Program-made: the position numbers and the translations under genes | Assembly (NCBI RefSeq): GCF_009806575.1 | Contig: NZ_CP047095.1 | Location: 2,174,001 to 2,238,000, forward strand | Length of the DNA: 64,000 bases | Direction: 5' to 3' | Source of the DNA: Rossellomorea marisflavi | GTDB taxonomy: Bacteria > Bacillota > Bacilli > Bacillales > Bacillaceae_B | Notes under the pieces: generated by a model | Seen by the model: the letters and a program-made list of their open reading frames with translations, nothing else | What the model was told of the DNA's origin: nothing | The model's database searches: none | Shown here: positions 1-64,000 of the stretch, piece after piece | How positions within the stretch are numbered: the first letter of the stretch is position 1 | Layout of the letters: each line of letters opens with the position of its first letter

Positions 1-789
1 AACGATGAAATCGGCGAGCGGATTGTTGCCACGGTGCGGGGTGAAGGAGTCGATACGACTCATGTAAAAAAAGATGAAATGCACAATTCAGGAATCTTTT
101 TTAAAGAAATCATCGGGAGCGGAGAGGTCAGGGTCCAATACTTCCGCGCAGGATCTGCCGCTTCCCATATGGAGCCCGCCGATTTACCTGCATCCTTCAT
201 ACGCTCGGCCAAGTATCTTTATCTTACAGGAATCACCCCGGCACTGAGCGAAACGTGTAAACACACAATTTTTGAAGCGATCAAAATAGCCAGGGATTCA
301 GGAGTAAGCGTGGTATTCGATCCGAATATCAGGAGGAAGCTGTGGAGTGAAGAGGAAGCAAGGTCCACTTTGACAGCGTTATGTGAGCTATCTGATATCG
401 TCCTTATCGGTGGCACCGAAGGAATGTTCCTCTTCGGGACGCAAGATACAGATGAAGTTGCCCATCGATTATTCGAAAGCAAGCAGACCCGCTTGGTTGT
501 TATCAAAAAGGGTGCAAAGGGGGCTGCCTATGCTAAACCGGGAAGCGAGACCGTTCAAGTCGACCCATTCCCGGTATCCAGCGTGGTCGATCCCGTGGGA
601 GCGGGGGACGGATTCGCTGCGGGGTTCTTGTCAGGGCTGATCGAAGGGCTGAAAACAAAGGAAGCCGTAAAAAGGGGCTGCGCCGTCGGTGCCATGGTCA
701 CCATGGTCAGTGGTGATTATGAAGGTCTACCGGATGAGCGGCGCTTGGAATCATTTCTAAACAGAGACAAGGAAGACATTGAAAGATGA
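1..789 (+). CDS. kdgK: 2-dehydro-3-deoxygluconokinase, PfkB family (5'-truncated)
   Basis: The reading frame is open from base 1, so the gene begins before the window and the internal GTG at 34 is not its start. The product is a PfkB/ribokinase-family sugar kinase. The C-terminal signature DPVGAGDGFAAGFLSG carries the catalytic Asp and the anion-hole glycines, and DPNIRRKLW lies mid-protein. In this family the enzyme phosphorylates 2-keto-3-deoxygluconate at the 6-position. The next genes encode a KDPG-type aldolase and galactonate dehydratase, which fits a KDG/KDGal kinase better than ribokinase or fructokinase. The substrate is inferred from context. It ends 18 bp before the aldolase start, so co-transcription is likely. 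Confidence 0.85.
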   Translation, partial: NDEIGERIVATVRGEGVDTTHVKKDEMHNSGIFFKEIIGSGEVRVQYFRAGSAASHMEPADLPASFIRSAKYLYLTGITPALSETCKHTIFEAIKIARDSGVSVVFDPNIRRKLWSEEEARSTLTALCELSDIVLIGGTEGMFLFGTQDTDEVAHRLFESKQTRLVVIKKGAKGAAYAKPGSETVQVDPFPVSSVVDPVGAGDGFAAGFLSGLIEGLKTKEAVKRGCAVGAMVTMVSGDYEGLPDERRLESFLNRDKEDIER

Positions 790-807
790 GAAGGAAGGCT
801 GATGAAA

Positions 808-1446
808 ATGAAAACGCTTAACAAAATCCTTGAAGGAAAAGGGATCGCCATCATCAGGGGTTACCACACGGAAGACGCTGTCAAGATTGCCCGTGCCTTG
901 AAAAAAGGAGGCGTCACCCTTTTAGAGGTGACGTTGAATTCACCCGATGCTCTCCAAACCATCAGGGAATTGTGTAATGAGCCTGGAATTACCGTCGGGG
1001 CCGGTACCGTTCTGGATGGTGCCGCAGCACAGGGAGCAATCGAAGCAGGGGCGAAATTCATTTTATCTCCCACCTTGAAGGTCGAAACGATCCGGACTGC
1101 GAAACGGTACGGGGTAGTCAGTATCCCCGGGGCGTATACGCCTTCTGAAATCTTGACGGCTTTTGAAGAAGGGGCAGATATCGTAAAGGTGTTTCCTGCA
1201 ACGGCCCTCGGACCATCATTCATCAAAGATATGCAGGGCCCGCTTCCTCAAGTCCGCCTCCTTCCGACCGGTGGTGTAACGGTAGAAAATGCAGTAACGT
1301 TCTTGGAAGCTGGGGCTGTCGGTGTAGGGCTCGGGAGTTCACTTGTGCATAAAACAGAATGTGTGGATGACGCATTCTTAGACGAAATTGAAATGAAGGC
1401 CAAACGGTTCAGGGAACTGGCCATGATGAGAGGGGTAAGAACATGA
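808..1446 (+). CDS. eda: KDPG/KHG aldolase (2-dehydro-3-deoxyphosphogluconate aldolase)
   Basis: This cytoplasmic class I aldolase, about 212 residues, is the usual length for the KDPG/KHG family. It cleaves 2-keto-3-deoxy-6-phospho-sugar acids to pyruvate and glyceraldehyde 3-phosphate. The family landmarks are visible: LLEVTLNS with the catalytic Glu, GAGTVLD, FILSPTL, and ADIVKVFPA with the Schiff-base Lys. I prefer the ATG at 808 because AAGGAAGG at 791-798 is 9 nt upstream; the ATG at 802 would be too close. The stop overlaps the start of the dehydratase gene by 4 bp. Together kinase, aldolase, dehydratase and permease make a galactonate-type catabolic operon. Confidence 0.9.
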
Positions 1447-2590
1447 AGATAACAGGATATGAGTTATTCCAAGTACCACCAAGATGGTTGTTCCTTAAGA
1501 TCGAAACAGACGAAGGAATCACAGGCTGGGGTGAGCCGGTGATCGAAGGAAAGGCAGCAACCGTCAAAGCTGCTGTCGAAGAACTCATGCAGACGCTGAT
1601 CGGAAAGGATCCTGCCCGCATCGAGGACCATTGGAACATGATGTACCGATCGGGATTTTATCGTGGTGGACCCATTTTGATGAGTGCCATTGCGGGCATA
1701 GATCAGGCGCTGTGGGATATAAAAGGGAAGTTTTACGGAACACCCGTCCATCAATTACTCGGAGGAGCCTGTCGTGATTCGATCAAAGTGTATTCATGGA
1801 TCGGGGGAGACCGCCCGAGTGATGTTGGAAAAGCGGCTAAAGAAGTAGTGGATCGGGGATTTGAAGCAATCAAGATGAATGGTACCGAGGAGCTTCAATA
1901 CATCGATTCCCATCAGAAGATCGATCAGGTTCTTGAGAGGGTGGCGGCCATCAGGGAAAGCGTGGGACCGTACGTGGGCATCGGGATCGATTTCCACGGA
2001 CGAGTACATAAACCGATGGCCAAGATACTGGCCAAAGAACTTGAACAGTTCCGCCCGATGTTCATCGAGGAGCCAGTCCTGCCTGAAAACAATGAGGCGC
2101 TCCGAGAGATTGCTGCTCATACGAATATTCCCATCGCCACAGGAGAGAGAATGTTCTCCAGATGGCAATTCAAGCCGTTGTTGACGGATGGATATGTAGA
2201 TATCATTCAACCGGATCTTTCCCACGCTGGGGGATAACGGAGTGCAAGAAAATCATTTCCATGGCAGAAGCCTTTGATGTAGCTGTAGCACCCCATTGTC
2301 CTTTGGGCCCGATTGCCCTTGCAGCCTGTCTACAGGTGGATGCGACTTCCCATAATGCCGTCATCCAGGAGCAGAGCCTGGGTATCCATTATAACGTCGG
2401 AAGCGATCTGTTGGATTATATCGTCGATAAGGACGTATTCCGTTATGAAAATGGATTTGTTGAGATCCCTCAAGGCCCGGGGCTGGGCATTGAAGTGAAC
2501 GAAGAGGTGGTAAGGAAGATGGCGGCCGAGGGACATGATTGGCATAATCCAATCTGGAGACACAAGGATGGCTCCATTGCCGAGTGGTAA
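1443..2590 (+). pseudogene. dgoD: D-galactonate dehydratase, one-base frameshift
   Basis: This enolase-superfamily (mandelate racemase/muconate lactonizing type) enzyme dehydrates D-galactonate to 2-keto-3-deoxygalactonate. Shared landmarks with the DgoD family include [66 protein letters not shown] and the end [11 protein letters not shown]. The frame stops at 2235-2237 just after [12 protein letters not shown] and resumes in the -1 frame with [14 protein letters not shown]. Adding one G to the G5 run at 2229-2233 restores a 382-residue protein with no other change. The break is therefore either a real recent mutation or a homopolymer sequencing error. Similar breaks in three other genes favour the error. 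Confidence 0.85.
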
Positions 2591-2625
2591 AGGAAAAGGT
2601 TAACTGACAAAAGGGAGGGATTCAC

Positions 2626-3978
2626 ATGGATTCAGGAACAATGTTGATTCTTATAACCGTATTAGGAATTGCACTGCTATTATTCTTAGTTATGAAATCA
2701 AAGCTTCAGGCATTTGTCGCCCTTCTCATCTCGAGCTTATTCATCGGACTCTTATCCGGTATGGAGATGCAGGAGGTCATTGCCTCCATCGAACAGGGGA
2801 TGGGAGGAACGTTGGGGTTCATCGCTGTCGTCGTCGGCCTTGGTGCCATGTTCGGTGAAATGCTCAGGGTTTCCGGTGGAGCAGAACGCCTGGCGATTAC
2901 CCTGGTGAATAAATTCGGGGATAACAAAGTCCAGTGGGCACTCGGTTTGACCGGGTTCATTGTAGCCATTCCTGTATTTTTGGATGTTGCACTGGTTATT
3001 TTGATCCCGATTGTTTATAGTCTTGCCCAGAAAGCAAAAAAATCGACGCTCTATTTCGGAATTCCATTGCTGGCGGGACTTGCCGTGACGCACAGTTTTG
3101 TCCCTCCTACACCTGGACCGATTTCAGTTGCGTCCATCCTCAATGCAGATCTGGGATGGGTCATCCTATTCGGATGTCTCGCAGGTATTCCGGCCATGAT
3201 TTTGGCAGGACCTGTATTCGGCCGGTACATCGGGAATAAAATCGATGTGAAAGTACCGGATTTCATCGATCAGGAAGAGCTCCAAAAGTTTAAGAATGAA
3301 AAGGATTTACCAAGCTTCGGTATGATTTTCATCCTGATCATGATTCCATTGTTCCTGATCCTTCTCAATACAGTGACGGGACTGGTTTTACCAGAAGGGA
3401 ACACCGCGAGATCGATTCTTACGTTTGTTGGTCATCCGTTCATCGCTCTGACGATCTCAACGTTGTTGACGTTTTACTTCCTTGGGACGAAAAGAGGTTA
3501 TTCCAAGGATGATATTCAGAATATCGCAACCAAATCCCTGGAACCTGCAGGGATCATCATCCTCATCACCGGTGCAGGGGGAGTGTTCAAACAAACCTTG
3601 ATCAATAGTGGTGTAGGGGATGTACTGGGTGAAATGATGGCAACTTCCAATCTGCCGCTTGTCGTCGTAGCATTTATTATTTCAGCATTCGTCCGCGTGG
3701 CACAGGGCTCCGCCACCGTCGCGATGATCACGGCAGCCGGCTTGATGTCCCCGATCCTTGGAATGGTGGAAGTGTCCCAGCCGATGCTTGGATTACTTGT
3801 CATATCCATCGCGAGCGGAGCGACTGTATTCTCCCACGTCAATGATTCAGGCTTCTGGCTCGTCAATCGTTTCTTCGGATTGACTGAGAAGCAGACCTTA
3901 CAAACATGGACCGTGATGGAAACGATCATCGGATTTGTAGGATTCGGTGTTGTATTCCTTATCAGTTTCTTCGTTTAA
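2626..3978 (+). CDS. GntP-family gluconate/galactonate permease
   Basis: A 450-residue, very hydrophobic membrane protein of the GntP/DsdX family (proton symporters for gluconate-type sugar acids). It has roughly 12 or more membrane segments. Family-type stretches include GLGAMFGEMLRVSGGAERLA near residue 75, VTHSFVPPTPGPISVA near 155, FVRVAQGSATVAMITAAGL near 360 and FSHVNDSGFWLVNRFFGLT near 405. GGGAGGG lies 7 nt upstream of the ATG. It is the last gene of the operon, after the dehydratase and before a strong terminator. The neighbours suggest galactonate or a related aldonate as substrate, which is inference. Confidence 0.88.
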   Translation: MDSGTMLILITVLGIALLLFLVMKSKLQAFVALLISSLFIGLLSGMEMQEVIASIEQGMGGTLGFIAVVVGLGAMFGEMLRVSGGAERLAITLVNKFGDNKVQWALGLTGFIVAIPVFLDVALVILIPIVYSLAQKAKKSTLYFGIPLLAGLAVTHSFVPPTPGPISVASILNADLGWVILFGCLAGIPAMILAGPVFGRYIGNKIDVKVPDFIDQEELQKFKNEKDLPSFGMIFILIMIPLFLILLNTVTGLVLPEGNTARSILTFVGHPFIALTISTLLTFYFLGTKRGYSKDDIQNIATKSLEPAGIIILITGAGGVFKQTLINSGVGDVLGEMMATSNLPLVVVAFIISAFVRVAQGSATVAMITAAGLMSPILGMVEVSQPMLGLLVISIASGATVFSHVNDSGFWLVNRFFGLTEKQTLQTWTVMETIIGFVGFGVVFLISFFV

Positions 3979-3987
3979 GTGAAAATA

Positions 3988-4028
3988 AAGCCCGGAATCC
4001 TGTAAGTATGCAGGATTCCGGGCTTTTT
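3988..4028 (+). terminator. rho-independent terminator of the galactonate operon
   Basis: A perfect 15-bp stem (3988-4002 with 4011-4025, AAGCCCGGAATCCTG and its complement) has an 8-nt loop and is followed by T residues. It lies 10 bp after the gntP-type gene. Confidence 0.93.
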
Positions 4029-4061
4029 GACTTATAAATAGGATTTAAGGATCCATAAATA

Positions 4062-4088
4062 AAAGACCTGGACTTGGTCCAGGTCTTT
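4062..4088 (-). terminator. terminator of ctaB
   Basis: An 11-bp perfect stem (4062-4072 with 4078-4088, AAAGACCTGGA) has a short loop. On the minus strand it is followed by TTTTATTTA, so it ends the ctaB transcript. It may also stop leakage from the plus-strand operon. Confidence 0.85.
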
Positions 4089-4093
4089 ACCGT

Positions 4094-5005
4094 TTAAAAT
4101 ATGATGCCCAGCAGGGAAAATACAATGACAGCGGAGAATAGCAGTGTCATGTGAAGTAAAGAATAGAAGAACATTGTATTTGCCCACTGCCGCTGTTCCA
4201 TTTTACGTCTTCCGTAGATGCTCAAAACGAGCCATCCTGCACTGAGTACAAGGCCGATCGTCATAAGGGTGATGCTCACCGGCATAAGAAGGAGACTGGC
4301 CAATGCCAACACCACAAGATACACATTGGTTTGAATGACAGTGCGCTTGAATCCTTTCACCACTGGCAGCATTGGTACGTTAGCTGCTTTATAATCATCA
4401 TGCTTCCTGATGGCAATGGCATAGAAATGCGGCATCTGCCAAATCATACTAATGACGAAAAGGCTGATAATGGCCGGATGATCGATGGAAGAATGGACGG
4501 CCGTCCACCCGATGAGGACGGGCATCGCACCGGATATACTTCCAATCTCCGTATTATAGATCGTCCGTCTCTTGCTCCACATCGTATAGGGAACGACGTA
4601 GAAGAAAAGACCGAGTAAACCGAATAAAGCGGCCATCGGTGTCGTGAGTGCCAAAAGGAGCAACCCTACCAGGGCCATGCTGATGGCGATCCACAAAACG
4701 GTCATCGGCTGGATATCACCTGTGACGGTCGGACGGCTCTTCGTCCGCTCCATGAGGCTATCGATATCCCGGTCATAGAGATTATTGAAAGCACCGGCAG
4801 CACCGATCACAAGGGCAGATCCGAGGACGGCCAGAATGATATTGGGCAGGTTCTCAACCAGATTCAAATCGAACATGTAGAGTGCCAGTGTCAATCCGGC
4901 GACCATTGGAATCAGGTTGGATTTGATGATGCCGGTCTTGATGGTTTGGGTCAAGACCTCACTATATGCGCGTTTCGTTGGTAAAACGTGCTCTTGAGTT
5001 TTCAT
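4094..5005 (-). CDS. ctaB: protoheme IX farnesyltransferase
   Basis: An integral-membrane UbiA-family prenyltransferase that adds a farnesyl chain to heme B to make heme O for terminal oxidases. The first Asp-rich motif NNLYDRDIDSLMERTKSRP binds the Mg-prenyl diphosphate; FYVVPYTMWSKRRT, EIGSISGAMPVLIGW and WQMPHFYAIAIRKHDDY follow. About nine membrane segments are apparent. The chosen ATG at 5005 gives 303 residues, the usual CtaB length; the frame stays open further upstream to 5116, but that extension runs into the promoter and operator of the divergent tetR gene. A solitary ctaB copy, away from other cta genes, is a little unusual. Confidence 0.93.
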   Translation of the reverse strand: MKTQEHVLPTKRAYSEVLTQTIKTGIIKSNLIPMVAGLTLALYMFDLNLVENLPNIILAVLGSALVIGAAGAFNNLYDRDIDSLMERTKSRPTVTGDIQPMTVLWIAISMALVGLLLLALTTPMAALFGLLGLFFYVVPYTMWSKRRTIYNTEIGSISGAMPVLIGWTAVHSSIDHPAIISLFVISMIWQMPHFYAIAIRKHDDYKAANVPMLPVVKGFKRTVIQTNVYLVVLALASLLLMPVSITLMTIGLVLSAGWLVLSIYGRRKMEQRQWANTMFFYSLLHMTLLFSAVIVFSLLGIIF

Positions 5006-5051
5006 TATTATCATCTCGCTTAGCTGGATTCTATGAAGATAGTAATTCGGT

Positions 5052-5102
5052 TTGCACATACCGAAAAGAATATATATACTATATGGTATATTAATAGTAT
5101 AT
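5052..5102 (+). promoter_or_regulatory. tetR promoter with overlapping palindromic operator
   Basis: TTGCAC (5052-5057), a 17-bp spacer and TATACT (5075-5080) form a sigma-A type promoter reading towards the TetR gene. A perfect inverted repeat, ATATACTAT (5074-5082) and ATAGTATAT (5094-5102) separated by 11 bp, covers the -10 box and start site. It lies between ctaB and tetR, so it is a good candidate operator for autoregulation and possibly for control of ctaB. The operator role is inferred. Confidence 0.6.
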
Positions 5103-5133
5103 TCGTAAACTGTCAAGAAATCAGGAGGACATC

Positions 5134-5730
5134 ATGAACAGAAGAATGACGCAAGAGGAAAGAAGGAACGAGACACGGCAAGCACTTCTGGGCGCAGCAG
5201 TGGAATTATTTGCACAAATGGGCTTCCACGGGGCTTCCATTGATAAGATCTCTGAAAAAGCAGGATACAGCAAAGGTGCATTTTATGCCCATTTTGATTC
5301 TAAGGAAAACCTATTCCTCATACTCCTTCAGCAGCAGATGGAGGGATATGTCCACGACATTGAATCGATCCTAAATCAACAAGAGTCCATTGAAGACTTT
5401 GTGACAGCCATGAATCACTACTATGAACAACGCAAATTCCTCGAACAATCGTCCTGTTTGCTAAACATAGAGTTCCTACTTTACGCCATGAGGGATCCAT
5501 CCGTAAAGGAAAAGTGGTCTGACCTCATCCAGGCCTCAGTCGATCAGATTGCTTCAGGAATCGAAAAGCTTCTTGGGAGTGTACATCCTTCTAAAGAGCT
5601 GACGCCGGAAGAACTTGCCTGGGCCATTTTGTCACTGGAGAATGGGATATCCATCTATTCCTTCATCCGTCAAGATCAGGTGCCATACAGACTATACGAA
5701 AAAACATTGAAAGACCTCTTAATCTGTTAA
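5134..5730 (+). CDS. TetR/AcrR-family transcriptional regulator
   Basis: A 198-residue TetR-type repressor. The N-terminal helix-turn-helix spans about residues 12-55, with LFAQMGFHGASIDKISEKAG and YSKGAFYAHFDSKENLF being typical. The remaining helical domain would bind an unknown ligand. A strong SD (AGGAGG) precedes ATG 5134. It is divergent from ctaB and upstream of a DedA gene 115 bp away, so either may be its target. The palindrome at 5074-5102 is its likely operator. Confidence 0.9.
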   Translation: MNRRMTQEERRNETRQALLGAAVELFAQMGFHGASIDKISEKAGYSKGAFYAHFDSKENLFLILLQQQMEGYVHDIESILNQQESIEDFVTAMNHYYEQRKFLEQSSCLLNIEFLLYAMRDPSVKEKWSDLIQASVDQIASGIEKLLGSVHPSKELTPEELAWAILSLENGISIYSFIRQDQVPYRLYEKTLKDLLIC

Positions 5731-5845
5731 AATATGTGTCACTATTCATTGAACACTATTCATTATACCAGCTGTACATACAGAGAGAGCGATCTGGATG
5801 TGACATTTCTCTAAACAATCGAATCTACCATCTTTGGAGGGAATC

Positions 5846-6454
5846 ATGGAAAAATGGATTATTGAAAGCATGGAGCAATACGGTTACCTTGGGATCTTTT
5901 TATTGGTGGCACTTGAAAATATCTTCCCACCCATCCCTTCTGAGATCATCCTGACGTTCGGAGGATTCATGACCACAACGAGCAGTATGACGATTCCGGG
6001 GGTCATTCTCGCTTCAACGGCAGGGTCTGTCGTGGGGGCCATCATCCTTTACGGGATCGGGGTGTTACTCTCAGCCGACAAACTTGAACGGATTGTTGAT
6101 AGATGGGGCCATATCCTCAGGGTCAAACCAGATGATATAAAGAAAGCCGATCGATGGTTTGACCATTATGGGTATCGTGTCGTCCTGCTTGGGCGGATGG
6201 TGCCGTTGATCCGAAGCCTCATTTCGATTCCTGCAGGCGTTGCGAAGATGAAATTTATGTACTTCCTTCTCTTCACGCTAATCGGTACATTAATTTGGAA
6301 TACTGTCCTTGTATGGGTGGGATCGGCTGTTGGAGATTCATGGGACAGGATCGTTCAATACATGGACGTGTATTCTTACGTCGCCTACGCACTCATCGCA
6401 CTGGTACTGCTCTATTTTGCATACAGGTGGATGAAGCGATTCAAGAAGAAGTAA
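5846..6454 (+). CDS. DedA-family membrane protein
   Basis: A 202-residue DedA/VTT-domain protein with four or five membrane segments. Family signatures are ALENIFPPIPSEIILTFGGF near the N-terminus and GRMVPLIRSLISIPAGVAKM in the middle. Several DedA proteins are lipid-carrier flippases (undecaprenyl phosphate or phospholipids) needed for envelope stability; the substrate here cannot be told from sequence. The ATG at 5846 follows TTTGGAGGG at a good distance; the in-frame TTG at 5834 lies in front of the SD and is unlikely. It ends at a strong terminator. Confidence 0.9.
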   Translation: MEKWIIESMEQYGYLGIFLLVALENIFPPIPSEIILTFGGFMTTTSSMTIPGVILASTAGSVVGAIILYGIGVLLSADKLERIVDRWGHILRVKPDDIKKADRWFDHYGYRVVLLGRMVPLIRSLISIPAGVAKMKFMYFLLFTLIGTLIWNTVLVWVGSAVGDSWDRIVQYMDVYSYVAYALIALVLLYFAYRWMKRFKKK

Positions 6455-6461
6455 TATCTCG

Positions 6462-6497
6462 GGCCGGGCTCACCTATGTGAGCCTGGCCGTTTTTTT
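6462..6497 (+). terminator. rho-independent terminator after dedA
   Basis: A 12-bp stem (GGCCGGGCTCAC, 6462-6473, with 6478-6489, one G-U pair) has a 4-nt loop and seven T residues at 6491-6497. Confidence 0.93.
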
Positions 6498-6548
6498 GTG
6501 TGGAACGGAATCTTGCGGGCTATACTACAATTAAGGAGGCATGCGTTC

Positions 6549-6809
6549 ATGACATCAAAGAGTGAGAATATGGAAAAGGAATATAAGAACCTCGAGAGGC
6601 TGCTCGCTTCCACCCTGCACTATTTGTCCGACGATGAAGTAGAAGAAATCGATCTCGAGTACCTCATGGAGCATACGAACGGACTCCGGGAGTGGTGGCA
6701 GCAGTACCGGGAGAAAAACAAAAAGGTATTGGAAAAGGAAATTCAGCATCTTTTGCCTTCTCTTTCTCTGGAGGAATTGGAAGAATTAAAGGCAAGACTA
6801 AAAAAGTAA
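6549..6809 (+). CDS. small acidic/helical hypothetical protein
   Basis: An 86-residue, highly charged protein with no membrane segment. It looks almost entirely helical, with an acidic stretch SDDEVEEIDLEYL and Lys/Glu-rich ends such as LSLEELEELKARLKK. I do not recognise the family. AAGGAGG at 6533-6539 sits 9 nt before ATG 6549, a clear translation start; the ATG at 6541 is too close to the SD. It stands between a terminator and the next gene's leader, so it probably has its own promoter. Confidence 0.7.
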   Translation: MTSKSENMEKEYKNLERLLASTLHYLSDDEVEEIDLEYLMEHTNGLREWWQQYREKNKKVLEKEIQHLLPSLSLEELEELKARLKK

Positions 6810-6951
6810 ACCTTGACTGAAAAGGTCGTTGAGTTTGATGAACAAAGGGTGAACAAACGTTTACAATTAAGTTACAACTGCACATTATAGTTGGAACCGT
6901 TACCCATCTATCTGATATAATCAGGATAGGTAGAGAAAGGGGCAGGGGGCC

Positions 6952-7272
6952 ATGCAACTGCAAAATTTAAGCACAGAAGAGATTGATCTCTGTTATCGCG
7001 CAGATCCATTTGAGATGACTCGGTCAATCTTAAAAGAGGACCTCAGGGGGCTTGAAATCATCTCACTCAAAGGGATTGAAAAGCGAAACCTGCTTCCAAA
7101 AGAAGTCGTAAACGTACTGTTGATCTATTTCTATGAGGAATTTGGTGGACAGGTGTATAATCGCACCGATTTGATTAAATTATACAATTCATGGGCATCA
7201 AATAATGTAAACACATTTGATGAAGCAGTCCAGATGGCAAAGGAAGACATCAGGCATTATCTTGGCCGCTGA
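6952..7272 (+). CDS. small protein resembling the DnaD/DnaB C-terminal domain
   Basis: A 106-residue protein. The segment LPKEVVNVLLIYFYEEFGGQ, then YNRTDLIKLYNSWASNNVNT and FDEAVQMAKED, matches the helical YxxxIxxxW-type pattern of the C-terminal module of the Gram-positive helicase loaders DnaB and DnaD. Those loaders are far longer and carry a winged helix that is absent here. The product would be a stand-alone domain that might bind DNA or a replication partner; this is inference. The ATG at 6952 is preceded by a G-rich SD-like stretch. TATAAT at about 6915 may be its -10 box. Confidence 0.55.
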   Translation: MQLQNLSTEEIDLCYRADPFEMTRSILKEDLRGLEIISLKGIEKRNLLPKEVVNVLLIYFYEEFGGQVYNRTDLIKLYNSWASNNVNTFDEAVQMAKEDIRHYLGR

Positions 7273-7329
7273 TGATTAATGTATATAGATATGAAGCGAG
7301 ACCGGGACAAAAATGTTTTAGTCATAGCG

Positions 7330-7377
7330 AAACCCGAATCCAGTTGCCTACGATCAGGCAATTGAATTCGGGTTTTT
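7330..7377 (+). terminator. long hairpin with T tail (terminator or repeat)
   Basis: AAACCCGAATCCAGTTGCCT pairs with AGGCAATTGAATTCGGGTTT across a 6-nt loop, about 18-20 bp with a few mismatches or G-U pairs, and ends in T residues. It can terminate the 6952-7272 transcript. The preceding CCGGGACAAAAATGTTTTAG-type segment resembles repeated intergenic hairpins of Bacillaceae. Confidence 0.6.
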
Positions 7378-7423
7378 AATTTGTTTCATGAATATTCCGT
7401 TTTTCTTGTTTCTTGCGGTTGAT

Positions 7424-7450
7424 AGGAATGCAGGACGAAGACTCCCTCGG
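7424..7450 (+). repeat. fragment of a Bacillaceae REP-like repeat
   Basis: GCAGGACGAAGACTCC followed by CTCGG resembles the opening of the widespread GAAGACTCCTGCGGG-type intergenic repeat of Bacillaceae. A fuller copy lies on the other side of the insertion sequence. The interval 7273-7590 otherwise shows no convincing gene. Confidence 0.35.
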
Positions 7451-7633
7451 AAAAAGTTATTATGACGGGTGTTCCCAACACTTTTCTTAGGTGAAAAATT
7501 TTTTTGAATATCCTTTCGGATTTTCTTCATTCCTTCATTTATCATTTATTCAAAATAAAGGGGATCGAGCCTACGCGTTGCGTCAGGAGATTGGATAAAT
7601 CCCCCCTTTTTAATTCTTATGGGCACCTTTGAT

Positions 7634-7720
7634 CTCTGCTTGTTAAGGGGACTCACCCTCCCATATCTCCTGGCATCTATGTGCTCACATTCCTTCGTTG
7701 GGTCTCGCCTTAACGCAGAG
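7634..7720 (-). ncRNA. candidate IS110 guide (bridge/seek) RNA region
   Basis: Downstream of the transposase stop, the minus strand holds a 13-bp stem with one 2-nt bulge: CTCTGC plus GTTAAGG (7708-7720) pairs with CCTTAAC plus GCAGAG (7634-7648). It encloses a 59-nt apical region at 7649-7707. IS1111-group elements are known to carry their guide RNA in the 3' non-coding end, with large loops that recognise target and donor. Position and shape fit; no pairing to target DNA was demonstrated. A 64-codon frame over 7546-7740 is probably incidental. Confidence 0.45.
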
Positions 7721-7824
7721 GCCAGCTTATGCTCCTGCATGGACTGATCTAAGATGATCGTCGAAAGTCTTGTGTGTGCCGGCTTCTCAGTGTCTAGGTT
7801 GTTTTAATTAAGCGAGCGTAGATG

Positions 7825-9105
7825 TTACGCAGCTTCTTGATTACCAAAGAAGGAGATATCAGCTACCATACGCTCTTCATTGAATGTTTCGCCCCTTTTG
7901 CTTAAACCATGAAGGACTTGAATCAATTTCCGACATAGGATTAACAACGCTTCTTTCTTAGCGACGGGGTGTTCGCGATGTTCACTATAGTAATCGTACA
8001 GGGACCGAAACGCTGGTATGGCGTGTAAAATCGGGAAAATCGCCTTATATATCAAGGAGCGTAGCCGTTTCCGCCCGCGTTTAGACAATCGCTTGTTCCC
8101 TTCTTTTTTTCCCGAGGAATTGGTGACTAACGTAAGACCCGCTAATTTTAGGATTTGGCGTGGACTCTTATAGTGTGAAAAGGCTCCTATTTCTGAAAGG
8201 ATCTCTACTACGGTGTTTTCTCCAATACCAGGGACCGAAAGGAACAGATCGAAATCTGTCATCTGTTTCGCCAACGTCACTAACTGCTTTTCTATGCTTA
8301 CCAGTTGTTCTTCAAGCAGCTTCATCTGTGTCAATAGAATTTGGATTTCTGCCCGTGCCATTTCAGGACTCTCCTGATAGCCAATAGATGTGGCCGCGAC
8401 ATCAAGAAGCTTAGTAAGGTTTTTAACCGAGAAATGCTTACCTCCCAGGTTCTTGAGGTTCTCCAAGAGCTTCTCAGGATCTTCTCTCACAAGGTCTTCC
8501 GGAAGAGGATAAGAAGAAAGAACAGTGGAGGCGTTCATTCCAATGGACTTATAAACCGAAATAAACTCAGGGAAGTATAGATCAATCCATCGCTTGATCC
8601 GGTTTTGAGTCGACGCTCCTTGTTTTTTCAGACGAGCCCTAAATGCCGAACCATGACGCAACTCTGCTTCAATAGGAGTCATGTCACGAGGAATACTGTA
8701 ATAGCCTTGCGGTATCATCTTGGCAATGACACGAGCGTCTTTCGGATCGTTTTTACTCTGTAGGTTGTCATCCAATTCTTTGGTTTGCTTCACATGGAGA
8801 GGGTTGACGAGAACAAAGCGAATGCCCCGATCCGTAAGGTACGAGGATAAATTCATCCAGTAATGACCGGTAGGTTCAAATCCAACGACTACATTCTTCT
8901 TTTGATGAGATTCCATCACCTTTAGGATGGTAGCGTAAAAGGTTTCAAAGCCTTGTCTGGACTGACGGAATGAGAAGCTTTTCTTGACCTCCCTACCTCG
9001 TTCATCCACTGCGCAGGCATAATGTACACACTTGGCGATGTCGACGCCAATCACCAATGTGTCCTCAGAAATTTGATTAATGCGTTCATTTCGATTATCA
9101 TGCAT
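7825..9105 (-). CDS. IS110-family transposase
   Basis: A 426-residue DEDD transposase. The N-terminal RuvC-like domain begins LVIGVDIAKCVHYACAVDE and continues with VVGFEPTGHYWMNL and NDPKDARVIAKM, which supply the acidic residues. The C-terminal domain has the helix-hairpin-helix LSVPGIGENTVVEILSEIG and then LTLVTNSSGKKEGNKRLSKR with the conserved serine. The length is normal and the frame intact, so it may be active. The SD lies inside a hairpin just upstream. Confidence 0.95.
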   Translation of the reverse strand: MHDNRNERINQISEDTLVIGVDIAKCVHYACAVDERGREVKKSFSFRQSRQGFETFYATILKVMESHQKKNVVVGFEPTGHYWMNLSSYLTDRGIRFVLVNPLHVKQTKELDDNLQSKNDPKDARVIAKMIPQGYYSIPRDMTPIEAELRHGSAFRARLKKQGASTQNRIKRWIDLYFPEFISVYKSIGMNASTVLSSYPLPEDLVREDPEKLLENLKNLGGKHFSVKNLTKLLDVAATSIGYQESPEMARAEIQILLTQMKLLEEQLVSIEKQLVTLAKQMTDFDLFLSVPGIGENTVVEILSEIGAFSHYKSPRQILKLAGLTLVTNSSGKKEGNKRLSKRGRKRLRSLIYKAIFPILHAIPAFRSLYDYYSEHREHPVAKKEALLILCRKLIQVLHGLSKRGETFNEERMVADISFFGNQEAA

Positions 9106-9106
9106 G

Positions 9107-9165
9107 TTAAAGATCCTCCTTTTTGTGTGTGGCTTCGCACCTGCATCATAAAGGAGGATCTTTTT
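9107..9165 (-). promoter_or_regulatory. hairpin sequestering the transposase RBS
   Basis: AAAGATCCTCCTTT and AAAGGAGGATCTTT form a perfect 14-bp stem around a loop of about 25 nt. On the minus strand the 3' arm contains the AAGGAGG that serves the transposase ATG at 9105. A transcript entering from outside would fold and hide the SD; a transcript starting inside the loop would expose it. This is a common IS device to limit transposase made by read-through. Confidence 0.6.
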
Positions 9166-9187
9166 TTGTGCAATAGGTCCATACTTT

Positions 9188-9262
9188 CCCCACAGGAATA
9201 GCTCCTGCGGGTAGAGTAGCTTAGAGGAGACCCCGCCGCCTTGCCGAGGAGGCCCGGGCTAC
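9188..9262 (+). repeat. Bacillaceae REP-like GC-rich repeat
   Basis: The segment CTCCTGCGGGTAGAGTAGC, then GGAGACCCCG, then GCCGAGGAGGCCCGGGCT, has the order of a GC-rich repeat found between genes in many Bacillaceae (recalled, not searched). It directly abuts the insertion sequence. The interval 9106-9412 holds the IS end, this repeat and the promoter of the next gene; I see no further gene. Confidence 0.45.
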
Positions 9263-9355
9263 CAGTGTTCGTCATTCAATGGCACCTTTTTGTTTTGCCT
9301 CAACCTCTTTTTATCTCAAGTTTTCAATCAGTCCTCCATTTATTATCAGACAATA

Positions 9356-9384
9356 TTGAATAATCACTCAATCGTTGTTATACT
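9356..9384 (+). promoter_or_regulatory. sigma-A promoter of the 9416 gene
   Basis: TTGAAT (9356-9361), a 17-bp spacer and TATACT (9379-9384) lie 32 bp upstream of the TTG start, with AGGAGG in between. Confidence 0.6.
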
Positions 9385-9415
9385 GTGAAAATCATGTCGA
9401 AGGAGGAATAGATTG

Positions 9416-9769
9416 TTGATCAACTATCATAATCGAACATTTACTGCAGTAGAAAACTCTGAAAACGGGGAGGTCTCGACACGGACCATTTTCACATACC
9501 AGCAGGAAGGAGACCTTCTGACTGGTTCGTATGAAGGTGGGGAAATACAAAAAGGCTTCCTTATCGGATTGGTTGGCGATGATGGATGTCTTGATTTCCG
9601 CTATAATCATGTGAATGTGGATGGAGCCATCCGTGGGGGGATATGTCGATCCACTCCGACTCTTCTGGATGATGGGAGAATTGAACTGAAGGAGGACTGG
9701 GAATGGCTGGATGAAGCAAGGTCGAAGGGTCATTCTGTGATAAGGGAAATAGTGGAAGGAGACCGTTGA
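9416..9769 (+). CDS. conserved hypothetical protein (often labelled N-acetylglutamate synthase)
   Basis: A 117-residue beta-rich protein: [18 protein letters not shown], then [20 protein letters not shown] and [19 protein letters not shown]. Close Bacillus homologues are, from memory, annotated as n-acetylglutamate synthase, but no acetyltransferase motif is visible here and the name should not be trusted. AGGAGG at 9401-9406 is 9 nt before TTG 9416, my preferred start; TTG 9413 is the alternative. The stop overlaps the start of the Nudix gene, so the two are translationally coupled. Confidence 0.7.
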
Positions 9770-10236
9770 CCATCATACATACAAAGTTTTGGACGCTATG
9801 CTTAATCAAGGACGGAGATCGGGTCTTGATGATCGACCGGCAGCACGATGATTTTACAGGTTTTATCCCTCCGGGTGGCAAAGTAGAGTTTCCTGAATCC
9901 TTTACCGCAGCCGCAATCCGCGAGGTGAAGGAAGAGACCGGTCTTGAAGTAAAGAACCTACAATACAAAGGGATTTATGAGTATGTCAACCCTGAAAGAA
10001 TGGAAAGGTATATCATCTTTAATTATCTTACGACTGAGTTTTCCGGAGAACTCTTGAAAAACCCGGCGGAGGGAATTCCCACGTGGATTGCCCTCTCCGA
10101 CGTTCCAGGGCTCCCTATGCAGGCTTCCATCAGGAGGCGATTCCCTTACCTCTTGAAAAAAGGTACATTCGAGATACATGTGACATGGAATGAATCGAGA
10201 GGTTGCGAGGGTGATGTCAGTATAACTGTCACATGA
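9766..10236 (+). CDS. Nudix hydrolase
   Basis: A 156-residue MutT/Nudix pyrophosphohydrolase. The Nudix box reads [20 protein letters not shown] followed by ETGLEV, complete with the metal-binding Glu residues. It starts GFIPPG, as in 8-oxo-dGTP-type members, but the substrate cannot be assigned. The start is TTG at 9766 inside the TTGA overlap with the preceding stop, with GGAAGGAGA just upstream. The C-terminal 25 residues are not typical Nudix and may be a short extension. Confidence 0.88.
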
Positions 10237-10260
10237 AGGAGACATGGGAAGACGAGCACG

Positions 10261-11139
10261 TTAATAATGGAAGCGGGACAAGAATTGAAGGAATTGCTGC
10301 TGGGTTTCATGTGGATATTTCCATAGGGAGTATGCATTTGCTTCCGGTAGTTCAAACGAACGGACTGGAATTTCCATCAGTCTCCCTTCAAGGAGTTCCC
10401 TTCTGACTGTGGAAGAAGGCAGAAACGATACGCCAAGCCCCTCGGCAATGAATCGTTTAGTGATGTGGATTTGTGAAACCTTCATCATCTTGGAGTTGGG
10501 GTAAAAATGTTTCAGGATCTCGCACAGTTCCTCCCAATAACCTGGGTGGTTATGGGTGAGGATCCTGGCATGGTGGAGAACTTCTTCTTCATCGAGGGGA
10601 AGGGCGGATTCAAAATCTCTCCCATCATGCGGCGCGACGAGCATGACCCTGTCCGAGTAGAGTTTTTCACTTCCTACCTCTTTATGAAGGGAGGGAAGAC
10701 AGGATAGCCCGATATCAACTTCTTCATTCATGACGGCACGTTCAATATCACTGGACTCGATGATCTTCACGTCCACTTCAACGTAAGGATATTCGTTCAT
10801 GAATCGTTTCAATACGGCAGGCAGGATGGTATCGGCTATCAAGGGAGAGATGGCAATCTTCAATGCAGCGGTATACCCTTGCATGAAGGATCGCATTTTC
10901 TTCAATCCATCTTCATGAACCCTCACCATCTCTTTAGCTTCCCCCACAAAGTATCGACCTGCTTCGGTCAATGCCACCTTCTTGTTGCTCCGTTCAAAAA
11001 GGGCCACACCCAGCTCTTTTTCCAGCTGCTTGATATGGACCGATACGGATGGCTGAGATATATACAATTGTTCAGATGCCTTTCTGAAATTGCGTGTCTG
11101 AGAAGCTGCGATGAACGTCCGTAGCCAGTTCAACTCCAA
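10261..11139 (-). CDS. citR: LysR-type regulator, CitR-like
   Basis: A 292-residue LysR-family regulator. The N-terminal winged helix includes FRKASEQLYISQPSVSVHIK and then QLEKELGVALFERS; the rest is the two-lobed effector domain. I place the start at TTG 11139 because GGAGTG lies about 7 nt upstream and the product then begins MELNWLRTF, the standard LysR N-terminus. It is divergent from citrate synthase, the arrangement of citR/citA in Bacillus subtilis, where CitR represses citA. The target assignment rests on this synteny. Confidence 0.88.
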   Translation of the reverse strand: MELNWLRTFIAASQTRNFRKASEQLYISQPSVSVHIKQLEKELGVALFERSNKKVALTEAGRYFVGEAKEMVRVHEDGLKKMRSFMQGYTAALKIAISPLIADTILPAVLKRFMNEYPYVEVDVKIIESSDIERAVMNEEVDIGLSCLPSLHKEVGSEKLYSDRVMLVAPHDGRDFESALPLDEEEVLHHARILTHNHPGYWEELCEILKHFYPNSKMMKVSQIHITKRFIAEGLGVSFLPSSTVRRELLEGRLMEIPVRSFELPEANAYSLWKYPHETQQQFLQFLSRFHY

Positions 11140-11250
11140 CTGAATCACTCCTTGATTAAAAAAAGTAATTGATCCATTCAAATAAATATAATGTTCTTAA
11201 TTAATACTCTACTATACACTGAGATTAATAACCAGTGAGGAGTGAAGAGC

Positions 11251-12345
11251 ATGTATCAACCGGGATTGAAAGGAATCGTAGCCGCTCAAACGGCCATCAG
11301 CCATATTGATGGAGAGAAGGGTATTCTTATATATAGAGGACATGATGTACGGACTCTTACGGGAAAATGTTCATTTGAACAAGCAGCGTTTCTTCTCTGG
11401 TATGGTAGACTCCCTTCCAAAGAAGAAGGCGAACATATGGTGGAGGAGTTGAAAAACAACCGAACGCTCTCCGAAGCTATGCTGGATGTCCTTACACGTC
11501 TTCCTGAAAACATGGATCGCATGAGCGTGCTGAGGACCGTCTTGTCAGCTGAAGGGGGATCCGAATATGGGTGGAAGCCTACCCTGAATCAAGCAGTACG
11601 GATTACGGCACTCATCCCGACCATCATCGCATACAGAGAACGTCATCTCAAGGAGTTGGATTTTATCGAGCCTCATGAAGAACTGGGGCATGTTTCAAAC
11701 TATCTGTATATGCTTACAGGAGCCGAGCCCGATCGCGCTGTTTCCCAAGCCCTCGAAACCTATATGATACTGACCATGGAGCACGGGATGAACGCTTCGA
11801 CCTTTTCTGCAAGAGTCACGGCATCTACTGAATCCGATCTGATTTCATCCGTCATTTCAGCGATAGGAACGATGAAAGGGCCTCTTCATGGAGGGGCACC
11901 GACAGGCGTAATCGCTCTCCTGGAGGAAATAGGGAGGGAAGAAAACGGAGAGAACGTAATCAGGGAGAAGATTTCCCAAGGGGAAAAACTGATGGGGTTT
12001 GGTCACAGGATCTACAAGACGCGTGATCCCCGAGCGACAGCCCTTAAAGGCAAACTACTTGAATTCCGCGGGGAAAATAAGGAGCTTGATCTCGCCATTG
12101 CGATTGAAGAGATCGCTGTCAAACTCCTTGAAGAACTGAAACCGGGCAGGGGTCTTTATACGAATGTGGAGTATTACGCTGCATCGATCATGAGGGCCAT
12201 CAATCTTCCTGATCACCTCTTCACCCCAACATTTACAGCTGCTAGGGCTGTCGGCTGGACGGCCCATGTACTCGAGCAATCCGAAGATAATACGATATTC
12301 AGGCCGCAATCTCACTACATCGGAAGCCTTGCGGAACCCATTTGA
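11251..12345 (+). CDS. citA: citrate synthase
   Basis: A 364-residue type II-like citrate synthase of the short Gram-positive class, condensing acetyl-CoA and oxaloacetate. Landmarks: GLKGIVAAQTAISHIDGEKG and IYRGHDVRTL at the N-terminus, LTMEHGMNASTFSARV, GPLHGGAPTGV with an active His, GFGHRIYKTRDPRA with the second His, and LFTPTFTAARAVGWTAHVLE near the end. GAGGAG at 11236-11241 precedes ATG 11251 by 9 nt. The divergent citR supports the name citA (the minor enzyme) rather than citZ, which normally precedes icd and mdh. Confidence 0.92.
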   Translation: MYQPGLKGIVAAQTAISHIDGEKGILIYRGHDVRTLTGKCSFEQAAFLLWYGRLPSKEEGEHMVEELKNNRTLSEAMLDVLTRLPENMDRMSVLRTVLSAEGGSEYGWKPTLNQAVRITALIPTIIAYRERHLKELDFIEPHEELGHVSNYLYMLTGAEPDRAVSQALETYMILTMEHGMNASTFSARVTASTESDLISSVISAIGTMKGPLHGGAPTGVIALLEEIGREENGENVIREKISQGEKLMGFGHRIYKTRDPRATALKGKLLEFRGENKELDLAIAIEEIAVKLLEELKPGRGLYTNVEYYAASIMRAINLPDHLFTPTFTAARAVGWTAHVLEQSEDNTIFRPQSHYIGSLAEPI

Positions 12346-12360
12346 CCAGTACACTGCATG

Positions 12361-12387
12361 GCCCTCCATCTATATGGAGGGCTTTTT
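12361..12387 (+). terminator. terminator of citA
   Basis: GCCCTCCAT (12361-12369) pairs perfectly with ATGGAGGGC (12374-12382) across a 4-nt loop, followed by TTTTT. Confidence 0.92.
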
Positions 12388-12576
12388 ATCATGCATTGAG
12401 AAGAAGGTGTTGCAAAGGAATGAGACGAATGGGCCATACAGGTGAAAAAAATGCATAATATAGGGGATGAAACACACATTTTGTCAAAAAAAGATGAAAT
12501 AAGCCATGATTTTAAGGATATTTATGGTAAGTTATAAGAGAGCACTATACGGATGGAAAAAACGGGGGTGAGTGCC

Positions 12577-13050
12577 TTGAATGTAGTACCTGTTAAGGAG
12601 ATAGAGGTCAAAGAACGAGTCGGATTCTTCCTTAGGCATTGGGGAGGTACAGAGATGGTCATCTCTACAGGCATCCATGATTGTGTCAACCTAGACGGAT
12701 TTGCTTGTTTAGAAGACAACAAGATCCTGGGACTTATTACGTTTGTGTACGGAAATCAAGAGTGTGAAATCATTTCATTGGACAGCTTGCGGGAAGGAGT
12801 CGGCATCGGTTCATTCCTTCTAAGAAGGGTGGAAGAGGAAGCCGTCATCAATGGATGTCTTTCCCTTTCCGTCATTACGACAAATGATAATCTCAACGCT
12901 CTCGGGTTTTACCAGCGAAGGGGCTTCCAATTAATAGACCTCAAATGCAACGCTGTGGAAACAGCCAGAATTCATAAACCTTCGATTCCATATATAGCTG
13001 AAAACGGAATTCCCATTAGGGACGAGATTCTATTAAACAAACAACTTTGA
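12577..13050 (+). CDS. GNAT-family N-acetyltransferase
   Basis: A GNAT fold protein of about 157 residues. The acetyl-CoA pyrophosphate loop reads LREGVGIGSFLLRRVEEEA, and NDNLNALGFYQRRGFQ is the usual C-terminal motif. The substrate is unknown. A G-rich SD (GGGGGTGA, 12564-12571) favours TTG 12577; the ATG at 12553 has no SD. It may lead into the histidine kinase gene 36 bp downstream. Confidence 0.85.
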   Translation: MNVVPVKEIEVKERVGFFLRHWGGTEMVISTGIHDCVNLDGFACLEDNKILGLITFVYGNQECEIISLDSLREGVGIGSFLLRRVEEEAVINGCLSLSVITTNDNLNALGFYQRRGFQLIDLKCNAVETARIHKPSIPYIAENGIPIRDEILLNKQL

Positions 13051-13086
13051 AAACATCCAATGACCCTTTAGTGGAGGAGGATACGC

Positions 13087-14868
13087 ATGGAGTATATGCT
13101 GTTAGTCGCTATCGCATTCATACCATTTATCATCTCGATTTCATTGATCATTTACTCCAGATCCACTGTCTCCGTTGCCCTTGCCTGCTTTCTGGTCCTG
13201 CTCGGGGCATGGCAGCTTGAAATCGCGTCCCTCTATGCAGACGGGCTCCTGTCAGAGCAGGTGATTGACCGTTTATTCAGGATTTTCAGGGTCGGTCCGA
13301 TACTGATCATGCCGATCATCTATTATTTCATTTACTATTTGGTCAGTGAACATGAAGAGTTGAGACGCTACAGGAAATGGATCAATCGAACAAGCCTGAG
13401 TGTGATGATCGGATACAGTATTCTGGTTTATATCATCAATTTCACGGAATATGGAGTCACGTCGTATATGGTAGCCCCGGGGAGGGTATATTCCCCTACC
13501 CACTGGCTTCCGGTCTATGGATCCCTGAACTGGACGTTCCTCCTGAATATTTTCCTTGTATTCATACACACCTTCCTGCTTCTTAGGGTCACCATCTTGA
13601 TGAAGGACCCGATCTATAAGCTGTTTTATGGAAAATTGATCATTGGTGCACTATTCGTGTTCTTGAATGGAGTGACAAGTGGATTTGGGTTATTCCCCTT
13701 ATTCTTTTCAAGTTTCAATTCCATTCTTGTCGCCATCCTTTTATTCATCGGTTTCTTTCAGATGCAGACAGCGCGTGTAAAGCAGGCAAACACCCGTCTG
13801 GCGAAACAGAGTGAGCTCTTGGAAGCCATCATGAATCTGAATCCGAACTATTTGATCGTCATGAACCAATCAAATCAGATCATCAAGGTTAATGACTCCG
13901 CAGAAAAACTCTGGGATGTGGACAAAACCGAGTTAACGGGAAAAGATTTCAGCGTACTGGCAGAGCCTCCCTACTCGATCAACCCCTTACGTAAAGACGT
14001 ACAGAGATTCGTTAATAAAACAGGCAGGCCGTACTATATCCAGTGGGGGTTCCAAAAGTTGGATCAAGCCGAGAAGGAATATCACACATTGTTCTACGGA
14101 ATCGACTTCTCAAAGCAAAAAGAAAATGAGCGTTTGTTGCTGTCGTCTGAAAAATCAAAAGTCATCGGGGAACTTGCAGCGAGCATCGCCCATGAGATAC
14201 GGAATCCATTGACAACGGTCAGGGGATTTATTCAATTATCAAAAGAAGTTCAGAAAGAAAATGGATACGAAGATATCGTCCTTGAAGAAATCGATCGCAT
14301 CAATGAGGTTTTGAAGGAATTATTGCTTCTCGCCAAACCTGAAGCACAAGTGGAAGATACCGGTGATAGCTCCACTTCCATATCCGTCGTGCATGAAGTC
14401 AATACCATCAAGCTTCTGTTTGAAGCCATTGCCATGGAACAAAATAAAAGCATCAGCATCCACAATACGCTTGACCATGGACACCTGGTCCGATTCGAGA
14501 AATCCCATTTCAAGCAGGTGATCATCAATATTTTGAAGAATAGTTTTGAAGCACTTCCTAAAATGGGTAAAATCAAGATTAAAATCGATGAAAAAAGCGG
14601 GAAGACCAGGATTCGGATTCTCGATAATGGTCGGGGTATTGCGAGAGAACGACTGTCCAGGATCGGTGAGCCTTATTATACCAATAAGGAAAAAGGCACG
14701 GGGATCGGTTTGACCATCTGCTTTAAATTGATCGCTGATTACAGCGGACAAATGAAGGTGAAAAGCAAAATCGGATGGGGTACGGTCGTCACCATCACCC
14801 TTGATCCGGTTCCGATGGAAAGCCGACCGCCGAAAGAAGAGTTAGACGGAAGGAGCACGGTGGTATGA
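13087..14868 (+). CDS. sensor histidine kinase (7-helix membrane sensor, PAS, sporulation-type)
   Basis: A 593-residue membrane kinase. Residues 1-225 hold about seven membrane segments. A PAS domain (about 240-350) starts near LLEAIMNLNPNYLIVMNQS. The HisKA box GELAASIAHEIRNPLTTVRG carries the phospho-acceptor His369, and the ATPase domain has NILKNSFEAL, ILDNGRGI and GTGIGLTICFKLI. The HisKA sequence is of the kind found in Bacillus phosphorelay kinases (KinA-E), which phosphorylate Spo0F. No response regulator lies nearby, consistent with such an orphan kinase. SD GGAGGAGG is strong; the stop overlaps the methyltransferase start by 4 bp. Confidence 0.9.
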   Translation: MEYMLLVAIAFIPFIISISLIIYSRSTVSVALACFLVLLGAWQLEIASLYADGLLSEQVIDRLFRIFRVGPILIMPIIYYFIYYLVSEHEELRRYRKWINRTSLSVMIGYSILVYIINFTEYGVTSYMVAPGRVYSPTHWLPVYGSLNWTFLLNIFLVFIHTFLLLRVTILMKDPIYKLFYGKLIIGALFVFLNGVTSGFGLFPLFFSSFNSILVAILLFIGFFQMQTARVKQANTRLAKQSELLEAIMNLNPNYLIVMNQSNQIIKVNDSAEKLWDVDKTELTGKDFSVLAEPPYSINPLRKDVQRFVNKTGRPYYIQWGFQKLDQAEKEYHTLFYGIDFSKQKENERLLLSSEKSKVIGELAASIAHEIRNPLTTVRGFIQLSKEVQKENGYEDIVLEEIDRINEVLKELLLLAKPEAQVEDTGDSSTSISVVHEVNTIKLLFEAIAMEQNKSISIHNTLDHGHLVRFEKSHFKQVIINILKNSFEALPKMGKIKIKIDEKSGKTRIRILDNGRGIARERLSRIGEPYYTNKEKGTGIGLTICFKLIADYSGQMKVKSKIGWGTVVTITLDPVPMESRPPKEELDGRSTVV

Positions 14869-15515
14869 ACAGTTGGGAACAAGCATATCGAAAAACGGAC
14901 AACCTGTGGGGAAAGCGTCCTGATCGATCCCTTATTGAATACAGCTCTCTCCTTAATGAAGGAGACGCCATTTTAGATCTCGGAATGGGGGAGGGGAGGA
15001 ACGCGTATTATTTCGCCGCAAAAGGACATCCCGTCACCGGTGTCGATTATTCCTCAGCTGCCGTCAAGCGCTGCGGGGAAATCGCCATTGAGTCGGGGGT
15101 GGAGATGGAAGCGCTTGTCGCTGACATAACGCGTTTCCCTGTACCTCCTTCAACGTATTCGCTGATTATCTTAAGCAACGTACTGAACTTCTTCCATCCG
15201 CTTGAAATCGAACGAATCCTCCATAAGGCCATCAGCGGTCTTGTAAAGAAAGGAATGGTCTACATTCAAGCTTTCAGTCGCGAGGATCCTGCCTATGCGA
15301 GGAATGAGAAGATGGCTGCAAAAGTGGATGAAGGAACTTTCTATAGAGAAAAGAATGAAACGTACATCCATTTTTTCTCCAAGAGTTCCCTCCTTGACTA
15401 TTTCACAGATTTCGACGTTCTGATCATGACAGAATCCTATCGTTTGGATCTTACACACGGCGAGCCCCACTATCATGGCGTCATTGAGCTCCTTGTCAGG
15501 AAGAAAGCAGGATGA
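14865..15515 (+). CDS. class I SAM-dependent methyltransferase
   Basis: A 216-residue soluble methyltransferase. Motif I is ILDLGMGEGRNAYYFAAKGH, followed by VTGVDYSSAAVKRC, the arrangement of TehB/thiopurine-type small-molecule methyltransferases. The substrate is unknown. It overlaps the kinase stop (ATGA) and its own stop overlaps the next start in the same way, so the genes are translationally coupled. Confidence 0.88.
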   Translation: MNSWEQAYRKTDNLWGKRPDRSLIEYSSLLNEGDAILDLGMGEGRNAYYFAAKGHPVTGVDYSSAAVKRCGEIAIESGVEMEALVADITRFPVPPSTYSLIILSNVLNFFHPLEIERILHKAISGLVKKGMVYIQAFSREDPAYARNEKMAAKVDEGTFYREKNETYIHFFSKSSLLDYFTDFDVLIMTESYRLDLTHGEPHYHGVIELLVRKKAG

Positions 15516-16435
15516 ACGAGCAGATTCGCTTCATAAAAGTCCGGGGTGCCGCTATGGAAGTATGGGAAATGGGGGAAGGTGCGCCCGTGGTCATCTTGAC
15601 TGGCATGAATTCGCCTATTTGGGAATGGCATCCAGTGGTGCAGGCTCTCTCAAGGAATCACAGGGTCATTCTATTTCATCGACCTGGCCTTGGCAAGAGT
15701 GAGATCGGGGATCATACCCGAAGGACGGGGGCCATTGCCGAAGAACTGAATGAGCTGCTTCCTTTACTAGGGATCCATGAACCGATCATGCTCATCGGGC
15801 ATTCATATGGAGGGCTGTGTGCACAGCATTTTGCTCGATGGTACCCTTCGAAGATCAAAGCGCTTCTTCTGGTGGATTCTACCTCAGTCAACCTTCATCG
15901 ACTCGACGATCTCGATCTCCCTGTGATGGATGCAGACAATGATGCTGCCTGGCTCGAAACCTGTCTATCCTATAGCGAGAAGACTCGCGAAGAGCTTAAG
16001 GTTGTAATCCCCCTCGGTTGGGACTCTGGTCTGCCCACTCCGTTGCTTGAAAAGCTCAGCGATTTCCAATGGAATCCACTCATGTATGCAGCCATGCACT
16101 CGGAGGTTACATGGTGGAAGGAGGACGCATGGATAATTAAGAATGGTCCTCGGTTTCCTGTAATCCCTTTAGTGGTCATTGCCCGTGATAAAAAATCTAT
16201 AATACGGCAAGAAGATGGACTCCCTGAGTGGGAGAAAAGAATATTTGAAGCCCTTTGGGAAAAGCTGATGTATGAACAGACAAGGCTGACGGAAGGCAGC
16301 CGGTTCATCGTGGCGGAAGGATCAGGACATGCGGTACATCTTGATCGACCCGACGTCGTCGTGGAAGCCTTTCATCATCTGACGAAGAAGGTGCAGGAAA
16401 ATGAAGGTGCTGGTGGATCTTGTCCTATCCATTGA
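15512..16435 (+). CDS. alpha/beta hydrolase
   Basis: A 307-residue cytoplasmic alpha/beta-hydrolase. The oxyanion region is VVILTGMNSPIWEWHPV, the nucleophile elbow is LIGHSYGGLCAQHFARWYP, and the catalytic His is in VAEGSGHAVHLDRPD near the C-terminus. A specific substrate cannot be assigned. It starts in an ATGA overlap with the methyltransferase, and the next small gene begins inside its 3' end. Confidence 0.88.
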   Translation: MNEQIRFIKVRGAAMEVWEMGEGAPVVILTGMNSPIWEWHPVVQALSRNHRVILFHRPGLGKSEIGDHTRRTGAIAEELNELLPLLGIHEPIMLIGHSYGGLCAQHFARWYPSKIKALLLVDSTSVNLHRLDDLDLPVMDADNDAAWLETCLSYSEKTREELKVVIPLGWDSGLPTPLLEKLSDFQWNPLMYAAMHSEVTWWKEDAWIIKNGPRFPVIPLVVIARDKKSIIRQEDGLPEWEKRIFEALWEKLMYEQTRLTEGSRFIVAEGSGHAVHLDRPDVVVEAFHHLTKKVQENEGAGGSCPIH

Positions 16436-16619
16436 TGGGATACATATGAGAAAGGGCGGGGAATTTGATGTGAGGAAACGATCAGATATCCCGCTTCTGA
16501 TTTGCCGCTGGATCAATCAAATCAAAATGGATACCGGATATAGAGATACGGAGATTGTAAGCGTTTATCTAGATGGGAGTAAAGATTTGACGGAAGAAGT
16601 CAGGCTGACTTGCCGTTGA
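16401..16619 (+). CDS. small conserved-looking hypothetical protein
   Basis: A 72-residue protein beginning MKVLVDLVLSIDGIHMRKGG, with a basic middle and acidic end. I do not recognise it. It starts inside the last 35 bp of the hydrolase gene with AAGGTG 7 nt upstream of the ATG, which suggests coupling to the four-gene operon. The frame shows ordinary coding composition and no signal peptide. Confidence 0.6.
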   Translation: MKVLVDLVLSIDGIHMRKGGEFDVRKRSDIPLLICRWINQIKMDTGYRDTEIVSVYLDGSKDLTEEVRLTCR

Positions 16620-16696
16620 AAGAGGTGTGATCGGTTCTCGAAGGATTGAATACTGATCGTCAAAAGAGCCTGAACAGACAGCTGCCCGGCAAAAAG

Positions 16697-16810
16697 ATGA
16701 CTCCGTGTCTCGGGGTTTGCAGGTACTTGATGGTAGACAAAGAGGGATTTCCACACACTCCAAACGGGAATGTATTCACAGGCCATAAAAAAGTTCAAAA
16801 TGCTGGATAG
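16697..16810 (+). CDS. possible tiny ORF upstream of the HAD gene
   Basis: A 37-codon frame beginning MTPCLGVCRYLMVDKEG, ending 12 bp before the HAD hydrolase. The Cys-x3-Cys start is reminiscent of small metal-binding proteins, but there is no convincing SD and the frame is also open upstream of the ATG. It may be a gene remnant or chance. The rest of 16620-16822 shows nothing else. Confidence 0.22.
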   Translation: MTPCLGVCRYLMVDKEGFPHTPNGNVFTGHKKVQNAG

Positions 16811-16822
16811 GAGGTCTGTACA

Positions 16823-17530
16823 ATGATCAAAGCGGTTTGTTTTGACCTTGATAACACTCTTCTGGACAGGGATGGATCTCTCCATTCCTTCCTGGAGGAT
16901 CAATACGTACGGCTGAGTATGTTTCATCAGATGAAAAAGGACCTCTTCATGGATCGGTTCATCGAGTTGGATGATCGGGGTTATGTATGGAAGGATATCG
17001 TTTATGAAACCCTGATTTGGGAATTCGACCTGAGGGGGTGCACCATAGAAGAGCTTCTGTCTGATTATCTAACCCATTTTCACCATCACTGCATCCCTTT
17101 GGGCCCAGTGGAAGAAGTGTTGAAGGAACTGCGTGCACGCGGGATACTCATCGGGATCATCTCAAATGGATATCATCAGTTTCAATCCGATAACCTGAGG
17201 GCGTTATCCATCCATTTATATGCTCACGAAATCCTCATCTCAGAATCGGAAGGGCTGCGTAAACCGGACAAACGAATCTTTCAATCTATTGCCGACAAAA
17301 TGGGCGTGAAGGTTGAGGAATGCGCATTTGTGGGCGATCATCCCATTAATGATGTGAAGGGGGCCAAGGAGGCAGGTATGATGTCGATTTGGCTCAGGGG
17401 TGATGGGTACAGCGTTCCGGATCATGCAGATGCTATCATCGATCAACTTCCTGAGCTCATGGGTGTTTTGAGAAAGCTGGACGTTGAAAGGCAGGACCAG
17501 CCTAGGCATCATTCCTGCGAATCTATATAA
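16823..17530 (+). CDS. HAD-superfamily hydrolase
   Basis: A 235-residue haloacid-dehalogenase phosphatase. Motif I is CFDLDNTLLDRDG (nucleophile Asp), motif II IGIISNGYHQ, motif III the Lys of LRKPDKRIF, and motif IV FVGDHPINDVKGAK. A helical cap follows motif I, as in the YjjG/pyrimidine-nucleotidase and phosphoglycolate-phosphatase groups. Physiological substrate unknown. SD AGGAGG is well placed. Confidence 0.88.
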   Translation: MIKAVCFDLDNTLLDRDGSLHSFLEDQYVRLSMFHQMKKDLFMDRFIELDDRGYVWKDIVYETLIWEFDLRGCTIEELLSDYLTHFHHHCIPLGPVEEVLKELRARGILIGIISNGYHQFQSDNLRALSIHLYAHEILISESEGLRKPDKRIFQSIADKMGVKVEECAFVGDHPINDVKGAKEAGMMSIWLRGDGYSVPDHADAIIDQLPELMGVLRKLDVERQDQPRHHSCESI

Positions 17531-17538
17531 ATGAAAGC

Positions 17539-17567
17539 TTGCCTGATGATTCACATTGTGCTATTAT
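17539..17567 (+). promoter_or_regulatory. sigma-A promoter of the hisS leader
   Basis: TTGCCT (17539-17544), exactly 17 bp, then TATTAT (17562-17567). Transcription would start near 17574, only a few bases before the leader-peptide SD GAGGTG (17579-17584). Confidence 0.7.
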
Positions 17568-17590
17568 TGTGAAAATTCGAGGTGTTTCTT

Positions 17591-17635
17591 ATGAATTTAT
17601 TCATTCAGACACAATCCCATCATCATATCAAGTAG
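17591..17635 (+). CDS. putative histidine leader peptide
   Basis: A 14-codon ORF, MNLFIQTQSHHHIK then TAG, contains three consecutive His codons at 17618-17626. GAGGTG is 6 nt upstream of the ATG, an excellent SD, and a promoter is placed so that the mRNA begins at the SD. A 7-bp hairpin starts at the stop codon and a terminator follows before hisS. The layout is that of a classical amino-acid leader peptide: ribosomes stalling at His codons when charged tRNA-His is scarce would change downstream folding. The role is inferred from the sequence; Firmicutes normally use T-boxes for this purpose. Confidence 0.65.
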   Translation: MNLFIQTQSHHHIK

Positions 17636-17724
17636 CCTTGCTGGTTGTTTTTAAAATCAGGAAGGCTATTACCTAATGAACCGCATCTGACTCTAGTCTC
17701 TACTTAGATCAGCTGCGGTTTTTT
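17633..17724 (+). promoter_or_regulatory. hisS attenuator: pause hairpin and terminator
   Basis: The first hairpin pairs TAGCCTT (17633-17639) with AAGGCTA (17662-17668), extended by CTGG/TCAG. The terminator pairs AACCGCA plus CTGA (17679-17690) with TCAG plus TGCGGTT (17709-17720) and runs into T residues to 17724. A stalled ribosome at the His codons would cover the first hairpin's 5' arm. TGGTT (17642-17646) could then pair with AACCG (17679-17683) and weaken the terminator; that pairing is short and only a suggestion. A canonical T-box sequence is not present. Confidence 0.6.
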
Positions 17725-17769
17725 GTGTTCTGGATAAGGGGCCTTTGAATTGAAAAGGAGGATGACATA

Positions 17770-19043
17770 ATGAGAAAGATGGATTATCAGAATGTAAGAG
17801 GAACAGCAGATTATTTGCCTGAAGCTGAAGGGATCCGAAGAAAGGTGAGGAATACACTGGAAGACGTATTCATACAATACGGCTGCAAACCGTTAGAAAC
17901 GCCGATACTCAATTATTCGGATCTGTTGGCCTCCAAATATGGGGGTGGGGCGGAAATCCTGAAAGAGATGTACATGCTGAGCGATCGTGGAGAACGCGAT
18001 CTTGCCCTGCGTTATGACTTAACCATCCCTTATGCGAAGGTAGTGGCCATGAACCCAACGTTGAAAATGCCGTTTAAACGCTATGAAATCGGTAAAGTGT
18101 TCAGAGACGGGCCAATCAAAAAAGGCAGGATGAGGGAGTTTACTCAGTGTGATGTAGACGTAACAGGTATCGATTCATGTGCAGCGGAAGCAGAGCTTAT
18201 CATGATGGCACTGGATGCGTTCGACCGCTTGGAAATGGAAGTGGTCATCCAGTACAATAACCGGAAGCTGCTTGCAGGCATGCTGGAATTCTTCGGCATC
18301 CCTCCTGAGAAAAGTGGGGAAGTGATCCTCGTCCTGGATAAATTGGAGAAGATCGGCCTGGAAGCATGTGAAGAGGAACTGAAGAAAAAAGGACTTAGTG
18401 TCGTAGCATTAAAAGAAACAAAGCAGTTCATCTTGGATTCCCCCACTTGCTTGGAGTACTTTTCACCCTATATAGAAAAAAACACATTGATCTCTGAGGG
18501 GCTGGAGGAACTGAAAGAGCTAGAGCAAATCCTTGAAGGTTTGGGATTGAAAGCTCAGTGCCAATTCAATCCATACCTTGCCAGGGGACTGGACATTTAT
18601 ACGGGTACCATCTATGAACTCTTCCTGAAGGACGGCGGCCTGCGGTCGAGCATCGGAAGCGGCGGTCGCTATAATAATGCCATTGCCGGATTGAAAGGGG
18701 AGGAGGAGGGATCCTATTCAACTGTAGGAATCTCCTTCGGTTTGGACGTCATTTTGACAGCCCTTTTGGAAAAGGAAGAAACCACCCCGAACCTTGGGTG
18801 GATTACTTGATCATTCCGGTCCAAGAAATGGAAGAATCCTTTCGGATGGCACGGGTTCTCAGGCAAGAGGGGAACAGGGTCGAAGTGGACATGTCTGGAA
18901 GATCCGTAAGAAAAAGCATGGACTATGCCGATAAGGCAGGGATCCCGTTTGTAGCGGTGATTGGAGAAAGGGAGGTTTCAAACCGGATATGCATGGTAAA
19001 GGATATGAAAACGGGTAAGCAGACAGAATGGGTTTTCAAATGA
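17770..19043 (+). pseudogene. hisS: histidyl-tRNA synthetase paralogue, one-base frameshift
   Basis: A class II aminoacyl-tRNA synthetase of about 424 residues once repaired. Visible parts: motif 2 YEIGKVFRDGPIKKGRMREF, the His-binding segment LARGLDIYTGTIYE, motif 3 IGSGGRYNNAI, and a C-terminal anticodon-binding domain from VDYLIIPVQ to the end. Catalytic signatures are kept, so it looks like a real HisRS and not HisZ. The first frame stops at 18808-18810 after TTPNLGWIT; the anticodon domain is one frame back. A single missing base near the CCCC at 18785-18788 would join them (reading TTPEPWVDYLIIP). Regulated by the leader described above. It is probably a second copy, as the main Bacillus hisS lies next to aspS. 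Confidence 0.8.
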
Positions 19044-19153
19044 CATGCGGGTCAATGAAGGAAGACAACTAGAAGATGATTTTATTTAAATTTTGCCAAA
19101 ACTAGTTTATCATATGATAGAGAATGTCCATTGCTTGAAAAGGAAGGTACCCT

Positions 19154-20332
19154 ATGTCAATTGAATCAGAACAGAACATTACCAGGATACATATTGAAGA
19201 CAAAGAATTCATCCTCATCGGCACGGCCCATGTTTCCAGACAAAGCGCCGAGCAGGTGAAGCAGGTTATTGAGCGGGAAAGGCCGGATACAGTGTGCATT
19301 GAGCTGGATGAACCGCGTTATCAATCCATTGTCGAAGGAGATAAATGGAAGCAGACGGATATCTTCCAGGTGATCAAAGAGAGAAAAGCAACCCTGCTCC
19401 TTATGAATCTTGCCATTGGATCATTCCAAAAACGGATGGCCAAGCAGTTCGGAATCAAACCAGGACAGGAAATGATTCAGGGAATCGAGTCTGCCAGAGA
19501 GACGGGAGCAGAGCTGATACTTGCCGATCGAAACATTCAGGTCACGTTTTCTCGGATCTGGAATAATCTCGGATTCACCGGTAAAGCAAAACTGCTCACC
19601 CAGATCATTTTCAGCATCTTCAGCGATGAAAGCATCACAGAAGAAGAACTGGAGAGGATCAAATCGAAGGATATGCTTGACTCCATGCTCAATGAATTCA
19701 CTCAGGTGTTTCCGCAGTTAAAGACACCCCTTATCGATGAACGCGATCAGTACCTGGCCCAAAAGATCAGAACAGCGCCTGGAGAAAAGGTGGTTGCAGT
19801 CCTGGGAGCTGCTCACGTTCCTGGGATCACCAAGGAAATCCATAAAGAGCACGACTTGAAAAGATTATCTGAGCGCCCTCCAAAATCTAAGGCACCGAAG
19901 ATCATCGGTTGGATGATCCCGCTTGCCATCATCGCATTGATTGTTTATACCTTTATCAATAACCCTTCGGCCGGCTTCGACCAATCCATCAGTTGGATCT
20001 TGTGGAATGGCGGATTTTCAGCACTTGGGGTATTAATAGGGATGGGGCATCCGCTAGCCATTTTGACAGCTTTTATTGCCGCACCCATCACCTCTTTGCA
20101 TCCGCTCCTCGCAGCAGGGTGGTTCGCAGGTTTTGTGCAGGCATATTTTAAGCGTCCAAGTGTAAAAGATTTTGATACGTTATCGGAGGATGTCCTGAGC
20201 GTGAAAGGGTTTTGGAACAACAAGGTGACCAGGGTCCTGCTGATTGTTGTATTGGCGAACCTTGGAAGTACCTTGGGGACGATCATCGGAGGAGCCGATG
20301 TGGTAAGGTTATTCATTAAGAATTTCACTTGA
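19154..20332 (+). CDS. TraB-family protein with C-terminal membrane domain
   Basis: A 392-residue protein. Residues 1-235 form a TraB/PrgY-type domain: IGTAHVSRQSAEQVKQVIE, VCIELDEPRY and VVAVLGAAHVPGI with the conserved GTAH and GxxH motifs. Residues 250-390 carry about four membrane segments. The enterococcal relative inhibits peptide pheromone; the TraB/GumN fold is related to metalloproteases. Its role here is unknown. SD AAGGAAGG precedes ATG 19154. Confidence 0.85.
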   Translation: MSIESEQNITRIHIEDKEFILIGTAHVSRQSAEQVKQVIERERPDTVCIELDEPRYQSIVEGDKWKQTDIFQVIKERKATLLLMNLAIGSFQKRMAKQFGIKPGQEMIQGIESARETGAELILADRNIQVTFSRIWNNLGFTGKAKLLTQIIFSIFSDESITEEELERIKSKDMLDSMLNEFTQVFPQLKTPLIDERDQYLAQKIRTAPGEKVVAVLGAAHVPGITKEIHKEHDLKRLSERPPKSKAPKIIGWMIPLAIIALIVYTFINNPSAGFDQSISWILWNGGFSALGVLIGMGHPLAILTAFIAAPITSLHPLLAAGWFAGFVQAYFKRPSVKDFDTLSEDVLSVKGFWNNKVTRVLLIVVLANLGSTLGTIIGGADVVRLFIKNFT

Positions 20333-20370
20333 GCAAGCAATGGTTTGCACTCTCAATCCTCTAGTTAAAA

Positions 20371-20405
20371 AAAGAAGGAGCAGGTATCCTGCTCCTTCTT
20401 TTTTA
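20371..20405. terminator. bidirectional terminator between traB-like and corC-type genes
   Basis: AAAGAAGGAGCAGG (20371-20384) pairs perfectly with CCTGCTCCTTCTTT (20388-20401) over a 3-nt loop, with T runs on both strands. Confidence 0.93.
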
Positions 20406-21713
20406 TACTGTTTTTTCAACCTCAAGGTAATGTATCTGATGCCCGTCATTATCATGGATCCTGAAGGTGAAGCCTTCTTCAGTGACGATTTCCTTGCTTG
20501 CATTGGAATCGATGTTTTCAGAAAGGAACCATCCACCGATGGTGTCCACTTCCTCATCACTGAGGTCGGTACCAAGGAGGTTATTCACGTCCTGAATTAG
20601 AAGTTTGGCATCCAGGATGTAGTGATTTTCTTTTACTTTCCTGATTTCCGGTACTTCATCGTCATCAAATTCGTCCCTGATTTCTCCTACGATTTCTTCA
20701 ATGATGTCTTCAACAGTTACCATACCGGACGTCCCGCCGTACTCATCAAGGAGGATGGCGATGTGGACGCGTTCTTTCTGCATCTTCACGAGAAGATCAT
20801 GGATCGGTATGGTTTCGATGACGCGAATCAATGGATTCACATAGGGCTCGAGGCTGTCAATTCCGTCAGCCGATTGGATGGACGCGGTCAGAAGCTCCTT
20901 TACGTTCACAAAACCGAGGACATTATCCTTATCCCCGTCGACTACAGGATAGCGGGTATAGTGTTCGGTCGTAATGACATCCATCACTTCATCCATGGTC
21001 GCATCCTTTGAAATGGAGATGATCTCTGTACGGGGGACCATGATTTCCTTCGCAAGTCTTTCATCAAATTCAAAGATGTTATTCACATACTTTAGCTCGG
21101 ACTGGTTGATCTCGCCGCTCTCATAGCTTTCAGAAAGAAGAATGCGAAGCTCTTCCTCCGAGTGGGCCAGCTCATGCTCCGACGCAGGCTTCAGGCCGAA
21201 AAGGCCGACGAAGAATCGCGCTGATCCGTTCAGGAACCAAATGAACGGGAACATAATGCGGTAAAACCAGATAATCGGAGATGCGAAAAGCATTGTAATG
21301 GTTTCCGCTTTTTGAATCGCCATCGTCTTTGGAGCGAGTTCCCCAACCACTACATGAAGGAACGTCACAAGTGCAAACGCAATTCCGAACGATAGGATGT
21401 GAGTAAGGGATGCGTTCAAGTGAAAGTACTCGAATAACGGATGTAACAGGGTTTCCACCGTAGGTTCCCCAAGCCAACCGAGGCCGAGTGCCGTCACCGT
21501 GATACCAAGCTGACATGCTGACAGGTACTCATCAAGATGTGTAACGACCTTCTTAGCCGAGACTGCACCTTTCTTTCCTTCAGCGATCAGCTGGTCGATC
21601 TTGGAAGTACGCACCTTGACAATTGCAAATTCCGTTGCAACGAAAAAGGCCGTCAAGGCGATGAGTACGATAATTGCTGCTAACTTAATTAATAATAATG
21701 AATCAATGTCCAA
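20403..21713 (-). CDS. CorC/HlyC (CNNM) family transporter
   Basis: A 436-residue membrane protein: an N-terminal DUF21 domain with three or four membrane segments ([20 protein letters not shown]), a tandem CBS pair ([40 protein letters not shown]) and a C-terminal CorC_HlyC domain. Relatives in Bacillus (YhdP, MpfA type) export Mg2+ or other divalent metal. The start is TTG 21713; a stop codon lies close upstream in frame, so no earlier start is possible. The SD is 27 nt away with a hairpin in between. It is co-directional with the merR gene 45 bp upstream, which may sense the transported metal (inference). Confidence 0.9.
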
Positions 21714-21748
21714 TGAATCGTCTTACAGGTGTAAGACGTTCACCTCCC
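21714..21748 (-). promoter_or_regulatory. hairpin-bridged Shine-Dalgarno of the corC-type gene
   Basis: The minus strand reads GGGAGGTG (21748-21741), 2 nt, a perfect 8-bp hairpin CGTCTTAC/GTAAGACG (21719-21738, 4-nt loop), 5 nt, then the TTG start. Linear spacing is 27 nt, too long; with the hairpin folded it is 7 nt, ideal. Confidence 0.6.
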
Positions 21749-21758
21749 GATAAAAAAT

Positions 21759-22163
21759 TTAGTTTAACAACAGAAGGAGGGATTGGATCAGCGTATGACT
21801 TTCCTTTGAAAGATCTTTTTTTGCCTGCGGAAGTTCTTTATGATTCAGAATCTCCGTCACTTCTGTGTTCAGGTCTTTCAGTTTCCATCTGAGTGCCCGC
21901 ACGTCGATTTCTTCGGTATCTTTTTCAATCATTTTCTTCCTTATCATGTCCAAAGACATGCCGCTTGATTTCATATCATTGACTTCTCTTATGATGTTTA
22001 CACAAGAAATATCATAATAGCGATAATTAGAAGGAGAACGTTCGACTTTTAGGATCCCGATATTTGTATAATGATCGATCGTACGTTTTGTTACATTCGC
22101 CAACTCGGCCAACTCACCAATTTTTAGTTTCTCTGTCCCAAACGATTTCCTCCTAACCGTCAC
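21759..22163 (-). CDS. MerR-family transcriptional regulator
   Basis: A 134-residue MerR protein: winged helix LKIGELAELANVTKRTIDHY then TNIGILKVERSPSNYRYYD, followed by a coiled-coil helix. There is no Cys-rich metal loop at the C-terminus; it ends in a Leu-rich stretch, so the signal is unclear. The GTG at 22163 has no SD of its own, while AGGAGG lies about 13-18 nt inside the frame with no ATG, GTG or TTG in frame just after it; the real start is uncertain. It precedes the corC-type gene on the same strand. Confidence 0.85.
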   Translation of the reverse strand: MTVRRKSFGTEKLKIGELAELANVTKRTIDHYTNIGILKVERSPSNYRYYDISCVNIIREVNDMKSSGMSLDMIRKKMIEKDTEEIDVRALRWKLKDLNTEVTEILNHKELPQAKKDLSKESHTLIQSLLLLLN

Positions 22164-22305
22164 GTGATAGTCTCTATTTTAATGTAAATGCTTAAAAAAG
22201 AAAATCCTTTTTACTTTTTAGATAGTAATGCTCTGTCCATAGGTGAAAAGGAGGTGGGGACGACCTCTATTTTTAGGAGTTTATTCCTTTTTTTCACGAA
22301 ATACC

Positions 22306-22346
22306 TTGTCACTTCCCTTTTTAATTATTATAATATTAAGAAAATT
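22306..22346 (+). promoter_or_regulatory. dpp promoter with candidate CodY box
   Basis: TTGTCA (22306-22311), a 17-bp spacer and TATAAT (22329-22334) make a near-consensus promoter. AATATTAAGAAAATT (22332-22346) matches 13 of 15 positions of the CodY consensus AATTTTCWGAAAATT and covers the transcription start. The dpp operon of B. subtilis is a known CodY target, so repression in rich medium is likely. Confidence 0.7.
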
Positions 22347-22379
22347 TAATAATATTTTCCTATGAAGGGAGGAAGCACA

Positions 22380-23204
22380 ATGAAGATTTATATTTCCGTT
22401 GATATGGAGGGGATTTCGGGACTAGTGGATCACACCCATGTCGATTCTAGGATGCACAATTATGAACGCGGAAGAAAGATCATGACGGATGAAGCCAACG
22501 GCGTCATCACTGCTGCTTTTGAAGCAGGATGTCATGACATCGTCGTCAATGACAGCCATTCACAAATGAATAATCTGATGATTGAAATGCTGCATCCCGA
22601 CACAACCCTGATCACCGGCGGAGCAAAGCCGTTTTCCATGGTACAGGGGTTGGACGAGTCATTCTCGGGTGCTTTTTTTATTGGCTATCATGCACGTGCA
22701 TCGAAAAAGGGCGTCCTGTCCCACTCCATGACTTTCGGAGTGAGGAATATGTTCATCAATGATATGGCCATAGGGGAAATGGGATTCAACGCTCTGGTGG
22801 CGGGATATTATGGCGTCCCGGTCCTCCTGGTATCAGGTGATGACCAGGCTGCGATTGAAGCAAACGAGCTCATTCCGAATGTGACGACGGCGATCGTGAA
22901 AGAAGCGGTTACCAGGTCGGTCGCCAAAAGCCTTACACCGAAAAAGGCGTCGGACCTTCTTGCCCGTCAAACTGCGTCGGCCCTTTCCAACCGTTTAAAG
23001 GTAGAGCCCCTGGTTCCCCCGGAAAATCCGGTCCTTCGCATCGAATTCGCTAATTACGGACAGGCAGAATGGGCCAGCACTATGCCGGGGACGATGTTGG
23101 AGCCGGATTCGACGACGGTCCGTTTCGATGCGAGGGATATCCTTGAAGCATACAGGGCGATGATCGTCATGACCGAACTCGCAATGAAAACTACATTCTG
23201 TTAG
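22380..23204 (+). CDS. dppA: D-aminopeptidase DppA (M55)
   Basis: A 274-residue zinc D-aminopeptidase of family M55, the same length as B. subtilis DppA. The N-terminus MKIYISVDMEGISG supplies metal ligands Asp8 and Glu10; NDSHSQMNNLM and GYHARASKKGVLSH hold His ligands. It releases N-terminal D-amino acids such as D-Ala from peptides in the cytoplasm. The ATG at 22380 follows GGGAGG; an upstream in-frame start is less likely. First gene of dppABCDE-ykfABCD. Confidence 0.95.
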   Translation: MKIYISVDMEGISGLVDHTHVDSRMHNYERGRKIMTDEANGVITAAFEAGCHDIVVNDSHSQMNNLMIEMLHPDTTLITGGAKPFSMVQGLDESFSGAFFIGYHARASKKGVLSHSMTFGVRNMFINDMAIGEMGFNALVAGYYGVPVLLVSGDDQAAIEANELIPNVTTAIVKEAVTRSVAKSLTPKKASDLLARQTASALSNRLKVEPLVPPENPVLRIEFANYGQAEWASTMPGTMLEPDSTTVRFDARDILEAYRAMIVMTELAMKTTFC

Positions 23205-23218
23205 AAAGTGTGAAGCTG

Positions 23219-24151
23219 ATGAGTACATATTTATTGAAGCGATTGGTTTCCATGGTGATCACCCTGTGGCTGATCATCACCTTGACGTTTTTCCTCATGC
23301 ACGCCATACCTGGATCACCATTTAACGAAGAACGCAATACGAGCGAGGCCGTCCAAAAAAATCTTGAAGCTCATTATCACCTCGACGAGCCGCTGATGGT
23401 CCAGTACGGTCTGTATCTGAAATCGCTCATGACGCTGGATTTTGGTCCATCCATCACCAAGCCGTCCCAGACGGTCAATGATTTACTGAGCAGGGGCTTC
23501 CCGATCTCGTTCGAACTTGGGATGATCACGTTGATCATTGCCGTCATTTCCGGGATCATCCTCGGAATTGTCGCAGCTCTCCGACATAACGGATTCATTG
23601 ATTATGTCGCCATGACATTCGCTGTACTCGGGATTTCGATCCCAAATTTCGTGATGGCCACCATGCTGATCCAGCAAATCGCTGTAAACTGGGAGCTCCT
23701 TCCGGTGGCTACCTGGCAGAGCTGGAGGCATATGATTCTGCCTACCTTGGCGCTCGCCACCGGACCAATGGCCATCATAGCGAGACTGACTCGATCGAGC
23801 ATGCTTGAAGTCCTTACGCAGGATTATATCCGGACAGCACGTGCCAAAGGACTCTCACCATGGAAAATCGTGTTCAAGCATGCCCTCCGGAATGCCCTCC
23901 TGCCCGTTGTGACCATCCTTGGAACGCTGGCAGCCGGGATTTTGACGGGTACGTTCGTCATCGAACAGATTTTTGCCATACCTGGCATGGGGAAATATTT
24001 CGTCGAGAGCATCAATCAGCGTGATTACCCGGTCATCATGGGGACGACCGTCTTCTACAGCGCCTTCCTGATTGTCATGCTGTTCTTGGTGGATGTGGCA
24101 TATGGACTGCTCGATCCGCGGATCAAACTACATAAGAAGGAGGCCAGATGA
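23219..24151 (+). CDS. dppB: dipeptide ABC transporter permease DppB
   Basis: A 310-residue integral membrane permease with about six membrane segments. The N-terminal TM with FFLMHAIPGSPFNEER is characteristic of DppB/OppB. The cytoplasmic EAA loop reads DYIRTARAKGLSPWKIVFKH. It pairs with DppC to form the pore. I prefer ATG 23219 over GTG 23210; neither has a strong SD. Its stop overlaps the dppC start. Confidence 0.94.
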   Translation: MSTYLLKRLVSMVITLWLIITLTFFLMHAIPGSPFNEERNTSEAVQKNLEAHYHLDEPLMVQYGLYLKSLMTLDFGPSITKPSQTVNDLLSRGFPISFELGMITLIIAVISGIILGIVAALRHNGFIDYVAMTFAVLGISIPNFVMATMLIQQIAVNWELLPVATWQSWRHMILPTLALATGPMAIIARLTRSSMLEVLTQDYIRTARAKGLSPWKIVFKHALRNALLPVVTILGTLAAGILTGTFVIEQIFAIPGMGKYFVESINQRDYPVIMGTTVFYSAFLIVMLFLVDVAYGLLDPRIKLHKKEAR

Positions 24152-25098
24152 TGGCGATCCCCAAACGAGAAGAAGAAGTAACCGCTGTTCCTGACGAATG
24201 GTTTGCCCCCTTGGATAAGAATAAAAATGAACGGGAGGCTGTCGTCAGGCCGAGCCTTTCCTACTGGAAGGATGCGTGGAAGCGTCTGGTAAAGAATAAG
24301 CTTGCCATGCTCGGATTATCCTTCCTGATCGGACTGATTGTCTTGGCCATCTTCGGACCGATCATTTCTCCACACGATGTCACGAAACAGATTCTGGCCG
24401 ATCAGAATCTCCCCCCTTCAGCAGGTCACTGGTTCGGAACGGATGATATGGGGAGGGATGTTTTCACCAGAACTTGGTACGGAGCTCGTATCTCCCTGTT
24501 CGTCGGCTTCATGGCAGCCCTCATAGATTTTGTCATCGGGATCCTTTATGGCGGGATATCGGGCTATAAGGGGGGCAAGACGGATAATGTGATGATGAGG
24601 ATCATCGAGATTCTTTACGGTCTTCCTTACCTTCTCGTCGTGATTCTTCTCATGGTTGTCATGGGACCGGGATTGTTGACCATCATCGTCGCTCTGACCG
24701 TGACGGGATGGATCGGGATGGCGAGGATCGTACGGGGACAAGTGCTCCAAATCAAAAATTATGAATTCGTCCTTGCTTCGAAAACCTTTGGAACGAAAAC
24801 CGGGAAAATCATCCGGAAGAATCTTCTCCCGAATACGATGGGACCGATCATTGTCCAAATGACCCTCACCGTCCCGAGTGCCATTTTTGCAGAAGCATTC
24901 CTGAGCTTTCTCGGATTGGGTATTCAGGCTCCCTACGCGAGCTGGGGCGTCATGGCCAATGACGGGCTGTCTACGATCCTTTCCGGTCATTGGTGGAGGT
25001 TATTCTTCCCGGCGCTCTTCATCTCCCTCACCATGTTTTCTTTCAATGTCCTGGGTGACGGGCTGCAAGATGCGCTGGATCCGAAATTAAGGAGGTAA
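24151..25098 (+). CDS. dppC: dipeptide ABC transporter permease DppC
   Basis: A 315-residue permease with six membrane segments and the N-terminal OppC-type extension. The segment HWFGTDDMGRDVFTRTWYGA is diagnostic, and the EAA loop is FVLASKTFGTKTGKIIRKNL. AGGAGG (24138-24143) places ATG 24151 at 7 nt; ATG 24148 is also possible. It works with DppB, the ATPases and DppE. Confidence 0.94.
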   Translation: MAIPKREEEVTAVPDEWFAPLDKNKNEREAVVRPSLSYWKDAWKRLVKNKLAMLGLSFLIGLIVLAIFGPIISPHDVTKQILADQNLPPSAGHWFGTDDMGRDVFTRTWYGARISLFVGFMAALIDFVIGILYGGISGYKGGKTDNVMMRIIEILYGLPYLLVVILLMVVMGPGLLTIIVALTVTGWIGMARIVRGQVLQIKNYEFVLASKTFGTKTGKIIRKNLLPNTMGPIIVQMTLTVPSAIFAEAFLSFLGLGIQAPYASWGVMANDGLSTILSGHWWRLFFPALFISLTMFSFNVLGDGLQDALDPKLRR

Positions 25099-25104
25099 AA
25101 CATC

Positions 25105-26118
25105 ATGGAAGAAGTTCTAACAGTGAAGGACCTTCATGTATCGTTTTCAACCTATGGAGGCGAAGTTCAAGCTGTACGCGGCGTGAGTTTCCAGGTAAAG
25201 CAGGGGGAGACCTTGGCAATCGTGGGGGAATCAGGCTGCGGGAAAAGCGTGACATCTCAAACCATCATGAGGCTCATTCCCAATCCACCGGGGAGGATAC
25301 GGAGTGGATCCATTTTGTATAAAGGAAAAGATCTTTTGAGATGCTCGGAGGCCCAGATGCGTCGAATACGCGGTAAGGATATTTCCATGATCTTTCAGGA
25401 TCCGATGACCGCATTGAATCCGACGCTGACCATCGGAGAGCAGATCAAAGAGGGGATCCTGCAGCATGAGGACGTTACACGGAAGGAAGCGGGAGTGCGG
25501 GCGCGGAAAATGCTGGAGCTGGTGGGCATCCCGAACCCCGAAGAGCGCCTTAAGCAATATCCCCATCAGTTCTCGGGTGGAATGAGGCAGAGGATCGTCA
25601 TCGCCATGGCCCTTGTCTGTCAGCCTGATGTGCTGATTGCGGATGAACCGACCACCGCCCTTGATGTAACAATACAGGCTCAGATTCTGGAGCTTTTCAA
25701 GGAGATCCAGGACAAGACGGGTGTGTCCATCATCTTGATCACGCATGACCTCGGGGTTGTTGCCCAAGTGGCAGATCGGATTGCTGTCATGTATGCAGGT
25801 AAGATCGTGGAGGAGGGGACCCGCAGGGAAATATTCTATACCCCTCAGCATCCCTATACAAAGGGACTCCTCCATTCAGTACCCAGGCTCGATCTCGTAG
25901 GGGAGGATTTGATTCCGATACCCGGCTCACCCCCGGATTTATTTGCCCCGCCTGCGGGCTGTCCATTCGCTGCACGATGCGATATGGCCATGGAGGTGTG
26001 CGACAGGATCCATCCTCAAAAGACCAGCCTTTCGGAGGATCATCACGTGGATTGCTGGCTGCAGGATGATCGGGCCAAACAAGCAATGCTTTCAGCTGTG
26101 AATGTAACAATCCGTTAG
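25105..26118 (+). CDS. dppD: dipeptide ABC transporter ATP-binding protein DppD
   Basis: A 337-residue ATPase. Walker A is GESGCGKS, the signature is FSGGMRQRIVIAMAL, and Walker B is PDVLIADEPTTALD. The C-terminal oligopeptide-transporter extension has the Cys pattern CPFAARCDMAMEVC, typical of the 4Fe-4S-binding motif in OppD/DppD proteins. It has a strong SD (TTAAGGAGG) and starts 6 bp after dppC. YkfD downstream is probably the partner ATPase. Confidence 0.94.
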   Translation: MEEVLTVKDLHVSFSTYGGEVQAVRGVSFQVKQGETLAIVGESGCGKSVTSQTIMRLIPNPPGRIRSGSILYKGKDLLRCSEAQMRRIRGKDISMIFQDPMTALNPTLTIGEQIKEGILQHEDVTRKEAGVRARKMLELVGIPNPEERLKQYPHQFSGGMRQRIVIAMALVCQPDVLIADEPTTALDVTIQAQILELFKEIQDKTGVSIILITHDLGVVAQVADRIAVMYAGKIVEEGTRREIFYTPQHPYTKGLLHSVPRLDLVGEDLIPIPGSPPDLFAPPAGCPFAARCDMAMEVCDRIHPQKTSLSEDHHVDCWLQDDRAKQAMLSAVNVTIR

Positions 26119-26159
26119 ATTCACAGATTGATAGATAAAAACAATAAGGGGGAAATCAG

Positions 26160-27785
26160 ATGAAGAAATGGAGCAAGCTGCTTATTTTCGGGATCATCCT
26201 TGTCATGCTGGCTGCTTGTACGGCGAATGAAGACGCAGGAAGCAGTTCGGAAGGAAAAGATCCGAAGGACGGAAAAGGGGAAAAGGTTCTTTACTTGAAC
26301 AACGGAGCGGAGCCGACGTCCTTTGATCCGCCGATCGGATTCGATTCCTATTCATGGACGGCACTGAACAACCTTATGGAAGGTTTGACGAGACTCAGCG
26401 ACAAGCATGAGCCGGAAGGGGCCATGGCAGAAAAGTGGGATGTATCGGAAGATGGGAAAGTTTATACCTTCCACCTGAGGGAAAATGCCAAGTGGTCCAA
26501 TGGGGACGTTGTAACGGCAAATGATTTTGTATTTGCCTGGAAGCGTCTGCTTGATCCTGAAACCGGATCACCGGCATCCTTCCTCGGGTACTTTATCGAG
26601 GGCGGTGAAGCATATAATACCGGGAAGGGCAGTGCAGATGACGTAAAAGTGAAAGCGGTGGATGAAAAAACGTTTGAAGTGACATTGAAGAGCCCTCAGG
26701 CCTACTTCTTGAGCGTCATTGCAAACCCGGCATTCTTCCCGATCAATGAAAAAGTCGCCACCGACAATCCCCAGTGGTTTGCCGAAGCAGACAGTTTCGT
26801 GGCCAATGGACCGTTTAAATTGAAGGAATGGGAGCACGACAGCCATTTCGTGATGGAGAAGAATGATCAATATTGGGATAAAGAAAATGTAAAGCTTGAT
26901 GAGGTCCACTGGGCCATGGTCAATGACTCCAACACCGATTATCAACTTTTCAAAACAGGCGAGCTTGATACAGCAGACGTGCCGGCAGACCTGAGCGAGG
27001 AACTGTTCAAAGATGGAAAAGTTAACGTGGAAGATCAGGCAGGCACATATTTCTACCGTTTCAATCTAGATCAGGAGCCGTTCCAGAATAAAAATATCCG
27101 GAAAGCATTCTCCATGGCAGTGGATCAAAAGCAGATGGTCGACTATGTAACCAAGAACAAAGAAGAAGCCGCCTATGGTTTTGTCGCCAGCGGCTTCAAT
27201 GATGCCGACGGAAACGATTTCCGAAAAACAAGCGGGGACCTTACCCGGACCGATGTAGAGGAAGCCAAGACCCTTCTGGAAAAAGGGATGAAGGAAGAAG
27301 GCTATGAAAAGCTTCCTGCCGTCACCTTGACGTACAGTACGAGTGACACCCACCAGAAGATTGCCGAAGCCATGCAGCAAATGTTCAAGGACAATCTCGG
27401 AGTGGATGTGAAGCTTGCCAATATGGAATGGAACGTGTTCCAAGATGAACAAAAAGCCGGTAAATTCCAGCTTTCCAGAAGCTCCTTCCTGGCTGATTAT
27501 GCAGATCCGATCAACTTCCTTGAAAACTTCCAGACCGGTCATTCCATGAACAGGACCGCCTGGAGCAATAAGAAGTATGACGAATTGATTCAATCAGCTT
27601 TGAACGAAGCCGATGAACAGAAGCGTTTCGACATGATGTATGAAGCCGAGAAAATCCTCATGGACGACATGCCAATCATCCCGGTCCATTTCTACAACTA
27701 CGTATATATGCAGAATGAAGATGTGTCAGGTATCGTCCGTCATCCAGTGGGCTATATGGAGCTCAAGTGGGCGGATAAAAAATAA
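26160..27785 (+). CDS. dppE: dipeptide-binding lipoprotein DppE
   Basis: A 541-residue extracytoplasmic peptide-binding protein (SBP family 5). The N-terminus MKKWSKLLIFGIILVMLAAC is a lipoprotein signal peptide with the lipobox ending at Cys20, so the mature protein is lipid-anchored outside the membrane. LYLNNGAEPTSFDPPIGFDS and YTFHLRENAKWSNGD are typical of OppA/DppE. It captures dipeptides or murein tripeptides for DppBCD. Confidence 0.94.
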   Translation: MKKWSKLLIFGIILVMLAACTANEDAGSSSEGKDPKDGKGEKVLYLNNGAEPTSFDPPIGFDSYSWTALNNLMEGLTRLSDKHEPEGAMAEKWDVSEDGKVYTFHLRENAKWSNGDVVTANDFVFAWKRLLDPETGSPASFLGYFIEGGEAYNTGKGSADDVKVKAVDEKTFEVTLKSPQAYFLSVIANPAFFPINEKVATDNPQWFAEADSFVANGPFKLKEWEHDSHFVMEKNDQYWDKENVKLDEVHWAMVNDSNTDYQLFKTGELDTADVPADLSEELFKDGKVNVEDQAGTYFYRFNLDQEPFQNKNIRKAFSMAVDQKQMVDYVTKNKEEAAYGFVASGFNDADGNDFRKTSGDLTRTDVEEAKTLLEKGMKEEGYEKLPAVTLTYSTSDTHQKIAEAMQQMFKDNLGVDVKLANMEWNVFQDEQKAGKFQLSRSSFLADYADPINFLENFQTGHSMNRTAWSNKKYDELIQSALNEADEQKRFDMMYEAEKILMDDMPIIPVHFYNYVYMQNEDVSGIVRHPVGYMELKWADKK

Positions 27786-27854
27786 AAGGAGCGGGGAGGA
27801 CAATGGAGGACTCATTGTCCCTCCCTCTTTTTCTACTAAAAGGATGTGCTACCT

Positions 27855-28777
27855 ATGAAAGCTTCACCTTTACAAAAGGGAGATAAAGTGGGTGTGATTG
27901 CACCGGCCAGCCCTCCAAACGTCGAAAACTTTAAAAAGGCATTGCCGTTTCTGAAAGAGCTTGGACTAGAACCTGTGATCGGAAGGCATCTCTATGAAAA
28001 AAATGGGTACCTTGCCGGGAAGGATGAAGAACGACTGGCGGATTTGCATGACATGTTCAGAGACCCCGAAATAAAAGGAATCATTTGTGCATGCGGTGGA
28101 GTGGGAACAGGAAGGATTGTTTCAGATCTTGACTTCGACCTGATCCGCAGCAATCCGAAGATCTTTTGGGGCTATAGTGATATCACTTTTTTACATACGG
28201 CGATTTTCCAGCAGACTGGTCTCGTAACCTTCCATGGACCCATGCTAAGCACGGATATCGGCCTAGATTCTGTACCGGATTGGACAAAGAAATCCTTTGA
28301 TCAGCTCTTTGACACAGAGGATGTCATTTATCCTGGATCCCTATCAACCATCGAAGCGTTGGTAGAAGGCAAAGCAGACGGGGCCGTTGTAGGGGGAACT
28401 TGACACTTCTGGTCAATTCCTTGGGGACACCACACGAAATCGATACAAAAGCGAAACTCTTTTTTATAGAAGAGATCGATGAAGAACCTTATAAGGTGGA
28501 TCGGATGCTCAATCAATTGAAGATGGCGGGGAAATTATCCGATGCATCCGGCATCATCATCGGAGATTTCAAAAATTGCGAACCGGTCAAACGGGATCGG
28601 TCCCTTAGCTTGGACGAAGTGATCAGGCATCATATCATCCCCGCTGGTAAACCAACCCTGAAGGGATTCATGATCGGTCATTCCTCACCGAGCTTTGCCA
28701 TTCCATTCGGAGCACGGGGCTTCATGGACACGGCGGACCTTTCCCTGAAAATCGAATCCGGCCTTCGAAAGGAGTAA
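27855..28777 (+). pseudogene. ykfA: LD-carboxypeptidase YkfA, one-base frameshift
   Basis: A family S66 serine LD-carboxypeptidase, which removes the terminal D-Ala from murein tetrapeptides in the cytoplasm. VGVIAPASPPN opens the protein, the Ser nucleophile region is IFWGYSDITFLHTAIFQ, and the His region is GFMIGHSSPSFAIPFGA. The frame stops at 28401-28403 after GAVVGGT, and the protein resumes one frame back at LTLLVNSLGTPHE. Adding one G to the G5 run at 28392-28396 restores about 307 residues with GAVVGGNLTLL. It sits between dppE and ykfB as in B. subtilis. Confidence 0.85.
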
Positions 28778-28782
28778 GGAAG

Positions 28783-29901
28783 ATGATCATACAGAACATC
28801 GAAACATTTCAGACATTTGTCCCTCTGATCAAGCCTTTCAAAACCGCTCTGAGGACCGTGACCGCCGCTGAAGCGATACTTGTGAAAATCACCTGTGAAG
28901 ACGGACGGATCGGGTGGGGAGAGGCACCGCCCACTGCTGTCATAACAGGGGAGACCCTTCAAAGTATAGAGGGGGCGATCCACCATCACCTCAAACCAGC
29001 CTTGTTAAAAACCGAACTATTGAATCATGAGGAGCTATTCTATCGCATCCGAACATGCATGATCGGCAATGGGAGTGCAAAGGCTGCCGTTGATATGGCC
29101 ATCTATGATTTGTTATCCCAACGGAGTGGACTCCCGCTCTATCAATTTCTGGGAGGATACAAGGATCGATTGGAAACGGATTTTACCGTTAGTGTCAATG
29201 AGCCTTCGGAAATGGCCGATGATGCACGGCAATACATAAGAGAAGGTTTTGACGTTTTAAAAGTTAAGGTCGGAAAGGACGACATAGAAAAGGACATCCG
29301 CCGCATCCGAGCGATTCGGGAAGCTGCAGGGACGGATATACAGATCCGCTTGGATGCCAATCAAGGATGGGGGGCAAAAGAGGCGGTGCGTGCCATCAAA
29401 AAAATGGAAGACTCTGGTCTTGGAATCGAACTGATCGAGCAGCCTGTCCCCGCTCATGACCTGAACGGACTCAAATGGGTAACGGACCATGTCGATACAC
29501 CGATCATGGCCGATGAAAGTGTGTTCAGTCCGTTTCAAGCACTGGAGGTGGTAAAGCACCGTTGTGCAGATCTCATCAACATCAAACTGATGAAAGCCGG
29601 CGGCATCCATCAGGCGATCAAGATCAACGTCCTTGCAGAAGCAGCGGGGATGGAATGCATGGTGGGGAGCATGATCGAGTCCCGATTGGGGATCACCGCG
29701 GCAGCTCACTTTGCAGCCAGCAGCCGAAATATAACCCGATACGACTTTGACGCCCCCCTTATGCTTGCGCACGACTTCCTTGAAGGCGGGGCGATCTATG
29801 AAGGCAAACAGATCAAACTTCCTGAAGTTCCCGGATTGGGGATCAAACACATACACTTGGAGAAAGGGAGGGTAACCAATGAAGGAAAGGTCAGTAGTTA
29901 A
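28783..29901 (+). CDS. ykfB: L-Ala-D/L-Glu epimerase
   Basis: A 372-residue enolase-superfamily epimerase. The catalytic KxK reads DVLKVKVGKDD; metal ligands lie in IRLDANQGW, IELIEQPVP and IMADESVFS; the second catalytic Lys is in NIKLMKAGG. It converts L-Ala-D-Glu from peptidoglycan into L-Ala-L-Glu so that ordinary peptidases can finish the job. It starts 5 bp after ykfA, and its end overlaps ykfC by 23 bp. Confidence 0.94.
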   Translation: MIIQNIETFQTFVPLIKPFKTALRTVTAAEAILVKITCEDGRIGWGEAPPTAVITGETLQSIEGAIHHHLKPALLKTELLNHEELFYRIRTCMIGNGSAKAAVDMAIYDLLSQRSGLPLYQFLGGYKDRLETDFTVSVNEPSEMADDARQYIREGFDVLKVKVGKDDIEKDIRRIRAIREAAGTDIQIRLDANQGWGAKEAVRAIKKMEDSGLGIELIEQPVPAHDLNGLKWVTDHVDTPIMADESVFSPFQALEVVKHRCADLINIKLMKAGGIHQAIKINVLAEAAGMECMVGSMIESRLGITAAAHFAASSRNITRYDFDAPLMLAHDFLEGGAIYEGKQIKLPEVPGLGIKHIHLEKGRVTNEGKVSS

Positions 29902-30784
29902 TGTGGCCGTAGCCACCTTATGGACGACACCTCAGTCCCCTAGAAAACGTGACGAAGAAATCTTGTCTGACCCTGTGGACATGGAGAAGTGGATTGCCCC
30001 GCAGGACTATGAATCGCTACTTGAGTTGTGCGACCATAATCTTATCCAATCACAGCTCTTATTCGGAACCGAAGTAATCGTGGTGAGAAGGGATGGGAGC
30101 TGGTCAGAAGTGGTCGTGGCGGAGCAGCCTTCATCTAAATGTGCAGACGGATATCCAGGATGGATTCCGAGCTGTCAGCTGAGCAGGGATGAACGAAAGG
30201 AACCGAAGGACGGGTATGCCATCGTCAATGTCCCTTTCACTGAGCTGGAGTATGAAAATGGCAGGATGAAACTAAGTTATCTGACTGCCCTTCCGGTAAT
30301 CGATCAAACGGAAGAAGTCGTTCGGGTGCAGACACCGAAAGGCCTTGGTACCCTCCAAGTGGACGATATCGTTTTCTCTTCACGAACTGTACCTGATGTT
30401 CAGGGAGATGGCGTGGCAATTGTGAAGGAAGGGGAACAATTCCTGGATCTTCCCTATCTTTGGGGAGGTATGAGCGCATTTGGATATGATTGCTCAGGCT
30501 TTTCTTACAATATGTGCCGTGCTAACGGTGTGATCATCCCGAGGGATGCAAACGACCAGGCAATCCACGGTGAGAAGGTATCATTGGATGCATTGAAACC
30601 TGGGGACCTATTGTTCTTTGCATATGAGCAGGGAAAGGGTGCGGTTCATCACGTGGGAATCTATCACGGCAATGGCGCCATGATCCATTCTCCGAAAACC
30701 GGAAGGACAATCGAGATTCTTTCACTGAAGGGAACCTACTATGAGGAAGAACTATGTGAAGCAAGGCGCTATTGGAAAGACTAG
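29879..30784 (+). CDS. ykfC: gamma-D-glutamyl-L-diamino acid endopeptidase (NlpC/P60)
   Basis: A 301-residue endopeptidase with SH3b-type domains in about residues 1-175 and a C-terminal NlpC/P60 domain. The catalytic Cys205 is in GYDCSGFSYNM; the His residues are in VHHVGIYHG and MIHSPKTG. There is no signal peptide, in line with a cytoplasmic enzyme acting on imported murein peptides with a free N-terminal L-Ala. Its start lies inside ykfB with GGGAGGG upstream. Confidence 0.94.
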   Translation: MKERSVVNVAVATLWTTPQSPRKRDEEILSDPVDMEKWIAPQDYESLLELCDHNLIQSQLLFGTEVIVVRRDGSWSEVVVAEQPSSKCADGYPGWIPSCQLSRDERKEPKDGYAIVNVPFTELEYENGRMKLSYLTALPVIDQTEEVVRVQTPKGLGTLQVDDIVFSSRTVPDVQGDGVAIVKEGEQFLDLPYLWGGMSAFGYDCSGFSYNMCRANGVIIPRDANDQAIHGEKVSLDALKPGDLLFFAYEQGKGAVHHVGIYHGNGAMIHSPKTGRTIEILSLKGTYYEEELCEARRYWKD

Positions 30785-30796
30785 GAGGCGGTATGG

Positions 30797-31800
30797 ATGA
30801 CCAATGAGAAGCTACTTCAAGTAAAACGGCTGAAAAAACATTTTCGATTGGAAAAGGGGAAATTGCTCAAAGCGGTAGACGACATCTCCTTCGATATATA
30901 CCGGGGCGAAACATTCGGGCTAGTTGGGGAGTCCGGCTGCGGGAAATCAACGACAGGACGTACGATCATCGGGCTTTATGAATGTACGGATGGGGAAGTG
31001 GAATATGCGGGTCGCAATCTGCATGCATTGAGCTCGAAGGAACAGCACGCGTTTCACCGTAAGATCCAGATGATCTTCCAGGATCCATACGCCTCCCTCA
31101 ATCCGAGATCCACCGTGAAAGAAATCATTTCTGAACCTATGGAGTCCCACAAGCTATATAAAGATAAGAAGGAACAGTTGGAAAAGGTGTACCAATTGCT
31201 TGAAGACGTCGGTCTGAACCGGGATCATGCTAATCGGTATCCGCATGAATTCAGCGGCGGACAGCGTCAGCGGATCGGGATTGCGCGTGCACTTGCCCTC
31301 GATCCCGAGTTCATCATCGCAGATGAACCGATTTCGGCCCTTGATGTGTCCGTACAAGCCCAAATCGTCAACCTTTTAAGGAAACTACAAAAACAAAAAG
31401 GCATTACCTTCCTTTTCATTGCCCATGATTTATCCATGGTGAAGCATATCAGCAATCGGATCGGCGTCATGTATCTAGGATCGATCGTCGAGCTGACTGA
31501 AAGTAAGGAACTGTACAAAAAGCCTTTGCACCCATATACACAGGCGTTATTATCCGCCATCCCGATTCCGGACCCCGACGTGGAAGACCGGAGGGAACGG
31601 ATCATCCTGAAGGGGGAGATCCCAAGCCCCATTAATCCCCCAGTGGATGTGTATTCAGAACGCGATGCCCGCACGCGATGGACGTATGTGCCGAGAAAAA
31701 ACCAGCTTGGAAGGAAGTCGAATCCAGCCATTATGTGGCTTGTCACCTTTACGATGAAACCATAGTCAAAGATCATGACGAAGTCGCCGTAACCAAATGA
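30797..31800 (+). pseudogene. ykfD: oligopeptide ABC transporter ATPase YkfD, one-base frameshift
   Basis: An OppF-type ATPase with Walker A GESGCGKST, signature FSGGQRQRIGIARALAL and Walker B FIIADEPISALD. In the uncorrected frame the protein ends at 31765 with an aberrant tail (VDVYSERDARTRWT). Adding one C to the C5 run at 31637-31641 gives INPPSGCVFRTRCPHAMDVC, the canonical OppF Cys motif, and a natural end at 31798-31800 (about 334 residues). The corrected stop overlaps the next start as ATGA, which strongly supports the correction. Confidence 0.87.
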
Positions 31801-32588
31801 AGGCGTCAGGCATGGAATACTTGAGAGAGGAAATGATGGGGATCGTACAGGAATGTTCCGGGAAAGTGAGCTTCTCGGTCCTCTTGGATGATGAATCTCT
31901 TTCGTGGGAGGAGGACCGACGTATATCATCAGCCAGCCTGATCAAGCTTCCGATCTTGATGGCTGCATATGAACAGATTCAGACAGGCAGGCTACGGGCT
32001 GATGCCATGATTGTACTGCGTCATGAAGATCATGTGGAAGGTGCAGGGGTCTTGAATGGATTGCACGATGGTCTGACGCTGTCCATTGAAGATTTGTTAA
32101 CGCTGATGATCACTGTCTCAGACAATACAGCCACCAATCGGCTGATCGAGCTGATTGGAATGGATTCTATCAATAGGTTCTGTCTTGACTGGAATTTAAA
32201 GGGAACATTCTTGAACCGTAAGATGATGGACTTCCCATCATTGGAAATGGGAAAAGACAATTGGACGTCATCTGAGGACGTGGTCAGCTGTCTTACACTC
32301 ATCAACGAAGGCCCCTTTGAAGAGGCTTCAAGGAAGAAGATGCTTACGATGCTCTCACGCCAGCAATTCCGTGATAAGCTTCCTGCCTTGCTCGGGGATG
32401 ATGTAAAGGTCTTCAATAAGACCGGGGAGCTACCCGGCGTCGAACATGATTGTGCTATCATTGAGTCGGCTTCAGGTAAGTATGCTTATGTAGCAGTTCT
32501 GACTGATGAGTTGCCGGCTCCAGAGGAGGGCAGGAGGGTGATTCGGACAATGGGAAAGCTTATAGGTGATTATGTACACTCTTTCTAG
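31797..32588 (+). CDS. class A beta-lactamase-like serine hydrolase
   Basis: A 263-residue penicillin-binding-type fold. The active-site Ser is in SASLIKLP (SxxK), the second motif is SDN in TVSDNTATNRLIEL, and the third is KTG in VFNKTGELPGVEHD. I see no ExxLN omega-loop motif, so true class A beta-lactamase activity is doubtful. There is also no signal peptide or lipobox, so it is predicted to stay in the cytoplasm. It is the last gene of the dpp-ykf operon, coupled to ykfD by ATGA, which suggests a substrate among imported peptides. Function not established. Confidence 0.85.
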   Translation: MKASGMEYLREEMMGIVQECSGKVSFSVLLDDESLSWEEDRRISSASLIKLPILMAAYEQIQTGRLRADAMIVLRHEDHVEGAGVLNGLHDGLTLSIEDLLTLMITVSDNTATNRLIELIGMDSINRFCLDWNLKGTFLNRKMMDFPSLEMGKDNWTSSEDVVSCLTLINEGPFEEASRKKMLTMLSRQQFRDKLPALLGDDVKVFNKTGELPGVEHDCAIIESASGKYAYVAVLTDELPAPEEGRRVIRTMGKLIGDYVHSF

Positions 32589-32863
32589 CTGTCATCTGTT
32601 TGTCATAATTGTCATATAAATGTTCAGCTAGGCAGCGGATCGTCTTACAGGAAGGCCCAGAAAGCCCTCCAAGACGTGGGAAGGCTTGCGGCCACCATGT
32701 ATCCATGGCCCATCTTTTGACCTATCAAGGTGATGAAGAGGGGCTTAGGGACGATTTATATGGTTCAGGTTCAAAGCCTTTCTCTATGAAAAACATCAGT
32801 GTTTCATGCTTCTGTAACATGCCTATCCTTTCCATCCTGTACAATTATAGGAGGGGGGATACG

Positions 32864-33577
32864 ATGAAAGAATGGATTGTAGATGAAAACGATGTGATGA
32901 AGATGTTGGATTCATGGCTAAGGGATCCGAAACCTTTTTGGGAAGGATTCTATGAGAATCGTGAACGAAAAATCCCTATTTTCACAAACAGACCGGATGA
33001 GAACCTTGTGTCGTATGTGAAAAGTGGACAATTGAGAACGGGCAGGGCGCTGGATATTGGATGTGGTGCCGGCAGAAACGCAATCTATCTGGCCAGTAAC
33101 GGATGGGAGGTCGATGCAATGGACCTTTCATCGACTTCCCTTGCGTGGGCAGGGGAGCGAGCAGAGGAAGCGGGTGCATCCATCCGCTTCTTCCAGGCAG
33201 ACCTCCTCGAGCATGAAATTGAAAAGGATGCCTATGATTTTGTGTATGACTCGGGATGTTTTCATCATATTGCTCCACACAGAAGACCCCGGTACAGAGA
33301 AGTGATCATGAGGGCGCTGAAGCAAGATGGATATTACGGCCTTGCATGTTTTTGTGAAGACGGTGAGTACGGGGGTGCCACCCTCACGGATTGGGAGATT
33401 TACCGAACAGGTTCGCTCCATGGCGGGATGGGATATACGGAGGAAAAGCTCATTCAGATCTTTGAGTGCTTCACCCCTGTGGAGATACGGAAAATGGTCG
33501 GGACCGGCGATCCGGATGTATTTGAATCCGAAGGCCTATGGGCAGCATTATTCAAGCATGATCTGCACCGGTTCTGA
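32864..33577 (+). CDS. class I SAM-dependent methyltransferase
   Basis: A 237-residue methyltransferase with motif I ALDIGCGAGRNAIYLASNGW, acidic loop VDAMDLSST and motif IV-like YDFVYDSGCFHHIAPHRR. It resembles TehB/thiopurine-type enzymes; substrate unknown. GGAGGGG lies before ATG 32864. The frame extends upstream to 32609 but without an SD, so that part is probably not translated. The 275-bp gap 32589-32863 holds no clear gene. Confidence 0.87.
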   Translation: MKEWIVDENDVMKMLDSWLRDPKPFWEGFYENRERKIPIFTNRPDENLVSYVKSGQLRTGRALDIGCGAGRNAIYLASNGWEVDAMDLSSTSLAWAGERAEEAGASIRFFQADLLEHEIEKDAYDFVYDSGCFHHIAPHRRPRYREVIMRALKQDGYYGLACFCEDGEYGGATLTDWEIYRTGSLHGGMGYTEEKLIQIFECFTPVEIRKMVGTGDPDVFESEGLWAALFKHDLHRF

Positions 33578-33586
33578 ACAAAAAGT

Positions 33587-33621
33587 AAAAGAGTTGGGCG
33601 CACAGGGCCCAACTCTTTTAG
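33587..33621. terminator. bidirectional terminator
   Basis: AAAAGAGTTGGGC (33587-33599) pairs perfectly with GCCCAACTCTTTT (33607-33619) over a 7-nt loop. It serves both the methyltransferase gene and guaC. Confidence 0.9.
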
Positions 33622-33625
33622 TCTA

Positions 33626-34609
33626 TCAATATACTTTATCTCCATTGAAGATCGAGTTTTTCACGACCACATAATCGACGGTCCGAATGGCATCGAGCTT
33701 CGTTCCGCCTGCGTAGGAAATCGAGGACTGAAGATCCTGTTCCATTTCGGTCAGGGTGTCTTGCAGGGATCCTTTATGCTCTACGAACATTTTCTTCCCT
33801 TCGACGTTTTTCTTTTCGCCTTTTTGGAATTCAGAGGCAGAACCGAAATACTCTTTGACGCGCTTCCCATCAATTTCGGTCGTTTCGCCAGGAGATTCTT
33901 CATGCCCCGCGAATAACGATCCGATCATGACCATGCTGGCACCGAATCGGATGCTTTTGGCGATGTCACCGTGCGTCCGGATCCCTCCGTCAGCGATGAT
34001 GGGCTTTGTTGCCGCTTTTGCACACCATCTTAAAGCTGCCAGCTGCCAGCCACCGGTGCCAAAGCCGGTTTTGATTTTCGTGATGCAGACTTTTCCCGGA
34101 CCGATCCCCACTTTGGTCGCATCGGCTCCAGCGTGTTCAAGTTCACGTACCGCCTCAGGTGTTCCAACATTCCCCGCAATAACAAAACTTTCAGGCAAGA
34201 GTTTTTTTATATGTTGGATCATGCTGATCACGGCATTGGAATGGCCATGTGCAATATCGATCGTGATGTATTCAGGTATCAACCCTTTAGAGGCCAGTTC
34301 CTCTACAAAACTATATTCTTCTTCCTTCACGCCCACGCTGATGGAAGCAATCAGTCCGCGAGCATGCATGTCCTCGATGAAGCTGATTCTTTTCCCAGGT
34401 TCGAAACGGTGCATAATATAGAAATAGTTATGTTCTGCAAGGTACATAGCAATCTTCTCATCGATGATGGTCTGCATATTGGCAGGAACCACAGGAAGTT
34501 TAAATGTATGTCCACCCAATGTGATGGCTGTATCACATTCTGAACGGCTGTTAACAATGCATTTGGCTGGAATCAATTGAATATCTTCATAGTCGAACAC
34601 GTTTTCCAT
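33626..34609 (-). CDS. guaC: GMP reductase
   Basis: A 327-residue IMPDH/GMPR-family TIM barrel that reduces GMP to IMP with [18 protein letters not shown] opens the protein; [20 protein letters not shown] contains the catalytic Cys loop; [20 protein letters not shown] and [15 protein letters not shown] bind phosphate. No CBS domains are present, which separates it from GuaB. AGGAG is 8 nt from ATG 34609; ATG 34612 is the alternative. Confidence 0.94.
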
Positions 34610-34642
34610 CATGAACACTCCTAAACACGAATAATTATCGTC

Positions 34643-34700
34643 GGACGAAAATGAAATGTTCGTCCATTGGTAATGTACATGATTTCTTGACCGTTGTCAA
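34643..34700 (-). promoter_or_regulatory. guaC promoter and inverted-repeat operator
   Basis: On the minus strand TTGACA (34700-34695), a 17-bp spacer and TACATT (34677-34672) form the promoter. Just downstream, GGACGAA (34643-34649) and TTCGTCC (34659-34665) form a perfect inverted repeat. On the minus strand it includes GGACGAACATT, close to the CCGAACAWT core of a PurBox. B. subtilis guaC is PurR-controlled, so PurR is the leading candidate. Confidence 0.55.
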
Positions 34701-34926
34701 AGTTTTTTATCAATTTAAGATGACGTGATTATAATCGATTACTATTTTTCGCAGCAGCAGGGGCAGTCGCATTCTTTTTTTGTTTCACACAAGCAGTGTG
34801 GGCAAGAACATTCATGGACCATCAGGACACCTTCTTTCGTTTATCCACCATTATATCCAGATGAAAGAATTTCAATCGATATCCATATTTTCCTTGCAAA
34901 TCAATCTTTATAGATTTAGAGTAGTG

Positions 34927-34959
34927 TTAACAGTTAAATTTTTTTTACCGAGTAAAAAA
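34927..34959 (+). promoter_or_regulatory. candidate operator of the ArsR-type regulator (copy 1)
   Basis: TTAACAGTTAAATTTTTT followed by TTACC, overlapping the inverted repeat TTTTTTTAC-CGA-GTAAAAAAA. A related segment (TTAACTGAGTATATTTTTTT at 35623) lies before the MFS gene. Shared spacing and sequence suggest one regulator for both genes. Confidence 0.35.
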
Positions 34960-34971
34960 AGAGGTGTGAGG

Positions 34972-35586
34972 ATGAAAGGTATCTATATCATCAAAGACCT
35001 CGATCAGCTTAAGGCTCTCAGCGATCCGTTCCGGGTCCGACTGATGTTCAAACTGATCGAGAGGCCGTATACCGGTCAGCAACTATCGGAAATCTTCGAG
35101 CTGTCACGCGCCCGGATTCATTATCATCTGAAAGAGCTTGAAAAGCTTGGTCTGGCCGAAATCGTGAGAACCGAAGAGAAAAACGGCATCATTCAAAAGT
35201 TCTATCAGTCTGTAGCAACGGGGTTCTATCCCCATTCAAGTCTTTTCCCACACACGAAGGAAATCAGCGATATGAAACAATATCTCATGCTTGAAATGAT
35301 GGAACAAACGACTTCAAAACTCTTGTCGGCACCACCTGAAGCCCTCGAAGACGTTGATTCGAGCGGTGACCCTTCTGAGTGGAATATGTTAGCGTCTTCC
35401 TGGGAACTCCAAGTGTCTGAGGATTCCTTCAAGTGGTACATCAAGGAACAATTCAAACTGATGGAAGAACTTGATCGCCGCGCGGAAGCAGAAGAGGCGT
35501 CGAGCAAAAAGAGATATTTTGTATCCAACTACGGTTTCCGGGTAGAAGAGCCTGTTTTTGAAAGAGTAAAAGACAAAGACCAGTGA
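34972..35586 (+). CDS. ArsR-type winged-helix regulator
   Basis: A 204-residue regulator. The DNA-binding domain is at the N-terminus: DLDQLKALSDPFRVRLMFKL, then YTGQQLSEIFELSRARIHYH and LKELEKLGLAEIV. The C-terminal half is helical and acidic with no recognised sensor. GAGGTG at 34961-34966 sits 5 nt before ATG 34972, so I reject the longer frame from 34780. It precedes a multidrug-type MFS gene, the usual position of a pump regulator. Confidence 0.87.
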   Translation: MKGIYIIKDLDQLKALSDPFRVRLMFKLIERPYTGQQLSEIFELSRARIHYHLKELEKLGLAEIVRTEEKNGIIQKFYQSVATGFYPHSSLFPHTKEISDMKQYLMLEMMEQTTSKLLSAPPEALEDVDSSGDPSEWNMLASSWELQVSEDSFKWYIKEQFKLMEELDRRAEAEEASSKKRYFVSNYGFRVEEPVFERVKDKDQ

Positions 35587-35622
35587 GAAGGTCTTTTCTT
35601 TTGGCACAACGGTAAAATAATT

Positions 35623-35644
35623 TTAACTGAGTATATTTTTTTAC
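35623..35644 (+). promoter_or_regulatory. candidate operator of the ArsR-type regulator (copy 2)
   Basis: TTAACTGAGTATATTTTTTT then AC shares its TTAAC-G and T-run-AC framework with the site upstream of the regulator gene itself. It lies 45 bp before the MFS start. Confidence 0.33.
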
Positions 35645-35688
35645 TTTGACGGTCAAAAAAAACTTACAGTCAGGAGATGGTGAATGAG

Positions 35689-36957
35689 ATGAAAGAGCAT
35701 TTGTTGAGAAATCGAAACTTCAGCTTCATGTTTACAGGCAGGATCCTATCGAATATGGGGGACAGCATCTACTATGTAGCCGCCATGTGGCTTGTGTACG
35801 AACTGGGAGGGAGTGCCTTTTATACGGGGTTGGCCGGTTTCCTCACAATGCTGCCGACGGTGCTGCAGTTCTTGATTGGTCCACTGGTCGATCGTTTCAG
35901 TACAAAGAAGCTGCTGACCATCGTACAGCTGTTTCAGGCAGGATTGATCCTGATGATTCCGGTTGCCCATTTCATAGGCTATTTGAATGTGGCCGTGATC
36001 TTGACGATCATGCCGGTAGTATCCATGATGAATCAGTTTACGTATCCCGCCCAAACAGCCGCCTTGCCACGGATCATCAAAAAAGAACAGCTTGTAAAAG
36101 GGAACGCTCTGTTTACGTTCGCCTATCAGGGAGTCGACATGATCTTCAATGCCCTTACAGGAATCCTACTTCCATTGATCGGTGCCATAATCCTCTTCAT
36201 GATGGATTCTGCCGTGTTCTTAGCAGCCGCATTAGTATACAGCGCCCTTTGCTTGCCGGAGAAAAAAAGTACCACGAAAAGGACGTTGAAGGAATCGACT
36301 CTTCAGTATAAGAAAGAGTTGGCAGAAGGGGTGATGATCGTTTTTCGCTCGTATTTGGCCATCTTTCTGGTCGCTTCCGTTGTTGCAAATGGTGCTATCG
36401 GTGCTACGTATGCCATCCTGCCCGTATACACTGGTGAATCGGCAGGGGCATCCTGGTACGGGTGGTACCTTGGAGCCATTTCACTCGGTCTTCTGTCAGG
36501 TGCAGCACTTGCTCCTATTCTTACCAGATTCCCGCTGGGTTTGTTAACCATTACATTGTTTTTCATAGGCGGGGGCAGCTGGATCCTGTCAGGTCTCTCG
36601 GGTGTTTCCATAATGGGGCTTGTATTATTTGGCATAGCCTGGCTTCCTATCGGAGCAACGAATATCATAACGGGGGCAGCCATCCAGTCCATCATGCCAT
36701 CGCATCTGATGGGAAGGGTCTTTTCCGTGGTTGCGTCCATGAGTGCCATGGCGATGCCCCTTGGATCACTGCTGGGCGGAAGTATGGCCAATCGTTGGGG
36801 GAGCGGGACCATCTTTATTTCGGCAGCAGGCGCAATCATCTTTATTTCGATATTTTGGTTAAGTGTCTCCAAGCTGCGCAGGCTTCCAAGCTCGCATGAG
36901 TTGTCTGCTGCAGATCTCCTTTTACCTGAAAATTCTCACTCCACAAACGTTGGATGA
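35689..36957 (+). CDS. MFS transporter
   Basis: A 422-residue major-facilitator protein with about 12 membrane segments, of the MacA/EntS-like drug:H+ antiporter group. FSFMFTGRILSNMGDSIYYV opens TM1, and GPLVDRFSTKKLL is the loop 2-3 motif. The start is uncertain: ATG 35677 touches the SD, while ATG 35689 has better room. The upstream ArsR-type gene probably regulates it; substrate unknown. Confidence 0.87.
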   Translation: MKEHLLRNRNFSFMFTGRILSNMGDSIYYVAAMWLVYELGGSAFYTGLAGFLTMLPTVLQFLIGPLVDRFSTKKLLTIVQLFQAGLILMIPVAHFIGYLNVAVILTIMPVVSMMNQFTYPAQTAALPRIIKKEQLVKGNALFTFAYQGVDMIFNALTGILLPLIGAIILFMMDSAVFLAAALVYSALCLPEKKSTTKRTLKESTLQYKKELAEGVMIVFRSYLAIFLVASVVANGAIGATYAILPVYTGESAGASWYGWYLGAISLGLLSGAALAPILTRFPLGLLTITLFFIGGGSWILSGLSGVSIMGLVLFGIAWLPIGATNIITGAAIQSIMPSHLMGRVFSVVASMSAMAMPLGSLLGGSMANRWGSGTIFISAAGAIIFISIFWLSVSKLRRLPSSHELSAADLLLPENSHSTNVG

Positions 36958-37002
36958 TAATGGTAGAATAAGAAAGGATACTCAGTCAATGGAGGCAAAA
37001 CG

Positions 37003-37737
37003 ATGATATTGAGCACGATTATTCAAGAAGCAGGGTACGGACATGACGATTTGATTCTTCAAGGTATTTCATTCGAGGTCGGTAAGGGGGAGCTTGTCGG
37101 GCTGATCGGCCCCAACGGTGCGGGGAAAAGCACCACAATCAAGACCCTCCTTGGTCTTATGAAACATGTGAAGGGAACAGTCGAGATGTCATCTTATGCG
37201 TATATTCCGGAACGTCCGATTTTTTACGAGCGGATGACGATGCGGGAACATATTGACTTTCTGTACACGACCATGGGAGGGGAGCACGCAGCCTTCGAAG
37301 AGAAAGTGACAAATCTGGTCAGCTTCTTCCGATTGACCCACGTCCTTCACCATTATCCTGATCGGTTCTCAAAAGGGATGCAGCAGAAAATGATGCTGAT
37401 CCTGGCGTTTCTGAAAGAACCGGATCTGTATATTATTGATGAGCCGTTCATGGGGCTCGATCCGACTGCCGTAAAAAAACTCCTCGGTCTATTGGAAAAA
37501 GAGCGGGAAAGGGGAGCTGGCGTCCTGATGTCGACCCATATCCTTGACACCGCCGAGCGGATCTGCGACCGCTTTGTGCTGGTAGCTGAAGGGAAAATGA
37601 TCGTCGAGGGGAACCTGGAGGACATCCGGAGAAAGAGCGGACTCCCTGATGGAACACTATTCGACTGTTTCGATGCATTGACAGAGGAGGGTGAGAAGGA
37701 TGGCCTGGCCGATTTTTTGGCACCGATTCAAGGATGA
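37003..37737 (+). CDS. ABC transporter ATP-binding protein (EcsA/YthP type)
   Basis: A 244-residue ATPase: Walker A GPNGAGKST, signature RFSKGMQQKMMLILAFL (degenerate SKGMQ as in EcsA-type exporters), Walker B DLYIIDEPFMGLDP and H-loop MSTHILDTAERIC. The overlap with the downstream permease fits the ythPQ/ecsAB pair of Bacillus. EcsAB-type pairs affect secretion and intramembrane proteolysis; whether this paralogue does so is not known. Confidence 0.88.
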   Translation: MILSTIIQEAGYGHDDLILQGISFEVGKGELVGLIGPNGAGKSTTIKTLLGLMKHVKGTVEMSSYAYIPERPIFYERMTMREHIDFLYTTMGGEHAAFEEKVTNLVSFFRLTHVLHHYPDRFSKGMQQKMMLILAFLKEPDLYIIDEPFMGLDPTAVKKLLGLLEKERERGAGVLMSTHILDTAERICDRFVLVAEGKMIVEGNLEDIRRKSGLPDGTLFDCFDALTEEGEKDGLADFLAPIQG

Positions 37738-38836
37738 GTGGATGCAAAAATGGAAGGTGGTCCGCTCGGTCATCGACTGGACGATTGCCCTTTACCTTGT
37801 CATCCCATTTTCCATCATGGTGCCTTTTTTCTATCGGGACTGGTGGAATGAAACGGGATCCTACTGGGCTACCGGCATTCCGATATGGATCCTTCTTTCC
37901 ATATTGGGCATCATGACACTCGGGGGAAATATACGCACTTATGTCTTAGAGGCTGATCTATTGTTCCTGATAGAGAAGAAGGAACGTTTTGTGCCAATGA
38001 AAAGACTGGGCTTCATGGTCACCATGGGACAGAGTTTGATGTCACTCGTTTTGCCTGGTGCTTTAGCTCTCCCTATATTCCTGAACATATACAATGAACG
38101 CCCCTTCACACTAGCAGTGATCTTTATTCTATTATTCTCGTTGAAGTGGTCAGTGCTGCTAATAAAGAAATACATAGCGGGGAAGTGGAAGAAGGGAATC
38201 TATATCCTTCTCATGTTGGCAGCCTTTGTTCTGATTACAACTGGAAGGGATTCACCACTGCTGGCAGCCATGGCATCATTGATCCTGTTCATAATCTTAG
38301 TGGTTTACTTTTTTAAAGGGGTGAAAGGCACAGCCGATTTTCAAAACGAGGTGGAGATCGAGCAATCGGAGAGGAATCAATATGTGAATCTGGTGTACAG
38401 TCTTTCTTCTCAGATAGAAAAAGAAAAAGGAGGGAATCGTGGCAGACCGTTCATTTTGTTCAGGAATTCGAGACGAATATTCAAGGAAAGGACAGCTGAA
38501 AACGGAATCCTTGAACTAAGTTTGAAGGCGTTTTTGCGAAATGGAACCTACTTGCGGACATATATACAGATGATCTCCATCACCTCTGCCGGAATCCTCT
38601 TCCTACCACTATTACTGAAATGGTTGCTTTTTGGAGGGATTCTCATCTTCATGACCTTCTGGGTCCAGACCATTTTCAAGAAGCTCACGAGCAATCGGTT
38701 CTTCGAAGTGGCTCCTTTCGATAAAGAGGCGGAGTATGCTGCTGCCAACAGGTTCGGTAAGTGGCTCGGAACACCTGTCCTTATATGGACCGGAACCATC
38801 ACGATCTGTTCAACAATCTGGTCGGTTTATTTTTAA
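37700..38836 (+). CDS. ABC transporter permease (EcsB/YthQ family)
   Basis: A 378-residue membrane protein with about eight membrane segments, grouped in two halves around a charged loop near residues 220-275. The N-terminal FWHRFKDEWMQKWKVVRSVIDW and the LEADLLFLIEKKE stretch recall EcsB. ATG 37700 follows GAGGAGG at 8-9 nt. The 38-bp overlap with the ATPase gene supports a two-component exporter. Confidence 0.86.
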   Translation: MAWPIFWHRFKDEWMQKWKVVRSVIDWTIALYLVIPFSIMVPFFYRDWWNETGSYWATGIPIWILLSILGIMTLGGNIRTYVLEADLLFLIEKKERFVPMKRLGFMVTMGQSLMSLVLPGALALPIFLNIYNERPFTLAVIFILLFSLKWSVLLIKKYIAGKWKKGIYILLMLAAFVLITTGRDSPLLAAMASLILFIILVVYFFKGVKGTADFQNEVEIEQSERNQYVNLVYSLSSQIEKEKGGNRGRPFILFRNSRRIFKERTAENGILELSLKAFLRNGTYLRTYIQMISITSAGILFLPLLLKWLLFGGILIFMTFWVQTIFKKLTSNRFFEVAPFDKEAEYAAANRFGKWLGTPVLIWTGTITICSTIWSVYF

Positions 38837-38858
38837 ATGAGAACTAGGAGGAGTCTAC

Positions 38859-39317
38859 ATGGTTGTATTGAAGCGAATGAGTGATAAAGAGTTTACTGCA
38901 TGGTGGAAAAACAGTGTCGCTTCCTATGCAAGGGAGAAAGTGAAAGCGGGTAACTTCAAGGAGGAGACGGCGATTGAACAGTCTGAGAGCGAATTCCAAA
39001 AGCTTTTGCCACAAGGAAAAGATACACCGGATCATTATCTGTTCACCGTGATAGATGAGGGAGAACATGTTGGAATGTTATGGTTTCATGCCAATCACGA
39101 GATAAAGGAAAATTACATTTTTGATATTGAGATGCTTGAAAGCAAACGGGCCATGGGATATGGTAAACAAACACTCCAGGCACTCGAAGAGCTCAGCAGG
39201 GAAATGGGTATGGACAAAATTTCCCTGCACGTTTTCGGTCATAATAAGACAGCCATCGGACTATATACGGCCACAGGGTTTGAGACGACCAATATCATCA
39301 TGTCTAAGCAGCTATAA
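38859..39317 (+). CDS. GNAT-family N-acetyltransferase
   Basis: A 152-residue GNAT protein. The acetyl-CoA loop is MLESKRAMGYGKQTLQALEE, with a variant R/Q-x-x-G-x-G/A, and the C-terminal motif is VFGHNKTAIGLYTATGFETT. Substrate unknown. AGGAGG precedes the ATG. It follows the EcsB-type gene by 22 bp and may be its operon partner. Confidence 0.85.
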   Translation: MVVLKRMSDKEFTAWWKNSVASYAREKVKAGNFKEETAIEQSESEFQKLLPQGKDTPDHYLFTVIDEGEHVGMLWFHANHEIKENYIFDIEMLESKRAMGYGKQTLQALEELSREMGMDKISLHVFGHNKTAIGLYTATGFETTNIIMSKQL

Positions 39318-39328
39318 TAAGTTTTTCT

Positions 39329-39354
39329 AAAGGCTCCTTTCAGGAGCCTTTTCT
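39329..39354 (+). terminator. terminator
   Basis: AAAGGCTCCT and AGGAGCCTTT pair perfectly over a 3-nt loop, followed by a short T run. It can also end the minus-strand Spo0M-like gene. Confidence 0.85.
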
Positions 39355-39358
39355 ATTG

Positions 39359-39745
39359 CTAATGAATCGTGACGTAATCCTCATCCACGCTATCTTGTCC
39401 TTCCTCAAACTTGAGCTTTGTCCTGAACAGGAACCTTGCTCCTGCAGGTTCAGCCGGCAGATCATTCGGAATCTGATAGACGAATGAATACATGTCCTTC
39501 TCTTTCGTCTCGAGAGCTTGAGTGATCGCCACCACACTCGTATCGAAGATTTCTTCTTTCTTACCGTTTTGATAGATCATGACAAGCTGACATTCGATTT
39601 TTGTCAGGAGCTGATCGACGATCCCACCGTTTATAAGGAATTTACCTTGCAATTTTTCTCCTTTTTGGTAGTGATCTTTTGGAAGGATCAGATCGATCAT
39701 TGCTGAACCGACACCATTCAGTGACATATATTTTCGCAGTAGCAT
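39359..39745 (-). CDS. Spo0M-like (arrestin-fold) protein, half-length
   Basis: A 128-residue protein of the SpoOM family. LRKYMSLNGVGSAMIDLILP and YQKGEKLQGKFLINGGIVDQ are typical of the N-terminal arrestin-like domain. B. subtilis Spo0M is about twice as long, so this is a single-domain version. Spo0M acts in sporulation control and cell-envelope or division processes by an unclear mechanism. GGAGGAG precedes ATG 39745. A yybP-ykoY riboswitch directly upstream makes Mn2+ control likely, which I do not know for this family. Confidence 0.82.
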   Translation of the reverse strand: MLLRKYMSLNGVGSAMIDLILPKDHYQKGEKLQGKFLINGGIVDQLLTKIECQLVMIYQNGKKEEIFDTSVVAITQALETKEKDMYSFVYQIPNDLPAEPAGARFLFRTKLKFEEGQDSVDEDYVTIH

Positions 39746-39771
39746 ATAGCTCCTCCTTTTTTTATGAACAT

Positions 39772-39908
39772 AAAAGACCTTTACCAAGAAGAGAAGTCAC
39801 AATCAGCCACATTCTTCCGGTAAAGGTCTCGCTAGCAACACGGTTGCCGATGAAGCCGGGAGACTCTGCTCCGTAGTGACGACCTCATCGTATAAGCTAC
39901 TCCCCTTT
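39772..39908 (-). ncRNA. yybP-ykoY (Mn2+) riboswitch with terminator
   Basis: Read on the minus strand: AAAGGGGAGTAGC (39908-39896), CGATGA, GTCGTCA, CTCCCGGC, TTCATCG, GCAAC/GTTGC, then GCGAGACCTTTACC (39832-39819). These are the conserved blocks of the yybP-ykoY aptamer in the right order. Expression platform: GGTAAAGGTCT (minus strand, ending at 39775) pairs over 11 bp with AGACCTTTACC (39829-39819) and is followed by TTTTA, a terminator. The aptamer P1 uses the same CCTTT, so Mn2+ binding should block the terminator and turn the gene on. Confidence 0.9.
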
Positions 39909-40032
39909 ATGGGATTCAATTGAGATTATCATATGAAGAAATGTTCAATTTGTCAAATAGTAAGGTGAATGGATGTAAGCCGTTCCCAAAAGGACGAGCT
40001 CTTCATATAGTAACGTAAAAGGAGTGATGAGT

Positions 40033-41190
40033 ATGGCTAAGGCCAGTGACTTTTTGATTGCACTTGATGACGGTCATGGAATGGAAACCCCGGGAAAAAG
40101 AACCCCTTATATTGAATCCCTGGGTAGGCAGATCCGTGAAAATGAATTCAATGCTGCAGTGACGAATTACCTTAAGATTGAGCTCGAAAGATGTGGTTTC
40201 AGAACGGTTTTGACTGCTCCTACAGATGTAGATACCCCTCTTAAAGAAAGGACAGATCTCGCCAACTCCCTGAATGCGGATGCACTTGTATCCAATCATT
40301 TCAATGCACTGAAGGACCGGTTCGACCCAGGTGGCAACGATCCGGAAGGGCATTCGATTCATATTTATCCGGGCGATGCAGTCGGAAGGCAATTTGCAGA
40401 AAAAGTAGCAAAATATATGCGTCAAAATCCCCGTCAGAAGTTCAGGGGAATCATTGAACAGAACCTCCATATCACCCGAGAGTTCAAGAATGCCGCCATC
40501 CTGATTGAAAACGGCTTTATGGACAATCGAAGGGAATCCCTCTTGATGATCGATCAAACATTCCAACAGGAACGAGCTCGCGAGGAGGCACAGGGAATCT
40601 GTGAGTATTTCGGTGTGCCCTATGTAGGAGGAAGCGCTCCTGCACCTGCACCGGCTCCATCCCCAACCCAGAAGCCTGTAACTGGGAGTGAGATTGGAAA
40701 ACGTGTTGAGTCGATCTACCAAGGTGCGGATCAATTGAATTTTTATTCTAAACCGACCTTCAACCAAGCCTTCGTAGCAGGAAAACTCGCATTTGGGTAT
40801 GGTTTCCCTAAAATCACAGCGAAGATTAACGTAGAAGGTGCCCAGATGTATGAAGTGCAGAACTCCAAAGGGAATACCTACTATGTGACGGCGTCCCCTC
40901 AGTTTGTGAAAGTCGTCGGTGCCGGTACCAGTACCCCTCAGCCCCCATCATCCCCGTCGATCAAAGCCATTGGAGAAATCACGATCATCGGAGTTGCGAA
41001 CGCTGCCATCATACAGGACCGGCCGGATCGGCTTGCTTCCAATAATCTCGGTACCATCAATAAAGGTCAGACCATCCGTGTCGCTGGATCCGTCAAAGGG
41101 AAAAATAGCCCTAGCGGCTACTGGGAAGTTATCTATAATGGGAAACGCGCCTATATTACAGGTGAATTAGGCCAATTCCGTTCTTATTGA
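40033..41190 (+). CDS. N-acetylmuramoyl-L-alanine amidase (Amidase_3) with SH3-like tail
   Basis: A 385-residue zinc amidase. The zinc ligands are in LDDGHGMETP (His), RENEFNAAV (Glu) and VSNHFNALKD (His); the catalytic Glu is in AILIENGFMDN. A Pro/Ala linker (GSAPAPAPAPSPTQKP) near residue 200 leads to two probable SH3-like modules that bind cell wall. There is no signal peptide, as in mother-cell lysis amidases such as CwlC. GGAG is 8 nt before ATG 40033. No holin or phage gene is nearby. Confidence 0.88.
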   Translation: MAKASDFLIALDDGHGMETPGKRTPYIESLGRQIRENEFNAAVTNYLKIELERCGFRTVLTAPTDVDTPLKERTDLANSLNADALVSNHFNALKDRFDPGGNDPEGHSIHIYPGDAVGRQFAEKVAKYMRQNPRQKFRGIIEQNLHITREFKNAAILIENGFMDNRRESLLMIDQTFQQERAREEAQGICEYFGVPYVGGSAPAPAPAPSPTQKPVTGSEIGKRVESIYQGADQLNFYSKPTFNQAFVAGKLAFGYGFPKITAKINVEGAQMYEVQNSKGNTYYVTASPQFVKVVGAGTSTPQPPSSPSIKAIGEITIIGVANAAIIQDRPDRLASNNLGTINKGQTIRVAGSVKGKNSPSGYWEVIYNGKRAYITGELGQFRSY

Positions 41191-41195
41191 TCATG

Positions 41196-41227
41196 AAGGC
41201 CCGGACATTCATTCCGGGCTTTTTTTG
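41196..41227 (+). terminator. terminator of the amidase gene
   Basis: GCCCGGA (41199-41205) pairs with TCCGGGC (41213-41219), followed by seven or more T residues. Confidence 0.88.
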
Positions 41228-41284
41228 TGGATAAGCAGGGGCAAAGGAGAGGGATGTCGTATATGCATGTTAGGGAGGGATTGC

Positions 41285-41710
41285 ATGTACGAATTGAAAA
41301 CGAAGGAAACGGATGCGGACGTGCTGGAATACATCGAAACGTCTGTGCCTGAGAATCGCAGGGAAGATGCTTTCAAACTGCTTGATCTGTTTACTGAAGC
41401 CTCAGGGTTCGCGGCGAAGATGTGGGGTAAGAGCATCATTGGATTTGGATCCTACCATTATAAATATGCAAGCGGCCATGAGGGAGATGCAGCACTGGCA
41501 GGATTTTCACCACGCAAATCCAAGATTTCAATCTATTTAGGGTGTACTGGAACTGAGAAAGACCGGCTTTTATCGAATCTCGGCAAACATACTAGCGGAA
41601 AGGGCTGCGTCTATATCAATCGGTTAAGTGACGCAGACGCGGATATACTGAAAGAACTGATCCGGTTGTCGATCCATGAACTTCAAACCAAATATCCTGC
41701 AAATGGGTGA
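41285..41710 (+). CDS. DUF1801-type protein
   Basis: A 141-residue protein. DAFKLLDLFTEASGFAAKMW, then SIIGFGSYHYKY and GCVYINRLSDADADILKELI, are the usual blocks of the DUF1801 (YdhG-like) family. Structure resembles a small iron-sulfur-scaffold-like fold, but no function is established. GGGAGG precedes ATG 41285; a longer frame upstream lacks an SD. Confidence 0.8.
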   Translation: MYELKTKETDADVLEYIETSVPENRREDAFKLLDLFTEASGFAAKMWGKSIIGFGSYHYKYASGHEGDAALAGFSPRKSKISIYLGCTGTEKDRLLSNLGKHTSGKGCVYINRLSDADADILKELIRLSIHELQTKYPANG

Positions 41711-41717
41711 AGAAGAG

Positions 41718-41738
41718 TCAGTCAAAAGACTGATTTTT
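41718..41738 (+). terminator. short terminator
   Basis: TCAGTC and GACTGA pair over AAAA, followed by TTTTT. The stem is only 6 bp, so termination may be partial. Confidence 0.6.
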
Positions 41739-41845
41739 CTTTTTGGCATCGTTGGTAAAATGGGTACTTGCTTAAGAGATTTCAATCATATTCCAACCCG
41801 TCGCAAACTTATGGCTTGCAATCGTGGCGAATATCTTATATGATT

Positions 41846-41888
41846 AATCTCGAATTAAGAATATCTCAGTTCAAGATATACGAGATAT
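41846..41888 (+). promoter_or_regulatory. candidate MarR-type (MhqR/YodB-like) operators of azoR
   Basis: AATCTCGAATTAAGAATA (41846-41863) agrees with 13 of 18 positions of the MhqR box TATCTCGAATTCGAGATA, as I recall it. It is followed by the perfect inverted repeat ATATCTC (41861-41867) and GAGATAT (41882-41888). Bacillus azoreductases are induced by quinones and diamide through MhqR and YodB. No regulator gene is adjacent. Confidence 0.5.
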
Positions 41889-41922
41889 TAACTCCCTAGA
41901 AAAGAAAGGAACGAATACACAC

Positions 41923-42558
41923 ATGTCTAAAGTATTGTACATCACTGCCCATCCACATGATGAGTCTACATCATTCAGTATGGCTGCAGGTAAAGCATTC
42001 ATCGACTCTTACAAAGAAGCGAATCCATCAGATGAGGTTGTTCACATCGACCTTTACAAAGAAAACATCCCTCACATCGACGCGGATGTATTCAGCGGAT
42101 GGGGCAAACTCCAAAGCGGAAGCGAGTTCAATGCACTATCTGCTGAAGAGCAAGCAAAAGTAGCCCGTTTGAACGAACTATCTGATCAGTTCGTAGCAGC
42201 TGACAAATATGTTTTCGTTACACCATTCTGGAACTTCTCTTTCCCTCCAGTTATGAAAGCTTATATCGATTCTGTCTCAGTTGCAGGAAAATCATTCAAA
42301 TACACCGAGCATGGCCCTGTTGGACTCCTAACAGATAAAAAAGCCCTTCACATCCAAGCGCGCGGAGGCATCTACTCTGAAGGTCCTGCGGCTGCAATGG
42401 AAATGGGACATCGCTACCTTGAACTCATCATGCAGTTCTACGGTGTGCCTAGCTTCGAAGGTCTCTTCATCGAAGGACACAACGCAATGCCAGAAAAAGC
42501 GCAAGAGATCAAAGAAAACGGAATTGCCCGTGCAAAAGATCTTGCGAAAACATTCTAA
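41923..42558 (+). CDS. azoR: FMN-dependent NADH-azoreductase
   Basis: A 211-residue flavodoxin-like quinone/azo reductase. [20 protein letters not shown] binds FMN phosphate, [20 protein letters not shown] is the family core, and [15 protein letters not shown] binds the flavin. It performs two-electron reduction of quinones and azo dyes, protecting against electrophile stress. Codon choice is strongly biased (for example CTT, GTA, AAA), suggesting high expression. AAAGGA precedes the ATG. Confidence 0.93.
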
Positions 42559-42573
42559 TAGGTGTAACAAAAA

Positions 42574-42608
42574 AGACCGCCAGCTGGATACCCAGTCTGG
42601 CGGTTTTT
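42574..42608 (+). terminator. terminator of azoR
   Basis: ACCGCCAG plus CTGG pairs with CCAG plus CTGGCGGT (one bulge), followed by TTTTTT. Confidence 0.9.
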
Positions 42609-42716
42609 TATGAGGTGCCCCTTCTGCAGCGAAAGAAGCACCCCGTTCCGTTCGTTTATCTAGGAGGAAGGTGGGTAATGCATGTTCTATGCTGATGTTG
42701 CTTGTCCAGACACGGA

Positions 42717-43154
42717 TCAGCCGGCGGTAGCCAATGCCGTGAAACTTTCAGGACCTACCCTAATCGTCCCCAGTGCAGTGGCACTGACATAGGCGGAGTA
42801 AACCAGTGGACCACTAGCAGGGATTCCAGGATTGAAGTCAGCACCAGCGAATGTGATCAATTGTGGACCTACAATGGATAAATCCAAAACTTGCCTTGCA
42901 GTATACACTGTAATCAAACCTGATTGCTGTGTACCACGGATGATAGTGATATCAATGTTCGTCGCAATCGGAAGCAAAGGAAGCTGAACAGCCATCGTTC
43001 CTTCGAACTGAACCCTGATCTGTCCAACGGTTGCTTTCGTCACGTCCAGACCTACAACTCCAAAAAGACTATTTTGACCTACAAGGATTGGCGTTGAAAT
43101 CTGTCCATACGTACTCGCATTCTGTGAGGTACGTGCATCAAGAAAAATCCCCAT
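42717..43154 (-). CDS. beta-rich hypothetical protein (possible spore-surface protein)
   Basis: A 145-residue protein beginning MGIFLDARTSQNASTYGQ, rich in Val, Thr, Ile and Gly with no Cys and no signal peptide. The composition recalls BclA C-terminal or ExsF-type exosporium proteins, but I cannot assign it. GGAGGTG is 6 nt before ATG 43154, a strong SD; the longer frame upstream is rejected. The gene stands alone on the minus strand. Confidence 0.65.
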   Translation of the reverse strand: MGIFLDARTSQNASTYGQISTPILVGQNSLFGVVGLDVTKATVGQIRVQFEGTMAVQLPLLPIATNIDITIIRGTQQSGLITVYTARQVLDLSIVGPQLITFAGADFNPGIPASGPLVYSAYVSATALGTIRVGPESFTALATAG

Positions 43155-43319
43155 ATTTTCACCTCCTGTCTTGTTATCTAGTACAGTATATGCATGTCCG
43201 ATCAATGCGTCTGTGCACATGCTACAGTTTTAAAAAATGGATGATACCTTAAATGAAACTTTTCCAATCGCTAAACCGTATAAAGATGTAGGAACATTAC
43301 ATAAATTGGGGGAGTACAA

Positions 43320-43958
43320 ATGTGGATCAGCATCGGTTTCAGCATCATCTATCTTTTTTGTATCATTTATATGATTTCTTATCGCCTGAATATAAAAAAA
43401 GCGGTTGAACGTTCAGCCGAAGCCCATTATCCGTCAGCACAAACGAAATTAGAGAATATTATCGTCCCTGACAGGTGGGAGCCCATGATCCCACTTGATA
43501 AACGTTCTAAATCCTATCGGATCGTCCATTGGGGAACACCTGCCGTCATCCTGCTCATGAGCGTTCTATTCATCCTAGTATTCGGAATGGATTTTCTGCA
43601 TGGTTCATTCATAAATTTTGGTTATATCTTTTTTACCTTCTTGGTCATGATCCGGCATCAGGGAAACATCTACCTGTTGGATGATGGGGTCATCTTGAAC
43701 GGGAGATTTTCCTCGTGGAATAAGGTGAAGGGGTACAAAGTTGAAAAAATCGTGAAGTGGCATGAATTATATGGTCTGGATGATCGGTTGAATAACAGCT
43801 ATAAGGTCAGCCTGCTCTTGAAACGGGGCATCTTTCAGCCGAACTACGTGGTACTCACGGAAGAGCGTGACATGAGAAGTGTCGTTCAGCTTTTGGAGGA
43901 TAAAGGAATAGAAGGGACAGTCGCGTATTCGCTTCCCCAAGTGGAGGTGCAGCGATGA
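43320..43958 (+). CDS. membrane protein of unknown function
   Basis: A 212-residue protein with one N-terminal membrane segment (residues 3-22), a hydrophobic pair near 70-110, and a soluble C-terminal domain of about 95 residues that contains YLLDDGVILNGRFSSWNKV, a PH-like pattern seen in bacterial membrane proteins of unknown role. The start ATG 43320 has GGGGGAG upstream. It overlaps the nucleotidyltransferase gene by 4 bp. Confidence 0.7.
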   Translation: MWISIGFSIIYLFCIIYMISYRLNIKKAVERSAEAHYPSAQTKLENIIVPDRWEPMIPLDKRSKSYRIVHWGTPAVILLMSVLFILVFGMDFLHGSFINFGYIFFTFLVMIRHQGNIYLLDDGVILNGRFSSWNKVKGYKVEKIVKWHELYGLDDRLNNSYKVSLLLKRGIFQPNYVVLTEERDMRSVVQLLEDKGIEGTVAYSLPQVEVQR

Positions 43959-44683
43959 CTCTCGAGCGTGCATTTCATTCTGCCAAAGAGTTGATCCTTG
44001 ACCGGTTTCCTTCTTGTCACGCGGCCTTATTGAGTGGCAGTGTCGTCCGGGGACAGGAGACAGCGACTTCTGATCTCGACATCATCGTGATACATAATGA
44101 ACTCGCCTCCTCCTACAGGGAAAGCCTGATCTGGCAGGGATGGCCGGTTGAATTATTTGTCCATAACTCTACTGGGATCCTTGATTTTTTCAAGGATGAT
44201 TGCCTCCGTGGCAGGCCATCACTCCCGCGGATGATCGCAGAAGGGCTGCCTCTGAAAAGTAATCAAACACTCGACTCATTAAAGGTTATCGCAAACAGAC
44301 TGCTGAGTGCCGGACCGGAAAGCTGGGATGAAGATACCATTGATAGGAAGCGGTATTTTCTAACAGATGCCCTTGATGATTTCAACGGGTGTACCGACCG
44401 GGGAGAAGGACTGTTCATTGCCGGTCATCTGGCAGAACTGCTTCATGAATTTGTTTTAAGGACAAATGGATGTTGGATCGGCAGTTCAAAATGGATTACG
44501 AGGGCCCTGAGGGAGTTTGACCCTGAGTATGCACTACGTTTTGTCGATGCATTTGATTCCTATTACAAACACGGGGAGAAAAGAGCGGTGACCACTCTGG
44601 TGGATCAAGCTCTCAGTCCGTTCGGAGGCCGCTTGTTCGACGGATTTTCAATCGGGAAACCCATTGATGAGCCATCTTCCTGA
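43955..44683 (+). CDS. nucleotidyltransferase-domain protein
   Basis: A 242-residue protein with the nucleotidyltransferase core LLSGSVVRGQETATSDLDII (GSxxRG...SDLD), the pattern of aminoglycoside nucleotidyltransferases and MNT-type enzymes. The C-terminal half is helical, HEPN- or KNTase-C-like. Target unknown; a resistance role cannot be inferred from this motif alone. Coupled to the preceding membrane protein by an ATGA overlap. Confidence 0.8.
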   Translation: MTLERAFHSAKELILDRFPSCHAALLSGSVVRGQETATSDLDIIVIHNELASSYRESLIWQGWPVELFVHNSTGILDFFKDDCLRGRPSLPRMIAEGLPLKSNQTLDSLKVIANRLLSAGPESWDEDTIDRKRYFLTDALDDFNGCTDRGEGLFIAGHLAELLHEFVLRTNGCWIGSSKWITRALREFDPEYALRFVDAFDSYYKHGEKRAVTTLVDQALSPFGGRLFDGFSIGKPIDEPSS

Positions 44684-44692
44684 TCATACTAA

Positions 44693-44730
44693 AAAGGGTG
44701 TTCCGTTAAATACGGAACACCCTTTGCTTT
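44693..44730. terminator. bidirectional terminator
   Basis: AAAGGGTGTTCCGT (44693-44706) pairs perfectly with ACGGAACACCCTTT (44712-44725), with T-rich tails on both strands. Confidence 0.9.
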
Positions 44731-45119
44731 TAATCAGGTATGATTTGGAAGCTGTCATGATCTTTTCGATGCATGCCTTCCTCAAATATGAGACGGGTAA
44801 CGAATTTATACGAAATCCCCTCTTTACTTGGAGGGAACGTATCTGCCAATCGGCAGGCAAATTGAATTTTTCGTTGTTCTCCTGCTTTCATAATGGAAGA
44901 GCTCAGGATCGTATTCTGGTGAAGGACGGATGAACACTCGGTCTTTTCATTGTACTGCAGCAGATCTGTCTCGATCCTCTTCAGCTTCTGATCGACTTTA
45001 CCGCCGATCAATTCGTATTCCCCTTTAATGAGTTCTCCTGGACAATAGGCAGAACGATGCAGTACAAGATCGATCTTCGCAGCACCGATCCCCATCTTAC
45101 ACATCAACTTTGCAAACAT
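44730..45119 (-). CDS. Spo0M-like (arrestin-fold) protein, half-length, second copy
   Basis: A 129-residue paralogue of the gene at 39359: MCKMGIGAAKIDLVLHRSAY, then GELIKGEYELIGGKVDQKLK, in the same order. It also lacks the second domain of full-length Spo0M. Start ATG 45119 (or 45122) follows GAGGGTGAG. I see no riboswitch upstream of this copy, so the two may differ in regulation. Confidence 0.78.
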   Translation of the reverse strand: MFAKLMCKMGIGAAKIDLVLHRSAYCPGELIKGEYELIGGKVDQKLKRIETDLLQYNEKTECSSVLHQNTILSSSIMKAGEQRKIQFACRLADTFPPSKEGISYKFVTRLIFEEGMHRKDHDSFQIIPD

Positions 45120-45396
45120 CATTCTCACCCTCGCTTTCTTTATAATATTTATCTGTTCATGGGCAGAATTATCCTCTAACAAAGCTATATTGTAAAGAAA
45201 GAAATCAATGATGTCTACACTATAATTTCGACATTTTTCGATTAACGTTAAAGCCCAAAAGAGTATATAAAATATAATGGAATAGTTGTAAAATAGAGGT
45301 AGATTAATAGAAGGACTTTCTATACAATAGGAATCGGAAGCAATCTTATCTGCCGAACGTGCAGGTAGTGAATATATCGTACAAAGGGGTTATCGA

Positions 45397-47544
45397 ATGA
45401 AGGAAAAGAAAGCAAAGAAAAATCAGACGACGGTCCGTATGAATCTGCTGTTCGTTTCCGTGTTTTTTCTGTTCTCCATGCTCATTCTCCGACTTGGTGT
45501 CGTCCAAATTGTCAAAGGAAGTCAGTATGAAGCGGAAGTATCGAGAACGGAAAACGTCAAGTCGGATAACGGCAATCCACCCCGCGGGAAGATCTATGAC
45601 CGCTACCGGAATGTGATCGTCGATAACGTCCCCATGAATGCCATTACGTATACGAGCACTCAGTCGACGAAATCTAAAGAAATGCTGGAAGTAGCTGAAA
45701 ACCTCTCCAAATTGATCGATATCGACGAAAAAGTGATCGAGAGCATTAACCCTCGTGACAAACAGGATTACTGGCTCCTCCGAAATAAGGAAAAAGCCGC
45801 TGGGCTCGTTACGAAGGATGAATTGGCTAAACTGGAAGCCGACGAAGGAATGAACGAGGATGAACGAAACAAAAAAGTGTATGAAATGCAACTCGATAGA
45901 ATTCCTAAGGATGAACTGAAGGCTATTTCAAAACAAGAATTGAAAGTACTCGCCATCTTCCGCCAGTTCAATACCGGATATGCCCTGACGCCGAAGATTG
46001 TCAAAAATAAAAACGTCAGTGATGAAGAGATGGCCAGGGTAAGCGAAAACCTGTCAAGTCTTCCAGGGGTGAATGTTACTACGGACTGGGAGAGGAAGTA
46101 TGTCCAAGACAGTACATTGCGATCAATCTTAGGTAAGGTATCCACGACGGAACAAGGAATCCCTACCGAATTGGTCGATGACTTCAAATCCAAAGGGTAC
46201 GCTATGAACGACCGGGTTGGGACCAGCTATTTTGAATCAGAATATGAGAGCCTCCTGAAAGGGAAAAAGGAGGAGATCGAACACATTACCAAAAACGGCA
46301 GCGTCATTGATTCTCAGATGATTAAAGAAGGACATAGCGGAAAGGACGTCTACCTTACCATTGATCTAAAGCTTCAAAAAGAATTGGAAAAGATCGTGGA
46401 AGAGGAGTTAAGCAAGCAGGCTGCCAAACGATGGGAGTCACCGTATCTTGATCGTGCCTATCTTATTATGATGAATCCTTATACCGGTGAGATCCTCTCC
46501 ATGGTCGGGAAGAAATATGGTCATGATAAAGACGGAAATGTGGAACTCCAGGATGATGCACTTGGGACCTTCACTTCGGAATACGGAGTGGGGTCGGCTG
46601 TGAAAGGGGCCACCGTGTTGACTGGCTATATGACTGACAGTCTCGCCATCGGCGAATCCCTTTTGGATGAAGCCATCCAGATAAAAGATACCCCGGTCAA
46701 ACGCTCATGGTTCAACCAAAGCAGAGGGGCCATGTACATGACGGATAAGCAGGCACTTGAATGGTCCTCAAATGCTTACATGTGGAAAACGGCGTTTAAA
46801 GTAGCCGGCGTAACGTATCAAAAAGATCAACCGATGAACATCAAAAGAGAAACCTTTGATACATTCCGTAATCATTTTAAACAGTTTGGTCTTGGAGTCA
46901 AAACGGAAATTGATCTTCCGGGTGAAGCAGATGGGCTCCAGGGTTCCGAGTATAAGCCGGGTAACCTTATGGACTTCGCCATTGGGCAATACGATACGTA
47001 TACACCGATGCAATTGGCTCAATATGTATCCACCATCGCCAATGGAGGATACCGCATGCAGCCTCATATCATGAAGGAAATCAGAGAGCCGAACTATGAG
47101 AGTGAAAAAGTCGGATCCTTGTTATACGAACATGAGTCTAAAGTGCTAAATAGGCTTGATGCTTCTGAAGAAGAGATTCATTCCGTCCAACAAGGATTCT
47201 ACCGGGTGGCCCATGGTGCGAATGGAACGGCTAATAACTTTGCCAACGCTCCTTACGATGCCGCCGCAAAGTCAGGTACAGCTGAAGCATTCTACTATGC
47301 CCCTGAACGCGGAAAAAACCTGGAAACCTATAACACGACTCTGGTAGGGTACGCCCCGTATTCACATCCTGAAGTGTCATTTGCAGTAGTACTCCCTGCA
47401 TCTCATCAGGATAAGGACCCGTATGTCAACAAAACCATTGCCAAACGAGCCATGGACAAATACTTTGAATTGAAAAAGGAATACGAGAAAAAGGGCTACT
47501 ACAGCGAATCAACAGACAAGGAAGTTATAGAAACTGAAGAATGA
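45397..47544 (+). CDS. class B penicillin-binding protein (PbpA/PbpH type)
   Basis: A 715-residue class B PBP, a DD-transpeptidase that cross-links the wall. One N-terminal membrane anchor (about residues 17-38), a dimerisation domain with NPPRGKIYDRYRNVIVDN, and the transpeptidase domain with SAVK (Ser400), SSN (457-459) and KSG (625-627). Length and sequence match the PBP2A/PbpH pair that supports rod elongation in Bacillus. It is outside any division-wall cluster, as for pbpA and pbpH. A TATAAT at about 45280 may be the -10 box. Confidence 0.9.
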   Translation: MKEKKAKKNQTTVRMNLLFVSVFFLFSMLILRLGVVQIVKGSQYEAEVSRTENVKSDNGNPPRGKIYDRYRNVIVDNVPMNAITYTSTQSTKSKEMLEVAENLSKLIDIDEKVIESINPRDKQDYWLLRNKEKAAGLVTKDELAKLEADEGMNEDERNKKVYEMQLDRIPKDELKAISKQELKVLAIFRQFNTGYALTPKIVKNKNVSDEEMARVSENLSSLPGVNVTTDWERKYVQDSTLRSILGKVSTTEQGIPTELVDDFKSKGYAMNDRVGTSYFESEYESLLKGKKEEIEHITKNGSVIDSQMIKEGHSGKDVYLTIDLKLQKELEKIVEEELSKQAAKRWESPYLDRAYLIMMNPYTGEILSMVGKKYGHDKDGNVELQDDALGTFTSEYGVGSAVKGATVLTGYMTDSLAIGESLLDEAIQIKDTPVKRSWFNQSRGAMYMTDKQALEWSSNAYMWKTAFKVAGVTYQKDQPMNIKRETFDTFRNHFKQFGLGVKTEIDLPGEADGLQGSEYKPGNLMDFAIGQYDTYTPMQLAQYVSTIANGGYRMQPHIMKEIREPNYESEKVGSLLYEHESKVLNRLDASEEEIHSVQQGFYRVAHGANGTANNFANAPYDAAAKSGTAEAFYYAPERGKNLETYNTTLVGYAPYSHPEVSFAVVLPASHQDKDPYVNKTIAKRAMDKYFELKKEYEKKGYYSESTDKEVIETEE

Positions 47545-47545
47545 C

Positions 47546-47574
47546 CAGGCAGTCCCCTATAAGGGGATTGCCTG
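47546..47574 (+). terminator. possible terminator after pbp
   Basis: CAGGCA and TCCCCT pair with AGGGGA and TGCCTG in a 12-bp stem with one mismatch. The T tail is interrupted (GTTTCTCTT), so read-through is likely. Confidence 0.5.
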
Positions 47575-47597
47575 TTTCTCTTGAAGGGGGAAATGTA

Positions 47598-48176
47598 TTG
47601 AAAACTGAGTCGGAAATTACCGAAATGATTAAAAACGATTCATGGATGATAGAAATACTTAAGGTCACAGCTGAATTAGACCTCCCCGACTGCTGGGTAT
47701 GCGCGGGCTTTGTACGAAACAAGGTGTGGAACCATCTCCATGATCGGGGATGGGAACCAATGAATGATATCGATGTGGTATATTATGACACTAGTGACAC
47801 CGACGAAGAGACAGAGAAAAAGATCGAACTTCAGCTTCTGAAGTCTGTTCCCCATGCTCCCTGGTCTGTGAAGAACCAGGCAAGGATGCATGAGGTGAAT
47901 GGGGATGAGCCGTATGTATCCACCGCCGATGCCATCTCGAAATTCCCTGAGACAGCCACGAGTGTAGCCGTCAGATTGAATGATGAAAATGCTCTCCAAT
48001 TGCTTGCTCCTTGGGGAATCAAGGATCTTGTCAACATGGAAGTGCGGCCGACCCCACATTTTAAGGAAACGCCACATGGATACACGGTTTATGAGAAGAG
48101 AATACAGGAAAAAGGATGGAACAAAAAATGGCCGATGGTGAAGGTCTTTTCCAGAGGGGGGACGGTGAATGACTGA
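47598..48176 (+). CDS. nucleotidyltransferase family protein (NTP_transf_6/DUF925)
   Basis: A 192-residue protein. CWVCAGFVRNKVWNHLHDRG then MNDIDVVYYD carries the G-x-RN...D-x-D pattern of PF06042 nucleotidyltransferases; VRLNDENALQLLAPWGIKDL and MEVRPTPHFK follow. Function unknown. Start TTG 47598 follows AAGGGGGAAA; the nearby ATG at 47593 reads into a stop. It overlaps the next gene. Confidence 0.85.
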   Translation: MKTESEITEMIKNDSWMIEILKVTAELDLPDCWVCAGFVRNKVWNHLHDRGWEPMNDIDVVYYDTSDTDEETEKKIELQLLKSVPHAPWSVKNQARMHEVNGDEPYVSTADAISKFPETATSVAVRLNDENALQLLAPWGIKDLVNMEVRPTPHFKETPHGYTVYEKRIQEKGWNKKWPMVKVFSRGGTVND

Positions 48177-49020
48177 CGGGTACGCTCTATCCTCAAACAT
48201 CCTTGAGCAATGGAAAGCACGGATCCTGCCGGAAGAGGATTGGTTTTTCTTCACGGACGATGAATGCTTCCCTTATGGAGAGATGGACGTGTTAGTGAAA
48301 GCCAATCTCTCACTGGATATCAAAACGTCGTATCTGACGTGGTCTCTTCCTGAAGGGGTATTTGTAAAAAAAATGCACCCAGGCGAATTCGAGGAGCTAT
48401 CATATGAAGCCAGACAGAGAATCTCCGCAATTCAATGGGAACTCGGGAGGGGCTTAGTATTTGATCGTGAAGAAACGGAAGAATGGTTCGGTGAGCATGT
48501 ACCGTCATTATATAAAGGAGCCGGAAAGAAACTCGTACTCTTCACAATCGCTTTTTGGCGTTCACTTGAGGAGCATCAAAAGGAAGGGTTTCTAAGAGCC
48601 TACAGCCGAATGTGGGTAGACGAACAACCATTATGGAAAGGGGCTCCTCCATCTTTTAAAACATTCATGCAGCGGGAATATCCGCATCTTATTCCGTATC
48701 TTGATGTTTTTCCCGACAGGAACGGGGCCAACTGCCTGGCTGCAGTCGCATTCGCCACCGACGCTTCGTCCGATCTCTATCATTGGATGCAGGCAGAGGA
48801 ATTCAACCATCTGATGGCCGGTAGGGAAGAGGTCGGGGACATATCCGGAAAGGAGGTCCTGGTGTGGAGGGATTCTGAAGGGAGGATCATCCATGCGTGC
48901 TATGCGTTGAATGAGGAATTTGTTTTCAATAAGAACGGACAGACGATGTTCAATCCCTGGCAACTTCTTACGGTGGAACGGGTGATAGGCTCCTGGGGAG
49001 AGCCGGTCATATACAGATAA
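48169..49020 (+). CDS. unrecognised protein with papain-like C-terminal motifs
   Basis: A 283-residue soluble protein, acidic and Trp-rich. I do not recognise the N-terminal 170 residues. The C-terminal part has NCLAAVAFATD (Cys), then VLVWRDSEGRIIHACYAL (His) and FVFNKNGQTMFNPWQL, in the order Cys-His-Asn of NlpC/P60 or papain-like amidases. The catalytic role is only inferred. It overlaps the upstream nucleotidyltransferase by 8 bp. Confidence 0.65.
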   Translation: MTDGYALSSNILEQWKARILPEEDWFFFTDDECFPYGEMDVLVKANLSLDIKTSYLTWSLPEGVFVKKMHPGEFEELSYEARQRISAIQWELGRGLVFDREETEEWFGEHVPSLYKGAGKKLVLFTIAFWRSLEEHQKEGFLRAYSRMWVDEQPLWKGAPPSFKTFMQREYPHLIPYLDVFPDRNGANCLAAVAFATDASSDLYHWMQAEEFNHLMAGREEVGDISGKEVLVWRDSEGRIIHACYALNEEFVFNKNGQTMFNPWQLLTVERVIGSWGEPVIYR

Positions 49021-49024
49021 GAAA

Positions 49025-49054
49025 AGAAGGGACCCATTAGGAGGTCCCTTCTTC
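49025..49054. terminator. hairpin between convergent genes
   Basis: AGAAGGGACC (49025-49034) pairs with GGTCCCTTCT (49043-49052). A short T-rich tail (TCTTTTC) on the minus strand suggests it ends the SET-domain gene, whose stop codon it includes. Confidence 0.6.
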
Positions 49055-49438
49055 GTCACTTTCTTTTTCGTTAAACCATAGAGGATCGTCGTTATCGACT
49101 TCACCATTGTAGTTGATAAACAGCTCTTCGCCAGCTTTAATATCCCGATACGCATAAAAATCGAATGTATGATTATCAAAGTTGATGTCATAGATCGTAT
49201 TTGGAGTATAGGAATGGTTGAAAAGCATCCCATAACCAAGGAGAAGGGCTGTATGGTTCATGCCATACTCAAACACATAATCCGCCAAGAAGGTCTTTTC
49301 AATATAGTGATGCTCTTCATTAGGGTATGGAATTACCGGAGCCTCATGAATGAGCTCTCCTTTGGGAATGTCCTGTTTGGCAAAGACACCTCTTCTAAGT
49401 TCCCCGTCACTGACGGGAGACATTTTCACTTCAATCAT
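49037..49438 (-). CDS. SET-domain protein (putative protein-lysine methyltransferase)
   Basis: A 133-residue minimal SET domain. RRGVFAKQDIPKGELIHEAP is the first SET motif, FNHSYTPNTIYD holds the conserved NHS, and IKAGEELFINYNGEV the catalytic ELxxxY. These enzymes methylate lysine with SAM; small bacterial versions have unknown targets. AGGTG precedes ATG 49438. A start further upstream is possible but less well placed. Confidence 0.88.
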   Translation of the reverse strand: MIEVKMSPVSDGELRRGVFAKQDIPKGELIHEAPVIPYPNEEHHYIEKTFLADYVFEYGMNHTALLLGYGMLFNHSYTPNTIYDINFDNHTFDFYAYRDIKAGEELFINYNGEVDNDDPLWFNEKESDEEGTS

Positions 49439-49599
49439 CCTGACACCTGCTTTCAAAATTCTCTTCTAGATCTGTCAGGCCGACCGGCACACGCATGATT
49501 AGAAAAGGGCATAAAGGGTTTTTCATCATTGTTCCCGAGGGGCAACAATCAGAAAACCTCCTCCTTTAGCCTGACAGACTTACTAGTAAATTGCAATCG

Positions 49600-50901
49600 T
49601 TAAAAAAGATCTTTGAAGAAGGATTTGATGCCCCTGGCACTTCGTACAACCCAACTCGCTTTTTCAACCGTCTCATCAGCCGTTACGTCCACTGAGTAAT
49701 CAGCGGGTACCCCGTCAGGAATATACTCCTCTTCAGGAGGATTCTTCACCTTGAGGACGCCGACTTTTTCCCCTTTTTCAATCGGAGCGATCAGCTTACC
49801 GTCATTCGTTACTTTGTCGGGATCCAGGACCAATTCCACCTCGGTTTTTTCTTTTTGTTCTTTTGGAAGGGTCAGTGCAATCGGTTCTTTTATAGCGACA
49901 CTGAGTTCTTTTTCTTTTCCGTTGTATACCTTTATGTTTCCAGGTGCTGCGGTTGCATCCTTTAGGGATAAATCCACTTCCTCGAATTCATTGAATCCGT
50001 AGTCCAGAAGCGCGGCAGATTGAATGAACCGCTCGGCACTGCTGGATTGACCATTAGCATCTTTAGCATCCAGGATGACAGATATGTAGCGGTTTCCGTT
50101 CCGTTCGGCTGTTGCCGTGAACGTGGTGCCGGCAAATGGGGTCGTCCCGGTTTTCAACCCGTCTGCTCCTTTATAATAGAAGGATTTCCCTTTCAGTAGT
50201 CCGTTTGTGCTTTTCATTGTCAGTTCTTCCTCGGTGCCAGGTCTGAACTTCTTGGACGAAAGCCCGGATGTTTCAAGGGTTTCGGGATAGTCGTGGATCA
50301 GACGATAGGCAAGGGTGGCCATATCTTCTGCAGATACGACATTCTCATCATCCGGTTCAGTACCCTCCGGATACATCCCAAGCATATCGACATTGCTGAG
50401 ACCGGAAGAATTGACGAAATGATAATGCTTCATCCCGAGTTCTTTCGCTTTTGCATTCATCTGCTTGACGAATTCACCTTCTGATCCGGCGACAATTTCT
50501 GAAAGGGCGATCGCTGCGCCGTTTCCGGATTTGATGACCATGGCTTCATACAATTCTTTGACTGTATAGGATTCGCCCTGCTTCAAAGGAACATTGCTCA
50601 ATCCGGGAGCATTGGCGAGCTGATAAACTTTGTCGCTGATCTTGTAGGATTGATCCCATTTGATCTTCCCATCTTTAACGGCTTCTTGAACCAGATACTC
50701 CGTCATCATTTTGGTCATGCTGGCAATCCCCAGCTCTTCATGTTCATTTTCACCATACAGGATCTTTCCTGAGTTTCCATCTATTACAATGGCCGCATCC
50801 GCATGGATTTCCGGCTCCCCTGCCGCAAAGGCTTCACCTTGAAACCCGGCGACGGCAAGCATGGATACCAAGAGGGCGGATGCCGTCTTACGTCCATTCA
50901 T
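49600..50901 (-). CDS. dacA: D-alanyl-D-alanine carboxypeptidase (PBP5)
   Basis: A 433-residue low-molecular-weight PBP that trims pentapeptide side chains. Signal peptide MNGRKTASALLVSMLAVAG...EAFA, cleaved after Ala26. Motifs: IASMTKMM (SxxK, near residue 62), VIKSGNGAA (SGN) and GLKTGTTPFAG (KTG). A beta-rich PBP5_C domain follows, and the C-terminus VRSARGIKSFFKDLF is an amphipathic membrane anchor. It is alone here; in B. subtilis dacA is near serS and yaaC-D. Confidence 0.93.
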   Translation of the reverse strand: MNGRKTASALLVSMLAVAGFQGEAFAAGEPEIHADAAIVIDGNSGKILYGENEHEELGIASMTKMMTEYLVQEAVKDGKIKWDQSYKISDKVYQLANAPGLSNVPLKQGESYTVKELYEAMVIKSGNGAAIALSEIVAGSEGEFVKQMNAKAKELGMKHYHFVNSSGLSNVDMLGMYPEGTEPDDENVVSAEDMATLAYRLIHDYPETLETSGLSSKKFRPGTEEELTMKSTNGLLKGKSFYYKGADGLKTGTTPFAGTTFTATAERNGNRYISVILDAKDANGQSSSAERFIQSAALLDYGFNEFEEVDLSLKDATAAPGNIKVYNGKEKELSVAIKEPIALTLPKEQKEKTEVELVLDPDKVTNDGKLIAPIEKGEKVGVLKVKNPPEEEYIPDGVPADYSVDVTADETVEKASWVVRSARGIKSFFKDLF

Positions 50902-51054
50902 ATCTGTATACCTCCAACGTCAAGTGACTTACAACCCCGTTATTTTACCATAGTTTCAATGGGAGGGACGAGTCAGTTTGTGACAGATACAGAAGGATAT
51001 GTCGGAAGAATGTCGAATGGGTAGAGAAGTCTTGTCTAAAAGGAGGGAATCATC

Positions 51055-52062
51055 ATTCCAACTCTAAAAATCAATCTCGAAACCTCTTTGATCCCCTGGG
51101 TAGAGGATATCGCCCGCAAAAATGATAGTTCAGGCCACGCCCTCTATATTATGAAAGATGGGAAGACCGTTCTTGAACATTACGGCGGATACCACTCGTT
51201 TGAACCAGGTGCCCAAAAGGTGAATCCAACATCACGCTTTAACATCGCATCTGCACGGAAGAGTTACATAGGGTTGATGGTCGCTTATGCCCTGTATGAT
51301 GGCTTGCTCAAAATCGATCAACCCGTGCACGATTATGTAAAGGTAAAGGATCCCGTATTCAGGGGGGTCTCCATCAGGCATCTCCTGACCCACACTCACG
51401 GCATCGGAGAAGGGGACAGTGGCCTGTATACGGAATTCACTCCGGGAGAGAACTGGAGTTATAACAATGTTGGGGTAGATACACTGGCGCATCTGGTGAT
51501 GGAGATGTACGGTGTGACCATCAGCTCCTTCCTTCAGGGAAGAATCTTCAATCAGCTGGAGTGGGTGGAAACGGGCTGGATGACAGAAACCTCACATGAA
51601 TTGGTGAAAATCATCGGCAACAGAGATGAAAAGCCTATGGACGGTCTTCATCCAGATAGCGACGGAACTAGGAAAAACTTATTTGTTTCCGCAAAGGAGC
51701 TCGCTTGGTGGGGTCAACTGCACCTTGATAAAGGGAAGGTAGGTAACCGTCAAATCGTCCCAGAAGAAGTGGTCAATCTTGCTACAAGCATCCACACGCC
51801 CGAATCGCTTCTGGATGAGTTGCCACGAAACGGGGCGTTTTGGTACGTACAGGACATCCCGCGGATAAAAAGTGAAATCGGGGATGCTGTACCTGCTGGT
51901 TCCTACCAGATTCTTGGCGTGACAGGACCGACGATCCTGGTGATCCCGAAATATCAAATTGTTGCTGTCAAAATGTATAACAAAAGGTATAATTACGGAG
52001 GCGCAGATTACCTTCGATACTTGAAGGAATTCAGTAATAGGGTGGCTGACGCCTGTACATAA
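51055..52062 (+). CDS. class C beta-lactamase-family serine hydrolase
   Basis: A serine hydrolase of the PBP4*/AmpC-like family with SxxK in IASARKSYIG and YxN in WSYNNVGVDTLAH. No signal peptide, so it may act in the cytoplasm as an esterase or peptidase. AAGGAGG at 51040-51046 is placed 8 nt before an ATT codon at 51055; conventional starts in this frame begin only at TTG 51088, 40 nt from the SD. I set the start at ATT, which adds 11 residues (PTLKINLETSL region). This could also be an ATG changed by mutation or sequencing error. Confidence 0.82.
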   Translation: MPTLKINLETSLIPWVEDIARKNDSSGHALYIMKDGKTVLEHYGGYHSFEPGAQKVNPTSRFNIASARKSYIGLMVAYALYDGLLKIDQPVHDYVKVKDPVFRGVSIRHLLTHTHGIGEGDSGLYTEFTPGENWSYNNVGVDTLAHLVMEMYGVTISSFLQGRIFNQLEWVETGWMTETSHELVKIIGNRDEKPMDGLHPDSDGTRKNLFVSAKELAWWGQLHLDKGKVGNRQIVPEEVVNLATSIHTPESLLDELPRNGAFWYVQDIPRIKSEIGDAVPAGSYQILGVTGPTILVIPKYQIVAVKMYNKRYNYGGADYLRYLKEFSNRVADACT

Positions 52063-52078
52063 ACGGGGGATGAATGGA

Positions 52079-53314
52079 ATGAATGAGCAGCGAATGAGTA
52101 ACTTGAAGAATTATGCGGCCCTTGCAGTCAAGGTAGGGGTGAATATCCAAGAGGGACAGGCACTTTGGATCAGTGCTCCCCTCGGGACGGAGGAATTCGT
52201 CCGTTTGGTGGTGAAGGAAGCCTACATGGCCGGATCGAAAAATGTGCATGTACAGTGGTTCGATGAAGCGGTTTTGAGGACCCACTATGAACTTGCGCCG
52301 GAAGAGACATTTTATGAGTATCCTGAGTGGCTGGCTGCTGCCCACGAATGGCTGGTCGATCACAGAGGTGCTTTTCTGCAGGTTGATTCAGGAGATCCCG
52401 ATCTTTTGAAGGGAATTGATGCAGAAAGGATCACCGCCTTTGAAAAAGCGAGCGGAGATGCTCTGGACCGATTTTATGAAGCCATAGAGAACGACCACAT
52501 CCCATGGTCGATCGTGGCAATCCCTTCCCAGGAATGGGCAGAGAAAGTCTTTCCCGATCTAAAGGGTTCCGAAGCAGTCGATACATTATGGGAACATATC
52601 TTCCAATCGGTACGGATGGATGAACCAGATCCTGTCGAGGCGTGGAAGAAGCATATCAATGAACTGACTTCAAGGGCAGAGAGACTGAACGATTTGAATT
52701 TAAGGGAACTGCATTATGCTGCACCGGGCACAGATCTCACCTTGCATCTGCATGAAGACCATATTTGGCTGACTGGTGCAAGCAAGACACCTGATGGAAA
52801 GGACTTCATCGCCAATATGCCTACGGAGGAAGTGTATACCGTTCCGGTCAAAAACGGGGTGAACGGGACCGTCCGTGCAACAAAACCCCTTGCCTACAAC
52901 GGCAATGTCATCGATGATTTCACCCTTACATTCAAAGATGGGAAGATCATTCACGCTACTGCTCAAACAGGAGTAGAGATCCTGAAAAAAATGATCGACA
53001 TAGACGAAGGCGCGGCCTTTCTTGGCGAAGTGGCTCTCGTTCCCCACGATTCACCGATCTCAAACTCCGGGATTCTTTTCTTCAACACCCTCTTTGATGA
53101 AAATGCATCCAATCACTTGGCGATCGGTTCTTCCTATCCTACCTGTATGAAGGATGGCAGTATCCTCTCAGATGAAGAAAAAGAAGCAAGGGGACTGAAC
53201 GAAAGCGTGGTTCATGAAGATTTCATGATCGGTTCCGGGAGAATGGATATCGTCGGTGTAACCAAGGATGGAGAGAGTGTACAGATTTTCAAAGAAGGGA
53301 ACTGGGCATTCTGA
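52079..53314 (+). CDS. aminopeptidase, M29 family (AmpS-like)
   Basis: A 411-residue M29 metalloaminopeptidase. Landmarks: LVKEAYMAGSKNVHVQW-like opening, AAPGTDLTLHLHEDHIWLTG, FIANMPTEEVYTVP (metal-binding Glu), GAAFLGEVALVPHDSPISNS, and ASNHLAIGSSYPTC with the catalytic His and Tyr. It cleaves N-terminal residues from peptides in the cytoplasm and uses Co, Zn or similar ions. ATG 52079 has GGGGG about 9 nt upstream. Follows the serine hydrolase by 16 bp, likely one operon. Confidence 0.92.
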   Translation: MNEQRMSNLKNYAALAVKVGVNIQEGQALWISAPLGTEEFVRLVVKEAYMAGSKNVHVQWFDEAVLRTHYELAPEETFYEYPEWLAAAHEWLVDHRGAFLQVDSGDPDLLKGIDAERITAFEKASGDALDRFYEAIENDHIPWSIVAIPSQEWAEKVFPDLKGSEAVDTLWEHIFQSVRMDEPDPVEAWKKHINELTSRAERLNDLNLRELHYAAPGTDLTLHLHEDHIWLTGASKTPDGKDFIANMPTEEVYTVPVKNGVNGTVRATKPLAYNGNVIDDFTLTFKDGKIIHATAQTGVEILKKMIDIDEGAAFLGEVALVPHDSPISNSGILFFNTLFDENASNHLAIGSSYPTCMKDGSILSDEEKEARGLNESVVHEDFMIGSGRMDIVGVTKDGESVQIFKEGNWAF

Positions 53315-53484
53315 TTTAAGGAAAAAGGATTAAAATATGAAACATTCTGGTAATTTAGGTTTAGTTCAAACTTCCTTGAGGTATTGAAAAACAGGGCGAT
53401 TTTTCCAGTCGCTTTGTATATCCCAACTTTTAAGGAGGGTAGACTGTCCAACTAACTAAATAAGATGATTAGGAGCGATGAGTC

Positions 53485-53880
53485 ATGAGCTGGTTTTTAA
53501 AAGGATTGAAGCAATACGCTGATTTTAGAGGGCGGGCAAGAAGGCAAGAATATTGGATGTTTACTCTTTTTAGTTTCATTTTAGGTGCCATTCTATATTC
53601 CTTACTTTTCATTGGGATTGCTATGGATTCAATGGGCATGATTGTGTTCGGATTGATTCTTTTCATCATTTATGTACTTGCACTATTTGTTCCGACACTC
53701 GCCGTCACTGTACGAAGATTGCACGATACGGGCCGAAGTGGAGTATGGTATTTCATCAACTTTGTACCATTTGCAGGAGGAATCATTTTATTGGTGTTCT
53801 GCTGCCTCGATAGCGAGAACGGAAATAATCAGTGGGGAACGAACCCAAAGAATAGCGGTAGTGCAATCGAAGCAATCTAA
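53485..53880 (+). CDS. DUF805 membrane protein
   Basis: A 131-residue inner-membrane protein with four membrane segments. FRGRARRQEYWMFTLF near the start and RRLHDTGRSGVWYFINFVP in the middle are diagnostic for DUF805 (YhaH-like), followed by NNQWGTNP. Function unknown. The gene is more AT-rich than its neighbours. TAGGAG precedes the ATG. Confidence 0.9.
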   Translation: MSWFLKGLKQYADFRGRARRQEYWMFTLFSFILGAILYSLLFIGIAMDSMGMIVFGLILFIIYVLALFVPTLAVTVRRLHDTGRSGVWYFINFVPFAGGIILLVFCCLDSENGNNQWGTNPKNSGSAIEAI

Positions 53881-54012
53881 AAGGACAGGGAGGCCATTCC
53901 TACATAAGGAATGGAAGGATGGAATGGGCCCGCCTCTTCCAACTTCCAATCTGGACGTCAGATGACAGAAAGGCCCCCCTTTTTCTATTTACAAATGAAA
54001 TGGTGATGCAAA

Positions 54013-54585
54013 ATGAGTTTTGAAGGACAAAGTATTTTACCCGCAGTGAGATCGATGAAGGATTTTGACAAAATGCTCAAAACATCATTCCAATACGGAG
54101 TATTCCTGGATCTCCACGTAGGGATGCTGAAAAGCGTATTCGACTATGCTAAAAAGGAAAAACGGAATATGTTCCTCCATCTGGATTTGATCCATGGCTT
54201 ATCGAGCGATGAATATGCAACAGAATACATCTGTCAGGAAATCAAGCCGTACGGGATCATCTCCACCAAAGGGAGCGTCATTAAAAAGGCGCGTCAAAGG
54301 GGGATTTATGCCACACAGCGAATATTCGTCATTGATTCCAGTGCCATGAAAAGGAGCATTGAGCTCATTCATAAGACGGACCCCGACTACATAGAAGTGC
54401 TTCCCGGGGTTGTACCGAAAATTATTCGTGAGATAGGCGAAAAGACGGGGAAACCGATTTTTGCAGGCGGTTTGATTGATACCGTGGAGGAAGTAGAGGC
54501 ATCCCTTGAAGCAGGCGCCACGGCCATTACAACGTCCAATCTCGATCTTTGGAAATATTATGATAGAAAAAATCTTATTAACTGA
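54013..54585 (+). CDS. glpP: glycerol uptake operon antiterminator GlpP
   Basis: A 190-residue TIM-barrel-like RNA-binding antiterminator. ILPAVRSMKDFDKMLKTSFQ, FLHLDLIHGLSSDEYATEYI and KPIFAGGLIDTVEEVEASLE are characteristic. With glycerol 3-phosphate bound it stabilises an antiterminated form of the glp leaders so that transcription proceeds. Its two candidate targets follow at 54622 and 57204. The SD GGTGAT is modest. Confidence 0.94.
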   Translation: MSFEGQSILPAVRSMKDFDKMLKTSFQYGVFLDLHVGMLKSVFDYAKKEKRNMFLHLDLIHGLSSDEYATEYICQEIKPYGIISTKGSVIKKARQRGIYATQRIFVIDSSAMKRSIELIHKTDPDYIEVLPGVVPKIIREIGEKTGKPIFAGGLIDTVEEVEASLEAGATAITTSNLDLWKYYDRKNLIN

Positions 54586-54614
54586 TTGACAACGCTTCCA
54601 TGTTATTTTAATAT
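54586..54614 (+). promoter_or_regulatory. glpFK promoter overlapped by a CcpA cre site
   Basis: TTGACA (54586-54591), a 17-bp spacer and TAATAT (54609-54614) form the promoter. TGACAACGCTTCCA (54587-54600) matches 12 of 14 positions of the cre consensus TGWAANCGNTNWCA and covers the -35 box, so glucose repression of glycerol use is expected. Confidence 0.75.
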
Positions 54615-54621
54615 AGGAATT

Positions 54622-54713
54622 AAGTTAATAACCAGTGAATGAGACCTAAGAGACTCACAAGATTTTTTCCGTTTATAGCCATTATAAAAGGGATATTTCT
54701 GTGGGTCTTTTGT
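54622..54713 (+). promoter_or_regulatory. GlpP-dependent leader/terminator of glpFK
   Basis: AAGTTAATAA (54622-54631) and GAGACC-TAAGAGACTC (54641-54656) are followed by a hairpin: AGACC (54642-54646) with GGTCT (54704-54708) and CACAAGA (54656-54662) with TCTGTG (54698-54703), ending in TTTT. The unpaired AAGAGA segment recurs in the glpD leader and is a candidate GlpP recognition element. Confidence 0.7.
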
Positions 54714-54840
54714 CTGTGAACTGGTTGTTCCATAGATCAATTGTTATACCAGAAGTTGAAAGCGGAATCAATCAAAGGGGTAACGGTATCATTCATCTAT
54801 GGAATTGACTTATACTATCTTGTTGGAAAGAAGGGGTATC

Positions 54841-57178
<2,338 letters not shown>

Positions 57179-57190
57179 GATCAACCTGTG

Positions 57191-57291
57191 ATATAATGAA
57201 CTCAAGTTAATAAAACGGTTAGAGACCAAGAGAGACCATTTCCACATTTATAGAGATTATTTCTATAATGCTGGTTTTGGTCTCTTTTTTT
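57191..57291 (+). promoter_or_regulatory. glpD promoter region and GlpP-dependent terminator
   Basis: TATAAT (57192-57197) is a likely -10 box. AAGTTAATAA (57204-57213) and GAGACC-AAGAGAGACC (57222-57237) repeat the arrangement of the glpFK leader with nearly equal spacing. AGAGACCAA (57221-57229) pairs with TTGGTCTCT (57277-57285) and six T residues follow. The inner TATAGA/TCTATA hairpin sits in the loop. Confidence 0.75.
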
Positions 57292-57358
57292 ATGGTTAAA
57301 GTATAAGAGAGATTACTCATTAACCGTTTACAACCATACATTCTAGGAGGAACCACTT

Positions 57359-59020
57359 ATGACTTTTTCCAGCACGCACAGACAAGAAGTGAAAAATGCA
57401 TTAAAAAATGAACACTATGACTTGATCGTAATCGGTGGGGGGATCACCGGATCAGGTATTGCTCTTGATGCTTCCAAGCGCGGTATGAAGGTGGCGCTTG
57501 TAGAAATGCAGGATTTCGCAGCTGGGACTTCCAGCCGTTCTACCAAGCTTGTCCATGGTGGTTTGCGCTATTTGAAACAATTCGAAGTGAAGATGGTGGC
57601 AGAAGTAGGGAAAGAACGTGAAATCGTGTACGAAAACGGTCCACACGTTACCACTCCTGAATGGATGCTGCTTCCGATGCACAAAGGTGGTACATTCGGT
57701 AAATTCAGTACGTCCATCGGTCTTAAAGTGTATGACTACCTTGCAGGAGTCAAACGCAGTGAGCGCCGGACCATGCTTTCTGTATCGGATACATTGACGA
57801 AAGAACCTCTAGTGAAGAAACAAGGTCTGAAGGGGGGAGGTTACTACGTAGAATACCGGACAGATGATGCACGTCTGACCATCGAAGTCATGAAGGAAGC
57901 CATCGCTCACGGAGCAACTTCCATCAACTATACAAAATCCCAACGTTTCATTTACGATAACAAGAAAGTTGTCGGAATCGAAGCGGAAGATCTGCTTACC
58001 AATGAAACCTATGAGATCCGAGGAACAAAAGTCGTGAATGCTGCGGGTCCTTGGGTAGATGATGTACGCCATAAAGATTACAGCACGAATAACAAACAGC
58101 TGCGCTTGACTAAAGGGGTCCACCTTGTCATCGACCAAAGCAAATTCCCGCTTCGTCAGGCTGTGTACTTTGATACTCCGGATGGCCGCATGGTCTTCGC
58201 GATTCCTCGTGATGGAAAAGCTTACGTGGGAACAACTGATACAATCTTTGATAAAGATAAGGCTCATCCGTACATGACATCTGAAGATCGGGATTACATT
58301 ATGAATGCCATCCATTTCATGTTCCCGGATGTGAACATCACCAACGATGATGTAGAGTCAAGCTGGGCTGGTGTACGACCGCTGATCTTTGAAAAAGGGA
58401 AAGATCCTTCTGAAATTTCCCGTAAAGATGAAATCTGGGAAGCCGAAAGCGGTCTGATCACCATTGCCGGTGGTAAATTGACCGGATACCGCAAGATGGG
58501 TGAAACGGTTGTAGACCTTGTTGCAAAACGATTGAAGGAAGAAGTGAAGCGTAAATTCCCAGAGTCCACTACCAAACATATGCCGATCTCCGGGGGCCAT
58601 GTCGGCGGATCCAAAAACTTCCCTGCGTTCGTGGATGAGAAAGCGAAGGAAGCGGTGCGCTACGGTCTATCTGAAGAAGAAGGACGTAAACTGGCTACCA
58701 TGTACGGCTCCAATGTGGATCAGCTGTTCAAACTTGCACATGCGTATACTGGAACCTCAGGGAACAAAGAAGTACCTGCTTCCCTATATGCTCAACTGCT
58801 CTATGCCATCCAGGAAGAGATGACCGTAACGCCGGTCGATTTCTTTATCCGTCGTACAGGCGCATTATTCTTTGATCGTGCGTGGGTCGTCAAGTGGCAC
58901 GAGCCTGTAATTGAAATGATGAATGGATTGCTCAATTGGACGCCTGAGCAAAAAGAGAAATTCACCAACGATCTGAAAGTCGAATTGAAGAATGCTGTCG
59001 TACCAATCGATCAGCAGTAA
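57359..59020 (+). CDS. glpD: aerobic glycerol-3-phosphate dehydrogenase
   Basis: A 553-residue FAD enzyme that oxidises glycerol 3-phosphate to dihydroxyacetone phosphate at the membrane and passes electrons to quinone. The FAD-binding motif is [38 protein letters not shown] is the GlpD/TipD signature. Length fits the Bacillus enzyme. CTAGGAGG precedes the ATG. With glpP, glpF and glpK it completes a glycerol catabolic unit. Confidence 0.95.
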
Positions 59021-59171
59021 TATGCTTAGAATTATATAAAAGGTCATTTTTGTGAAAGACTCTGACAATCCAAGCGTCTCATCTCTCTTAACGAAGCTTC
59101 ATCGCTTTAAATGGATATTGAACGCAGGGGGAAAAGTCTTTACCATGAAGAATGAAATTGACCCTCATAGA

Positions 59172-59208
59172 AAAGAACGGCTCCCGTGATGGGAGCCGTT
59201 CTTTTTTT
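59172..59208 (+). terminator. rho-independent terminator
   Basis: AAAGAACGGCTCCC (59172-59185) pairs perfectly with GGGAGCCGTTCTTT (59191-59204), with seven T residues. It ends the glpD transcript. Between 59021 and 59171 I see no gene. Confidence 0.94.
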
Positions 59209-59236
59209 GATATACTTGCATTATGGGAGGGATGAT

Positions 59237-60076
59237 ATGAATCAGAAAGTGGCCATCGTGACAGGAAGTAATAGCGGTTTCGGCCTTCTCACGGCCGTAG
59301 AGCTCGCTAAAAATGGATTCAGAGTGGTTGCCACCATGAGGGATACCGCTAAGAAAGAGGATTTGCTTAGGAGTGCGTCTTCTTTACAGGTTGAAGACCG
59401 GATTTTCATCCAGGAACTGGACGTGACCTCTGCCTTGTCTCTGGAATCGTTCAAGGAGTTCCTGACTTCTCTGGATAGAATAGATGTGCTTGTGAACAAT
59501 GCAGGATTTGCACAGGGAGGATTCCTCGAAGAAGTACGCATGGATGAGTTCCGTCAACAATTCGAAACGAATGTATTCGGAGTGATCGGGGTGAGTCAGC
59601 TTATCCTGCCTTATATGAGGAGGCAAGGCAGTGGAAAAATCATCAATATCGGCAGTATCAGCGGTCGGATCGGTTTCCCTGGTCTGAGCCCCTATGTATC
59701 ATCAAAACATGCCCTCGCTGGACTATCTGAGAGTCTGAGGCTCGAAGTGAAGCCGTTTGGGATTGATGTCCATCTGATTGAAGCCGGCTCGTATCAAACA
59801 AACATCTGGTCCACAGGAAAGAAAATTACAGAACGATCCCTGCAATCAGAATCCCCTTATCATGCACAAATGAAAAAGCTGAATGCCCATTTGGTTGAAT
59901 CAGGAGCACAGTATGGGGACCCCCGGAATGTTTCATCTCTGGTCGCAGCCATTGCCAATGGACGTAAACGAAGATTCAAGTATGCAATCGGTAAAGGTAC
60001 GGGAGTGACGATTTTAGTAAAATCGCTTTTACCATGGAAGACCATTGAGAGGATCATTCTTCATACACTAAGGTGA
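59237..60076 (+). CDS. short-chain dehydrogenase/reductase
   Basis: A 279-residue classical SDR. Cofactor motif VTGSNSGFGLLTAVELAKNG, NNAG in IDVLVNNAGFAQGG, the catalytic Ser in IGSISGRIGFPG and YxxxK in SPYVSSKHALAGL. Resembles YusZ-type oxidoreductases; substrate unknown. GGGAGG precedes ATG 59237. Confidence 0.9.
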   Translation: MNQKVAIVTGSNSGFGLLTAVELAKNGFRVVATMRDTAKKEDLLRSASSLQVEDRIFIQELDVTSALSLESFKEFLTSLDRIDVLVNNAGFAQGGFLEEVRMDEFRQQFETNVFGVIGVSQLILPYMRRQGSGKIINIGSISGRIGFPGLSPYVSSKHALAGLSESLRLEVKPFGIDVHLIEAGSYQTNIWSTGKKITERSLQSESPYHAQMKKLNAHLVESGAQYGDPRNVSSLVAAIANGRKRRFKYAIGKGTGVTILVKSLLPWKTIERIILHTLR

Positions 60077-60201
60077 TATCCCTTCCATATTCCTTATAGA
60101 AATGGTGAAAATTTCATGATAAAATGAAAAACGTGCAATATCCACTTCTTTATAGTGGAGAATGGAACAGACTACTACATAATCGAGAAGGAGAGTATCA
60201 A

Positions 60202-60639
60202 ATGATTAAGCGTACAGGGGAAGTAACAATGGGGATTTTCGGCATTATTTTCTCATTCGGTTTTACCATCATGGGAATCATGGCCAATGTCCTTTTAAGT
60301 AATCCCGACTTTGTAAGAGGAATGGAGGAAGCAGAAAACGATCCTCAATTTCAGGCGGACACTGGTGGGATGAGTGTAGAAGATATGCTAACAATGATTG
60401 AAGCATCCAGTACTTATCTCATTATTCTAGGGATTGTCGCTTCCATTATTGGTTTGCTTGCGGTCATCTTCATCACGAAGAATCGAAAGCCTGTTCTATC
60501 AGGAGTACTATTCATCGTTTCGGCCTTGATTATCGGTATCGGAACGTTCGGTGCCGGATTCGTTCCTGGAATCCTCTATCTGATTTCAGGGATCATGGCG
60601 CTTGTCCGCAAACCAAAACCTGTGGACACCGTACTATAA
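60202..60639 (+). CDS. DUF4064-type membrane protein
   Basis: A 145-residue protein with four membrane segments: an N-terminal TM, an acidic exposed loop of about 50 residues (MEEAENDPQFQADTGGMSVE), and three TMs towards the C-terminus. The layout and start MIKRTGEVTMGIFGIIFSF fit DUF4064. Function unknown. AAGGAGAG precedes ATG 60202. Confidence 0.82.
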   Translation: MIKRTGEVTMGIFGIIFSFGFTIMGIMANVLLSNPDFVRGMEEAENDPQFQADTGGMSVEDMLTMIEASSTYLIILGIVASIIGLLAVIFITKNRKPVLSGVLFIVSALIIGIGTFGAGFVPGILYLISGIMALVRKPKPVDTVL

Positions 60640-60646
60640 TGGCAAC

Positions 60647-60680
60647 AAAAGAGCATCCCTTGAAGGGGTGCTCTTTTTTC
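60647..60680 (+). terminator. rho-independent terminator
   Basis: AAAAGAGCATCCCT (60647-60660) pairs with AGGGGTGCTCTTTT (60664-60677, one G-U) over 3 nt, followed by T residues. Confidence 0.92.
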
Positions 60681-60764
60681 ATCCAATCTCAAACCATTCA
60701 ATCAAACCGACAAATATGGTAGCATAGAGAAGGAAAGACCTTTAACAGCACTGGAGGAAGAATC

Positions 60765-61859
60765 ATGAGCCGATTGGAACAATTCAAAGAATGGCTGCAA
60801 CGTGAACAGATCGATGCAGCATTCATCAATTCAAGTGAAAATGTATTTTACTTAAGTAACTTTCTGACTGACCCACATGAACGTCTCGTCGGGGTCTTTG
60901 TATTTCCTGAAGCGGAACCATTCTTCGTTGCACCGGGGATGGAAGTACGCCAGGTAAAAGAAGCCGGATGGCCATATGAGGTGATTGGATACTCCGATCA
61001 TGAAGATCCTTGGGACTTCGTTGGAAAAGCTATGGAAAAGCGGAACATCCAAGCTAAAAAGGTGAGCTTTGAAAAAGAAGTGGTCACCTATGCACGAAGT
61101 GAAGCATTCCTCAATCTATTCGAGTCTCCGGAGATCATCAATGCTGAAGACCGGTTGAATGACATGCGCGTTTGCAAGTCCACTGAAGAGATCGAAATCA
61201 TGAGGAGAGCAGCGAAGATGGCCGATTATGGTGTGGAAGTCGGAGTCGCTGCTCTTAAAGAAGGGATTTCAGAAATGGAGGTCCTTGCCACAATCGAGTA
61301 TGAATTAAAAAAACAGGGTGTCCGTGAAATGTCTTTCGCCACGATGGTCCTCTTCGGTGAAAAAGGCGGTGATCCGCATGGTAATCCGGGAGACCGTACA
61401 CTAAAGGCGGGAGATCTCGTTCTGTTTGATCTGGGAGTGGTCCTCGATGGCTATACGTCAGATATTACGAGAACCGTGGCGTTCAAATCGATCTCGGATA
61501 AACAACGGGAAATATACGAAACGGTTTTGAAAGCGGAACTTGCCGCACTGGAAGCCAGCAAGCCAGGCAACCGCGTAGGGGATCTTGATTCGATCGCCCG
61601 TGCCATCATCACAGATGCAGGATATGGAGAAAACTTCCCTCACCGCATCGGCCATGGCCTTGGCATCAATGTCCATGAGTTCCCTTCCATGAGCCACACC
61701 AACGATGGAGTTCTCCGGGAAGGAATGACCTACACAATCGAACCGGGAATCTATATTCCTGAAATCGGCGGTGTGCGAATCGAAGATGATGTCCTGATTA
61801 CGAAGGATGGCTGTGAAACGCTCACATCCTATCCGAAGGAACTTCAGATCATCGATTGA
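60765..61859 (+). CDS. M24-family Xaa-Pro peptidase
   Basis: A 364-residue pita-bread metallopeptidase (Xaa-Pro dipeptidase or aminopeptidase). The N-terminal creatinase-like domain covers residues 1-130. Metal ligands: Asp in LVLFDLGVVLDGYTSD and DITRT, His in HRIGHGLGINVHE, Glu in YTIEPGIYIPEIGGV and RIEDDVLI. It cleaves peptides with Pro at the second position. B. subtilis relatives are YkvY and YqhT. Own SD (GGAGGAA) and terminator. Confidence 0.92.
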   Translation: MSRLEQFKEWLQREQIDAAFINSSENVFYLSNFLTDPHERLVGVFVFPEAEPFFVAPGMEVRQVKEAGWPYEVIGYSDHEDPWDFVGKAMEKRNIQAKKVSFEKEVVTYARSEAFLNLFESPEIINAEDRLNDMRVCKSTEEIEIMRRAAKMADYGVEVGVAALKEGISEMEVLATIEYELKKQGVREMSFATMVLFGEKGGDPHGNPGDRTLKAGDLVLFDLGVVLDGYTSDITRTVAFKSISDKQREIYETVLKAELAALEASKPGNRVGDLDSIARAIITDAGYGENFPHRIGHGLGINVHEFPSMSHTNDGVLREGMTYTIEPGIYIPEIGGVRIEDDVLITKDGCETLTSYPKELQIID

Positions 61860-61866
61860 CCTATTT

Positions 61867-61896
61867 ACCAGCAGGGAACATCCTGCTGGTTTTTTC
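61867..61896 (+). terminator. rho-independent terminator
   Basis: ACCAGCAGG (61867-61875) pairs perfectly with CCTGCTGGT (61882-61890), followed by TTTTTT. Confidence 0.92.
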
Positions 61897-61958
61897 ATGC
61901 CAACCGAAGGATGCATGATATAATAGAAGGAAATATTCACATAAGAAAGGATAGGCCA

Positions 61959-64000
61959 ATGAAACTTGTAATTGCCGAAAAACCCGACCAAGGTGCCACG
62001 TTGGCAAAACCATTCCCCCATACGAAAAGGCAGGGTTATATCGAAATCCAGCCCAACCCTATTTTTCCGAACGGAGCCTATGTGACATGGGCGGTAGGGC
62101 ATCTTCTTCAATTAAAATCCCCTGAGAAGTATGAATCTTCTTGGAAGAAATGGACCCTCGAGACCCTCCCCATCGTACCCGATCGCTTCCAATATGAAGT
62201 GCAGCGCAGCAAAGCAAAGCAGTACAACATCATCAAAAGTCTCCTTCAAAAGGAAGAGGTGTCTGAGATCATCCATGCGGGAGATGCAGGAAGGGAAGGA
62301 GAACTGATCGTCCGAAATATCACCACCATGGCAAAAGCCAGGAAACCGATGAAAAGATTGTGGATTTCTTCCCTGACGGAAAAAGCCATCGTTCAAGGCT
62401 TTCAGAATTTGAAGGATGAAAGTGAAACCCGAAGTCTCTATCATGAAGCATATTCACGGGCATGCGCTGATTGGCTTGTCGGCATGAATGCTTCGAGGGC
62501 ATACAGCCTTCTTCTGCAGGGACAAGGAATGTCGGACGTTTTTTCTGCAGGCAGGGTCCAGACACCGACGCTTGCCCTGATCGTAAAAAGGGAAGAAGAG
62601 ATCGAACGATTCAAAAGTGAGCCCTTCTGGGAAGTGAAGGCCACCTTCAATATGGAAGGGAACGTATACGAAGGAACCTGGGTCAAGGATGGGAACACTC
62701 GCATCCAGACGAAGGAAATGGCTGAAAAAATTGCTGCGTTCTGTCAAAAGGGCAATGCCCGTGTAAAAGAGGTGAGGACAGAGAGAAAAGAATTTGCACC
62801 ACCGATGCTTTTCAACCTATCCTCACTGCAGGCTACCATCAATAAAATGTACAAGTTCTCCCCTAAAAAAACACTGGATATCCTTCAGAAGCTATATCAA
62901 AAAGGAATCGTCTCCTATCCACGGTCGGATTCCCAGCATGTGACGAAAGGAGAGGCGGAAGCATTCCCGGAAATCCTCGCTAAGCTGAGGAAGTTCAACC
63001 CATACTCCCAATGGATCGGTGAATCCCCACCCAACCTTATGAACAATAAGCGTTTCGTCAATGATCAGAAGGTATCCGATCACTATGCCATCATTCCGAC
63101 GGAACAGGTAAAGGATCCTGCCAAACTCTCTGAGGAAGAACGGAAAATCTACGATGTGGTGATCCGTAGGCTGATTGCCGCTCATCACGAGAAGGCGATC
63201 ATCGATTACACTTCTGTGTCCACTATCGTAGAGGAAAGGGCAGAATTTTCATCAAAAGGAAAACAGATCATTCAAGAAGGTTGGAGGGAGGTCATCGTCC
63301 CGACTGAAAAAGACCATGACGTGATCCTGCCTCCTCTTTCAGAAAATCAAGAGGGAAGGGTGACGAAGTCCTCTGTTAAGGAAGGAAAGACACAGCCTCC
63401 GAAACGGTATACGGAAGGACAGTTGATCACCCTGATGAAGACGGCTGGAAAACATATTGAAAATGATGAACTTGAAAAAGTCTTGAAGGCAACGGAAGGC
63501 CTTGGAACGGAAGCTACAAGGGCGGGGATCATCACGATGCTGAAAGACAGACAGTATATCTTCATCCAAAAGAATATTGTCTATCCGACCGATAAAGCCA
63601 GAGTGCTGATCCGAGCGGTCGGTCCACACGTCCTTGCCTCCGCTGAAATGACCGCCAAATGGGAGCAAAGACTGCAGGAAATCGGCAGGGGACAAGCCTC
63701 GGCACCTGAATTCATGGAGCAGGTAAAAAAGCTCAGTGCCAGTCTTGTCAAACAGGCCACCGAAGAATCCGACCGTTGGGATTTCAACGACCTTGATACG
63801 TCATCCATCCAGAGGGGAAGAGGGAAGGGCAAGGGAAAAAGCAGGGCAAAAACACCGGTCGGCACCTGTCCTAAATGCGGAGGAAAAGTCATTACCAAAG
63901 GAAAGTTCTACGGATGCAGTGAATATAGTAAAACCAAATGCAGCTTCAGCATTTCAAAGAAGATCCTCTCGAAAACGATTCCCCAAGCCCAAGTGAAGAA
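61959..64000 (+). CDS. topB: DNA topoisomerase III (3'-truncated by the window)
   Basis: A type IA topoisomerase open to the last base (680 codons seen; Bacillus TopB is about 730). TOPRIM domain: KLVIAEKPDQGATLAKPF and IIHAGDAGREGELIVRN with the metal-binding acidic residues. The active-site Tyr320 is in GIVSYPRSDSQHV. GRVQTPTLALIVKREEEIE is the usual core. The C-terminus has a Cys-rich zinc-finger-like module (CPKCGGKV...CSEYSKTKC). Type IA enzymes decatenate and relax negatively supercoiled DNA. No upstream in-frame start is better than ATG 61959. Confidence 0.94.
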   Translation, partial: MKLVIAEKPDQGATLAKPFPHTKRQGYIEIQPNPIFPNGAYVTWAVGHLLQLKSPEKYESSWKKWTLETLPIVPDRFQYEVQRSKAKQYNIIKSLLQKEEVSEIIHAGDAGREGELIVRNITTMAKARKPMKRLWISSLTEKAIVQGFQNLKDESETRSLYHEAYSRACADWLVGMNASRAYSLLLQGQGMSDVFSAGRVQTPTLALIVKREEEIERFKSEPFWEVKATFNMEGNVYEGTWVKDGNTRIQTKEMAEKIAAFCQKGNARVKEVRTERKEFAPPMLFNLSSLQATINKMYKFSPKKTLDILQKLYQKGIVSYPRSDSQHVTKGEAEAFPEILAKLRKFNPYSQWIGESPPNLMNNKRFVNDQKVSDHYAIIPTEQVKDPAKLSEEERKIYDVVIRRLIAAHHEKAIIDYTSVSTIVEERAEFSSKGKQIIQEGWREVIVPTEKDHDVILPPLSENQEGRVTKSSVKEGKTQPPKRYTEGQLITLMKTAGKHIENDELEKVLKATEGLGTEATRAGIITMLKDRQYIFIQKNIVYPTDKARVLIRAVGPHVLASAEMTAKWEQRLQEIGRGQASAPEFMEQVKKLSASLVKQATEESDRWDFNDLDTSSIQRGRGKGKGKSRAKTPVGTCPKCGGKVITKGKFYGCSEYSKTKCSFSISKKILSKTIPQAQVK

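Follow-up and report, generated by a model that had tools for sequence, protein, structure and literature searches.

A histidine-codon leader with a stop-codon hairpin before a second histidyl-tRNA synthetase gene of Rossellomorea marisflavi, and its glutamine-recoded counterpart

The leader and the synthetase gene at the locus

The window, that is the whole stretch of DNA analysed here (64,000 nucleotides of Rossellomorea marisflavi contig NZ_CP047095.1, from position 2,174,001), carries a second histidyl-tRNA synthetase gene (hisS2, product HisRS2) behind a compact leader. The features of this leader and of the gene that follows are, in window coordinates:

17539..17567, + strand: predicted sigma-A promoter TTGCCT-17-TATTAT, with TG before the -10 (promoter scan)
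17579..17584, + strand: Shine-Dalgarno sequence GAGGTG of the leader ORF, read from the sequence; similar sites precede the leader ORFs of relatives
17591..17635, + strand: leader ORF MNLFIQTQSHHHIK-stop, 14 codons, ATG at 17591 and stop codon TAG at 17633 (sequence)
17618..17626, + strand: control codons CAT CAT CAT (sequence), with a His or Gln run in 50/50 strong model matches outside the genus
17633..17668, + strand: hairpin 1, the putative sensor hairpin, starting at the leader stop codon (folding, covariation)
17669..17677, + strand: short linker of 9 nt between hairpin 1 and the terminator (sequence)
17678..17724, + strand: predicted intrinsic terminator GAACCGCA...TGCGGTTTTTT (folding, covariation in relatives)
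17770..18810, + strand: catalytic part (346 aa) of the second histidyl-tRNA synthetase, PRK12420 type, in a frame that ends early
18798..19043, + strand: ORF with the HisRS anticodon-binding domain, 81 aa, in a different frame from the catalytic part

The preliminary description of this DNA had reported a promoter with 17-bp spacing, a 14-codon ORF with a good Shine-Dalgarno sequence and three His codons, and each of these was found again in its place. Folding likewise recovered the hairpin that it had drawn from the stop codon and the terminator that it had set 45 nt before hisS, the distance that separates the T-run from the hisS ATG at 17770. Both hairpins fold at -18.6 kcal/mol (z -4.2 for hairpin 1, z -4.9 for the terminator), and from the leader ATG to the terminator the fold reaches z -6.4, with equally stable shuffles in 0 of 200. 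The promoter is one of three promoter-like sites in the 451 bases scanned, where shuffles expect 0.9. A simple terminator scan listed no site at 17678-17724, perhaps because of the stem mismatches and the loop; a terminator between the leader ORF and hisS is supported by the fold and by the alignment of relatives. The leader-peptide layout is confirmed, chance being very unlikely because the leader is conserved in relatives.

The Rfam scan of the window found no family at gathering score, T-box RF00230 included, and this covariance check bears out the earlier remark that no canonical T-box sequence is seen in the leader. The Rfam His_leader model (RF00514) matches at 17617-17728 over its full length but at chance level, its 13.2 bits (E 8.9) lying well below the gathering score of 49.

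That the leader stands before a second HisRS gene, as had been proposed, is confirmed by a further hisS in the genome at 2976706-2977659, whose product is 29% identical to HisRS2. A T-box match at 2977754-2977977 precedes this primary hisS. The genome also has a third HisRS-like gene at 3627044, presumed to be hisZ, with no ORF containing adjacent His codons in the 500 nt upstream. With 30 T-box matches elsewhere in the genome (22 of them above the cut-off), the genome is rich in T-boxes alongside its leader peptide; one of the matches (2172612-2172862) lies about 1.1 kb before the window.

HisRS2 itself (17770-19043) is split across two frames just upstream of the anticodon-binding domain. 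Two relatives (L034 and L035, 95% and 93% identical) have it as a single frame of 424 aa, so that the split may reflect a damaged gene or an assembly error. Other irregular copies were seen in further genomes. In G034 (L037), hisS2 is interrupted by an in-frame TAG, G410 has two broken copies, each behind its own leader (L090 and L125/L339), and in G181 (L116) a decayed remnant lies downstream of the leader. HisRS2 of P0031, P0101 and L150 is only about 395 aa long, and the anticodon-binding Pfam domain is absent from the domain listing of the first two.

Conservation of the leader and its recoding to glutamine

The family sample comprised 36 genomes, all of one genus, with HisRS2 called at E<=1e-80. 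The gene occurs in 23 of them, each time behind a leader that starts with ATG and has HHH a little ahead of its stop codon; in one (L041) this leader lies about 200 nt further upstream than in the others. A covariance model, R1, was trained on 22 of the 23 leaders, taking only the part that begins at the stop codon, and is thus blind to the codons of the peptide. On the genome studied here R1 returns the leader at E 1e-13 and three other sites at E 3.1-9.1, which were taken as chance.

Across the order, R1 matches 65 of 397 genomes (E<=0.01). Outside the genus there are 53 matches at this threshold, of which 50 reach E<=1e-5, a tally that excludes 14 same-genus rows and the second matches of G410 (minus strand), G181 (second site) and G185 (minus strand), all with E > 0.006; His leaders found with another model, R2, in the family of G237 and in the class are not among the 50. 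At least two consecutive His codons (48 matches) or a Gln run (2) stand upstream in 50 of 50, counted in whichever ORF ending at most 12 nt from the R1 start had the longest run of His or Gln. In 47 of the 50 the leader ORF ends exactly at that start, and runs as short as two codons occur only in L068, L117 and L126. The gene downstream encodes HisRS2 in 47 cases (one a decayed remnant), GlnRS in two and neither in one, while the three weaker matches (E<=0.01, not 1e-5) have neither codon run nor synthetase. Seen from the gene, hisS2 is present in 60 of the 397 genomes and has an R1 leader in 58; a 59th (G301) carries a diverged HHH leader, and the hisS2 of G234 shows no leader in the 420 nt upstream. 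A well conserved leader (VQLHHIN; L068/L338, genome G085) also precedes a HAD-like gene; the 12 kb fetched there contain no match to hisS2.

Among the last ten leader codons of the R1 matches, histidine is written CAT 124 times and CAC 19 times, and the use of both codons indicates that the amino acid is kept rather than the exact bases. A codon-blind pattern scan of named genomes gave at least 120 stretches. Among the matches listed, a leader with a run of His codons is present in 43 of 120 (Cytobacillus, Halobacillus, Shouchella, Peribacillus and Pullulanibacillus provide examples), and none of these 120 has a run of any amino acid other than His.

In the class, HisRS of this type was found in 22 of 309 genomes, our own included (E<=1e-55). 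Eighteen of these 22 loci were examined, leaving aside the window itself, G589, G666 and one partial gene: a run of at least two His codons is present in 15, HYYH (by eye) in two and HFH in one. Compact leaders of further families of the class read HHHIH, HVHQH and HHHHH. Departures from the general plan are the HVHQH of L132 and the ORF of L160, which runs 9 nt beyond the hairpin start.

The run of His codons, the hairpin and the terminator are thus conserved in relatives, as the preliminary description had anticipated. Its expectation that the peptide would be free outside the run stands for the N-terminal part, which varies, but not wholly next to the run: in 73 of the 81 leaders with an in-frame His run, a Gln is found two codons upstream of it (SQLHHH, TQFHHH, VQLHHH). 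The same spacing is seen in a Gln form of the leader, LQLQQQN.

This Gln form was found in seven genomes, two by R1, three more weakly by R2 and two, degenerate, by a filter and by reading the sequence. Each of the seven leaders precedes a methyltransferase-like gene and glnS, and none of the seven genomes is among the 60 with hisS2; the operon so equipped occurs in Alkalicoccus and Paenalkalicoccus. One of these leaders, L164, departs from the plan with QFQLQ, in which no two Gln are adjacent. Applied to 20 glnS upstream regions (from 152 genomes with GlnRS; 14 of the 20 were also read as sequence), the Gln leader filter returned only two Alkalicoccus, a far-off match in L207 being taken as chance. 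The codon run therefore matches the downstream synthetase, His with HisRS and Gln with GlnRS. Such a natural swap resembles a ready-made codon-replacement experiment, and backs the sensing of an amino acid by the codons more directly than conservation alone. The Gln leader was not found in the literature searched (open-licence papers) and appears new within it. The glnS gene of Shewanella is listed as having a synthetase leader, with no mention of Gln codons in the portion of that source available to us (PMC2659441).

The two hairpins and their possible mode of action

In an alignment of 45 diverse leaders, 97.1% of the cells are paired in the two-hairpin structure, and slid versions of this structure drop to 37-57%. 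Double-sided changes affect 13 of its 20 pairs, against 6.2 in shuffles, and 6 of the 9 pairs in the main helix of hairpin 1; hairpin 1 and the terminator both covary. The third base of the stop codon is paired within hairpin 1, TAG going with CTA and TAA with TTA. A G.G mismatch and the elements TTGCTA / TAGGAAG of hairpin 1 are kept in most of the 45 leaders.

In the compact form, closed hairpin 1 does not overlap the terminator, and neither consensus folding, covariation nor swapped duplexes revealed a mutually exclusive antiterminator overlapping the terminator. RNAalifold, run on combinations of segments from 69-82 distinct leaders (three decayed or odd leaders left out), gave only hairpin 1 and the terminator, plus one weak match of three pairs between the 5' arm of hairpin 1 and a terminator arm, with a probability of 0.24 at most. 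By covariation in 84 leaders (one left out), the seven best complementary pairs all lie within the two hairpins, isolated cross pairs between segments appearing from rank 10 on. Native duplexes of the hairpin-1 3' arm or the linker with the terminator arm were no better than swapped ones (27/82 representatives), and both positive controls beat their swaps (z -8 and -10). Among the 24 tests, two pairings did better than swapped partners: the hairpin-1 5' arm with the linker (z -3.9), an expected result since the linker as cut includes the final bases of hairpin 1 at its start, and the apex of hairpin 1 with the 3' arm of the terminator (p 0.001, without correction for the 24 tests).

Several other devices were considered and set aside. 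Folding 17 leaders with the first 13 nt masked did not produce a classical 2:3 antiterminator. On reading the sequences, the start codon of a second mini-ORF in the linker is not kept; a small hairpin within the 3' arm is missing from the Gln forms, and base pairing between the His codons and the terminator arm is not kept. A hairpin hiding the hisS start was rejected, pairing with the 34 nt after the terminator being no better than in swapped controls.

More distant relatives suggest a fuller switch. The leader of G301 (VHHHRN) keeps TAACCTTG at its stop codon and has an extra middle segment. When it is folded alone, hairpin 1 is closed and the middle segment pairs with the terminator 5' arm. 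Masking of the first 13 nt, which imitates a ribosome at the stop codon, shifts the middle segment to an upstream partner and leaves the terminator able to form. G301 is thus predicted to fold as a four-segment switch working in the expected direction. Its family provided no close relative with the same leader, such a HisRS occurring in two of 19 genomes, the other one with the compact form. Twelve distant leaders were folded as single-sequence minimum free energy structures, G301 included and L350 misparsed, and in most of them the start of the stop codon and that of the first hairpin are 0-7 nt apart, the hairpin being the later of the two. In several of these folds, closing of the first hairpin frees a middle segment for pairing with the 5' arm of the terminator. 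Masking cut the upstream pairing of the terminator arm in seven of the 12 and left it in four (L343, L357, L361 and L362). These modelled folds are suggestive of one direction, a closed first hairpin going with read-through, and we infer that the compact form studied here shares it.

Regulation by a leader peptide is well supported by the comparison of genomes, and we consider it probable that the ORF, the stop-codon hairpin and the terminator form a ribosome-sensing attenuator which would turn hisS2 on when charged tRNA-His is scarce. If His-tRNA is plentiful, the ribosome would proceed to the stop codon and pull hairpin 1 open, and the terminator would halt transcription. In a shortage, a ribosome stalled on the His codons, just before the hairpin, would leave hairpin 1 closed, and transcription would continue past the terminator. 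With the A site at the first His codon, the ribosome should leave hairpin 1 free, and at the stop codon it should cover the first dozen bases of hairpin 1, given the usual size of a ribosome footprint. A toeprint of 15-16 nt has been described (PMC6851288). From these positions, which leave or cover hairpin 1, we infer induction by a lack of charged tRNA-His. The relay to the terminator could be hairpin 1 acting directly on the polymerase or the terminator, a pause, or an overlooked pairing. Counting against the attenuator are the broken HisRS2 frame of this genome and the fact that transcription and translation in B. subtilis are held to be largely uncoupled.

A bolder version of the attenuator, which we put forward tentatively and regard as rather doubtful, takes the compact leader as codon-programmable and antiterminator-free, the closed stop-codon hairpin itself signalling read-through and acting without base-pair competition. 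A stalled ribosome would keep the hairpin closed and a terminating one would tear it open, and reprogramming from His to Gln would have come about by a changed codon run and a move to another synthetase operon. An antiterminator-free compact form appears new within the literature searched (open-licence papers). It raises a testable question, namely how a hairpin at the stop codon could decide the fate of a terminator that it does not overlap.

Part of the same evidence can be read differently. Hairpin 1 could be a mere polymerase pause hairpin and the codon run a means of timing ribosome and polymerase relative to each other, in the manner of tlrB; the stalled ribosome would then hinder the terminator directly. 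The sequence TTATTT (17 of 86 leaders) or CTATTT (42 of 86), hence one of the two in 59 of 86, follows hairpin 1 and resembles the NusG pause motif TTNTTT (PMC9226507). The motif is nevertheless absent from 27 of 86 leaders and from the window, which has CTATTA (17666-17672), and the terminator base lies about 45 nt past the stop codon, beyond the reach of a ribosome at the His codons, so that we hold this explanation to be unlikely. Control at a stage later than transcription also seems quite improbable, with a ribosome stalled near the 5' end shielding the mRNA against decay or freeing the hisS start, and with the terminator as a constant leak. The predicted 5' UTR is short, and tlrB of B. 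subtilis joins transcription and translation attenuation (PMC6851288). The terminator is, however, conserved and covarying in the 45 aligned leaders, and duplexes of the 34 nt downstream of the terminator with the hairpin arms, the linker or the terminator arm do not surpass those of swapped partners.

The sequence conservation of TTGCTA / TAGGAAG, beyond what pairing requires, and the failure to find an RNA antiterminator would fit recognition of hairpin 1 by a protein, HisRS2 or another, that governs the terminator, with a secondary part for the codon run. Since the same hairpin plan is used for GlnRS and the codon run is conserved as well as the hairpin, such a protein is very improbable. 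Still fainter is the prospect that the ORF encodes a functional small protein and that the hairpins are its ordinary terminator, to which we give hardly any credence. The ORF is indeed conserved, with a strong Shine-Dalgarno sequence and the Gln two codons before the run in most leaders, but its N-terminal residues differ in sequence and number from leader to leader, whereas the codon run ahead of the stop persists, and Gln replaces His where the downstream synthetase changes.

Comparison with known systems

In Firmicutes, synthetases are controlled mostly by T-boxes, and transcription in B. subtilis is regarded as running ahead of translation; a widespread synthetase leader read by the ribosome is for these reasons unexpected. 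The T-box (RF00230) also puts synthetase genes under the control of charged tRNA, and matches before the primary hisS of this genome, but it binds tRNA directly and has no match at the leader described here. With the proteobacterial his leader (RF00514), the present one shares control codons that would sense charged tRNA. In the proteobacterial leader these codons lie inside the first hairpin region, whereas in the present leader the stop codon marks the beginning of the hairpin. The preliminary description had recognized a proteobacterial his/trp architecture, and this assignment does not simply hold, because no antiterminator competing with the terminator was found and the RF00514 match stays far below its gathering score. 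Control codons sensing charged tRNA also act on a synthetase in the E. coli pheST leader. In the rtpLP leader of the B. subtilis anti-TRAP operon, Trp codons of a leader peptide sense charged tRNA as well; rtpLP differs in exerting translational control of anti-TRAP, with no synthetase terminator. If our reading is right, the leader could be put to use as a small sensor, with three codons setting the amino acid to which it responds.

The His leader of bacilli is already predicted in the work of Naville and Gautheret (2010; PMC2965389), before hisS* and hisZ and with a T-box on hisS, so that a leader peptide on a synthetase of bacilli, which the preliminary description took as new, is not. In the portion of that paper available to us, the system is the same in its short ORF, its His stretch and its terminator before the bacilli-specific hisS paralogue, the primary hisS having the T-box. 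It differs in that its section 10, as available, has no antiterminator analysis and no Gln version, and in the hisZ leader (PMC2965389), which has no counterpart here within 500 nt upstream of the presumed hisZ.

Related leaders are known from other Firmicutes. Attenuators with a His leader were described for the his operons of the B. cereus group, of Peptostreptococcaceae with Lutispora and of Erysipelotrichales (Ashniev et al. 2022, PMC9413887). As far as the available part of the paper goes, they share with ours three to five consecutive His codons just before the attenuator hairpins, and differ in serving biosynthesis operons and in the alternative antiterminators reported for them (PMC9413887). 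The word hisS has 0 occurrences in the main text of PMC9413887, and hisS and glnS have 0 in the available text of PMC11109978 and PMC8632094; the latter presents a cysS leader in Rhodobacterales.

The compact leader can also be compared with tlrB and vmlR of B. subtilis, where ribosomes that stall in a uORF govern a leader terminator, together with NusG-dependent pausing (PMC6851288, PMC9226507). Both systems sense antibiotics and not charged tRNA, according to the available parts of these papers. As for tlrB, no overlapping antiterminator was identified there, which parallels the compact form, and the stalled ribosome is proposed to cover the base of the terminator (PMC6851288).
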